Below, one piece after another: positions 1 to 64,000 of a DNA stretch of 64,000 nt (positions within the stretch are counted from its first letter, which is position 1; every line of letters starts with the position of its first letter). The notes under the pieces are model-generated. The model had not been told where the DNA came from and made no database searches. It was given only the letters and a program-made list of their open reading frames with translations. The stretch is from contig JARUPZ010000002.1 in assembly GCA_031213475.1 (NCBI GenBank), positions 6,395,049 to 6,459,048 of the forward strand, given 5' to 3'. This DNA comes from Nereocystis luetkeana (taxonomy: Eukaryota > Sar > Phaeophyceae > Laminariales > Laminariaceae). A program made the position numbers and the translations under genes.

Positions 1-45
1 TTATAAAAAACAATCAAAGATGTGAAGGTTGGAAATCCACCCCAC

Positions 46-1406
46 CTGAAGAAAAGGCGAACGCCTCCGTCAAGATAGCAGTCGCCACGCTTGCGGCAAC
101 GCTGTGCAGCGGATACGCAGGCCCCAGCAGCGGCAACCCGAGGAGAAAGAAGGGCCCCATGATCGCCGCGCCCCCAATCCCCGCCGTCTGAGCGCACGTG
201 GCAACCAAGATCCCCACCGGAAACATGAAAGCGTATCGCGTCCACTCCGGGTTAGCTGCCAGCGATCCCACGGGGTCCGCCAACAGCTGGGACATGGCGA
301 CGGGCATCTGCAGCCCTCCAGCTGCGTACGGAGATGGTGAGGTACAGCAGTAGGTAGGCACGGGCCTCGTCGATGAGAACAAGGGTACAGCAGTATCATC
401 GTATCATGAGTATAATAGCGCCCACCTCTACTCGTAACTTTGGAGCACTGGTCTTGGGGGTGTTTCGCTGCTGCCAAGTACCAGGTACCAGGGCCAATAC
501 ATCTTCAGGGGTGTGAAAGCAGACACCAGCTCTACTTGAACAACCCACCCCAGACGGAGTCCTCCTCTCTTGCCATGTCAGGTCATATTCTATACCAGGT
601 ACAGCGTTAGATGAACAACGCGTCACAATACACCCAGTCAGGGACCACGGGTACAGAGCAGAACACAGCAGCAGTACACCAGCAGCACACTGAAACAGAT
701 GTATTTCGTAGCCAGGAAACTACAGCAGCAGTACCTGCTACTTCCAAGAAGTTGTTCGTTTCACATGATGAGAATCGGAAGGATCGAAGGCAAAATATCA
801 AAATATCAGCAAGTTTTTAGTCGTAGACCCCCACGGGTGCAATGGCTGTGAGTGGGAGGAGCAGCCTCTCTCCTCCCCGTTATTACATAATATGTACTGG
901 TACGTGCAACGCAACACAGAATGCATCCAGAGGTGCACACGGCAACACGGCAACACGACAACAAGAAGAACAGCGAAGACAGACTTCGCACACGAGGACC
1001 AAAATAAGACCACTCGGCACTCACCGAAATAATCAGCAGCATGGGCCAACTCCGGGTGAAGCAGGCCGCCACCTATTGCTACACCAGCCACCGCTGCAGC
1101 AACCCCAGCCGGGAGTAGATCCCACGGCTTCACAGCACCGACTTCTCCGGGGGGGTTTAACGTGTCCTCGGTCGAGCGCACCCTTCGCATGCTTTCATCG
1201 CCTTCTGCCTCTGCTGCCGAAGCTACTACTGCTGTCGTCCTGGTCCCAAGGGCTCGACGAGAGCGCGTAGGGCACTGCTTGAGGCCCACAAAACCATGCG
1301 GTTTGTTGATGACGTGTGCAGATGCAACTCGCGGCCTGAGCAAGAACGCCCGCCCACAGGTGCTGTAGCTCAGGAAGGCTACTGCTATACATCGTGCGTT
1401 CACCAT
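46..1406 (-). CDS. Plastid-targeted TauE/SafE-family membrane transporter, 5' part (runs off left edge)
   Basis: Two exons are visible: 1406-1025 and 321-46, joined in phase 1 (GTGAGT donor, TACGCAG acceptor). A third exon must lie left of the window, because the second ends at a GTGGGG donor. The ATG at 1406 is used; the codon before it is GTG. The N-terminus has a short hydrophobic signal and then GRAF-LLRP, the Phe-containing cleavage motif of red-lineage complex plastids, then a Ser/Arg-rich transit stretch and a hydrophobic segment ending AHA-AD. Exon 2 encodes two hydrophobic helices with GIGGAAIMGPF, matching the glycine-rich first repeat of TauE/SafE (sulfite or organosulfonate exporter-like) permeases. 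I infer anion or sulfur-compound transport at a plastid membrane; the substrate is unknown. Only about 220 residues are seen. Family call is good, function is not. Confidence 0.78.
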
Positions 1407-1667
1407 CACTGGTCCTCGAGCTGAATAGGTGAGCCTGGTCGACGGTCGACGTGGCTCGCAGGGAGGAAGGGTGTGGGCGAGTTCTTGAATTGGCGAATAA
1501 AAAAGCGGCGACTTTGAAATAAACGGGCCAACTTCCGCAAATGTGCGGCGTCACTTCTGACCAATGAGATCGCGAGGACTCAAGAAACGCACCGCGCACC
1601 GGGCAACGAGTTGAGTTGCAGAGTTGCCGCAGTTGCGTGCCAGCGTCGCTCGGTGCAGTCGCATCGA
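1407..1667. promoter_or_regulatory. Short divergent intergenic region between TauE-like and LRR/EF-hand genes
   Basis: Only 261 bases separate the start codons of two oppositely oriented genes, so both 5' UTRs and core promoters must lie here. An A/T-rich patch sits near 1493-1520. I see no convincing TATA box. The role as a shared promoter is inferred from the layout. Confidence 0.5.
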
Positions 1668-3771
1668 ATGGAGCAGCTGTGCCTGTTGCCTGTCGTGCAT
1701 AATGTGGCCCCTCTGCTGGCGAAGGAGAGGGCAGAGGATCCAGATGGGTTGTGGGCAACGAAGCAATATGGCGACCTGAAGGTACGCGAAGATACAGGTA
1801 CCAGTAGATATGTTCGAACCGGTGCGCTCTGCGCTCTACGCTCTACGCTCTTGCCATACCCTCACGACTCGTCGTGCACCAAATATATACCATACATGAA
1901 TCAAGCCTACGAGTACGAATCTGTTTTGGTCTATCACTTTGAGGGTTCCAGCCTAACGATAGCTCGCAGAGCTTTCACGCCCCCCGGCAGCACTCCGGAC
2001 AAGCTCTGCTCCTGCACGTATCGTCATACCAAGTAAGTGTTGATAAGTGTACCGGGCACGTATATGTGTGTCTTCCCTCCTCCACCATGGTGCACTTTTG
2101 CCGCACTGTTATTTTGTCACGCATACATATTACCTGTTATATACCAGGCATACGAGGAGAAGGTTTGTTTGACATTCCCGCAGCTCGTCGACCTTTTCTC
2201 GGGGGTTAGTCACTCGCGCTCTCGCGCTTCCTGCAACGACAACGGACACCCGTATGACACGTGCGAGACAATGATGATATCAGCCTGCCAAGATTCTGGC
2301 TCACGACCTCGGTGGGCCATTTCGGGGTCGAAGTCGCACAATATGGCGTCATCAAGCTCGCTTCAACCATGGCAGTTTTTAGCGCCGATTGCAGGGTGGA
2401 CAATGCTAACTGCGCCATTCTCTCGTGGCTTACGTAAAAAGGTGCCTGGTATCGAGCTTTCGTACGTGTAGACAGGCTCTACGAAAAAAAAACAAACATG
2501 TAGCGCAATGTCATACTTAAGCTGCAGCTCCAAAAGTCTGCGGTTACCCTCCAAGTACACGCCCCAGTTCCCGGGTGGATGCTTCCAAACACTTCACTCA
2601 ACACGTCGTACTCGCTTGCACTCATCCCTTTGCACTCCTCTCCTCCTAGTGCAGGAGGGCGATCGCTTGCGAGCCGCAGACTACGTGACCGGCTGCGTGG
2701 AGGTGCGACAGCTGCGATCCGTCTACAAGCTTAGCTTCTCGGACATCGTGCGCGTCAACCGCTTCAAGCCACCCACCGCCCCTGCAGGGCCTCAAACAGC
2801 CGCGAGCGATGAGGAGAGCACCGGAAGCGGGTCCGAGGAGAAGCCGAGGACGGGGAAGGAGTCCTCGGTGAAGCTGCACGTGTTTCTGACGAAAAAGAAG
2901 CCCAAGACGAGGATGGCGGATCTCGAGGAGACTGCATTTTTCCTGCGCTTGGATGTGGGCACTGACGGGTGCATCTGCTCGGGCAAGAGCTTGGGGAACT
3001 TCGACCAGGTCTCACCACAGCAGTGCGTAGCGAAAAAGACTACCGTATTGAGTAACTCACAACGTCCGTAGTTATATGGTCACGCGATATATACAAACTC
3101 ATACCCTGGTACGTAGCTGTCGTGTTTGCAGTGATTGGAAGCATACCTGGTATCCTTTAAAGGTGGTAGCTTCCCCCGTCGTACTGTAGACATAAACACT
3201 GACTGCTGTTTCCGTACTCGCAGAGATCCGAGCTTTCTTTTCTCTCTATGTGGTGCGTGTGTCGAAAGGAGAGAAAAGGTTATGAGCGATTCCGACGCTG
3301 TTCGAGATCTCCGCAACCTCCGATTGATGGGTAAAATCATTCAAGCGGGGAGGTTTCTCGCACGGTCCAAATAGTCGCCCAGTCGTCTAGCATCGATAGT
3401 CTCGTGCGCGCGCACGGTCCGGAAGAGCTTCCGCTGATTGATGATGCATGATGATGCTGACCGGCCAACCGTGGTGCTCGGGTATTGTCTTACGTCCGCT
3501 TTTGGCTGCGTATTCGCTGAGCAGGGCATGCTGCAGGTGCCGAACCCGACGGAGTACAAAGGCCTCGTCATCGCGAAACGAAGAATGGATGAGCCTGTGA
3601 CAGACGAACCAATCGTTTACGCGTATGCCCGAATAGTCCCGGAGCGAAGGCCGGTCATCGCATCCGAGGTTGTCCTCGGACTCGCCGAGAACAAAGACAG
3701 GGCAAACAGGTATTTCTACTACTATTACTACTACTGCTACTATTATTACTACTACGCTATGACTTTTACTG

Positions 3772-3807
<36 letters not shown>

Positions 3808-6800
3808 TACTACAGTAGCATCTCCCCCCCGCGCAAGCGTTGGCAGCCAAGACCGGCCTCTGCTCGGGATGCGGTAGGGTGTGCCTATGTGCCAGCCCCA
3901 TGCGATCGCGTTTGTTCGTTTCAAAGATGCAAGATACTGTGTGTTTCATACTCCAGACAACGGCTGTACATATTATATCATATACAGTATGTGTGCAACA
4001 GAGTTGTGCTGGGGGTGCCGTAGTAAGTCCGAATTTACACCTCTCAGGGTCAGTAGGAGACACAAAACATATCATAATATATGCGATCACACACGCATCG
4101 CAACCGACCGTACCACCCGATTCGACGACGCAAGGTACGCAAAAGGAGTGGCAACGGTAAAAACTGACCAGGAGTTGCTGAAGGGCATGCGAAAGTACAG
4201 CCGGACGGCGCAGAAGGCCTGGGAAGCGATGTCCATTCCAGAAGATCAGTGCATCGATTTTGAAGGTACCTCTGCTGAATAGAGGGCGTATCCTTATATT
4301 GTACTCGTACCTGGTACCTAGCAGTCTTCTGCGAAAAGTGTTGAGTCGTTAGTCTTCTGCCCACACGCGCTCTATAGAGCTACGAGCCGTCTAGTTGTAA
4401 CTGTTCCGGTACCCACTCTATATTCTGGGGCACAACACACCCGCCCCCCTTCGGTCGCAGAGGAGCTCGAGAGTGAAGGGGGGATTAACTCGGCGTGGTC
4501 AATATCGTTTTTCCTCCCGCGCTACATGATCCTGGTCGAGAGGTCTGCGCTTGCTAGCTTTGTCTACACCCACTGGACAAAAAAACGAGCAATTATTATA
4601 GACCCGCCCCATCCTGCCCCTCCCCTTACTATAACGTTGCAAATGCGGCACAATAGGCTTCAAGCTGGCGTTTGACGAGCTCAACCTCGTAGTCATGGAG
4701 GGGAGGGCCTTGAGACTTTTCAAGGCCTGCGATCTCGGTGGTGGAGGCACGATCGGGATATCGGAGTTAGAGGTAGCGCTGATGATAAACGATGTCATTC
4801 CAACCACTTCCTACATCACTCCTTCGGACTCGTTTTACACGTTCGACCTCGACGGCGGAGGGGACATCTCCTGGGTGGAGTTCAAGGTGCGAGCGGCGTT
4901 GTTGTTGGGGGGGGGGGGGGGGGGGTACTCGATATCATGCATGGTCGTAGTCGTCGGGCCATAGACCCTCGCACCCCTACAATGCCGGGGGGGGGGGGGG
5001 GGATTCGAGTTCGTGAAATAGACTGGAAGAAGTGTTTTTTTCCTTTTCAATCCTTATGCCCTTCAGCATTCACTTTGTCGTGTGACTCGCGAACGGGGGG
5101 GTGTACAAGTGGGGAGGGGGAGTACGTAAGGTCTGCAGGCAGGCTCGGAAAGGTGATCGAAGTGGCCACATACCTAGCCCTTTTGCCCTTGTGTGGGAAC
5201 AGGTGGTGAGATACAGCAGTGACGATTACACAGCATGGAGCACTGCTTGGTTGGGAGATCAAAGTTTTGGAGCCCGAGCTACGGCACAGCAATGCTAGGA
5301 AGTCACATATTTGTAGGAGATGGGGCGTTGTTTTGGGTACGACGAAGCAAGGACCCGAGACTACGTTTTTACCCACCCCCGAAAGTTAAGCAGCATGCAC
5401 TTCTTCTCCCTTTTTAGTTTCGCTCCTTGAAAGCGACGAATGGTGTGCTCCGTATAGGAAGCCGCCGAGATCATCGCCGAGGGAAAACTGACGGAGCCGC
5501 AAGCCAAGGAGCTGTTCGACAAGGTTGACGCCGATCAGAGCGGCGTCATCGAGTATGGCGAGTTCAAGCAGGTGTGCGCGGAGGAAGGGGGTGGGGAGGA
5601 ACGATCTGTTTCGCTAAAACTGGTTACTACGTACGACAGCCCGGTCTGACGATGGCATTGTTTCAGTCTACCTCTACTAACAGTAGGTAGAGCAGTACTG
5701 TCGACTAAGTCAGGTATTGGGGTACTATCACACATTTGAGCCCAAACTTTTGTCACTGACCGAGTCCCTCAACCAGTGTAGCCGAGGAGCTATATGCCCA
5801 ATCTTTGTTGCACCCCGATGTAGGTTTTTATAAATTAGTCGTTAGACACCTACAGTAGTTAATGGGAGACCGACCGACGCTACGTATGGTAAGGGCGTGA
5901 TTTCGCTTTTGTTTTCAGCCGCTGAAAGCCACTCAGCTGAGTGAAAAAATACCCTATTTCTAGCATGTATTTGCAGTATTCAAAAGCTTGTCTGTACGGT
6001 CTTTGGTGTCGCGACATGCACCGCCGCCATGGGATCGTTTGTTACGCTTACGCCTACAAAACTGTTTTCGAGTCAAATTTGGAAGTGCCCCCAGGCCCTT
6101 GTGAAGGCGTTACCTACTGAGCTATAGAGGTACAAGATCGATCGATTGCCCAGCCCAGGGTAATCCTTAGAACACTCTCCCTCCCTCTGAACGACGGGAT
6201 ATTTGGGGCGTCGGTACCGTATACGGCCGTACGCTGATCTGTTACCCGCTTCGTTTTAATACCTGTGGAACCAAGGAGATACATGTGTTCAGGGACGCAC
6301 GCGCAAGCGTTTCTATATAAGAAACGTTCGCAGTGAGATTCGAACCCGTGTCCTCGACGATGCCAAATGTGGAGGTGTTACCTACTGAGCTATAGGGGTA
6401 ACACATCGATCGATTACCCAGCCCAGGGAAATCTTTATAGCACCCTCGCCCGAGTGGCCTGTGGCCTACACGCGGTCGATGTGTGAACGAGGGCAGCAAA
6501 AAGTACCGTATCATGGCAGCAACGGTTGGGATTGATATCCTGCTTAGTTTACCGCGTTCGCCTCTGAAAGTCGGCTATTGGGTGAGGTCTATAGTTCCTA
6601 TCCTATAACCAAGTGAAGAGCCTCAACAAAGTTTTGGTGGTATCCCTAGCGTAACACGGGGTCAAGGTTGCAATGTTTGTTGTGCAAGCGAACACGTTGA
6701 GTTCGTTCGACGGAAAAATTGTGACGGGAAGGAATGCTTGAGAACATATTTTCCCGTGTTTTGTTTCCCAGCAGCACGTACGTGTTGATGGTGGTGCCGT

Positions 6801-8677
6801 GTGTTTTTGTTCCGTGTTGTCCTCTTGCTATCCTGCACAACAGGCCTGGTTGGAGATGGTCGACTTGAGCAAGGAGATCAAGGTCAGAGGGCGCAAGCCC
6901 GCTTTCGGTCCGATGTCAGCGACGCGTAACAGACGGCTGTTGTCCAAGGCCCTAGAGGACGAAGAGACAGAGACTGCCGAGGCTTTCCAGGTACTGCTGT
7001 AAGCACTGAGCTATCCCAATGAAATAGTCGATCTTCTTTGATACTCAACGCCCTTTGTCGCATTCGCTTCAGTACGTGATACTCATATCGCTGCTTCATT
7101 TTTGTCGTGAACTGCCCGATAGTTTCATCATATTTCCTACTATTAATAACTGTTGTTGTTTTTGTTGTTGTCCTGGCCGACTAACTGGTGCGCTTACGCC
7201 AGGTGGCTCGTTCGAGGGTAGACGCCGTACGCACGAAGGCTCGCTTGCTTCGGGACGAAAAGAGGAAGAAAAAAGCCGCCAAGCGAGGAAAGTCTACCCT
7301 CGCAGGTGAGAGGCGACGAAGAAGGGGGGGTGGGGGTAGATGGAAAGCGCGGCACTCTCATCACATCCACATGGCGCACTGCACTGACTGTTGTATAATA
7401 CCCTCCGCTATGTAAGACTCTACGGTGGGTAGGTAGCGTTTCTGCTGTGCTGTACCAGGTACTGCGTACGGGAGAGATGTAGGGGTATAGAGCATGTGTC
7501 TCTGTCTCCGCTGTCGCAGGGGTCCGCGTTTGTCTACACCTCATCGCGCTATCGGACGATCGTGGAACTGAATGCAGCGCTAGTAACAAATAGGAACCAG
7601 GCAACTAAGAACCGGCATTCGCTTGACTACACCACGATAGGTGTTCAAGGATTAAGAGGGGGGCGGGGGGGCGGGGCGTTGCATCACGCGCGCTTAGGCC
7701 AACCATTTTACTGCTAACAAAAAGTGATCCGGAACTACTCCCACAAGCAGTTTGTAAAACGATTGGGACGGGGTTATAATGGTAAACGGGGATTGCAAAA
7801 TGTCCGGGTTGTATAATCGCCCCCCGTTGTCCATTGCCCGTTGTCCTTTGTCCATTGTTCATTGTCTATTTGCCCATTGTTTATTTGCCCATTGCCCATT
7901 GCCCATTGCCCGTTGTGGAGATACGAACGAGGACGCTACCAGAAAGAGGCAAAGACGCCTCATGGTGCAGAAGGAGCAGGCGGAGAGGTCGAGACAGCGC
8001 TTAGAGCAGAAGGTCAAGGAGAACGAGCTGCGGCAACAGCTGGCGGCGAAGAAAGACAGGCAAGAATCGATCGATCTGGTTGCCGCTGTCAAGGTCCGCT
8101 GCAACGGACACCGCTTTCGGGTATTCGCGCGTTGGGGGGTCGCCGCTTTCGTTTATCCGGGCATGGGGTCGGTCGTTATGTTGTCACTGCCCACGGCAAG
8201 TGAGAGCACGCCATGTTGACTCATTTGGGATTAAAAAGCGAAAAAAAAAAAAGTAAAAAAGTGACGAAAATCTAGGATGACATTGTGACGATTTTTGCAG
8301 AATCGAAGCCTTGAAAATCACCCCGAGCTGCTGGGGTCAATATGCATAGGTTGCGCTACGACAATGCGCGAGGCACGATGATAGTTATTTCTTGTTGCAT
8401 GTGTTGCACTCTGTTCCTATTGATGGAGGATAGACGGTTGCTGAGACCACACTTCTTCTCGCGCTTTAAGAAGATCGATGACCCTTATATTGATTTCGAC
8501 CCCAACAGGGTTGCATGTCGGAAAAAGAGCGCCCACCCCGCAGGTTTCGTAGGCTTGGTCTCTTGCACACACTTGGTCAAGCGTCTGAGAAGCGCACGAT
8601 GGTATCGCACAAACTGCTGACACTGACACTGACACTGACGCTGATGGTGATGGTGATGTAGATGGTGGTGGTGGTGC

Positions 8678-8721
<44 letters not shown>

Positions 8722-11700
8722 CCGAGAAGATAACGACAATTCTGCCCCTCCTGGCTGCGGTACGGCTATCTGTGATCTATGCTGTGACTACTGCTGATTG
8801 CAGGGACACGAGTCAGGTCAAGCAGAGGGTGATGCAGCAAGAAAAGGACCGGATCGCTGGGATACGGGCGAGAGGGGACGATCAGTTGTGGCTCTCGCGC
8901 CTCAACCTCCGGCAGGTGCCTCATTCAACTCTGGAGCTATGATACGATAATATCAGATGATATTACCAGTATATTATATGATATGATATTATATTATATT
9001 ATATGACATGGTATGATATGATATGATCTTGTATTATATGATATCATACTATATGATTTTATATGAATATTGATGTCACGGCTATGTTTTTTTCGTTTTT
9101 TTTTCCCCTCAAATATATCGAACGTCTCATCAAAAAAGATATAATTCATTCAGTAGTTCACCCCTCCCCTCATTCGTGTGAGTGACAGTTTTATGACAGA
9201 CCGGTATTAGACTCTACAGTAGTAGTGGCATACGTGCGGAGTGAGTAACGAATAGGTTTAGTGTACGTATCACACTCGGGCACAGCTAAAAGTGGTTACC
9301 ATCAAGCAGATAGCAAGACAGTGCAAGCTGTGTACATGACTGCGCGACGGACTGGCAGTGTTTCGATTAACACAGCGGCCTAAAACATACTGCCGTGTCA
9401 CTCCGATAGATAGGGCATACAAGCACCATTTGTGCCCTGGTACCAATATCAAACGGACAGCATATCCCCGGTCAGATCATAGTGGTAGGGGATAGGGCAT
9501 GCCTTATAGGGCATGGGGCATGCCTTACCCTACTGCTGTACTTCCCTTAAGCTGGGGGAAGCCAGAGATCCTTCGGGTAGGTCCGCCCGTCCGACCGAAA
9601 AACACTCCGTTTTTTTTCTTGTTCAAGTGCCTCCTTGCACCAGCTGACAACAGCTACAAATAAATGCAGTATCCTATAGACGTATACACCAGCGACTTTT
9701 CCGGGTTGGCATAATATGTAGTAAGAATCAGAACCCACGAAGGGCGCAAGAAGCAGGTATGCCCTTACGTTTGCACACCATATTGGGTTGTGATTGTTAT
9801 CTTTACTACAGTATGTTCTCCCCCGATCGTGTTAGTACGAACAGCGAGAGCTAGAATACCGCACCTTCGCATATCTGTGATGCTTTTTTATGCTATGCAT
9901 TTACACCTGGTATGCCTGTCATTCTAGTAGTGGTGGAATGCCGATCAGGGGTTTCCACCACGACATCAATGCCCATTCCAATGCCCATGCCACCAACAAC
10001 AACACACCAACCCGGAACGAAGCAGAAAGAGAGAGAGAATGAACCTTTTGCCGACCAGTTGCCATTATTATCAAGAAGAATACCACAAACCCATACGCCC
10101 CCACTCCCATTATTAGCGGAAGAAAAGAGCCGCAATTCGTCGTTGTCTGGCGAAGCTATACACGACACATATAGCGACCTCGTCGTCTCTCTCTTTATCG
10201 TGTGTGTGTGCGTGTATGTATGCATGTATGTATGCATGCATGCATGCATGCATGTATGTATGTATGTATGTATGTACGTATGCATGTATGTATGTATGTA
10301 CGTATGCATGTATGTATGTATGTACGTATGCATGTATGTATGTATGTACGTATGCATGTATGTATGTATTCATGTATCTATGTGTCACTCGCTTTGCCAT
10401 ATAACTGTCTTCGCTAAGGTCCCTGCTAAGTACTACGAGGAGCGAGAGCGACGGGAAAAGCTCGTGGACGTTGTCTTGCTGGATCTCCAGGACAACCGCC
10501 TCGTGGAACTCCCAGACGGCTTCTTGTCGGAGATGGTTTCCCTCAGGAAGCTCAACATCAACAAGAACAGGTTGGTTCGGAAACGTTCGCCGCAGCAATG
10601 TTAATCTTTCCGTGCCGGTTTTTCCAGACTTCGAGGCGACGTGATGATGGGGACTAGATGGGGGCGGTGTTGGATGGCGAACGCAGGCGGTACGAACCCA
10701 GGCAGTACCGGGGGGGGGGGTCCTCATTATCATGCATGGCCGTAGTCGTGTGGCCGTAGATCCTCGGACCCCTACAATGCCGGGACGGAGAACATCGTGG
10801 TTTCACCGACCAGGTAGACATTTGCTTGCTTGCACCAAGCGCGAAGCGCCGTGAGATGTTCCTACTCAGAACTGCTTGTGAGGAGGGACTTGGGTATGGA
10901 TGACAGCTTCAATGAGTCAATCTATATGGCTACCTCCAGAGACAGCAATGAGGACAGCTACTATTTTCGATAGTGGTGAGAGGAAAGGTGTAGGCCCCGG
11001 GTGGCGTGGCTCTCGGTTTTGGCCGATGTAGGTCCCGCGCGATTCCCACGCGCGGCCTTAGTGGTAGTTTTTTTGTCGTCGCAGGCCTTGCTTCTGAAAC
11101 CGAAACCACTAATTCAGACCTGGTCCTAGGGAGTTGGAGTCGCAGCTGGCCAGAGTGCTTCAACGTTGAGCCGGATTTCGGAGATGGATATCTCGCTCTC
11201 TGACGGATGTGGCGGCAGCCGTTTTGTTTCCTACCAGGTACATCTTCAGCGGCAATCAAGTTCCGTGGTAAAACATTTCAACAGGAAAACGAAAACATCT
11301 TCGCCACCCTAACCCCCCCCCCCCCCCCCCCCGCCCGCTTCATGCTCCGCTCCGGGTGCTTGTCTTAATCTCCTACCACTGCGGTGAACGCCAACCCCTC
11401 CCCCCCCCGCCCCCAAGGCTATCCTTCTTGGGCGGTGAGCACTTGGCCAGTCTAGAGCAGCTCCAGGTGTTAAACCTTAGTCGAAACGACCTGAGAGAGC
11501 TACCGCCGTCGCTGGGGAGACTGAGCAGGCTACAACATCTCAACATCTCAAAGTAAGCCTCTCGTCCGCGACCTACCCTGCCCCACGTGCCCCACCTTAC
11601 CCCACGTACCCTGCATATATACTGCCTACTATACGAGTATGTATGTAGTATTAATACAGTACACGTAGCTGTTGCCAGAAACTCGCGCACTAGAATGGAT

Positions 11701-14700
11701 CCCGGTCTGTCTGTCTGTCTGTCTGTCGGTCTGTCTGTTGGTATTGCTGTCGGTCGGTCGGTCGGTCGGTCGGTTGAACCAAATGGACAGCTCGACAGAG
11801 GTCCCTTGCCTATTATTTGTCGCCGTGTACAGTAGAAACTGGAAACTCGAATTTCGCTAGAAAAAGTGTAATAATGTGGTATTGTAACAATGTATTATTG
11901 TATTAATGTAGTAATATAATAATGTAACAATGCAACAATGTAATAATGTAATAACGTAATAATGTAAAAATGTATTAATGCATGTAATGCAATAATAAAG
12001 TAATAATGCAATATTGTCATCAAGGTAATATTGTCATAATAATGTAATAATGTAACAATGTAACAATGTGAAAATGTAAAGTAATAATGTAACGCAATGT
12101 AAAACTAATGTAGTATTCATAATGTAGCAATGTGAAAATAATGTAGTATAAATAATGTAGTAGTGTAATACTGTATTAATGTAATAATGTAATAATGTAA
12201 TAATGTAATAATGTAATAATGTAAGAATGTTATAATGTACGAAATGATGTAATGATGTAACAATATAATAGTGTGAGAATGTAACAATGTACCATTGTAA
12301 AATAATAGATATAGTGGTCAGACAAACTGCCAGTCAGTGGGCCAAGTTGTTCCGTTCCCTCGGAGAGACAATGCCAGCTTTCGCGCTATTTTCTACAGTA
12401 TTATACCATGTTTTCCTTCAACTAAAACCTGTGATTGACATATATATACCAGGTACATGTTATTAATATTAATAGTGATGATTTGGTGTATTACCAAACT
12501 GAAGCCTGGCGGTCTGTATAATCAAGCATAAGTACAACCGGTGTGCGAACGAATTGCTGCAGGAACGAGATAGACCAGCTACCGGACGAAATAGGAGGGA
12601 TGCACGCCCTTCGTTCGCTCCGAGCTCACTCGAACAACCTGGAGAGCCTTCCCACCTCGATCGGCTCGCTGGTGTCTCTCGAGCTGTGCGACCTCTGCGG
12701 CAACAGGTATTACTGTCGTCGAAAGTTAAACACCTATATGTCTCTCATTTGAGGCGACATCTACATATATATATATTCATATATATGTATATATATTTCT
12801 AATGTAAGGAGATTTGACAGTTTCGCGCGAAGTCAGTCACACGTTTTGTATCACGGTAGTACTATACGAAGTGTCTTGGTATTTATGGTAGTATAGCTGA
12901 CGTCCACACCAAAAATAAAATATTTGGTCTGCAGTCTACAGTAGACTGCTGTCGTACGCTCCCGCCACAGGGCTAAGCTTCCCTTCCCCTCGAAAGTATC
13001 GGTATCGGTATCGTCCGCCTCCTTCTCACGACGGCAACAGCAGTAGTCACCATGAACAGAGAGTGAGGTCCACAGATGTTGGGAACCCCCCCTCCCCCTC
13101 CCCCATCCGGCCTGCCAACCCCTCCCCCCCCAAAAAAAAACCGACGTGCTCCGTCCCCGGCATTGTAGGGATGCGAGGGTCTATGGTCATACGACTACGG
13201 CCATGCATGATAATGAGTACACTGGGAATTGAATTAACTCATTGAAGCTGTCATCCATGTGCAAGTCCGCCTCGCGAGCGGTTCTTAGTGGGATGCAGCT
13301 CACAATTCATGCGACTCGCCGGACACCTCACGGCGGTTCGCGCTTGATGCAAGCAATGTCTGCCTGGTCGGTGAAAACCCGACATGCTCCGTCCCCGGCA
13401 TTGTAGGGATGCGAGGGTCTATGGTCATACGACTACGGCCATGTATGATATCGAGTACACCCCCCCCCGCGCGCCCCGGTGTGATTATGAGGTCGTAGCT
13501 TCTTCCGTCGTCGGGGTGCATTTTGTGTACGTATGTATGCATGTATATGTACGATAGTGAATTGACTCAAGCTTGATGAGTAGGGGCAGGGATCCCATTT
13601 TGTTCTGAAGCTGCACACCCACACCCAGACAACCGAGTTTGACAAATACTGCTGTAGCGTAAGCTAAGATCCCGATACACCATCGCATGGGCATGAAAAT
13701 AATAATATGCTGTACACATCGGATGCACAGACATTGGGTATGAGCTTGCAAACAAACTTATGCAGATACACATCAGATGCAAACACACAATGGTTGGGAA
13801 TACAGCTCCTCCCTCACTCGAGGAGCTCCCCGTCTATGGCGAAGGACACATGCATGCTGAGGGACCACTCGCCACTCATACATACCCCTTGTCGCTTATT
13901 CCAGACACGGCGGAAGGCACCGGCCTCCTGTATAGTTTGAAATCCGACCCGACCCGGGCCGTAGGATTCCAAAATAATCCGGACAAGAGTCGCGGGTCGG
14001 GTCATGACCTGCGAAGAGCCCTGGATATATGGGCATAGCTCTTGTAGCCAACATGGTATTCCTTTTTGTCTGTCTGTCTGTGTTTATGTCTGTCTTGGTG
14101 CGTCAACTTTACTGTGTGCCCGATCTCGTCCACTGCTGCGCGCGCTCCGTGGTGGGCGGATGGGTGGGCCACTCACAGGCTGGTGTCCATTCCGAACGAT
14201 TTCTCCTACGCTATCGCTCTCACCAGCTTGGACATCTCTAGCAATCGATTGAGGCACCTCCCGCTCGACTTCGGGCAACTTTTCAAGCTTCAGGTAGGTG
14301 CTCAATTAACCATTTTAGTATACACTTCAGTCCCGTACAAACCGCTCAAATGCTACGTAGTTTGCCCCCCAAAAGAAGGCTGCAGTACCCAATGAGAGTA
14401 ACCTCTCAACAACAACAAAAACGACAACGACAACGACAACAACAACAACAACCCACCTGCAACACTTGTGCTGGCAACTGGAAAAACGCGGGTGGGCGTC
14501 GTTCCTTCTGACTGAGGTTCACACAGCGGGGACCAAGAAACGTCGTCCTCCGCGCCCCCCTCCTCCTCCTCCTCCTCTCAGCGTAACCTCACGCCGCTCC
14601 CCTACCCCGACCACACTCTCGCCGAAATGGCAGACCCTGGACGTCTCGTTCAACGAACTCGCTGGCCTGCCCACAAGCGTGTCCACCTTGAAAAGCTTGA

Positions 14701-15845
14701 AGGCAAGAAGTGTCAGGGGTGGCCATAATAATGTGCACGGCAGTATCTACGCATCGCGAGCCTCGTCGGATTTGTTTTATAACGCTGGAAGGGGTCCACG
14801 CACCCCGCGCCAAAAAATAGCTACGTGACGAGCCTCGAGCTGATCAGTTTCGCCACCTTTCTAACGCAGCCCTAACCCTGACCCTGACCCTGACCCTGCA
14901 TCAAACAGCTGTACGTTTAAGAAAGGGCCAGAGATCAAAACGAAAATACTCTCCCTGGTCACGCTGACAGCAATAGTTCAGATCGACACGAGGTTTGGGT
15001 TGGGTCTGGGTGCAGGGGCTTTGCGCGCGTCGCCATTATTCACTGTAGTCCTTGTAAAATTTGCCACGGCAGCGTGTAGCTGCGCGGCATGTCGAGCGAC
15101 CGCGTGGTTTGGCTAACGGCAGTCCTTTCTGTCGCGTGGCGGCAGTAGATTCTCCGGATGGGAGAGAACGCCTCACCCCAGCCGCAACCCTGCCCCTAGT
15201 CCTATTTTTACTCCCTAGCCCTGTTTCCAGCCCTAGCCCTAGCCCTAGCCCTGTTCTCAGAAGCATGCTACGATGGTGGGGGTTCGCCGGCAATTTTCGG
15301 AGGCTCCTCACTGGTGAAGCTCTGCGAAAATCTCCCCCCCCAATCCTATACCTGGTACCTAACTCTAAGCTCAATCCTACGCCCAACTCTGAGCCGAAGT
15401 CGAAGTTCAACCCTGTGTCTAAGCCTAAGCCTAAGCCTAAGCTTAACCCTATGCCTAAGTCTAAGCCTCACGCTAACCGTAGCCCTAAGCTCGAGCCTAA
15501 GCCTGAGCCTATCCCTATTCCTATCCCTTAGTGATCGCCCATTCTGCATGCGGTGCGACCTCAGATTCTGAGGATAGGAGAGAACGCTTTGGTGGAGGTG
15601 GCAGAAGCTTGGGGTGGCATGGCCAGTCTGGTCGACTTGGATGCACAGGTGAGGGTAAAACTCACAACAAGGCGGGAAGGGTGCAGGAGGGTCACGGTTA
15701 GGGTGCAGGGGTGCGGCGGGCTCGATATCCGTCGCGCCTACCTCCGTCCTCTCCGTGCGATTCATACCAAGGCCGGAGCGCTCGCGTAAGCTCGGATGTT
15801 TGTAATCTAACTACCACTACTACTTCTACTACTACTACTACTACG

Positions 15846-15883
<38 letters not shown>

Positions 15884-15887
15884 GACG

Positions 15888-15930
<43 letters not shown>

Positions 15931-15966
15931 ATACTACTACTACTGCTGCTACTACTACTGCTACTG

Positions 15967-16011
<45 letters not shown>

Positions 16012-19000
16012 GCATCTGCTTGCTATCGTCGTGTCGCGACAAGCCACCGCGCCCTCAAACGCATCGCACGGTATGACAGACTGTGTGATAGACGATGTTT
16101 TTAGGCGGTATGACAGGTGGTATGACAGGCGGTATGACAAACGGTATGGCAAACGGTATGACAGTCGGTATGACAGACGATATGACAGACGGTGTTACGG
16201 GCGATATGGCAGACGGTATGACAGACGGTGTGATAGACGGTATTATATGTGGTATGACAGACGGTATGACAGACGGTATGACAGACGGTATGACAGACGG
16301 TATGACAGACGGTATGGCAGACGGTATGACAGGCAGTATGACAGACGATACGACAGACGGTATGACAGACGATATGACAGACGGTTTGACAGACGGTGTG
16401 ACGGACGGTATGACAGGCGCTATGACAGGCGGTATGACAGACGGTATGACAGACGGTATGACCGACGGTATGACAGACGGTATGACAGACGGTATGACAG
16501 GCGATATGACAGACGGTATGGCAGACGGTATGACAAACAGGGGCAACACCTACCGCGCGTGTTCTGAACTCTATAAACATCCCCTCACTATCGTAAGCTT
16601 ATACCGGTGCACCCAATCACTATCAATCCCATGGCCTAAGTACATGCCCAACGAAAAGAACGAAAAGCATTGCAAATAAAATACACCAGGGCCCAAAAAT
16701 GGAGTAGCACAGTTAGTATTTCAGTATTAAGTATTATACTTCCTCGTCAGCTGAGGAGCCCGATCTGATATCAGTGATATCAGTGGTATCAGCGACTGAT
16801 GATAAATTGTAGCGGCACCTGGTAAATGTTTGTTAACTAAAAAGTGTAAAACCTCCGCCCCCCTCCCATCACCGTACGTACGACGGCCCCTCACCCTCGC
16901 CGTCAGTATAGCATTTGCAGGCAGCGTGTGCAGCAGCATGTGCAATGCATACCCCCTTCGCTTCCGCTTCGCTGCCCCTTCCTACTCTTTCCTATCCCTT
17001 CTTACCCCTCCCTACCCCTCCCTACCTCTTATTTTCCGTTATTGCCGATTATTACCAGTTTTCTTTCCCTTCTTACCCCTTCCTATTACCGCTTCCCACC
17101 CTTTATTTCTCGCCCCTTCCTGCCCATTCCTATTCCTTCATACTGGTTCTTCCCCCTCCCTCCCTCCTGCTAGCCCCTATTTCTCTACTTACCCCTTCTT
17201 ACCCCTTCCTACCCCTTCCTATCCCTTCACACTGGTTATTACCCCTCCATACCTCTTCCTACCCCTCCATACCTCTTCCTACCCCCTATTTCCCTATTTA
17301 CCCCTTCTTACCCCTTCCTACCCCTTCCTATCCCTTCATACTAGTTATTACCCCTCCATACCTCTTCCTATCCCCCGTTTCCCTAGTTACCCCTTCCTAC
17401 CCCTTCCTACCCCTTCCCATCTCTTCTCACCCCTTCTTTACCCTTTCCTACTCCTTCCTACCCCTTCCTACCCCTTCCCATCTCTTCTCACTCCTTATTT
17501 ACCCTTTCCTACTCCTTCCTACCCCTTCCTACCCCGTTCGTTTTCTTTGAGGCGAATCGCATCGGAAAGATCTCTCCCACCATCGGCGATTTGTCGCAAT
17601 TGCAGAAGGTCAACTTCCGCCGGAATCTGATCGACGACCTACCCCCACAAATCGGGCTGCTCGCAAAGTACGTGTGAGCGTGCGTGTGTGTGCGTGCGTG
17701 GGAATACTGTGGGTGAAGAGAGGAGCACCCATGATGTCAAATTTCGCGGACATAAACAAATGGACCTGCTGTTGGGGGGACGCTCCGGGCAGATTCTCTC
17801 TCTTGCTTGGATTTGCTTGGTCTTGCTTGGTTGTGGTCTGCAATGGAGTACACGCCGAGGTGTTACGGTCTTAGTCCGTTGGGCTAAAGGCAAAAGGTCA
17901 ACCAATCTCCTACCCAATCTGAGCCTCACAACACTCTCACAACAGAGGTGGGCGGGTCGGTGCCTCGGGTGTCTCTCCGCGGAACGGAGTGACAGACCTT
18001 GGGGCGTGACCTTGAAGTTGTACGTAAAAACGTCGGTACTACCAGGGGAAGGGGGAGCTGGAGCTACACTTAGAGTACTGGAAAAGCGTACGTTTGCGTA
18101 TAGCGGGTGGATCTCTTGTGAGCGTATTTGGGTCGCACGCAAAATAGAAGGTCGCGTCGGGGTAGAATCAACCACACCAGTCATCAGTACCACGGAGATT
18201 GCCAATGAAAACAGGGTTTGCTACCCATGGCGGAAAAAAGAGAAAACTGCTCCTCCACCACCACCACCACCACCTCCGTCTCTCCTAACAATGGCGGTCA
18301 AGATTAGAAACAAATCAGTGGGATGGTGGTCTCGCACAAAGTTGAAATAGACACATACCAGGTGTATCTTTCTGTTCTACTTCGTTTTTGGCTCGGTTTT
18401 AGTATGCCCGATCTCGTCTGTCTACAGTAGGCCTCCGAATCTGTCGTCGTAGGGTGCCCTTCTTTGCTGTGTATGTGTGTGTTTTTTGTGTACCCTCGGC
18501 CAGCCATGTGTTGTTTGTCTCGAGTGCATGGGCCCATTACAGGTTTGTCGTGTGTGTTTGGACCGAACGCGAGTTACGCCATGTCGACTTGCGGTCCAAT
18601 CGACTTTGTCGTGCGAACCAATCGGCCTATAATAGTAACAATCGTGTGGACCAAATGAACTAATCTTATGGTCCCGTCGGCTTTATTGTGTGAACCAATC
18701 GGCATTGTCGGGCGGACCAACCAATAACAGGGCGTATACTTGCGGTCCAATCGAGTCAACCGTGTATAGACCAATCAGGTTTCACGACGTAAACTTGCGG
18801 TCCAATCACCTTATTAACCGCGTGGACCAAAAACATCTTACACAATGTGGGGTTGCTGGCGGTCCAATCGGTTCAATAGTATTAACCAATCGACTTTTAT
18901 TCAAGTGGACCCAATCCAACCGATCACAACAGGCTACACGATGTGGACTTGCGGTGGAATCGGATCTCCGCCATCCCGGACGAGATCGGCGCCTTGGTGG

Positions 19001-22000
19001 GACTCAACCGACTGAACCTGGCGCACAACCGTCTGGAGCGGCGCCTGACAGACCACTTCGGCCTGCTCACCCGCCTGACCAACCTGGATGTTTCGAACAA
19101 CGACATCGGGCACCTGCCTCCATCTCTGGGAGCTCTTGAGGCGAGAATCTATCCTCATTTCACATATCGCGCTTGACGGTCTGCTTAAGGCCTTTTTTTG
19201 GGCAGGTACGTCCCTGATTTTCATGATCCACTGCTACTGAGATGTTCTACGATAGAGGTTCCACCCATATTTTTCCGAGGCTCCTCACTTGAGGAGCTCC
19301 ATACCTCACCCGACAACTGATTTGGGCAAAAATCAAATTGCATCCCGATGAATAATCCCATGCCCCCAAGTGTACAAAAAACGTCATCTTTCGAAACATG
19401 ATCGGCATTCCGACGATTTTGGGTTGAGGCCCCCCGTCATGCAGAATAAATAATAGCGGAAATGTGCTACCTCTATCGTAGAACACGTCTACTGTAGCTT
19501 ATGTTGCCGTCTGCAAGTCGTATATTCTGCGCAATATATATGGCACGTGCTCCCTGGGTTGGATTTGTACTACTATTCACCTTGCACAATTTCTCTCACA
19601 AACGGTCACAGAGGGACTAGATCATCTAGATCATGATCTGTCTGAGATGTCAAACTTTTCTAACTGGCAGGACAATCGACATCGCAAACGGTTACAAACG
19701 GGTAATGAAGCATTTCTTTTTCGCGAAACTGTTCTCCTGGCTGACGGGGTTTGGATTTTTTTCAAAACATATTTTGCGTCGTATACCTCCCCCCCCTCTC
19801 CCCCCTCCCTCCCTCCCTCCCTCACCTGAAATAAGGTGTGCTTCAAGATCAAGCCATGGGAATGTTGGTCGGGGAGTTTCTTTGTAATTTTCCTTTAAAG
19901 CCTGTTTTGGAGTGATACATTGCTGTAGAGGTGCAGAGAGCAGAAAAAGTAGGCCCACTCCTACCGTGACATGCCTCCATACACCGTGAGGAGGCGGGGA
20001 TACTTAGGGGGTGGGCGGGGGTGGGGGGTACTCATTTTTTTCTTGCCTCGGTCATTTGACCACTGACCACGCGCCCCTTTCGAGACGGAGCGCCGTAACT
20101 ACTCCTTATAGAGACGCCTCCAACATTTGGGCGCTTATTACGTTGTTTCCACATGTTTCACGTTTTTGTTTTAGCTAATTTTATCCCCTTCGGCACCGCG
20201 GAGGGGGGGGGGGGGTGTACTCGATAGGAGAGATGTACTCGATCTCATGCATGGCCGTAGTCGTATGACCATAGACCCTCGCATCCCTACAACGCCGGGG
20301 AGGGGGGGAGGCTACTGTAGCTGCAGGCGATCATTGTGCGAGCCATGTTCTTGCGCGCTATACGAAGTATGTACGTATGGATGTCCTCCAGTTGAAGCCG
20401 TCATCTGCTTCGATTTTGTTTTACACCGCACACGCATTTAGAGCCTCAGTAGCGCTTGCCTTCTGCCCCACCCCCAAAGCTCTTGTTGATGTTGCTAGTG
20501 CTACGGCGCACACAAAGAAAAAGGAACCTACCAGGCACAACTGAACCGTGCGGCCATTCTTGAAAGGGCTCTTCTGCGCACAACATTGTCCTACTTGAAC
20601 ACACAATCGCAAATGATAGCTGGTATCCCGTACCTCGTACGATGCAACGAGTACTGCTTTGACACCGCGAACATTCGCACGTTTTTTGCTCCCACCAGGA
20701 CCTGGAAGTGCTAAATATCTCCAAGAACGTCCTCAGCTCTCTCCCGCAGAACTTCGCCTTCCTCACGAGCCTGACGGACCTTGACCTGAGCTGCAACCGT
20801 TTCAAGGACATACCCGTCATTCTCTTCGGAATGGCGGCTCTGAGGCGCCTAGACTTGACGTCTAATGTCATCTGCCACCTGCCCAAGGAGGTTGGGGCGC
20901 TGACGACGCTGAGCAAGCTGCACCTGAAGCGCAACCTCCTCAAGTGAGAAAACAACAACCTCTGTTACGGGGGACCATAGTAAATAGGACCTACGGTACA
21001 CGCAAAAAGCCTATATATGTACCTATTTTTACCAACAAATATTTGGTCCTATTTACTATAGTCCTTCGTAGTAGAACAACTTGGTTGCTTGGCGGATTCA
21101 GAGATAAATACATACCTGGTACGAAGTACTCGTGAATGTCTTGTGCTATTGCGTTTTGATTCCTTTTTGAACGAATTTGTCGATTTTGTCTCGAGCGTTG
21201 GTGTTGACGTCGGCTCTGGGCCACTGCTTCACTCCACGACAGTGACCCCAGTGCCTCCTGCCTCCCTCTGCCGCCCCCCCCCCCCCTTCCCTCCCCCCCC
21301 CCCTCACTACTAACTCCGCCCACCGATTCGCCCCCACTCCTCCCCCCCCTCCCATCTCATCCTTCCCAACCCCCACTCCCTCCCCACTCCCCCTACCCCC
21401 TATCCCCCCTATCCCCCCTCCCCGCCAGTTACATATTGTATATATAGGTTGGGTTGGCGTCGATTGGCATTGACGCTGTAAAACACGGCAGTCATTGCGT
21501 AAGCTATTGATAGACAACCCGGGTATCGTCCTTCTTTAGCGAGCACCATGGCTGGCGGTCGGACTGCATCATTCGCGCGGGGTGGATACCCTCAACTTCG
21601 CCCGCACTAGGGGGGGAATTGTCGCACTACGTGGTGTGCACCGGTATTTACAGTAGTAGTGGAGCACCCACGAGACGGTTTCGCAGGTATACCCATTGCT
21701 GGCTCTGGATTTGCCCACACCAGAAAACAGAAGCAATGTGTTCGACGCTGTCATCCATGCACAAGAAAGTCCTCCCTCACTAGAAGCGTTTTTTAGTAGG
21801 ATGTAGCCCACCCTTCATGCGACTTCGCCGAAACACCTCACGGTGCTTCGCGTTTGGCGCTAACAATCACCGTCTGCCTGTTCGGTGAAAACCCGCTGGT
21901 GTTCCGCCTCGGCATTGCGTACGTAGGGATGGGATGCGAGGGTCTATAGCCATACGACTACGGCCACGCATGACAATGACAATGAGTACACCCGTCCCCT

Positions 22001-25000
22001 AGGAAATACTTTGTTTCACGGGCATCCAGAACTTTTACGAGTACACGCAACTTTCGGGCCCGAGTCGGAATGAGCCGGTCGGTGTTTCGCCTTATCTCAC
22101 CGCCAAACAACGCCCGCACTATTAACAGTATTTTATAGCAACATTTCTTATGGTATACCGGTAGCGTAGAGTGCCAAGCTACAGAACATACCTTGGCACT
22201 TCCGCGTGTCATGTATATACGAAGTATATACCTGGTATCTATTTATACATCATGCCGACACTTAAAATTACATAGTTGACGTCGAAAGGTTCGTGGTGGG
22301 CTGCTTTTGCTGCTTGCTGAGCTGTGCCTCGCTATGCCTCGCTATGCCTCGCTATGCCTTGCTATGCCATGCTGTGCCTCGCTTTGCCTTACTGCGTGAC
22401 TGTGTGTGACAGATCCCTCCCTCTAGAAATGGTTGAGCTGGAGAAGCACGTCTCGGACCTGAGCGTGGAGCAGAACCCTTTGCCCGTGCTGCCGGACAAG
22501 TGGCACGTGCGCTTCGGCCCGAAGGAAGAGACCAGGAGGCCTGCGGGATACACCAGCGGCGAGGTGCGGTGCGGTCGGCCACTGTTATGGACCACCCCCT
22601 TTTTCCACCTGCCGTGGAAAAATAGACGGAGTGCTTGTTGTGTAGGGGGGGGTTATGTTGCCATTGTTTGCTCGGCAACTCGAGCGAGTGGCTCTGTACC
22701 ACACGCCAAAAATATTGGAGATTGGTTTTGTTTTGTTGGTGCAGTAAACGCACAAGACAAACAATCCGGTGGCGGTAGATACACAAAACAAAAAAAACAT
22801 GAACGCTTCAAGACCTAAATTAAGACTGCAACGAATCAGGGTGGTTAGTCACTAGGCCGTATGGCTCTAAGCGATTGAAAAACAACGGCCAACCTAAGAA
22901 GTGCCCCCCCAATTGCAGCCTTGGTCAGCTCAATATTTTTTCCGGTGCGGTGTATGGTGAAAATTTAACCGCTGCAAACAAACAAGACCCCACACCAATT
23001 CCAAGCTGTTTGGCCACCAAAAACATGGATGCGCATCTCAAGGGGTTAAGTAGTGATCGGTTGGGGTGATCGTGGGCCCGACTTCGCTTCTTCTGCGTTT
23101 CGTAAGCTGAAAAGGTGAAATGTTGTATTTTTATCTGGGCGGTTGCTTCTTGTTTGGATTTTTTAGGGATGCGCGTGCTTTTGTTTCGTGTACGACACGT
23201 TATTGTATAGCGGGGGACACGGCGGCACCGCTATAATACCAGGTATGTATATATATATATATAATATATGTACCTGTACCACTCCCGTAAGAGGACGAGG
23301 GTGTACGTTTCCTCTCTCTCAGCGACAATGACATGTCGCCTCGAAACAAAAATCATGCGGCGCGCCTATGACTGTTCGTGATACTGTAGTAGCTACTCAT
23401 GATAGCAGTATGTGCGTCCCTCCCCTACAAGACCCGGTCTGACTGTCTCAATGACCCCCCCCTCCCCTCCTGAACTATCATTGCGATGGATGCTCTGTAG
23501 TGAACCACCCCCATCGGCATATATATGCCACCCCCCCCCCCCACCCCCCCCCCCTATTTTTTATAGGTTGGGTTGGTGTCGATTGGCAACGACACTGTAA
23601 AACATACCGCTCACTACGTGAGCTAGACAACCAGGGTACCGTTTTTTTTTGTTTTGTTTTTTTGGCGGTCGCCCACCGCTGGTTGTCGAGTTAGATCATT
23701 TGTGCGAGGTAAAGAACCTTTACTCCGCACAAGGGAATTGATCGTGTCACGTAGTGTTCAAGGTATGGCACCCAAGAGGCAGTTACGTAGTACTCCCATT
23801 GCTGTCTCTGGAAATGCCTACACCGGAAATTAAATCGACTCATTGAAGCTGTTGTCCATATGCAAGTCCGCCTCAATATAAAAGCGGTTCTTAGTAGGAT
23901 GCAGCTCACCCTTCATGCGACTCGCCAGACACCTCACGGCGCTTCGCGCTTGGTGCAAGCAATGTCTGCCTGGTCGGTGAAAACCCGACATGCTCCGTCC
24001 CGGCATTGTAGGGATGCGAGGGTCTATGGTCATACGACTACGGCCATGCATGAGATCGAGTACATCTCTCCTATCGAGTACACCCCCCCCCCCCCCGACC
24101 CCCCCCCTGCTACCCGTTTTTTTTCTACAAAAACCAGATCGAGGTATCTGTTATTAATATCTGTCATAGAACAAACACACACACCATGCCATCACGAAAA
24201 CTCTAAGGAGAGTATTAATAGTAGTAATTCCCTTTTCAAATCCGGTCTCAGCAACAACCCCCCTACCCTACTCTACCCCTACACGCTACCCTAAGGTCTT
24301 CGAGTGGGTGCGTGCTCAGCGCCTGTTCCACGCCGAAGCCACCGACGAGTGGGAGCAGAAAGCAGGCTTGTATATGACCGGTCGCGCTTCGGCGAAGGAG
24401 TTCGTAGAGGGCGTGCGAGGCCGTGTGGGCGAGGAGGTGTGGCGGCCGTATCTGGAGTCGCACGTCCTCCGCTTGTTCTTCAGGGCCAAGGTCAACGGTC
24501 TGCCGGACGCGTATCAGAAGGTGTGTACGTACCATCTTACTTTGGTACTGCTTCGAAGTATCAAAATGATTATTAGGGCGATAGGCCGATATCGTCTTGA
24601 TAGTCGACACCTTGCCAGTCTGGTCGTAAAGATAAGGCACCGTTGGATGACAATAAAATGACAAAAGGTACCTCATTGCTAAAAACAAGCTGACAGTACA
24701 GTAGTTACTGTAGTAAATAGTTCATGGCCAGAGTTATAACCTTGCGCTGGCAAAGTAAGTGCCCGTGTCTTTCGAAAGGAATGTGACCGTCGACACTCAA
24801 CTACTGAAAATAGCTCACGGCCAGAGACGGTAGGCTGACACCTACAAACAAACAAAGGAAACTACTGTTGTAGTAGTAGACTGCAGTACGCACTACCGTA
24901 TACTACAGTAACTATACTCGTACAGATAGTAGTGTTACTAAACTGTCCTATTGTGTGTTTGTGTCGTGCATGAGTTTTGGGACATGAAACATACCAGGTA

Positions 25001-25376
25001 AGCAGTAGTAGCGACTTGATTCCGTCGCCAATATTTTTGGACTTAAAATACTACTAACTGTAGTATTACTCGTCGCTGCTGTCGTCCTGCTGTCTGCCAC
25101 GTATGTTTCTCGTGTTTGTGGTACATCCATGGATGCTGAATGTTGGAGCAGATGAGCGAGAGCGAGGTTCTGGAGCGGCAGAAGATAGCGGAAACGCTAG
25201 CCACCAAGAGGGACGAACAAGTTCGCATGTGCGCAGCCGAAGACAGAGCCAGGGGAGCGAGAGATTGGGAGAGCTGTTCGCTCCTAACAACACGGGCGCG
25301 CGCTGAACTGGCCAAGAGTCGCGGGGAGCACCGATCGGATGTCCTTCAAGCGCTACGAAGCCCCAAGACACGTTAG
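1668..25376 (+). CDS. Large EF-hand / leucine-rich repeat protein (24 exons, ~1,203 aa)
   Basis: Exons: 1668-1781, 2148-2204, 2655-3008, 3537-3709, 4135-4265, 4657-4886, 5458-5571, 6844-6990, 7203-7305, 7921-8093, 8301-8335, 8804-8915, 10419-10570, 11418-11552, 12563-12706, 14179-14293, 14634-14702, 15565-15648, 17552-17667, 18933-19140, 20699-20943, 22413-22563, 24296-24520, 25152-25376 (stop TAG). Phase is kept at every junction. Residues 277-391 hold three EF-hand loops (DLGGGGTIGISE, DLDGGGDISWVE, DADQSGVIEYGE). Residues 440-580 are very basic and helical, probably coiled coil. About 19 repeats of 23 residues (LxxLxLxxNxLxxLPxxIGxLxx, the Ras-group/SHOC2-like spacing) run from about 590 to 1050 without a break across exon borders. 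The C-terminus (1055-1203) is charged and helical. A Ca2+-responsive scaffold is a reasonable inference; the exact role is unknown. Least certain are exon 4 (it could start at 3525) and the 35-base exon 11. Two donors are GC (14703, 19141). Confidence 0.88.
3715..3816. repeat. (CTA)n microsatellite in intron
   Basis: Imperfect then perfect CTA/TAC trinucleotides start 6 bases after the exon ending at 3709. The open frames here (poly-Tyr, poly-Thr, poly-Val) are repeat artefacts. Confidence 0.9.
4907..5002 (-). repeat. Interspersed repeat family C, short terminal copy between two poly(G) tracts
   Basis: The core CATGCATGG...GTAGTCGT...CCATAGACCCTCGCA...CCCTACAATGCCGG is shared with copies near 10.7, 13.1-13.5, 20.2, 21.9 and 24.0 kb. 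This copy lies between a G17 run (about 4909-4925) and a G15 run (about 4987-5001), just inside the intron after the exon ending at 4886. Confidence 0.8.
6060..6440 (-). repeat. Two tRNA-like (pseudo-tRNA or SINE-head) copies
   Basis: On the minus strand, both near 6140-6075 and 6405-6330, a perfect Pol III A-box-like word TAGCTCAGTAGG is followed by tRNA-like sequence. The second copy also has a B-box GGTTCGAATCTC at the right spacing. The D-stem partner is mismatched and the first copy's B-box is degraded, so neither looks like a functional tRNA. The shared flank (ATCGATCGATT.CCCAGCCCAGGG) extends beyond the tRNA-like part, so the unit was duplicated as a block within the intron 5572-6843. 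Confidence 0.6.
7815..7915 (+). repeat. Degenerate 7-bp minisatellite (GCCCATT)n
   Basis: Runs of CCATTGC, CCGTTGT and CCATTGT repeat up to the acceptor GTGGAG at 7915-7920 and replace the usual pyrimidine tract of this intron. Confidence 0.85.
8640..8722 (+). repeat. (GAT)n/(GGT)n microsatellite
   Basis: GATGGT units pass into about 18 GAT units. The poly-His frame on the other strand is an artefact. Confidence 0.9.
8940..9070. repeat. A/T-rich TATGATAT tandem repeat
   Basis: TATGATAT/TATTATAT words repeat through about 130 bases in the intron 8916-10418. The rest of that intron, from about 9070 to 10195, shows no feature I can support. Confidence 0.8.
10196..10378 (+). repeat. (TATG)n microsatellite with regular TACGTATGCATG interruptions
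   Basis: Perfect TATG blocks are interrupted every 28 bases or so by ACG/GCA variants, a higher-order tandem repeat. Open frames on both strands (MYVC, HTYI) are artefacts of the tetranucleotide. Confidence 0.9.
10707..10955 (-). repeat. Interspersed repeat family C, ~250-bp copy abutting poly(G)
   Basis: Reverse-orientation copy. A G10 run at about 10711-10720 is followed by CTCATTATCATGCATGG and the shared core, then the GCGAAGCGCCGTGAG segment and GACAGCTTCAATGAGTC, also found at 13.2 and 23.8 kb. It starts about 135 bases after the exon ending at 10570. Confidence 0.85.
11703..11773 (+). repeat. (CTGT)n / (CGGT)n tetranucleotide repeat
   Basis: Consecutive CTGT units change to CGGT units inside the intron 11553-12562. 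Confidence 0.9.
11865..12305 (+). repeat. A/T-rich 9-bp repeat (AATGTAATA)n
   Basis: About 440 bases of AATGTAATA / AATGTAACA units in all degrees of decay fill nearly half of this intron. No open reading frame of note. Confidence 0.85.
13084..13470 (+). repeat. Two tandem family C copies
   Basis: The core GGCATTGTAGGGATGCGAGG...CGACTACGGCCATG occurs at about 13157-13209 and again at about 13397-13446. The second copy has the longer left part (AACTCATTGAAGCTG, CACCTCACGGCG, GTCTGCCTGGTCGGTGAAAA). The first is preceded by C-rich and A9 sequence; the second ends GAGTACAC followed by C8. Confidence 0.85.
14404..14460 (+). repeat. (CAA)n/(CGA)n microsatellite
   Basis: AACAACAAC and GACAACGAC units in the intron 14294-14633. 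Just before it, 14345-14395 resembles half of MITE family B. Confidence 0.8.
14866..15535 (+). repeat. Degenerate telomere-like (CCCTAA)n blocks in an intron
   Basis: Three blocks lie in the intron 14703-15564: CCCTAACCCTGACCC at 14869-14900, CCCTAGCCC units at about 15195-15255, and CCTAAG/CCCTAA variants at about 15360-15530. All read CCCTAA-like on the plus strand. The divergence suggests old interstitial repeats, not a chromosome end. Confidence 0.7.
15811..16012 (+). repeat. (ACT)n microsatellite, ~200 bp
   Basis: Nearly uninterrupted ACT units with a few ACG, AAT and GCT variants. It yields spurious poly-Thr and poly-Val frames. Confidence 0.95.
16070..16545 (+). repeat. 12-bp minisatellite TATGACAGACGG
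   Basis: About 38 copies of a 12-base unit with point variants only. Because the unit is a multiple of three and its common forms lack stops in several frames, long open frames of Met-Thr-Asp-Gly, Arg-Arg-Tyr-Asp, Val-Ile-Pro-Ser and Thr-Val-Cys-His repeats appear on both strands. It sits inside the LRR-gene intron 15649-17551, and none of these frames is joined to exons. Confidence 0.95.
16950..17545 (+). repeat. C/T-rich 10-bp minisatellite (CCTTCCTACC)n
   Basis: About 600 bases of TTCCTACCCC/TTCTTACCCC units with nested higher-order repeats (17215-17300 resembles 17330-17440). It runs to within 10 bases of the exon at 17552 and so supplies that exon's polypyrimidine tract. Pro/Ser/Tyr-rich frames here are artefacts. 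Confidence 0.92.
18575..18940 (+). repeat. Imperfect tandem repeat sharing sequence with the following exon
   Basis: The word ACTTGCGGTCCAATC occurs at about 18587, 18738 and 18790, with a variant near 18852. GACCAATCGG-type words lie between. The coding exon from 18933 carries ACTTGCGGTGGAATC near 18948. Spacing is irregular, 50-150 bases. Confidence 0.7.
20203..20305 (-). repeat. Interspersed repeat family C, short terminal copy next to poly(G)
   Basis: A G11 run is followed by TGTACTCGATAGGAGAGATG, then CATGCATGGCCGTAGTCG and the shared core to GCCGGGG. The first part is the exact reverse complement of the end of the copy at 24.05 kb. Confidence 0.85.
20965..21070. mobile_element. MITE family A, copy 1
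   Basis: Palindromic element with ~27-base terminal inverted repeats beginning TTACGGGGGACCATAGTAAA. It inserted about 20 bases after the splice donor of the LRR-gene exon ending at 20943. The right TIR has three or so differences. Confidence 0.85.
21440..21990 (+). mobile_element. Family C element, near full-length copy (~550 bp)
   Basis: It begins TATAGGTTGGGTTGG, then GTCGATTGGCA...GACGCTGTAAAACA, and collinear similarity to 23560-24077 continues to the GAGTACACCC end. Length and lack of coding capacity suggest a non-autonomous element; class is unknown. C-rich sequence (21270-21425) precedes it. Confidence 0.7.
22320..22392 (+). repeat. (GCTATGCCTC)n 10-bp repeat
   Basis: About seven units of CTCGCTATGC with variants, ending 20 bases before the exon at 22413. 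Confidence 0.85.
23525..24110 (+). mobile_element. Family C element, near full-length copy flanked by poly(C) on both sides
   Basis: C-runs at about 23528-23555 precede TATAGGTTGGGTTGG. The body matches the copy at 21440-21990 and the two copies near 13.1-13.5 kb. The end, GATCGAGTACATCTCTCC followed by GAGTACAC, runs into C14 and then C7. No open frame with recognisable domains. Confidence 0.75.
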
Positions 25377-27677
25377 CGGAATAGTTCAAATTGAGACCAC
25401 TCCCCTCCCTCCCCCGCCCCTAAATATTGTACGGCGGTGGCTGACACGTTTTTGCCGCATTTTTTTTCGAGGCGAACGCGTAAAAGATGTCGGGGCCCAA
25501 ATGGCGGCCAAAAGTATTTTAGATGTATAAATAGATAGCGGTGTGTATCATGCCGTCCCTGGTATATATATGCCATGTAGAGGGCTGCCGTACAGAGAGT
25601 ATGGGCACTCTTGGAATACACGTCACGCCTCGGAGGGATCATGATATCCATCTGATATATCTGTCTACAGATAGATCATCTACTGCTGCTGCTGTAGTTC
25701 CTCAGCTAGCTGCCGTTGTGAGATATCGTGCACGATTCGCTAAATGCATATCCAACCCAGGAAACATTCAGCACTACCTGTAGAGCATGCCGACTTTTTA
25801 CAGGTCCCTCCCGGCACGATGACCTACTGCTGCTTTATAGATAGATCATACAACATCGGGAATACCGTGTATCTATAAATCTGTCTCGAGCAATCTGTAC
25901 CGCCTGTCCGTGGTGAGCTATATTTCTACAAAGAGAGGACAGCTTTTTTGGTACTATGATGGGTGCTTGTACTCGTCGTGCTATAGGATACCTGGTATTA
26001 AGAGTAGTTACTGCTGAATTCGCAACAACTCATTGGAGAGAAGAAAGAGGAAAGTGAGCGTTGATCCTCACGCGCAAATTGTCTCGTTTCCCCGCTCGCC
26101 CCGTACGTGCCACCGAGACGACTATTAGTACTAATACTGTCTCTCTCTCGCACTTGTGTCGCATGCTATCTTATCATCTTGGTCGAAGGCAAACTTCTCT
26201 TTCTTGTCTCATCTTGTTCCGGGCTAGGGGCAATCTTAACGAGGCGTGTTTTTCAGTTTTTTTCCAGTATTTTCCCGCAATTTCGGTATTTTCCCGAAAT
26301 TTCGGTATTTTCCCGAAATTTCGGTATTTTCCTATGGGAAAAAACCGAGAAATAACGAAATCTCGTGAAAATACTGGAATAAACCTATAAAACGAGCAGT
26401 CCTTGAGTTTTTTTTTTCGACCAGCCGACGACGCCATTCGTTCGAGTCAATTTAATATGCTGGTAAATTGTTGTTAACCGAGCGCCTACCCACACTTGAG
26501 TTTTAGCTGGTATAACAACGGGATGGAACGGCGGGAGAGACGACGCCGCCTCTGCTCTTACACCTACTGACACAACGACGATGCACTCATTTACCGTCAC
26601 GAGTGCATTGCACTAGGGATGATCAGCGTTATTAATCGAGCGACAAGACCTTCATTGCATACCGACGCAAACCACAATAGTCGTAATATACTGGTACACA
26701 CGATCCCAGGCAGCCGACAGGCGCCGCTGGAACGAAACGAAAAAAGAACGCTACTTACTTTTTTCTAATTCTGCTCGGTCGCGTTTTTTTTTGGGAGATT
26801 CGACAAAACAACAACGACACGTGAGTAAAAACGCGCGCGCCGCGTGTTTCATCACAAGGAGAAGAGGAACATAATACCTGGTACAACAAATTAAAAGCCG
26901 CCTCCCGAGCTAACCCCAAAGTACTACAGTACAGTACAGCTGCCAACCACTATCTCCTGTATCCGATAGCTCAATACAGTGCTCACTCTTAGCGCTATAA
27001 ATAAAGGCATCACCCTAATCATCCCTTCCCTTCCCGCACCACACACCAAGGCGAAAATAAAGTGACTCAACTCCCCGACGCACCAAAAATGTCACTTCTT
27101 CACGCGCCTTGGCCGCTTTTTTGCTGCCATATGTGTCCTCCACTCGCACAAAATCATGGCCGAATCGTGTAAAGGTTGGCTGGCTGGCGGCCAAGCCGCG
27201 CGTCTCTTCTCGTCGGCGGCTAACGATCAAGCCTACCCCCAAAATCCACAAAGCATAGACTAACAAACTACATGTCAACACGCGCGTCTCGCAAAAAAAA
27301 AAAAAAAGTTGTGTTTTTGCGGCTGGGCTAAAGTTGACTCAAACTAAAACCAAAAGCCAGGGCCATGGGGGCGAAGGGCGGGTGGGTGTGCCCTGAACAC
27401 GGTTACCTTAAAACGCCCTTTCGGCGAGGTCGCTCTATCTGCACCCTCTCTGGCATCCTACAGCAGAGAGCGCCGCAACACAGAGCACAGGACGCAGGCC
27501 GAAACAATCGAAGCAGAGCAGACAGAAGCACATACACTACTACTGTCATTCGCTTGAGCGCGGAGGATTCAACAAGTCGTACGTCTGTATGCCGTCCTAA
27601 GGACACGCGCATCGCAATTTCTTTGGGAGCGGGCGACCCCCCGCAAGCCCCCGAATTCGAGTGCCTCCTCCTCCTCG
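25377..27677. other. Convergent intergenic region with little structure
   Basis: It lies between the stop codons of the LRR/EF-hand gene (+) and the fucose synthase gene (-). The only features are a 17-base tandem repeat at 26240-26335 (TATTTTCCCGAAATTTCGG units, each partly self-complementary), an A-run at 27292-27306, and a segment near 25675-25770 that recurs near 41310-41430. I see no gene. Confidence 0.6.
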
Positions 27678-40236
<12,559 letters not shown>

Positions 40237-40672
40237 CGTCTTGTCCTGCGTCGTGGGATATGCGCACGATGAGTGGGTGGTGAATTCGACTTCCGCACTC
40301 TGGTCCGCTTGTTGCTTGTTCCACCTTCCACCAAACGAAGAACGTAACCAGGCCCTCTGCAGTGACACATTGATGGGGGCCGGGGATGGATGTATTTGTC
40401 ACTAAAAACCGGGGCAGGGACGAGACATTTTCAATTTTATCTTACCTTGCAGATATCGGGTATGCGATGCTAGCACAAGTGATGAGGTGGACTGCTAGCT
40501 GGGTGGGAAGCGAGCGAGCGAGCGGAGGGATGATGGAATCGGATCGAATTTTCTTGTGGAACATCCCGTCTAAAAAACGCCTTTCCCTATGATGGAGCAC
40601 CTTGTGAGCGAAATCCAGCAAGCATCGATCATGCACGAGGGACACTCAGCAGTACACCAATTCCTGCCTATC
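40237..40672. promoter_or_regulatory. Divergent intergenic region between fucose synthase and lumen-protein genes
   Basis: 436 bases separate the two ATGs. Open frame extends upstream of both starts, but the family length (fucose synthase) and the signal-peptide position (lumen protein) favour the inner ATGs. Shared promoter is inferred. Confidence 0.45.
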
Positions 40673-42837
40673 ATGGGCCTTGTTCGTGCAGCAACGCTCA
40701 CTTTGGCGTTCTTCGGTATGGCTCACGGTTTCACTCTCAATATGGCGACGAGTCCCGGCGACGGAGCGATGAGTCGACGGGAAGCAATATCCTCGATCGT
40801 TGCATCAACAACGTTTGCAGGTGGGATGTCACATGAAACGTGTACGTAACCAGTTGCGATGCATCCCGTACATGGGTCTGGGTCTCTCGTCTCTAAGTTG
40901 CGGTTCGACGGTCGAGACGATCTTCTCCAGCTTGCACACACACCAGCGCGCCGCCGAAGAGCGAAAGTCCGCATGCTGCGTGTACTACTCGTACTGAAAC
41001 CTTCTCCAACTCGCGACGCAAACGCAACATGTGTTACGTCGTTAGTCGTTACGTCATGTTACGTACGTACTCGTCGTTGTACCCTGGTTCTCACATTAAC
41101 TCACAATACGATGCAGTCCGTGGTCGCAGGACAGGCTCCAATAACTCTGGAGTGGAAGAAATACCTCGGTAGTAAAACACCTTGCCTACCAGGTACCAGG
41201 GTATCAGGTACCAGGTATTCAGCTTCGTATTCAGTTTGACAGTTCACGCCTCGGACAGCTCGACAGATCATTATGCACGGAAGTGGATCATTTACTTTTT
41301 TAAGTTCCCCACCTGCCGTTGTGAGAGGTTGCGCACGATGTACATATCCAACCCAGGAAACACGTGATAGATCATGCAGATTATTATATGGCTCCGGCAA
41401 CATGAGCTACTGCTGTAGATCATACCTGGCATAGATCAGGAATATATCTGCCCCGAAATATCTAGATCATGGAGTAAGGGTGATCCGTATGTTCTGTCTA
41501 ACGTGTGGATAGTTTGGAAAGTTTTAAGTTTGAGCTTGCCCGGTTTGATTCGACCACTCTCTCCACCAAATGTCGCGATGACAACACAGCAGCAGCAGCA
41601 ATAAGCAAGACCGTGTTTTTTTGTATGGGCCCACGACATGTGAAACGTGTCAACGCTTCTGACTCCCAACTCTCCCATCTGTAGGCATGCTCGTAGCTCT
41701 ACCACCCGGAGCTTCCGCTGCGGCAAAGATCAACAAATCTCTGGGGCAGGAATCGTTCCGGAAAATCAGGGACGCCAGGCAGTCGTTGGACTCTGTCGAC
41801 CCGCAGCTTCGGGCGCGAAAGTTCGAAGAAGTGCAAGTGAGTGCGTGTGCGCGCCGGTGCAAGTTGCCTTGTAAACACGAACGAGCAGTTGACTTCAAGT
41901 ATGGTCTACTGGTGTGCCTGGTACCATTTTGCACTTTTGCTGATGCTGCTATAAACCCCTTTAGGACCGCAGTCCCGTTTTGGGGACAAACTACTTGAAT
42001 TTTGAGTGGTTTGTCCCCTAAACGGGACTGCGGTTCTAAAAGGGTTAGTATTATAGTGCTGTTATTTGGGGCTGTACGGGGGGTAGATTATTGGCTGTGC
42101 ATCCGGTCGATAGTGAGGGTATATGTGGAAGATTTGGGGATGCTTGCCGGATTGCGTATATCTACTCGTATTGCTTTGTTCCTGTGTTCCTGGTCATGCC
42201 ATCGTACTGGTGGTCTGTGTTACGTACGATATTATTCCTGTTAAGGTACCAGGTATGTACCACGTTAGCAGCAACACACCTGGCGCAATACCCGCTACCA
42301 CCATGATGTTGCACTGTAAGCAGCCGCAATGCTACTGCTGCTGTGGAATTCTTTTTTTTTGACCGGCTGGCTATTTTGTTTGTATTCAACAGGCACTTTT
42401 GGAGAATGGCCCCGTGGCTGAACTCGAGAAATCTCTCGTGGATCTGGTGAAGTCGAACGCGTTGCCAAGCGATGACAAGATAACCGTCGGAACCATTCGA
42501 AGGTGAGACCGATACAATTCTCCTAGTACTACTACTGTAGAAAATTCATCCGCGCGTTCCCTGGGGCCATCGCCTCGACGGCAGTAGAGCTGTTCATAAG
42601 CTTACCTGATTCCTCCTTTTAACGGCCTCGACCCCCCTGTGTCGATGCGTCTTATATCATGCGCGATACAGGTATGGATTGGCGGCAGACGCATTGATCG
42701 CAACGGGAGGATTGAATGCGGCGGCCCGCGACGGGGATGGTGGCGAGGCCCGTAGGATGCTCACTTTGAGCAAGGAGGCGCTCAACGACATCCTCACAAT
42801 CGGAGTCAACAACAACCTTAACAAGACCGACTCATAG
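40673..42837 (+). CDS. Thylakoid-lumen protein with Tat signal, 191 aa, function unknown
   Basis: Exons 40673-40820, 41685-41836, 42393-42502 and 42672-42837 (TAG), phases 1, 0 and 2, all matching. The presequence is tripartite: an ER signal (GLVRAATLTLAFFGMAHG) with Phe at the predicted cleavage site (G-FTLN), a short transit region, then SRRE followed by a hydrophobic stretch split by intron 1 and ALPPGASA-AAK, a twin-arginine lumen signal with an AxA site. The ~134-residue mature part is nearly all helix, with heptad-like hydrophobics (FRKIRDARQSLDSVD, LEKSLVDLVKSNAL, ARRMLTLSKEALNDIL). That size and fold prediction recall small extrinsic photosystem II four-helix proteins (PsbQ', Psb31), but I cannot show homology. 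Lumen location is well supported; role is inference. Confidence 0.8.
41089..41178 (+). repeat. Repeat D, copy 1 (~90 bp)
   Basis: TCACATTAACTCA...GCAGTCCGTGGTCGCAGGAC...CTCCAATAAC...GAAGAAATACCTC is shared at about 90% with 55798-55891, in the same orientation. In the first intron of the lumen-protein gene. Confidence 0.85.
41953..42047. mobile_element. MITE family B, copy 2
   Basis: 95 bases, almost a perfect palindrome: AACCCCTTTAGGACCGCAGT at one end, ACTGCGGTTCTAAAAGGGTT at the other. The loop contains ACTTGAATTTTGAGT. In the second intron of the lumen-protein gene. Confidence 0.9.
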
Positions 42838-45550
42838 GTTTTTCGTTATGCAATTGTTTTTCGTGCGCGTAAGTGCAGTATGAATAGTGTTCGGTGTTGA
42901 AGAGATGCTCGGCCGTCCCACCGGTTGAGTGTCGAATTTTAAATCAGCACGTTCGCGTATTAGGGTCATTCTTGTCGGAGATCTTTTTCTCCATAATTTC
43001 GACATTTTTTTCGCGCAATTTTTCTATCTTCCACATTTTCCTGATTTTTTTCTTCCAAATACGTGGAATTTAACGAACATGATTTTTTTGCTTGTGGAGA
43101 ACTTCACGAATAGTGACAGAACGCCTCCGTATATTGATGCATATCTCCAATTATTTCCAAACTTTGGAAATTATGGAAAAAACGCTCTCCGACAAGAATA
43201 AACCTTAGACGGGAATTACGAAGGTCCTTGGAGGTCGGATATCGTATATTCAGATGGCCGTGCATGAAGAGTACGGGTGGATCTGTGCACCGCGGTCGGT
43301 GGTGCTGACTAGAAAATAATGTACTCATTATAACGAAAAAGACGCAGCTGCTCGTTCTCGTTTACGAACAATAATTGTCCCTTCATCCAGAGGAGCAGCA
43401 TGCCGCGGTCTTGAAGCGAATGCACCGCTGTTAATTGGATACCAAGCGCACTGCAGCCGACGCACCACCGCAAGATAATCCTTGGCGATCGCCATGCAAG
43501 GCGCATGTTCCACAGGCTGGTTCAAGTGAAACGGCGGAAATTATTCCCCGGCCAAATCCACGCCGTTTTTTCGAGTCGGACCGTGATTTTTTGCACACGT
43601 ATTTTATGAGTCCTTATGAGTACCTCCCCTGACGAGTTTAGTTTCGTGCCTGATTTTCGTTTCTCGAATTTGCTTTGGAAAATTTGGACCACCTAAGACT
43701 AAATATTTTTGGCGGGAAAAAATGCGCAGATCAGTCCTCGGGAAGGACATAAACAACGCGTGTGCAAAGCTTCGGGGTCTTATCCTAAAAAACGGGGGGG
43801 ACAATTGGACTTTGGTTAGGAAAAAGTGCAGACGAAAGGTATTGCCTCGTAATGACGTAGTTGCAGTCTAGGATCGATTTTTGGCGACATATTTTGGTTA
43901 ATATTGAACATACATACGTCAGATATTCTAACTTTTGCACGAAAAATTGCCCAGACATGCCTTCGAAAACCTGGAACCGGACCGTTCAGAAAAAAAAAGA
44001 AAAAAACGATTTTCCTATGGAAACGCTTGCCTGTTACTCACCGTATTTGAGGTTCGCGGTTGGTCGGGACACATTGTCGTCACTAGGGCCAGATCCAAGA
44101 CCTCAACTAAAAAAACGGCCATGCCACCCTCTTCCGCTGTTCATGGCGGTCAGTTTGACACCAAATATGTTCCATTCGAGTACATGTCGCTGCCGGCCTA
44201 TGTGGGGGAGAGAATTTCCACTTTTAACCCGAACCGGCTCATTCGCACAATCCTGTTTGGGACCCGGGGTCACGAACCAGTGAAGCCTTCAGGGACTCGT
44301 CTGACTGTCAACGCGCGGCTTGATTAGCTCTAAGAGTAGCCTGCAGATCTTTTGAAAGTATGAAATGTTGGACATTACAACGTACGTGCAGTCTATGCGC
44401 AGTGAAAGGTAGGGTGCGAAGTGTCTATACGGTCGAAACGGCAGCGTGTGGATTTTCCGCATGCTGCCAGCCCACAACTTTCGTCGCTTGTTCCTATCTC
44501 TGCCTGCCCAAATTGCGGTTGATACGAAAACCCGCAACCGTACCGTGTGAACAAAAAACGTTCTCACTAGAGAACCGTTACAAAGTTACGCTACAACACC
44601 ACAACTCCCGTACGAAGAAAAAAAAAAAATGCACCAGCTGGCGCACAACGAAACGCAGTGCGTACGAGTGTTCTCTGCTGCCTGCACCTACGAGTGTTCT
44701 CTGCCTGCACCTACGAGTAAGATCGTTTTCGGCAGATACGCTAAAGTTTCAGGACGAGCTAGAGTTTGGTTAACATCCCCTGCCATGCATGCGTAAACGC
44801 ACCGGCGAAGCTCCGAATGCGACTGCGGACAGAGCGTCCAGTAATACGGGAATGACAAACCAATTCGAGAAAATAGGCGAGTGCCAAATCTGAACGAGCT
44901 CAATTCTAAACCACGACCCATGACACTTGTTAAGTCTAAAGGCAAGAACAGCAGGTGTACGAGTGCCAATCTGCAAGGTGCATCGGCACAATTTCACGAC
45001 ACACGGCCAAGGCCTCAGCATGTAACACCACAAGAGTCACTTTTCCTCTTTTGCATCCAAGCAACTCATGTCTAATCCAAAAAACAATTCAATTTCACCA
45101 ATCCAAACAAAACCAAAAGCGATGCCTGCGTGGATAAATTGTGAAAAAAAAACAAAGAAAAAACTCGACACACTGCTGTACTACTTACAGCAGCAATAAT
45201 CCGTTCCTGCTTGCGGCCACGGCCGACGGCCGTTCCGATCAGAGCGATCCCATGGCATAGAGACGGGTGGCGCCTTATCAATTTCTGAGCTCAACATCTC
45301 ACCCGAAACATGACTTTCAAGAAGTTTGTTCGCGCCACGCTACCACGATTTCTCCGTGCTATATAGTTCTAACAAGCTACAATTAGGATAGAGGTAATAC
45401 ACTAACCGGTATACTAGTAGTTGCTCACTCGAGGAGCTCAACGGGGTCAGAAAACCTTGGTCCCAAGTGTCGAAACCCCTACCGAAGGATGAGTCATCCA
45501 GGGGCGTAGAGAATGAAGCGAGGGGCTCGTGGCGCACACCACGCCTCTCT
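42838..45550. other. Convergent intergenic region
   Basis: It lies between the lumen-protein gene (+) and hydrolase gene (-) stop codons, 2.7 kb. It holds MITE family F copy 1 (42961-43207). Open frames of 130-140 codons at 43861-44327 overlap one another, lack splice or homology support, and are not called. Low G+C through 42900-43900. Confidence 0.55.
42961..43207. mobile_element. MITE family F (Stowaway-like), copy 1
   Basis: 247 bases with ~40-base terminal inverted repeats: TTAGGGTCATTCTTGTCGGA at the left, CTCCGACAAGAATAAACCTTA at the right. TA lies at both borders. Its whole interior matches 51750-51996 in reverse orientation. No coding capacity. TIR with TA target suggests Tc1/mariner mobilisation. 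Confidence 0.88.
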
Positions 45551-48500
45551 CTACACGACGACCTTGCGTTCTATGAACTCTGTGAGAGCTTCCACCACGG
45601 CCCGCCGCTGTTCATCGGGGGTGATCGTTGCCTGCCAAGCGCGCGCGGCGAAGGGAAACGAGAAAGCGTGTCGAGGTGATTATTGCAACATCCGCGTGGG
45701 ATTTGGAATAGAACAGTGTTTTCGTCGGATTGATGCGTTCTAGGGCATTTTCGTCCTCTATATTCGTATACCCGATGGGCGCTACCTTCGTCTGTCTTGC
45801 CTCAATCATGTTCCGTACACAATACGCACGGCGTTGAAGATCGATGCGTGTTAGTTGTTTATTTCGTACGGCGGTGCTGAACATGCGTGGCTTGTTGCGG
45901 AGACTGCTTCTGCAGCGACAACCATGCCAGGACTGGCAGCTTCAAATATCAGTCAATGCCCGGAGGCTGATATTTGTTGGTTCCTCTACTAATACTCGTA
46001 CCACGCTAGCGTATGCCACTCGCTGCTCGCGAGGCACGGCCACCTTACCGCTTCAACCTCAACAGCACAAACTTGACACGTACATCGTCTGACGCAAGTC
46101 CAGGAATTTCTCACCGCAAAGACCCACCCCATATTGACACCCTATTTTTTTTAATCATTATTTTTGACGGCAGCCAGGCCGCTTCCATGGGGGCGAGCCT
46201 AGAACGCTTACAGGCGTACCGGCTATAAAAACGGGTCAATACCGCACCAACAATATTTAGGTAAGCGATTCTCCACCCTCTGTCTTTGCTCACTTCCCAG
46301 TCCAGAGGCTGAAGGCTGTAGGAAGCGAAACCCCTGTGATTACCGCCTTCCACGACACAAGTTTCTGTGCCCTTGGGTAGTTTGTCCGCCGCTTTTAGCA
46401 TGTCCTGTTTCCTCGACGCACAAAAAAAAGGAGCGTGGCGAAGCGTTCACGTTATATGGGGCAAAAGCTGCGACATTTCATGTCTCAGCCAAACGCCACG
46501 GCAACTAAACACGGCGGGGCCAACACGGTGTGCCCTGCTTTCACCACCACAATCAATCCGGGCTTCGAACCCTGAGCGGTTACCACGGGTAGTCGTGCAA
46601 ACCAAGCGGATTGGTGTTCCCGCAAGCTCTCATGGCGAGCTACGAAGTGCTACGAATGCCGAGGGCTATCTAGGCGATGGGGACCGAGTCGAGCACGTTG
46701 GTGATCTCATGAGCATTTTTTGTTTACTCCAAAGGCGGGTATTAAAAATCTCGGACCTTAGCTCTTGTAGAGCTGCCCCCACGTTTTTTGGGGGACAAAG
46801 CGCTTCGAATTAGTGCGGGAAATTGTTTGCGGTGGTTACAGCTTTAAACAACCCCAAAAATCGACCCCCAACCTTCTCCGGGGTGAACGGGTCGCGAGAG
46901 CCCCTGATGACCAGGGACGGTAGGTCGAAGTCCGCGAGCTTTCCTGCGACCCGGCTGCCGCTGCCCATGAAAACCACGCCGCTCACGCATTCCGGCCTGG
47001 CCTGTGTGAACTGGAAACGGCGGAGGTGGCGACGTTAGGGTCCGGCATACCGCACGCATTCTCACGTTGCGCACGCACTGCCGTCTGGTATGGGTCATCG
47101 GTGCGTGCTCAAGACGACGAACGTCGCCCTTGTAGACATGCTTGGCGTCTGGCTATCGAGGTCGATGAAAACGATAAGCTGAGCGAATGTCATGAGCGAA
47201 AACACGTTGAGCGTGCGAGCCGGGACCGAGGGAGAAGGACAGCCTGACGCACACAGCGCACCGGACGGGGTTCATACAGCGACGGGAAAAGCATGCCAAT
47301 ATGGTATGGTATGCAAGATACATTGTAGTAGTCCCAAAACATCGATTGCTTGCAACGCGCGCGAACCACTCGCGCCATGACAGCGGAGAGAGGGAGGAGC
47401 GGGCCACTGTCTGCCGGCGCGGTCGCGTCACTCCGAGGAACAAAAATAAACAATAGTTTGCTTCACGCCTCCAACTCTGAGCGCGCGCGTAGTTTCCAAA
47501 CCCACAGAGATTACCGCCAGCCGTGGGGTGGTGACCGCGTCACAGCTGCGCTTACACTCCTCACCAACTCCACCCCCGTTGTTCCGAGAGAGTGTCCGGC
47601 GAGGACCCACTTGGTCGGAGGCACGGGGCTGTCTTCTCTCTGCGGGCGCTTGATGATCCTGCCAGCTGTCGTCCAGCCGTAAAATGCTGCGTATGAGAGG
47701 ACGGCAGAGCACCGCAGTCGGAACCGGGACGTTTCGTGTGTACCGTGGGGTCGCTAGGGGCATCCAGCGATAACTTACAGTGCGGCTCTATACAGCGGTC
47801 GAACCCGTAGCACCCGGTTCACGTCTATCTCCCTTTTCCTCAACCATGTATATATGGAATATAGCAAACTCGCTTGCGCACCTTTGCAAAAACGCTTTTC
47901 GAACAAACAAGCTTGTGTCCTCGAGCAAAACTACTGCTGCTGTCACACTGCTATTGCCTTGCATGCACGCGTTTTGTCGCCAGACCTCTCTCCGCTGGGC
48001 TGTTTCATTGGCCGGTGCTATCATATAAACAGCTACTGCTAAAGACGTAGACCAGCCAAGAAAACTGGTTCGGAAAACCCTTCCTCCGACTCCATCCGAA
48101 AATGTTTTGGAACCATCAGCAATGGCCAAAGTCGACTTAGGTGCGCATCCACACCTAGGTCGAAAGGCAGCCGCAGGACGAAGCACGGGTAACCCCTTTG
48201 CGCTAGGGTACGGGCCAGGATGGAGTACGCAAATGGCGAAACGAAGGCCCCCGGAAAGATGATCACCTTGTTCGAGGCGAGAGGTCGCAGGGGCTCAATT
48301 AGACACACGCGTTCGGCTCACGAAACTCTACCACAACAAGCCAAAGGAAGGCAATGGTAAGACCACAGTGAGAGAGAAAAGGTGCCCGCAGTTTTCTAAT
48401 TGGCCAATATTATTGCGACTAAACAAACGTAAAAAATGCAAACCTGCACTTGCCGTCTGAATAAACTTGAGGCTTCAAAAGTTAACGGCATGGGGAAGAT

Positions 48501-49753
48501 GCAAGCACGCCCACCACATCAAAAACAAAGCTCCAAGCTTAACCCGCTGGAGTGGAGCTGTCCGCACGAGAAATAAGCGGCACCTCTCCTGTATGCCATG
48601 ATTTGCTTCTCGTTGCGTGCAACGTCTACACGGGACGATTGCAAGCATAAATTAAATATTACACGGGTGGGCCTATGTAATAGTCGAAACCCACGATGGA
48701 CAAAAAAAAACATGCATTTCCCTATGTTTTGCCATCACATGTGGTTCTGATTATTGTGTTCCCGCGTAGATACCATGCGGTCGACCGGTTTGGAGGGAAG
48801 GCGTTGACAAAAAACATTCGACACGTGCTGGCTCACCCCGACCAGCGCCTTGTCGCCGTTCGCAGCGCCGGCCCCTTCAGGCGGCTGGAACTCCAAGTAG
48901 TCGTCCATGAACTGCACCTGCCGTTACACAAGACCATGAACGGCTGCCTCAATGCCGAGAATGTCTCTCTCTTTATTCCCGAGGCATACGTCAAAAGTTT
49001 TATTCCAGGCGACTCAGGGTTAGGGTTAGGGTGAGGTTACCGAGAGGATTTTGAATGCTCTCTCCAAAAGTGTTTAGCGGAGCGTATCACTCTTGTGGCA
49101 TGCTGACGGGTCAGACCCAGGGCAGCGTCCGCTCGGCACTCAGCAGGCCCCCCCGAACCCTTGCAAATAACAGCACGTGAAGGTCATGTGCCACGGGTAC
49201 GGTATTAACGTGCAAGACAATATATATGCGGACATCGGATACTTGCGATGGGAGTCAAACCCAGACGAACCGACAAGGGGGCGACAATACACGCAACAAC
49301 TACAAACACACAAAGCGTTTTTTAGCGAAAGTTGCTTGGGGGTGAAAACATCCGTACGACGTCTTGCGAAGTATCTGGCGAAAACAAAAAGCAAACAACC
49401 AAGAAGGGCTCGTACTTGTGCGTTCTTACATTCTCCGAGAGCACGTAGAAAAAACATAGAAGTCTTCGAATAATCTTGGCATCATACCAGAAACAATAAT
49501 GATAATAGAAAAGTCAAGAACCAGAACTGGTACAGTACTCCGGGCGTACCGTAACCCCGTCACTCGATCCTCGAGTGGGAGAATTTTTCGCAGCCGCGTA
49601 TGCTTCTTCGGTCGCAGGTTTGGTGCGCAGGAGTATGGCGCCTAGAACGAACTGGAATACCCCCCTCGCGTACTGGAAGAAGCTTGGCTTTCCTCTCGGG
49701 TCGGCGAACCACCCCGCGCCGCGGACGTGGTCGAACGCCGCCTTCGCCAGCAT
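45551..49753 (-). CDS. Alpha/beta hydrolase, 288 aa, complete catalytic triad
   Basis: Seven exons: 49753-49550, 48917-48837, 48293-48155, 47686-47565, 47001-46873, 46404-46294, 45631-45551 (TAG). Phases agree at all joins. IIFPGAFVSPFAYSILA and LPFDLAFYGW (made across an exon join) give the first strands and oxyanion region. WVLAGHSLG is the nucleophile elbow with Ser. LVIRGSRDPFTPEK carries the acid Asp. VEGGNHRGFASY carries the catalytic His. This order matches the compact alpha/beta hydrolase family (Pfam Abhydrolase_5 type) known from bacteria and algae. The first exon has a hydrophobic segment (FQFVLGAILL) that may be a membrane anchor. Substrate is unknown; an esterase or lipase-like activity is inferred. 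The exon 3 start at 48293 is the least certain boundary. Confidence 0.87.
49016..49036 (+). repeat. Short interstitial telomere-like repeat
   Basis: Three TTAGGG-type units in the first intron of the hydrolase gene, opposite in strand sense to the CCCTAA blocks near 15 kb. Confidence 0.6.
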
Positions 49754-49988
49754 CTTTCAAACAAATTCAAGCGGGTGGCACAGGCGACACAGACAAGCAT
49801 AATGCCATCAGTGTGACGAGGGTTGGGATGCGAAGAAAATCGAGTTTTAGTATGCTGTTACAGTACTGTAAAGTGCGTAGAACGTACAGCAGCGGCCCGA
49901 ACCGGGCCAGGTGTTCTGGCGCAAACATGGTTCGGGGTTAGGGGCACGAGGTGAACCCTCTCACCCCTGCAAACGCGATGCCACTCTA

Positions 49989-50093
49989 TTACGGGGAACC
50001 ATAGTTAATAGGACCAAATATTGTTAATAAAAATTGTTAAATATATAGGTTTTCATCTATGCCATAGGTCCTGTTAACTATGGTCCCCCGTAA
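49989..50093. mobile_element. MITE family A, copy 4
   Basis: 105 bases, TIR TTACGGGGAACCATAGTTAA. Nearly the same as copy 3 at 31974 in length and interior, so probably one of the younger copies. It lies about 240 bases upstream of the hydrolase ATG. Confidence 0.92.
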
Positions 50094-51749
50094 TACTTCC
50101 GATTATTATTAGTTTTCCCTTCCCAAGATGGGTGTAATTTTAAAGGGGTTTTCACAACACGTGCCATTTGAAACGCCCGAACAACCGAGCTGTGCGTATA
50201 CACTTTTTTTCTTGCCGTGAAGGACCATTTAGCTGTTTCATGAAATTGGATTCCCCTGTCCGGGCGCTCGCTTCGTGTCGGTTGGCGCTCCAAGCTTTCG
50301 CTCAAAAGTGAACAGGAGCAATACCTACAGCAGTAGCTTTCTGTCGTTGAGCAACTATGTACGCCTACGAACACTCGAATACAAGGAGAGTGTCGAGTCG
50401 AGCGAGTGGATTATTAGTAGTTGGTAGTCGAGCAGTACGTAGTCGGGTGTAGTCATATACACTATTTAACACCAGGTAGTGCATGAGATAGCCGAACTTA
50501 TTCGTCGACGCAGTGTGTACGAGGAACCAAGCTCAGCGTACCGGTGCGGTGTAACGGGGTAACCGGATACCAGGTAAAGCATGATGGCCAAGGCCCCAGG
50601 CTAGCCACCGATTCCTGACGATTGGACCAAAGACATTTTTTTTACTCCTCTGATGCAGAAACACTGTACAAATACGATATAACCGCCTATAGACTAACGC
50701 CTAAATCTACCCCCCCCCCCCCCCCTTTTCCCCCCCTGGGCAGTGGCGGGATCCGTGCTGCCGCTGTATTCTGGTCTCGTGTGCTCGATGGATATGGTCG
50801 AAGCTCAGCAACAGAATGCAGTTACGTACGAAAACTGCTGTTTGTTCCTGAGTAGAGCCTCTGATACGATGTATCCGAGAGTACCACCGTGGACTGCGAG
50901 CGCACACCGTACCCCTTTGCAGTGTGGCAGGCAGGCAGTGTGGCAGGCAGGCAGGCGGTCCCTCCGTGTTCACCGAGAGCGAAAACTCGTTTGCGGACTA
51001 TGCCGGTGGGTGCAAGAACAGCTCGATCGGCCGAAAGCACCGCCGCTCTTTTCTTTTTCGATAACATCTTGTTCTGTACCAGGTACTAGTACAACAAGTG
51101 CGAAAGCGACCAGCACGAAGTCGCTGTCGTTTTCTGAACGATGTCCAACATTCATACGGCAAGTACAGCAGTGCGCTCACAGAAAGCTCGACGCGAGGCA
51201 ACACCGGACAACCCCGAGTGGAGGAACGAAAGCAGACCAGCCTGTAGCAGCAGTGTACGAGTACGTGGACATGTACCGGTACGATGCATGCAACCCGACT
51301 GCACATATACACAATGACGACCAATATTCGTTCGGCGATTACAATCACGACTAAAAATCATGACAATGTTATTAATAGTAAATAAATAACATGACAAATA
51401 TCACGATTACTATTAATAGCTGTGATGCTAGAAATCCATGATCAGGACGAAAATCAAGAAATTGCCTCCCACAAGTAAGTATTGTTTTGAAATAGAGACT
51501 CTAATCTTTGATCAAGCGATACACATAATTCGTAGACGTGAAGTGGGATTCCTCGCCGAACTTACCGAGCAGAACCATAAGGCTTCCCAGGCAGCGGCGG
51601 ATGACATGTGTGAGACCACCTCCGCGAGCGCGTGGCCGTGGTTTTCTTGTACTGGGATTTATCAGCCGCGGTCAAATAACCGAGGTAAAAAATCACCGTA
51701 AAAAATATACCCTTCGAAAAAGAAGTATTTTTTTGGCGGAAAGCGAGAC

Positions 51750-51996
51750 TAAGGTTCATTCTTATCGGAGAGCGTTTTTTCCATAATTTCCAAAGTTTGG
51801 GAATAATTGGAGATATGTATCAATATACGGAGGCATTCTGTGACTATTCGTGAAATTCTCCAGAACCAAAAATATCAAGTTCTTTAACATTCCAATATTT
51901 GGAAAAAAAAAAACAGGAAAATATGGAAGATTGAAAAATTGGGCGAAACATATGTCGAAAATTTGGAAAAAAAGCTCTCCGATAAGAATGACCCTA
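51750..51996. mobile_element. MITE family F (Stowaway-like), copy 2
   Basis: 247 bases, TIRs TAAGGTTCATTCTTATCGGA and CCGATAAGAATGACCCTA. It is the reverse complement of copy 1 along its full length, with small differences, and TA at both borders. Confidence 0.88.
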
Positions 51997-52749
51997 AATT
52001 CAGGAAAAAAACATACCAGGTGCCTGTCAATACATACCGGATGCCTGGTAAAATAACCAAATATCTTGACCGTGTTGACCAGTAACTTTCAAAATCGGGA
52101 CAAACGTTGGGCCCGATGTAAGGCGACCAAGCGGCTTAATTTCGCCCTATAGTCGTCCTCGCCGAGAGGAAAAGACACTTGGTGCCCGCACTATTAGTAT
52201 TTAGGTGCACCGACGTAGCAGCGCGCCCCTATATAGCTGAATAGTACCTGCTCTATCTGGTACCGGGTGCATAGCGACTCGGGAGCAAGGCGATTCGCGA
52301 CACGCAAACAACACGATTCGCCTCATATGGGTGGGTATTCTGTGCAGCCGTGAGGCGGACAAAATACCTTTTGGGGTGCCAACTTTGAGGTTTGGAGCTT
52401 CGACAGTACGTTTGTCCTGCAACAGTTTATGCACAGGTCGGGCGGTTTCTCGCAAGCTTTACGTCCAGCTCAACACCTGCTCGTCAGGATCATCTACGGC
52501 AGAGCGCAAAAAGCTGTGGAGCTACGTATATACAACTTGAAGCCCACTGGCGTTCTTGCAGTTTTCAGATTATTTATATACATACATTACATGGTCTACC
52601 GTACGTAAGCACTGCGGTTTGTGTCGTACCGCCCATTGGTACGAACACTACTTGATCTACATGAAGGAACATCTGAAGCCTCGGCACCTACTACTAATAG
52701 AGTCACGCCCCACTTATACTGGCCCCCAAAACACGACCCACAAAAAACG

Positions 52750-55700
52750 CTACCGCTCTGATATGAACGCTCCAACGTCCATCTTTTCGGCCGGCCTCTG
52801 GGCATAGGCCCTAATGAAAGCCAGTTTTGCCCTGCGCAACGCATGGCACGCCTCGTCGTTGCTGCTCGCTTCAGCGTACTCTTCCAACTGGCCGAAGGGC
52901 ACCAAGACATTTGAAAGAAGTGGCGGAACCCCCCCCCCGCTCTTCGTGCCTTCTTCTACCTCGCTTTGGTCGGAGGACGCGCCGGGTATACTTTCCTTCG
53001 CGCCCTCTGCGTCAAACTTGAAATGCCCGACACGGTCTACGATCTCGTCCTGGGCATCGAGCCGCAAGGCGGTGACGACGTCTTCGTGGTCTTCTATGAG
53101 CGCCCAACTCTTGACGGCGGCCATGGCAGTCGCGTCAGGAGCATGGCCTGGCGTGATGCCAAGCTCAGTCAACACCTCGCACAACTCTGCGTCATCGGGA
53201 CCGCCCCCCACTCTAACGCCGCTACGGCGTACGCTAACACTCAAGCAGGTGAGACCATCCTTGAGCTGCTGCATGGGCGAGTCTTTGCTACCCTTGGGGC
53301 TATCTCGAGCTGCGGTTTGTTCCAGACTAACATGCATGGCCGGTGGAAGCGTGTCGGCCTCGAGCCAGCACCTGTGGTGAGCGACCAAACCACACCAGGG
53401 AGAAAAAAAAGTATGAAAAGGTATAAACGTGTCACCAACATGAAGGTTACTTTATAAACCCTAACGCGAAGTCGAAAAAGTATCCAGTCGACAAAACCAT
53501 GCTTCGTCAAAATACTGCAACAGCCACAAAATAGATGCTGTGCGTGCAAATACCATTGCTTAAACGCGAGTCCTCTCGCTGCGAGCCTACCAGAGCAAAC
53601 GCTACTCGGCGCATGCAGCAGACGGGACAGCAACGAGCAACGAATGCAAACTAGAACCAAACCCATCGTTTCTGCAGGACTACTGTACCGCAGTACACTT
53701 ACCTGGCGATCGAACCTTCCGTCACACCCTGCCACGCTTCGTAGAGGATCTCTGCCGCATCAAGTACATGCGGCGGATGTCCCTCTGCGAGCCCCGCTGT
53801 TCCTGCCTGCATTTTGCGTTTCTTGGCCTGCTGGCGCAGCTGCTCGGTGTTGTGCATCGTGCCCACTCGGACCCCGAACAGCTGTGCCCTGTAGCGAACC
53901 TTGGCCTCCGCGATGACCCCCATTTCCACCGGCTGATGCTTGCTGGTGCAGCTCGCCGGGTAGTTGACGACGGTCACCTGTCCTCTGCCATCGATCAGAT
54001 CGCTGTGGGAGCCGCCGCCCCCCCCGCCAACGATCAGCAGCACGGGCTCGCAGGTGTGGCGGCGGGCGTACGGAAGAAACACGCCTTCCCACCAGTTTTG
54101 GAGGGTGACGCCATCGGGCCAAGCGTTGGTCTGCTGGAAATATTTGACGGGCGGCTGCTTGTGTCGGAAGCAGCGAGGGTTCTTGGACTCGCCGATGATC
54201 GCCAGTGGCACTTTCGCGGACCCCGTGGCGTTAGTGCTTATGTAGGCTGACAGACGATCCTTGACCTTCATATCCTGCGTGCCCCGCGCGGTCGGGCGGT
54301 TCTGTGGGCCTGCCAGATAGGCTCGCTTCGGCAGCAGCTTGTAGAAGAGACCCGTCTCGCCCACATTGAAGACGTTTTCGATGTCGTGCGATTCGCAAGC
54401 ATCACGGACGGTCTGAAGGCAAGCTTCAGTGTCTTTTGCGTTGAGTCTGCCCGCTTCTCCGAGAAGCACCTCGCTCTGGAGTCCGTTACGCTTGACAAAG
54501 GCCTGCACCCATCCCTGGCTGGCCGTGAACGCCTCCAAACTGCTCCTCTGCCGCTCTGACAGGCCCGTGGATGCGGCAAGCATGTCCCTAGCGCTGAGCC
54601 CGAACATATGGATGACGTCTTGGGTAATCAGTATCCCGGCTTTCCTAGCCTCTTGCAGCAGGATCAGGACGCGTTCACTCACCTGCACAAATATTCAGGG
54701 CAGTGGACGAATTCAATACGCTGTGATGATACAGTATAATGCTGAATACTGTTCCTAAAGAGTAGAAAGGCCTGTACGTATTCGTGATACAACATACCAG
54801 GTATTATTCTCACGGAGGCCCATCGTAAAAGGGCCCAAAATAAGCCCCAAAACACCCACTTTGGTACATGCACATCAAGAACTACTACGTGAATCGAAAA
54901 CATTGTCAGTGCAAATTTTTGCGGTTGGTGCCGGGCTTCCCATCGATCCTACATTTGTGTTCTTCATAAATACATTGGGAAGCCTCTCTCCCCCCGTTTT
55001 GGGCCTGCATATTACAGTAGAGGCCACCGTGATAATACTGCACGCTGCATGTTGATCACGTAGTTAGTGCTACTACTGCAGCAGTGCTTTGGGTTAAGCA
55101 GTAGGAGTGTTACAGTAATACAGGGTACTGCTTTGGTACTGCTTTTGGTTGTTCCTGTACCATACAATCCGGGACAGAAAACGGGGTCTCCCTGTTGGTT
55201 TGTTGTGCCTCGAAGAGCTGAATTCATTTTTCTTCACCGTCAAATGGCGGAAAGTCCATCGGTGTACCGTTTTATCGCTTTCGCGAGGCATTACGGACAG
55301 ACACGACTGAATTTAATTTTCCGTTGAGAAGACCCAAGGTAAACATAGGGAATATGTACAAAAACTAGAGCTGTGATTCGGCACGGCTCAAGTCAGGCAG
55401 ATAACGTACCTCCCCAATATTACGTCTACAAAATTGTTACCACTATTAATACTGCTGTTGCGTTTGCTCGTGCGTGCGAGTAACGTACTGGCGGGGTTTC
55501 GTGATTTATTTAGGCGCTTTTGTCCGGGGATACCTCCTAAATATCCCCTGTTCAGGATTAAAAAAAGTATGGAGGTGTTTTTTTGGAACGCTATTATATC
55601 CTCCTCTCCCGAGGACATTGTTGTAAATTCCCCCGCGCCCGAGAGGGTCTACAGTACGTACTGTATCGAATTCCAGTAAATAGCGGACATTGTGTTACTC

Positions 55701-58700
55701 CGCCCGCCACTCCGCTATATGTGTCACTATGAATAGTACAATATGTTGTGCACCCAAGACAACAAAATGGTGACATCGCTATAGAGGTTGTTGTTGTTCT
55801 CACATTAACTCATCGCCACAATACAGTGCAGTCCGTGGTCGCAGGACAGGCTCCAATAACACTCTGGGGTAGAAGAAATACCTCAGTAAAAAAATAAAAA
55901 AATAAAAAAAGCGAAGAGTAGTACACATGATAACTGAAGCACATCTATACCTCAGACAAAACATGAAAAAGGAGGTCCGCGCACGTACGTATCAGATACA
56001 TACGGTACGCCGTACAAGTCGCCACAGAAACCGAGAAGACCACATACTGCCCAGAAAAAAATAGACAGGATGAAAATAACAACTCGACGTCGAAAAATCG
56101 AAATCAAAAATCGAAATAATCACACACATCCAAAAGGGAAGCAAGAGAAAAAAAAGTTCAAGTCAGGCAAGGAAGCAATAGAAAGCTACGGGGGTAACTA
56201 GAAAAACAAGAGGGCACCCGTAGCAGGATCAATCGCACTTCAAGTACGGAAGAGAGTAGAGCAGCGGGAGCAGCGAGATAATCAGAGTTCATAGATATCG
56301 GGCGAAGCCCAGCACGAGCAGGGGAGAGTCAGGCGCCGAGCAGGGAGCGGCGTAGATCCATCAGGCATCGTTTTTTTTTTGGGGGGGGGTTCGGGTTTGG
56401 TTCTTTGTTTTTTTCCCACCCACCCTCCCGTACTTTCCACGGCGGACGGGCAAACGGAGGGGAAGAGGGCAGAGCACGTAGGCGGTCGATTTTCGTGGTG
56501 ATCCGATATGAGCGGATCATCCTAATCGTTTAGCAATCGTGGTGGGTTCCCGATATGAGCGGGCCGTTAGATACGGTAGACCACTCGAAAGCACGTGTAC
56601 GTAGTGGTCGATTAGCAGTGGTTTTCCCGATATGAGCGGGCCGTTAGAAAACGGAACCATTGCACTGAATAATCGTTTGGCAATCGCGGTGGGTCCCCGA
56701 CATGAGCGGGCCGTTGTCACGGTAGACCACCCGAAATGCACGCGCAAGTAAGTACTGTTGACTGCCGTTGTCGAGGTGGTCCGATATGAGCGGGCCATCC
56801 TATTCGTTTAGCAGTCGTGGTGGGTTCCCGATATGAGCGGGTCGTTAGATGCGGTAGACCACTCGAAAACACGTTTAAGTAGTGGTCGATTAGTAGGGGT
56901 TTTCCCGGCAACACGGGCCGTTAGAAAACGGAACCACTACAATGAATAATCGTTTGGCGGTATGGTGGGTCCCCGATATGAGCGGGCCGTTGTCACGGAA
57001 GACCACCGGAAAAGCACGCGGTACTAGTGGTCGGTCAAGTGGGTTCCCGAGATGAGCGGGCCGTTAGAAACGGAACCATGAGACAGTTTAGCAATTTGTC
57101 AGATTCTCGATTTGAGCGGGTTCCTCTGGATTGCCCATGCACGGTGGGGGGGGGGGGGGGGGAGGAGTTCCATTCGCGGAGCGCGACCGCTAGGGAGGTC
57201 GGCCGCGTTTTGTTTTGTGTTTTCGGGGAAGGCGTTAACACGCGGGGGGGAAAAGGGGCGGCGCGACCCCTTCCCCCCCCCCCCCCCCCTTCGCTATTCG
57301 TTATTGGTGAAGGGGGAGCGGACGCACGCGGGAAAAGGAGCAGAGCAGCCCCCTCCCCCCCCCCCCTTCAACTGTTTTCATAATTCAAAGCATCTTTCGT
57401 GGAAGTAACATCCAAATAGTACACATGATAACTGAAGCACATCTACACCTCAGACCAAACATAAAAAAGGAGGTCCGCGCACGTACGTATCAGATACATA
57501 CGGTTCGCTGTATAAGTCGCCACAGAAACCGAGAAGACCGCATACTGCCCAGAAAAAAAATAGACAGGATGAAAACAACAACTCGACGTCGAAAAATCGA
57601 AATAAAAATTCGAAATAATCACACACATTCAAAAGGGAAGAGAGAGAAAAAGTTCAAGTCAAGCAAGGAAGCGATAGAAAGCAAGAAATCAAGAAAGGAT
57701 ACACACAAGAGAATGCGCAAACATTTCGCAGATTGGAGGCTTGCACGCATCGCGAGGGGTGTCGAAGAGATGTCAGAACAACAAAAAAAAACAAGCATAC
57801 GCACTTCGCCACTAAGAACACCAGGGAAGAAAAAAAGAGACTAGCAGACAAAAGACAAAAAGGAAGACGAAGCGGAGCAAAAAACACACAAGCAGAAGCA
57901 GATAGCAAAAAACAAAAGCAGATAGCATAAAGTAAAAAAGCAAAACGGAACATACTAACAGAGACACAAAGAAGTACAAACGGGAAAGAACGAAATACTG
58001 GTATGAAAAGAAGGTGGATCTACTAAAATTTTCAGGCCCAACCATCATGGACGGTAGTAACAGAATGGTACGTCCAGATTGTAATTTATGGCATCATGGT
58101 AACGTGAAGTTAAAGTCAGGTATTTAATGAGAGGAACCTGGTAACATGATAAACCGGGTCAACATGATGCTAAGAGACACGTCGCCACTTAGGCTAACAT
58201 CCCGATAGTGTTACGTATTGGCCGGCTCCGACGCTGCTAACGTACGTCAAGTGTTACGTTATCCGACCCTACGGCAGCAAGACGGGGGGTACCAAAGACG
58301 TGGCGCTATTAGTGCTGGCCACTATGTTGATGGTATCTTAGGGCGTTATGTCTAATACCCCCCTTAGTGGTAACGCAATGTTAGGGTGTCATGTCGGACG
58401 ATCCTTAGACAGTAACGTTAAGTTATCAAGTTATCATATTATTAGTACACCGGCGGATATAGATTTGGGCACGTAAGGGTGGAAACGTTCATGTCTGGAC
58501 AACATCCTAACATTGCCAATCACGGCGTCATATATAGTGCTACCGTACCAGAGCCGACGAGATCGAGCCGAAAAAAAACGCAAAGGCGAGTGCACGTTCG
58601 TGCGTTTGCAGTTAACCCTTTTAGGCCCGTAGTCCCGTTTTGGGGACCAACTACTTGAAATTCGAGTGATTTGTCCCCAAAACAGGACTGCGGTCCTAAA

Positions 58701-59650
58701 GGGGTTAACGCTACTACACAGCAGTATGTTACCGCGTTACCGTGATTTGCTCCTCAAGTACTATTAATAACACTCTGTTAGGGCGTGGCCAAGTCGCCCT
58801 GTTAGGCCCCATAGCGTCGATACGTCTTATCCGAGAAGTACGGTATCCGAGGTGTGATCAAATTTATCGGAATAAATCCGCGCATTATAGAGCAGCGTTA
58901 CAACAGCAAGATCAGCAGCGGTGTATACACAGCAGCAGCAAACTTCCCGTGGGCCCAAAATTCACAGGAGCACAGGAGGAATACGTGGGAGCGTAAGCCG
59001 CAGAAACCTTGTTACAATGTATGTACTGCATACGATACGGCCATACCATGCTTGATATATACGGCACTACAGGCAAAAAACCAAGAGCATGATGATGTAT
59101 GATACACGCAAAACGATCTGCCCGTCACGCTCACCTCGAAATGCTGCGAAACCCGCAGCGACTTCATCTGTCCAGCCTCTCCTGGTCTGTTGCTGGCGGC
59201 GAGGATTTTCTTCTTGTCGCTGACGCATCGCGCAACAACCCTCTTGCCGCAACCGTATTTCTCAGCGAGCGCTGCGTGCGAAGTACCGTTCTCAACCTCC
59301 TCCACAATCTGCGCCTTGGTGTGAATAGTCAACCTCTTGCGAGTGGAGCTCTGGCACGGCTTTTTCTTCGTCGCGCCGGCTGGAGAGAGTCCAGCAGAGG
59401 GTCCCAGCTGCTCGACGAGCTTGCGCTTTCCCTCGTCCGATTCCTTCCCCTTCCCCTTTGAAAAGCTAGCCGCCACACACTGCTGTGGGCAAACGCGATG
59501 CGTTTCGTTGTCGCCCTCGGGGTCCCGCGCGCCGCAAACACCGTGCAACACACCTCCGCAATGCGCCCGGCACGCATGAGTAGGGGCAGGCACGTTCCCG
59601 AGGGACGTACTCTTCGAGACCACGCACGCGTCGCCCGCGGGGCACGACAT
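52750..59650 (-). CDS. Pogo/Tigger-like transposase-derived protein with altered catalytic triad (~705 aa)
   Basis: Three exons: 59650-59135, 54682-53703, 53371-52750 (stop). Phases 0 and 2 match, with good sites (GTGAGC, GTAAGT; TGTGCAG, CCACAG). Exon 1 holds a basic/Ser-rich leader and a CENP-B/Psq-type helix-turn-helix (RKRLTIHTKAQIVEEVENG, then AALAEKYGCGKRVVARCV). Exon 2 starts with a CENP-B-type HTH (LEAFTASQGWVQAFVKRNGL) and continues into a DDE_1 domain. There the first Asp (family NxDETGLF) is Gly in NVGETGLFYK, the second (family LLxDN) is Gly in LLIVGGGGGGSH, and the third (QPLD) is Glu in HQPVEMGVIAEAK. Exon 3 starts CWLEAD, like the family's NCFRKAG, then adds ~200 acidic residues. 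No internal stop, host-type introns (one 4.4 kb, itself full of repeats), and lost triad point to a domesticated DNA-binding protein. The start ATG is the first in frame and could differ. Confidence 0.85.
55798..55891 (+). repeat. Repeat D, copy 2
   Basis: Matches 41089-41178; followed by an A-rich stretch (AAAAAAATAAAAAA). Lies in the 4.4-kb intron of the transposase-derived gene. Confidence 0.85.
55919..57682 (+). repeat. 266-bp direct repeats flanking a 1.2-kb segment with a tandem array
   Basis: 55919-56186 and 57417-57682 are direct copies, by eye over 90% alike (both start TAGTACACATGATAACTGAA, both end GATAGAAAGC or close). Between them lie 56187-56505 (no feature seen) and the array at 56510-57115. 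The right copy carries a basic, Lys/Arg-rich open frame (57425-57844) that is broken in the left copy and has no known domain. Confidence 0.8.
56510..57115 (+). repeat. Satellite-like array with GATATGAGCGGGCCGTTAG words
   Basis: GAGCGGGCCGTT and close variants occur about nine times, spaced 60-90 bases, alternating with GGTAGACCACTCGAAA and AACGGAACCA words. A higher-order unit of about 270-290 bases is repeated (56530-56760 resembles 56810-57000). Confidence 0.85.
58612..58708. mobile_element. MITE family B, copy 3
   Basis: 97 bases from TTAACCCTTTTAGG to CCTAAAGGGGTTAA, near-perfect palindrome. In the large intron of the transposase-derived gene. Confidence 0.9.
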
Positions 59651-60874
59651 GTTGCACGGAGAGCCAAGAGTTGCTCGCTCAATTGCTCAACTATGAGGTC
59701 GCAGGAACAATGATGGTCAGGAGGGCCGGGCTGCGTGCTCTGGTTACTTTTTCTTGTGTGTCGATGTTCGTGTAAATTATCAATAGTGAAGAAGGCAACC
59801 ATTAGCCTTATTAACTGGTACGGTACTTAGTACGTATGTTATAAGGCAACACGGTAATAAGTCGACTGTCCTTTTAAAATGGGCATGCTGCTTTAAGTGT
59901 AAACGTGTAAGTGCGAGGCGAGTCGCCTTATTCAGGTCGCCTTACAGATTGTGGTCGCCTTACGCACATACAGCAGCAGCAGTACTCGTAGCTCGTATTT
60001 CCTGACCACAGAGTTTGTCTTGATGATATTCGTACGTATCTCTCTGATCAGTGATGAAGAACCAGCACGGCTACAGGATGTGCAGGATGCCGATGGGTAG
60101 AAAGAACACACGCAGCTTACTTCGTTACGGTCAGCGGTGTGAAGTTGTCGGCAAACAGCAGTACAGCAGTCCTACGTACGAGCACAGCAGGCGGTACGTA
60201 ACACCATCGCGATCCATACTCGTACCATAGGAAAACGAAAATTTGAAATTCAAACCGAGAGTATTTATTCTTCGTGCATGTACGAGTACGAAGCATATGT
60301 GGCGGATCATGTGATGGTATGAACCAACCAGCTGCATAAAGCCATGGAGATTCAAGACAGTGCAATGCTTTACTGAATACCAACTCACAGGTGGAACCAT
60401 GAAGGCCGCCACAGAGGTGAAGATGAGCAGAAAAGTCCTCCGTCTCAGCCAGACAACGTAGTCTTTCAGAACAAAAAGCGCATCATCGAACATCATATGA
60501 TTCAGGACAGCAGACACCGCAACAGAAGTAGCCCCAGCCCCGAGCACAGGACAATCTTGCAAAAGCGGAACCAGCGCAACCAACCGCGGCAGATGTCAAT
60601 CAAGACAGGTCGCTGCAAAAAGCGGTTGGTTCGCCAGCTCGTTCCTCGAAGCAGGGCTCAGGAAGAACTTGATACCCCAGGTCCGGGCGGTGAAGTAAGA
60701 AGACCAAAGGGGGGACAGAGGAGAAGAGAGAGCGCTCGTTTAGCAAGGTTTTACTAAATCGAAAGGCATTTTGCGAAAGGGGCAGCCCAAACCCATTCCA
60801 GGGCATGAGCAGGACGTTGGGCCGCCGCCGCGTGTTGAACCAACATGCGAAGAGTCTCACGTCGTGCGGGGAGC
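59651..60874. other. Divergent intergenic region, no gene seen
   Basis: 1.2 kb between divergent starts at 59650 (-) and 60875 (+). Several short motifs (GTCGCCTTA, CAGCAGTACTCG) recur. Open frames at 60117-60583 lack support. Nothing else is recognised. Confidence 0.5.
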
Positions 60875-61192
60875 ATGAAGTGCTGTCTTTTTTGCTTGCT
60901 GCTGCTCACGGGTGTGGACACGTTCAGGATTCGAGTGGAATCGTTGAGGCAGAGTTCTCTCGGACACTCTACCCAGCAAACAAGGCGTCATGTTCCGTCA
61001 AGAGTGGCCTTTGGAAAGAACACGGACAGTAGCAGGCGACGGAGGCGGGGAGCTAGAACGGCTGTCGACGTGAGCCCCATGGCCGTGGGCCCGGGCATGG
61101 AGAGTGACTCGCGAATACGGGGCGACCCGGCGGCGTTGGAGCGATGGCTGAGCGGCGGTGGAGGGATAATTGGTCCTGTTGTTTTGGAAGGT
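60875..61192 (+). CDS. First exon of a plastid-targeted protein (continuation uncertain)
   Basis: The ATG at 60875 gives MKCCLFCLLLLTGVDT-FRIR, a signal peptide with Phe at the predicted cleavage site, then a Ser/Arg-rich transit-like stretch. An in-frame ATG at 60845 would only add a polar leader. The exon stays open to a donor at 61191 (GTGTGA) or 61193 (GTGAGT). Its last residues, ERWLSGGGGIIGPVVLE, resemble the opening of SET-domain methyltransferases of the Rubisco LSMT type, but the match is too short to rely on. The next 2.5 kb holds a MITE and two hAT fragments, so they would sit in its first intron if it continues at 63722. Confidence 0.5.
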
Positions 61193-61362
61193 GTGAGTCA
61201 CTGCTATAAACCAGGTATTAATACCAGTTTACCTGGTATGTACGTGCAGCAGTACGTATTGTAGATGAACATGATGCAACCGCCTTCTCCCATCTCCCTT
61301 ACCAGGTATATGATACGTACCTATCTGCTTGGAAGTACGTACCAAACAACGCGTCACCAGGA

Positions 61363-61575
61363 CCTATGATACCAGGTACCAGGTACAGCAGTATTTGAGC
61401 TACTACCGGGGATCATCAGAGTAACCAGGACCAACCGTGCCTAGTAAAAATACTGGTATATAGAGTTTTTTGTGTGTATGATTGGTCCTGATTACTACTG
61501 GTATATTATGCTCCCCCGGCCCCCGGTAATGTGATACCTGGTACCAGGTACCTGGTAAGTGCGTACCAGGTACTC
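61363..61575. repeat. Cluster of TACCAGGTA / TACCTGGTA words around MITE family A copy 5
   Basis: TACCAGGTACCAGGTA lies at about 61369, and TACCTGGTACCAGGTACCTGG plus GTACCAGGTAC at about 61535-61572, on either side of the MITE. These are the densest occurrence of a word found throughout the window. Confidence 0.75.
61402..61530. mobile_element. MITE family A, copy 5 (diverged)
   Basis: TACCGGGG...AGTAACCAGGACCAA and TTGGTCCTGATTACT...CCCCCGGTAAT form inverted ends related to copies 1-4 (GGACCA next to AGTAA), with several substitutions and a longer right end. An older copy. Confidence 0.6.
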
Positions 61576-61682
61576 GGATGCCAACAATTCTGAACAAGCA
61601 CGCCAAGGAATCAGTCGAGGTGCACGCGTGCTCGGTGACTTCATTTAGATCACTCGCGGGGCAAGTGTCCCGCGCGCTGTCA

Positions 61683-62270
61683 ATAAAAACCCGCTGGCCT
61701 CGACAACGCCGCAGCGGTCTTGTGTGGCAGAAGCCGAACAACAAAAAGTCGGACCTTTGGTCTGTGGATCTGTGGATGTTTTTCCTCGACGTACATAGGT
61801 CCCAGGTATGTATATGGAGCAGAGGGAATCAGAAGAACAAGCCGAAATGCGAGGTGGAGAGCTTCGCAAAACCCGTCATAGTGGCACAGCAGCAGTCGAC
61901 ATCGAGACTTGTCCCACAACATGGCCTGCCCTCCACAGGGATCATCTTGCCGAACCCGAATACGTCAGAAAAGACGCACGCGCATGCAGCAATCGGAAGA
62001 AGAACTCGAGGTCGCTATGAGGGCATCAAGGGGTTCATGAACGAAGGACGAGGGTGGTGTACATCAGCAGCTAATTATTGGTTTCATCGTCGGCGGACAC
62101 AAGATAATTCCTGTGCTGGAGGAGGAGGGCTTTCAGGCGATGGCGTGAATTCACCAGGAGGGCAAAGCCTGCAAATATGCGTGCTGGAAAGACCATGTCT
62201 AAGGTTGCGAGCCGAACTGCGGTCGTGGCAAGGGATAGCTTGCAGGCATGTTGGCTGGTGAGGATATTTG
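61683..62270 (+). pseudogene. hAT transposase fragment, decayed (copy 1)
   Basis: Runs parallel to the second copy at 63050-62470 (opposite strand): GCCTCGACAACGCCGCAG, CGTGTGGCAGAA-type words, TCACCAGGAGGGCAAAGCC and AACTGCGGTCGTGGCAAGGG match positions in the other copy. The frame is interrupted several times. It stops before the region that would hold the first catalytic Asp, at GGCTGGTGAGGAT, where similarity ends. Confidence 0.6.
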
Positions 62271-62294
62271 TAGTAGCTGCTATGGCTAAACGTC

Positions 62295-63154
62295 ACGCAA
62301 CGAGCTTCCCCATGATGGGCGTGACCGGGCATGAGATCAACACGGAGCGGAAGCTCGTCGGTTCATGCCCCCGCATCCATGCTTCCTTGTCGGTCCAGTG
62401 CTCGGCCACGCTCACGATGGGCAGCCCGTTGCCCGACGTCCAGCCTTCGCGGGTAATGCACACATCCTCACCAGTCGACACCTCCTTGGAGCTGTCCCTT
62501 GCCTCGACCGCAGTTTTGGGTCGCAAGCTCAGGCATGGTCTTCTGCTGGCACGGGATCTGTAGGCTTGATCTCCTCGTGAACCCGCGCACCATCGCCTTG
62601 TAGCCCCTGCCCCTCCACGACAGAAACGCTCGTATGTCTGCCGAAAGATGAAACCGAGAATCCGCCGCTGGTGCACACCAATCAGCCTTGTCCCTGTTGA
62701 TAAACCCCCATGATGCCGTTATCTCGACCTGAAGTTTTTTTTTTCCCGATTGGTGCATGCGCGTGCGTCCTTCCTGACGTACTCGGCGTGCGCAGGAAGA
62801 TCCCTGTGGTGGGCATCCTTGCGTTGTTGCCGATGCCGGCGGTGCCATTACGATGGGTTTTTGCGCAGCTCTGCACCCTGCCCTTCGCTTTTGTTTCCCC
62901 CGCTTCCCCTTACCCGGGAGGGAGAACAGACCCACTGCCCCAACGTTTTGGCGTTCGGTTTCTGCCACGCAAGACGGCTGCGGCGTCGTCGAGGCCAGAG
63001 GGCTTCTCTGCCCCGTCGTGGAGCCCACAGGGTTGGGCTGCGCAGCGCCGGGCGTTCGAACGTCCGACAACATCGGCGTCGCTGTCGGCATTTCGGCAAT
63101 CATCGTCGTCATGGTTGTCTTCCCCCGTTCCCGAAGATGCACGATAATGTGCAC
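62295..63154 (-). pseudogene. hAT transposase fragment, decayed (copy 2)
   Basis: The frame from 63154 to 62468 includes GRGYKAMVRGFTRR and SLQIPCQQKTM, like the region before the hAT catalytic core (RxxxPSRxTL). A second frame, 62540-62295, reads CITREGWTSGNGLPIVSVAE, then HWTD, like the hAT block DxWTSxNxxxxxxxxxHxID, with Glu where the first catalytic Asp is usual. At least one frameshift lies between them near 62530. No RW or C-terminal dimerisation part is present, so it is a 5' fragment. It faces copy 1 with about 25 bases between. Confidence 0.55.
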
Positions 63155-63721
63155 CGTCGGCCTCGTTTTTCGTTATGGCCGTGACGTCGCAATCGAGAGG
63201 GGTGCTCGGCGTCGCTGCACCGCCATGCCGTTCCCGGCGTTCTGTTATGATGCGAGCGGACGGAAACCGAAGGCCGAAGGCACTGTACTGCTGTGTGTTC
63301 GAAGTACCTGGGGTCTGTGCCGTGTGCTGTATGTTGTGGGTGGGTGTGCTGTGTGCGTTCCATGCTGTATTGAGTGGTGTCGTGGGGCGTTAATCCGAAC
63401 CCCGCATGAAAACCCCTTCTATTTTCGCTACGAAGAGCAGAATAATCGTGATCAACCAACTGTGGCAACCATGGTTGATCACGACTGTTTGGTTACGATC
63501 AGAATAAACATGAATCGTTCAACAAAAAAATGTCTGAATATTACTTTTTAAAAACAATGAACAAATCCTTAGACCTATGCCAATGGAAACGCGAAGTTCA
63601 AATGTTTTTTTTCAAATATATTGCTTTAAAAAAACAGCCAAAAAAAATTACGTACCGCCGCTGTGGGGAAAAAAGAGAAAAATGTTTGGTTTTTTCTTTT
63701 TTTTTTCCCCCAACGGCTGCA

Positions 63722-64000
63722 GGCGGCGCAATTTGTGTTTTTCTGGATGCGAATTGTCAGCACGGTGATCGAAACCAGCTCGTGCGACGATCGACGCTCG
63801 ATCTCGACATAGACTCGGCCCACGGCCAACCCGCTCGGTATCTGGCAAGGCCAACGAATATAGATGACGGCCTCGAAGATATCAGATGGATCCATGGTCT
63901 AGGGCGCGAGAGCTTGCCGGCGGCGTCCTACGGTATCCTCCCAAACCTGAAAAAAAGTCTATTATTTGCCATTCGAGACGGATGGAGAAGTTTTGTCTTC
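63722..64000 (+). CDS. Candidate exon open to the right edge
   Basis: After a strong acceptor (long T/C tract, then GGCTGCAG at 63714-63721) a frame with no stop runs 279 bases to the window end, encoding segments such as ICVFLDANCQHGDRN, ARYLARPTNIDDGLEDIRW and LPAASYGILPNLKKSLLFA. It needs one base from the previous exon, which fits the donor at 61191 of the plastid-targeted exon. It has no Met and no domain I recognise. A minus-strand frame at 63895-63648 overlaps and cannot be excluded. Confidence 0.3.

Follow-up and report, generated by a model that had tools for sequence, protein, structure and literature searches.

A candidate domesticated pogo/Tigger-like transposase with an altered catalytic triad in the brown alga Nereocystis luetkeana

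The minus-strand gene at positions 59650-52750 of the window (the whole 64,000-nucleotide stretch of Nereocystis luetkeana DNA that was analysed) encodes a 705-residue protein that we read, with a probability of roughly 0.6, as a domesticated pogo protein that binds DNA but is cleavage-dead. On this reading a brown-algal pogo/Tigger-like transposon inserted long ago, and its insertion became an immobile, single-copy gene, kept for the DNA-binding protein that it encodes. An independent domestication had been proposed in a preliminary description of this DNA; the single copy, the clade of open relatives sharing the first catalytic loss and the brown-algal kin speak for that proposal, whereas its argument from the introns and its suggested centromere role find no support.

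Gene structure and domains

The gene consists of three minus-strand exons. Exon 1 (59650-59135), with one 100% match in its own genome, carries the start codon, a zinc-finger pattern and the CENP-B_N helix-turn-helix; exon 2 (54682-53703) holds HTH_Tnp_Tc5, the bulk of DDE_1 and all three catalytic positions; and exon 3 (53371-52750), which aligns with Laminaria digitata protein P0001, supplies the end of DDE_1, the C-terminal region and the stop codon. All splice sites are consensus. Intron 1 (54683-59134, 4452 bp, phase 0), which carries tandem and direct repeats, has the donor GAG/GTGAGC at 59135/59134 and the acceptor TTTGTGCAG/GTG at 54683/54682, and intron 2 (53372-53702, 331 bp, phase 2) the donor CCAG/GTAAGT at 53703/53702 and the acceptor CACCACAG/GTG at 53372/53371; both exon junctions are backed by uninterrupted alignment with P0001. 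The coordinates, strand, exon count, 705-codon frame and clean splice sites of the preliminary description were borne out almost to the base, and the tandem repeats that it placed in an intron of ∼4.4 kb are real. Its use of that intron as an argument for domestication is not supported. The introns are no sign of domestication because they are ancestral and came with the element: both splice positions are read also in DDD relatives at ∼50% identity, and a decayed copy of the family on C22 has all three exon regions, in unchanged order, across some 3.1 kb.

Pfam finds DDE_1 (PF03184) with an E value of 3.5e-24, CENP-B_N at residues 104-152 (59195-59341, minus strand) with 8.5e-7, above the cut-off, and HTH_Tnp_Tc5 at residues 180-242 (54473-54661, minus strand) with 3e-4, values that put the domains far beyond chance and confirm the two helix-turn-helix regions and the DDE_1 domain described earlier. 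The HTH_Tnp_Tc5 match, at 21.1 bits versus a cut-off of 22.2, lies 1.1 bits short. The double DNA-binding set of CENP-B_N and HTH_Tnp_Tc5 is named for Tigger and pogoR in PMC7386202, and with this set and DDE_1 both present the protein is, as judged from its sequence, a pogo/Tigger-like transposase by descent. Its predicted model contains the transposase fold. The CENP-B dimerisation domain is absent from the four Pfam families listed at E ≤1, a search that a diverged domain might escape.

At the N terminus we read a C4HC3-type zinc-finger pattern (C3 C9 C27 C31 H36 C39 C54 C58; 59477-59644, minus strand), which the preliminary description does not mention. It is common to the transposon family of the gene, with a like pattern in the family copies and in P0001, P0008 and P0048. 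A known Pfam family was rejected for this finger, as six queries returned no zinc-finger model above the cut-off.

Catalytic positions and the tree of relatives

The motifs NVGETGLF, LLIVGGGGGGSH and QPVEMGV are present and align with NVDET, LLIMDG and QPMDMG of the relatives, so that positions at which the relatives have Asp are occupied by Gly280 (codon GGC, 54359-54361), Gly391 (codon GGC, 54026-54028, placed to within ±1 residue in a Gly run) and Glu425 (codon GAA, 53924-53926), all on the minus strand. The claim that all three catalytic acids are replaced stands for the residues themselves, but the third change, from Asp to Glu, still leaves an acid. The spacing between the last two positions is 33 in the window protein and 31 in the intact D/D/D relatives P0016 and P0017; the range given for Tigger in PMC7386202 is 29-36. 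In place of the D-D-D triad of an active pogo/Tigger transposase the protein has G/G/E, and because the first two Asp residues are Gly, its RNase H-like core, although predicted to fold normally, should not hold the catalytic metals. The loss of the triad alone is no proof of domestication, since other relatives also show single triad changes (P0019, P0038, P0042, P0047, P0061, P0065 and P0068).

Six closer relatives in public assemblies, 66-91% identical, form one clade with the window gene and were not found in its own genome; the relatives database lists sequences with a long frame, at least 0.55 of the query length, and decayed relatives would escape it. On the clade tree one relative is DDD, one D/E/D and three G/D/D, and the nearest relative, at 91% identity, shares G/G/E with the window gene. 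The losses are nested on this tree, the orthology and host species of the close relatives being what we infer. The first Asp would have been lost in an ancestor common to at least three other lineages, and the second and third later, in the ancestor that the window gene shares with its relative at 91% identity. From the node common with P0017 the path to the window gene measures 0.33 versus 0.08 to the intact P0017, about four times as long. Laminaria, Ectocarpus and Pylaiella are the brown-algal kin among the named matches, and scans of viral contigs (two) and prokaryote contigs (one) gave pattern matches, none of which was confirmed as a relative.

A second lineage, comprising a gene on contig C31 of the same genome, P0001 of L. 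digitata and others, lost the third acid separately, with S, G and R at this position in L006, P0001 and P0060. The C31 gene and P0001 have the same architecture as the window gene, and the catalytic loss is seen in more than one species of their lineage; they differ in forming a separate clade, in having lost the third acid alone and in a duplication of the finger and helix-turn-helix in exon 1. We consider it possible, at slightly less than an even chance, that a single zinc-finger pogo family underwent at least two parallel domestications in brown algae, one in the window lineage, with ordered loss of the triad (DDD to G/D/D to G/G/E), and one in the lineage in which several species lost the third acid. 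The outcome would be a family of cleavage-dead, zinc-finger DNA-binding proteins that parallel CENP-B, JRK and TIGD of vertebrates but arose independently.

Copies, flanks and retention of the frame

The multi-copy test suggested in the preliminary description turned up no near-identical genomic copies: in the 465-Mb assembly a full match to each exon occurs once, and none of the other matches found exceeds 65% identity. Among the best candidates scored the gene is single-copy and immobile, as a domesticated gene should be, and its flanks are unique save for short dispersed repeats and relic matches. A search for terminal inverted repeats and TA duplications was also suggested there. A degenerate transposon end, or fossil TIR, lies 3′ of the gene at 52100-52133 (plus strand) and ranks fourth of 127,934 scored window positions with a profile of seven relic ends, behind 56614, 38265 and 33195; no right TIR could be recognised around the gene, and no target-site or TA duplication was seen. 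An active pogo/Tigger transposon would have terminal inverted repeats and a TA duplication, and here there is the degenerate left end alone. The subterminal motif GTAAGGCGACC at 52118-52128 (plus strand) is matched by two inverted copies on the 5′ side, at 59935-59945 and 59953-59963 (minus strand), its only three occurrences on both strands within 50501-62000. From its sequence features the locus is best described as the end of an old element that no longer moves, and it qualifies neither as a fresh transposon nor as a clean host locus. Ten neighbouring ORFs scanned as synteny anchors gave weak leucine-rich-repeat and YbgU matches, none above the cut-off.

The fossil end and the inverted subterminal motif are also what a dead transposon copy would leave, one that stayed open by chance and decays without function, its close relatives being other surviving dead copies in other species. 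The 3′ part of the gene has decayed relatives in the genome at 61-84%, its 3′ flank (52314-52548, minus strand) resembles, at 61-78%, the corresponding flank of decayed relics of transposons elsewhere in the genome, and many relatives of exons 1 and 3 amount to short stretches or contain stops. The ratio of change at transposon-conserved versus variable sites points the same way. It is 0.53-0.80 for the window gene against the other four, 0.47-0.65 in two decayed copies (four comparisons), slightly lower, at 0.34-0.45, among P0020-P0022, and 0-0.28 in intact-looking transposons, so that by this measure exon 2 gives no sign of strong constraint, its transposon-conserved sites changing as freely as those of decayed copies. 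The conserved-site test, with p 0.008 in the five-row clade, was rejected as proof of constraint and is not counted as support because its own control with decayed copies failed.

Against a dead copy stands the frame itself. Since the first triad loss the gene has undergone an estimated 109 missense changes, yet its 705 codons contain 0 stops or frameshifts; about 5 (5.2) stops would be expected under neutrality over that time. Elsewhere in this genome L004, a decayed copy, already has a shifted frame although its end branch amounts to just 0.07 changes per site, and 13 of 28 DDE_1 matches contain stops, whereas all five separate first-loss sequences, counting that of the window, keep an open frame across exon 2. 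The frame retention estimate, made from sequence, favours selection, which the conserved-site control does not, and on balance we regard a dead copy as unlikely.

Possible roles and known systems

If the gene is domesticated, its product would most likely work as a sequence-specific chromatin or transcription factor on sites that its own transposon family has left behind. The two helix-turn-helix domains would be expected to bind a specific site, by analogy with CENP-B, and the zinc finger and C-terminal region may serve protein contacts or the pairing of two molecules. A large set of binding targets was rejected, since only five places in the genome carry the exact 16-base relic-end pattern.

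Alternatively, a cleavage-dead binder could compete for transposon ends and restrain related elements, being kept by conflict as a transposon-encoded regulator, for which the KP-type repressors are the comparison. A related family has two partial copies, L055 (C1:12363650-12366266, which has both ends but an internal deletion) and L056 (C1, 5′-truncated), which are DDD where readable. This young family moved recently, as the copies are 99.7-100% alike over shared stretches, and in L055 the terminal repeats match and TA stands at either end. L055 contributes the zinc-finger pattern and exon 1, both contribute the DDE_1 exon and L056 exon 3; no complete autonomous copy was seen in the genome, and L055 was rejected as one given its internal deletion; L056 lacks the 5′ part. 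The DDE_1 sequences are about 46% (L003) and 56% (L005) identical to window exon 2 over the aligned parts, and the tree would make the family a sister of the window gene, not its parent. Four further transposon copies of this genome (L057-L060), 88-92% alike, have the zinc finger, helix-turn-helix and C-terminal region adjoining with the DDE core missing, and an open frame of 317 residues in L041/L057 that is shorter in the other three, the form that such a regulator might take. However, the mobility of L057-L060 is presumed, and few matching targets seem left, because the young family's ends (TACAGTGGGGGnCCC) are unlike the fossil ones of the window gene's relics and the relic-end pattern is so rare. 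We hold such a regulator to be less probable still than a dead copy.

The order CENP-B_N, Tc5 helix-turn-helix and dead DDE_1 is that of CENP-B (PMC7386202, Table 1), and among sequence relatives of solved structure CENP-B alone (1hlv, E 4e-4) falls below E 0.01, both of which would fit a centromere- or satellite-binding protein, the CENP-B equivalent of brown algae. This domain order is, however, widespread in mobile pogo elements, and the putative centromeres described in Ectocarpus are marked by LTR retrotransposons (PMC11541908). The centromere role offered earlier gains no support, and we consider it very improbable.

Among known systems, the vertebrate domesticated pogo/Tigger proteins CENP-B and jerky/TIGD have the same CENP-B_N, HTH_Tnp_Tc5 and DDE_1 domains, with the triad damaged in several (TIGD2 DD34S, TIGD7 DD34N, CENPBD1 DD32G and JRK DD32D/E; PMC7386202, Table 1). 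The window gene differs from these in belonging to a separate brown-algal lineage, with a zinc finger ahead of the other domains, two introns that came with the element, the first two acids lost and a conservative third change; Ka/Ks has been measured for the vertebrate genes. SETMAR/Metnase is a more distant case, a mariner rather than a pogo derivative, fused to a SET domain and 9% identical in sequence, in a comparison in which rows within 1 Z are tied. Pogo domestication is known chiefly from animals and fission yeast, as stated in PMC7325037, and none of the titles and abstract openings in the literature searched describes a domesticated pogo transposase from brown algae. If our preferred reading of a domesticated DNA-binding protein is true, it would extend pogo domestication to another multicellular lineage, with relatives surviving at each stage of triad loss. 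Together with the recently mobile sister family of this genome, these relatives would make the order of events from active transposase to host protein directly testable. Brown algae would also gain a candidate sequence-specific nuclear protein.

Gene architecture and zinc-finger pattern

The transposase-derived gene occupies positions 59650-52750 of the minus strand, where 705 codons are distributed over three exons with consensus splice sites and intron phases of 0 and 2. Sequence and alignment with relatives place its catalytic positions at Gly280, Gly391, and Glu425, bearing out the preliminary description of a three-exon, 705-codon frame with clean splice sites and phases and a Gly/Gly/Glu triad. 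A Pfam search of the minus-strand product identified CENP-B_N (residues 104-152) and DDE_1 (residues 313-501), together with HTH_Tnp_Tc5 (residues 180-242) slightly below the cut-off. GC3 is 0.72 in the gene, compared with 0.47-0.48 in its introns, a difference that speaks for constraint.

Residues 3-58 show the cysteine/histidine spacing C-x5-C-x17-C-x3-C-x4-H-x2-C-x14-C-x3-C, a C4HC3 pattern that adds a putative zinc finger to the preliminary description and that we take to be of PHD/RING type; none of the Pfam zinc-finger models supports it. All 12 own-genome loci that were scanned, among them L037 of the window itself, show a loose version; they had been chosen for their match to the family or to exon 1, and one ligand or the last pair is missing in several of them. 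Of 128 scanned proteins, the majority of them without exon 1, three have the tighter form (P0001, of Laminaria digitata, and the database proteins P0008 and P0048). Because it is seen both in family loci and in these three proteins, we regard the pattern as a family trait that the gene has retained.

Order of the catalytic losses

The relatives search found 175 proteins, and among the best 120 of these, six exon-2 ORFs besides the window's own match the gene at 66-91%, the other listed proteins reaching at most 55%. The six are taken as sequences of other species because they are absent from the own-genome search results. The closest, P0023 (91%), has the triad G/G/E; P0020, P0021, and P0022 (79-80%) have G/D/D, P0017 (68-69%) has D/D/D, and P0027 (66-67%) has D/E/D. 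A tree of 57 of the 89 rows, with the triad columns left out, groups the gene with its six close relatives (support 100/100), the five sequences with Gly at the first catalytic position (100/99), and the gene with P0023 (100/99). The losses in this lineage are therefore nested, first the first Asp and then the second and third; the second-position change in P0027 is read as an independent event. The HTH and DDE regions have diverged alike (76-85 and 80-83%, respectively, to P0020-P0022).

In the seven close sequences the exon-2 ORF stops after SIAR (SIVR in P0022), and in DDD relatives at ∼50% it continues as IARY. This fits an AG|GT donor placed at the same codon, and QV close to the ORF start fits a CAG|GT acceptor. 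These splice positions are deduced from protein letters rather than DNA, and P0017 begins too late for the acceptor. Since they are common to DDD relatives, both introns appear older than the catalytic loss. Transposase genes with many introns are likewise described in an Ectocarpus transposon paper (PMC12477816). Intron 1 also contains two direct repeats of ∼270 bp (55919-56190 and 57417-57680; 94-95% alike, ∼1.2 kb between). The interval holds eight 35-nt repeats around CGATATGAGCGGGCC, and the whole unit resembles a small element bounded by terminal direct repeats. A 49-bp inverted repeat (58611-58709) with arms 84% complementary and a 1-nt loop also lies in this intron.

Another clade of the tree (100/100) has lost the third acid, comprising L006 on own-genome contig C31 (D/D/S), P0001 (D/D/G), and P0060 (D/D/R); P0082, left out of the tree for its shortness, has Ser at this position as well. 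In the C31 gene all three exon regions have open frames, and its conserved-site ratios, 0.38-0.65, are no clearer than those of the window gene. In the C31 sister gene (L061-L062, C31:4991519-5003569), finger and HTH are duplicated in exon 1, and intron 1 is roughly 9.5 kb long.

Copy number and ends of the insertion

Each exon of the window gene has a single 100% match in the 465-Mb assembly. The other own-genome matches, counted among the best candidates scored and thus lower bounds for the family, number 33 for exon 1 (all ≤58%), 10 for exon 2 (≤56%), and 59 for exon 3 (≤65%); near-identical copies would have ranked first. The check for multiple near-identical relatives thus came out in favor of a single copy in the assembled sequence, a further unassembled copy being possible. 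Elsewhere in the family, L002 (C35) has the triad D/G/D and a stop in its match to exon 3. L003 and L005 (both C1) have Asp at every readable catalytic position and are 99.7-100% alike across shared stretches of 288 and 395 bases, a near-identity as in young copies. Both lie in incomplete copies: L055, which surrounds L003, retains exon 1 and both ends and breaks off in exon 2 near residue 279, and L056, which surrounds L005, begins near residue 142 (exon-2 numbering). Four transposon copies of ∼2 kb (L057, 2278-4270, C40; L058, 1617-3567, C1; L059, 2360-4384, C12; L060, 1684-3478, C1) are 88-92% alike, with ends resembling TACAGTGGGGGTCCC. The DDE core is missing from them, and the zinc finger is brought together with the HTH and the C-terminal region. 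In the C40 copy (L041) the joined frame runs uninterrupted for 317 amino acids, and it is shorter in the other three; its product is a possible element-encoded repressor.

The 3' flank of the window gene (52314-52548) is similar to that of the decayed relics L067-L072. Seven relic ends resemble TACAGYSGTGRTCCCG, some only partly, and in their profile position 52100 (plus strand) ranks fourth of 127,934 window positions, behind 56614 (in tandem repeats of the intron), 38265, and 33195. GTAAGGCGACC lies at 52118 and, inverted, at 59935 and 59953, its only three occurrences in 50501-62000. The relic-end profile found no right TIR in the window (best rank 296), and no TA duplication was found around the gene. 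Of the terminal features sought, then, a worn left end at 52100 was recovered, and the right TIR and TA duplication were not; the insertion therefore seems old with worn ends, and we infer that it extends over roughly 52.10-59.97 kb. Just outside it, a high-copy MITE-like repeat (51750-52000) with 39-bp inverted ends has at least 39 other copies at 92-96% among the best 40 of 2,922 candidates. Farther away, 16106-16535 holds 36 copies of a 12-bp tandem repeat with several frames open on both strands, and a weak leucine-rich-repeat match at 10479-10577 on the plus strand (LRR_8, E 1.3e-4, below cut-off) is perhaps a host-gene exon.

Constraint and probable role

Branch lengths and the gene's codons give ∼109 missense changes since the ancestor lacking the first Asp. 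In the absence of selection this path should have brought in 5.2 stops, but the gene has none (P 0.005); stops and indels jointly give a far lower probability, but the indel rate is an assumption. Across the five-row clade, exon 2 has 0 stops versus 7.6 expected, in a database that shows only long frames. Against constraint, transposon-conserved sites are about as free to change in the gene as in two decayed copies, the tree assigns the gene a long path, and the similar divergence of its HTH and DDE regions counts on the same side. A fair statement would be that the frame has been kept and sequence constraint relaxed.

Cleavage by DDE/D enzymes requires metal ions held by the catalytic acids. 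With two Gly in the triad, cleavage should be lost, and the remaining two HTH domains, zinc-finger pattern, and C-terminal region predict a protein that binds DNA and does not cut it. The single copy, the worn ends, and the few matching relic ends (five exact sites in the genome) favor the host over the transposon family as beneficiary. Domestication is probable, not proved. The closest known kind is the vertebrate pogo-derived genes, several of which are without the third acid (PMC7386202, Table 1; PMC7325037). The gene differs from these in belonging to a separate lineage, in having a zinc finger in front, and in the unusually complete intermediate stages of its triad loss.
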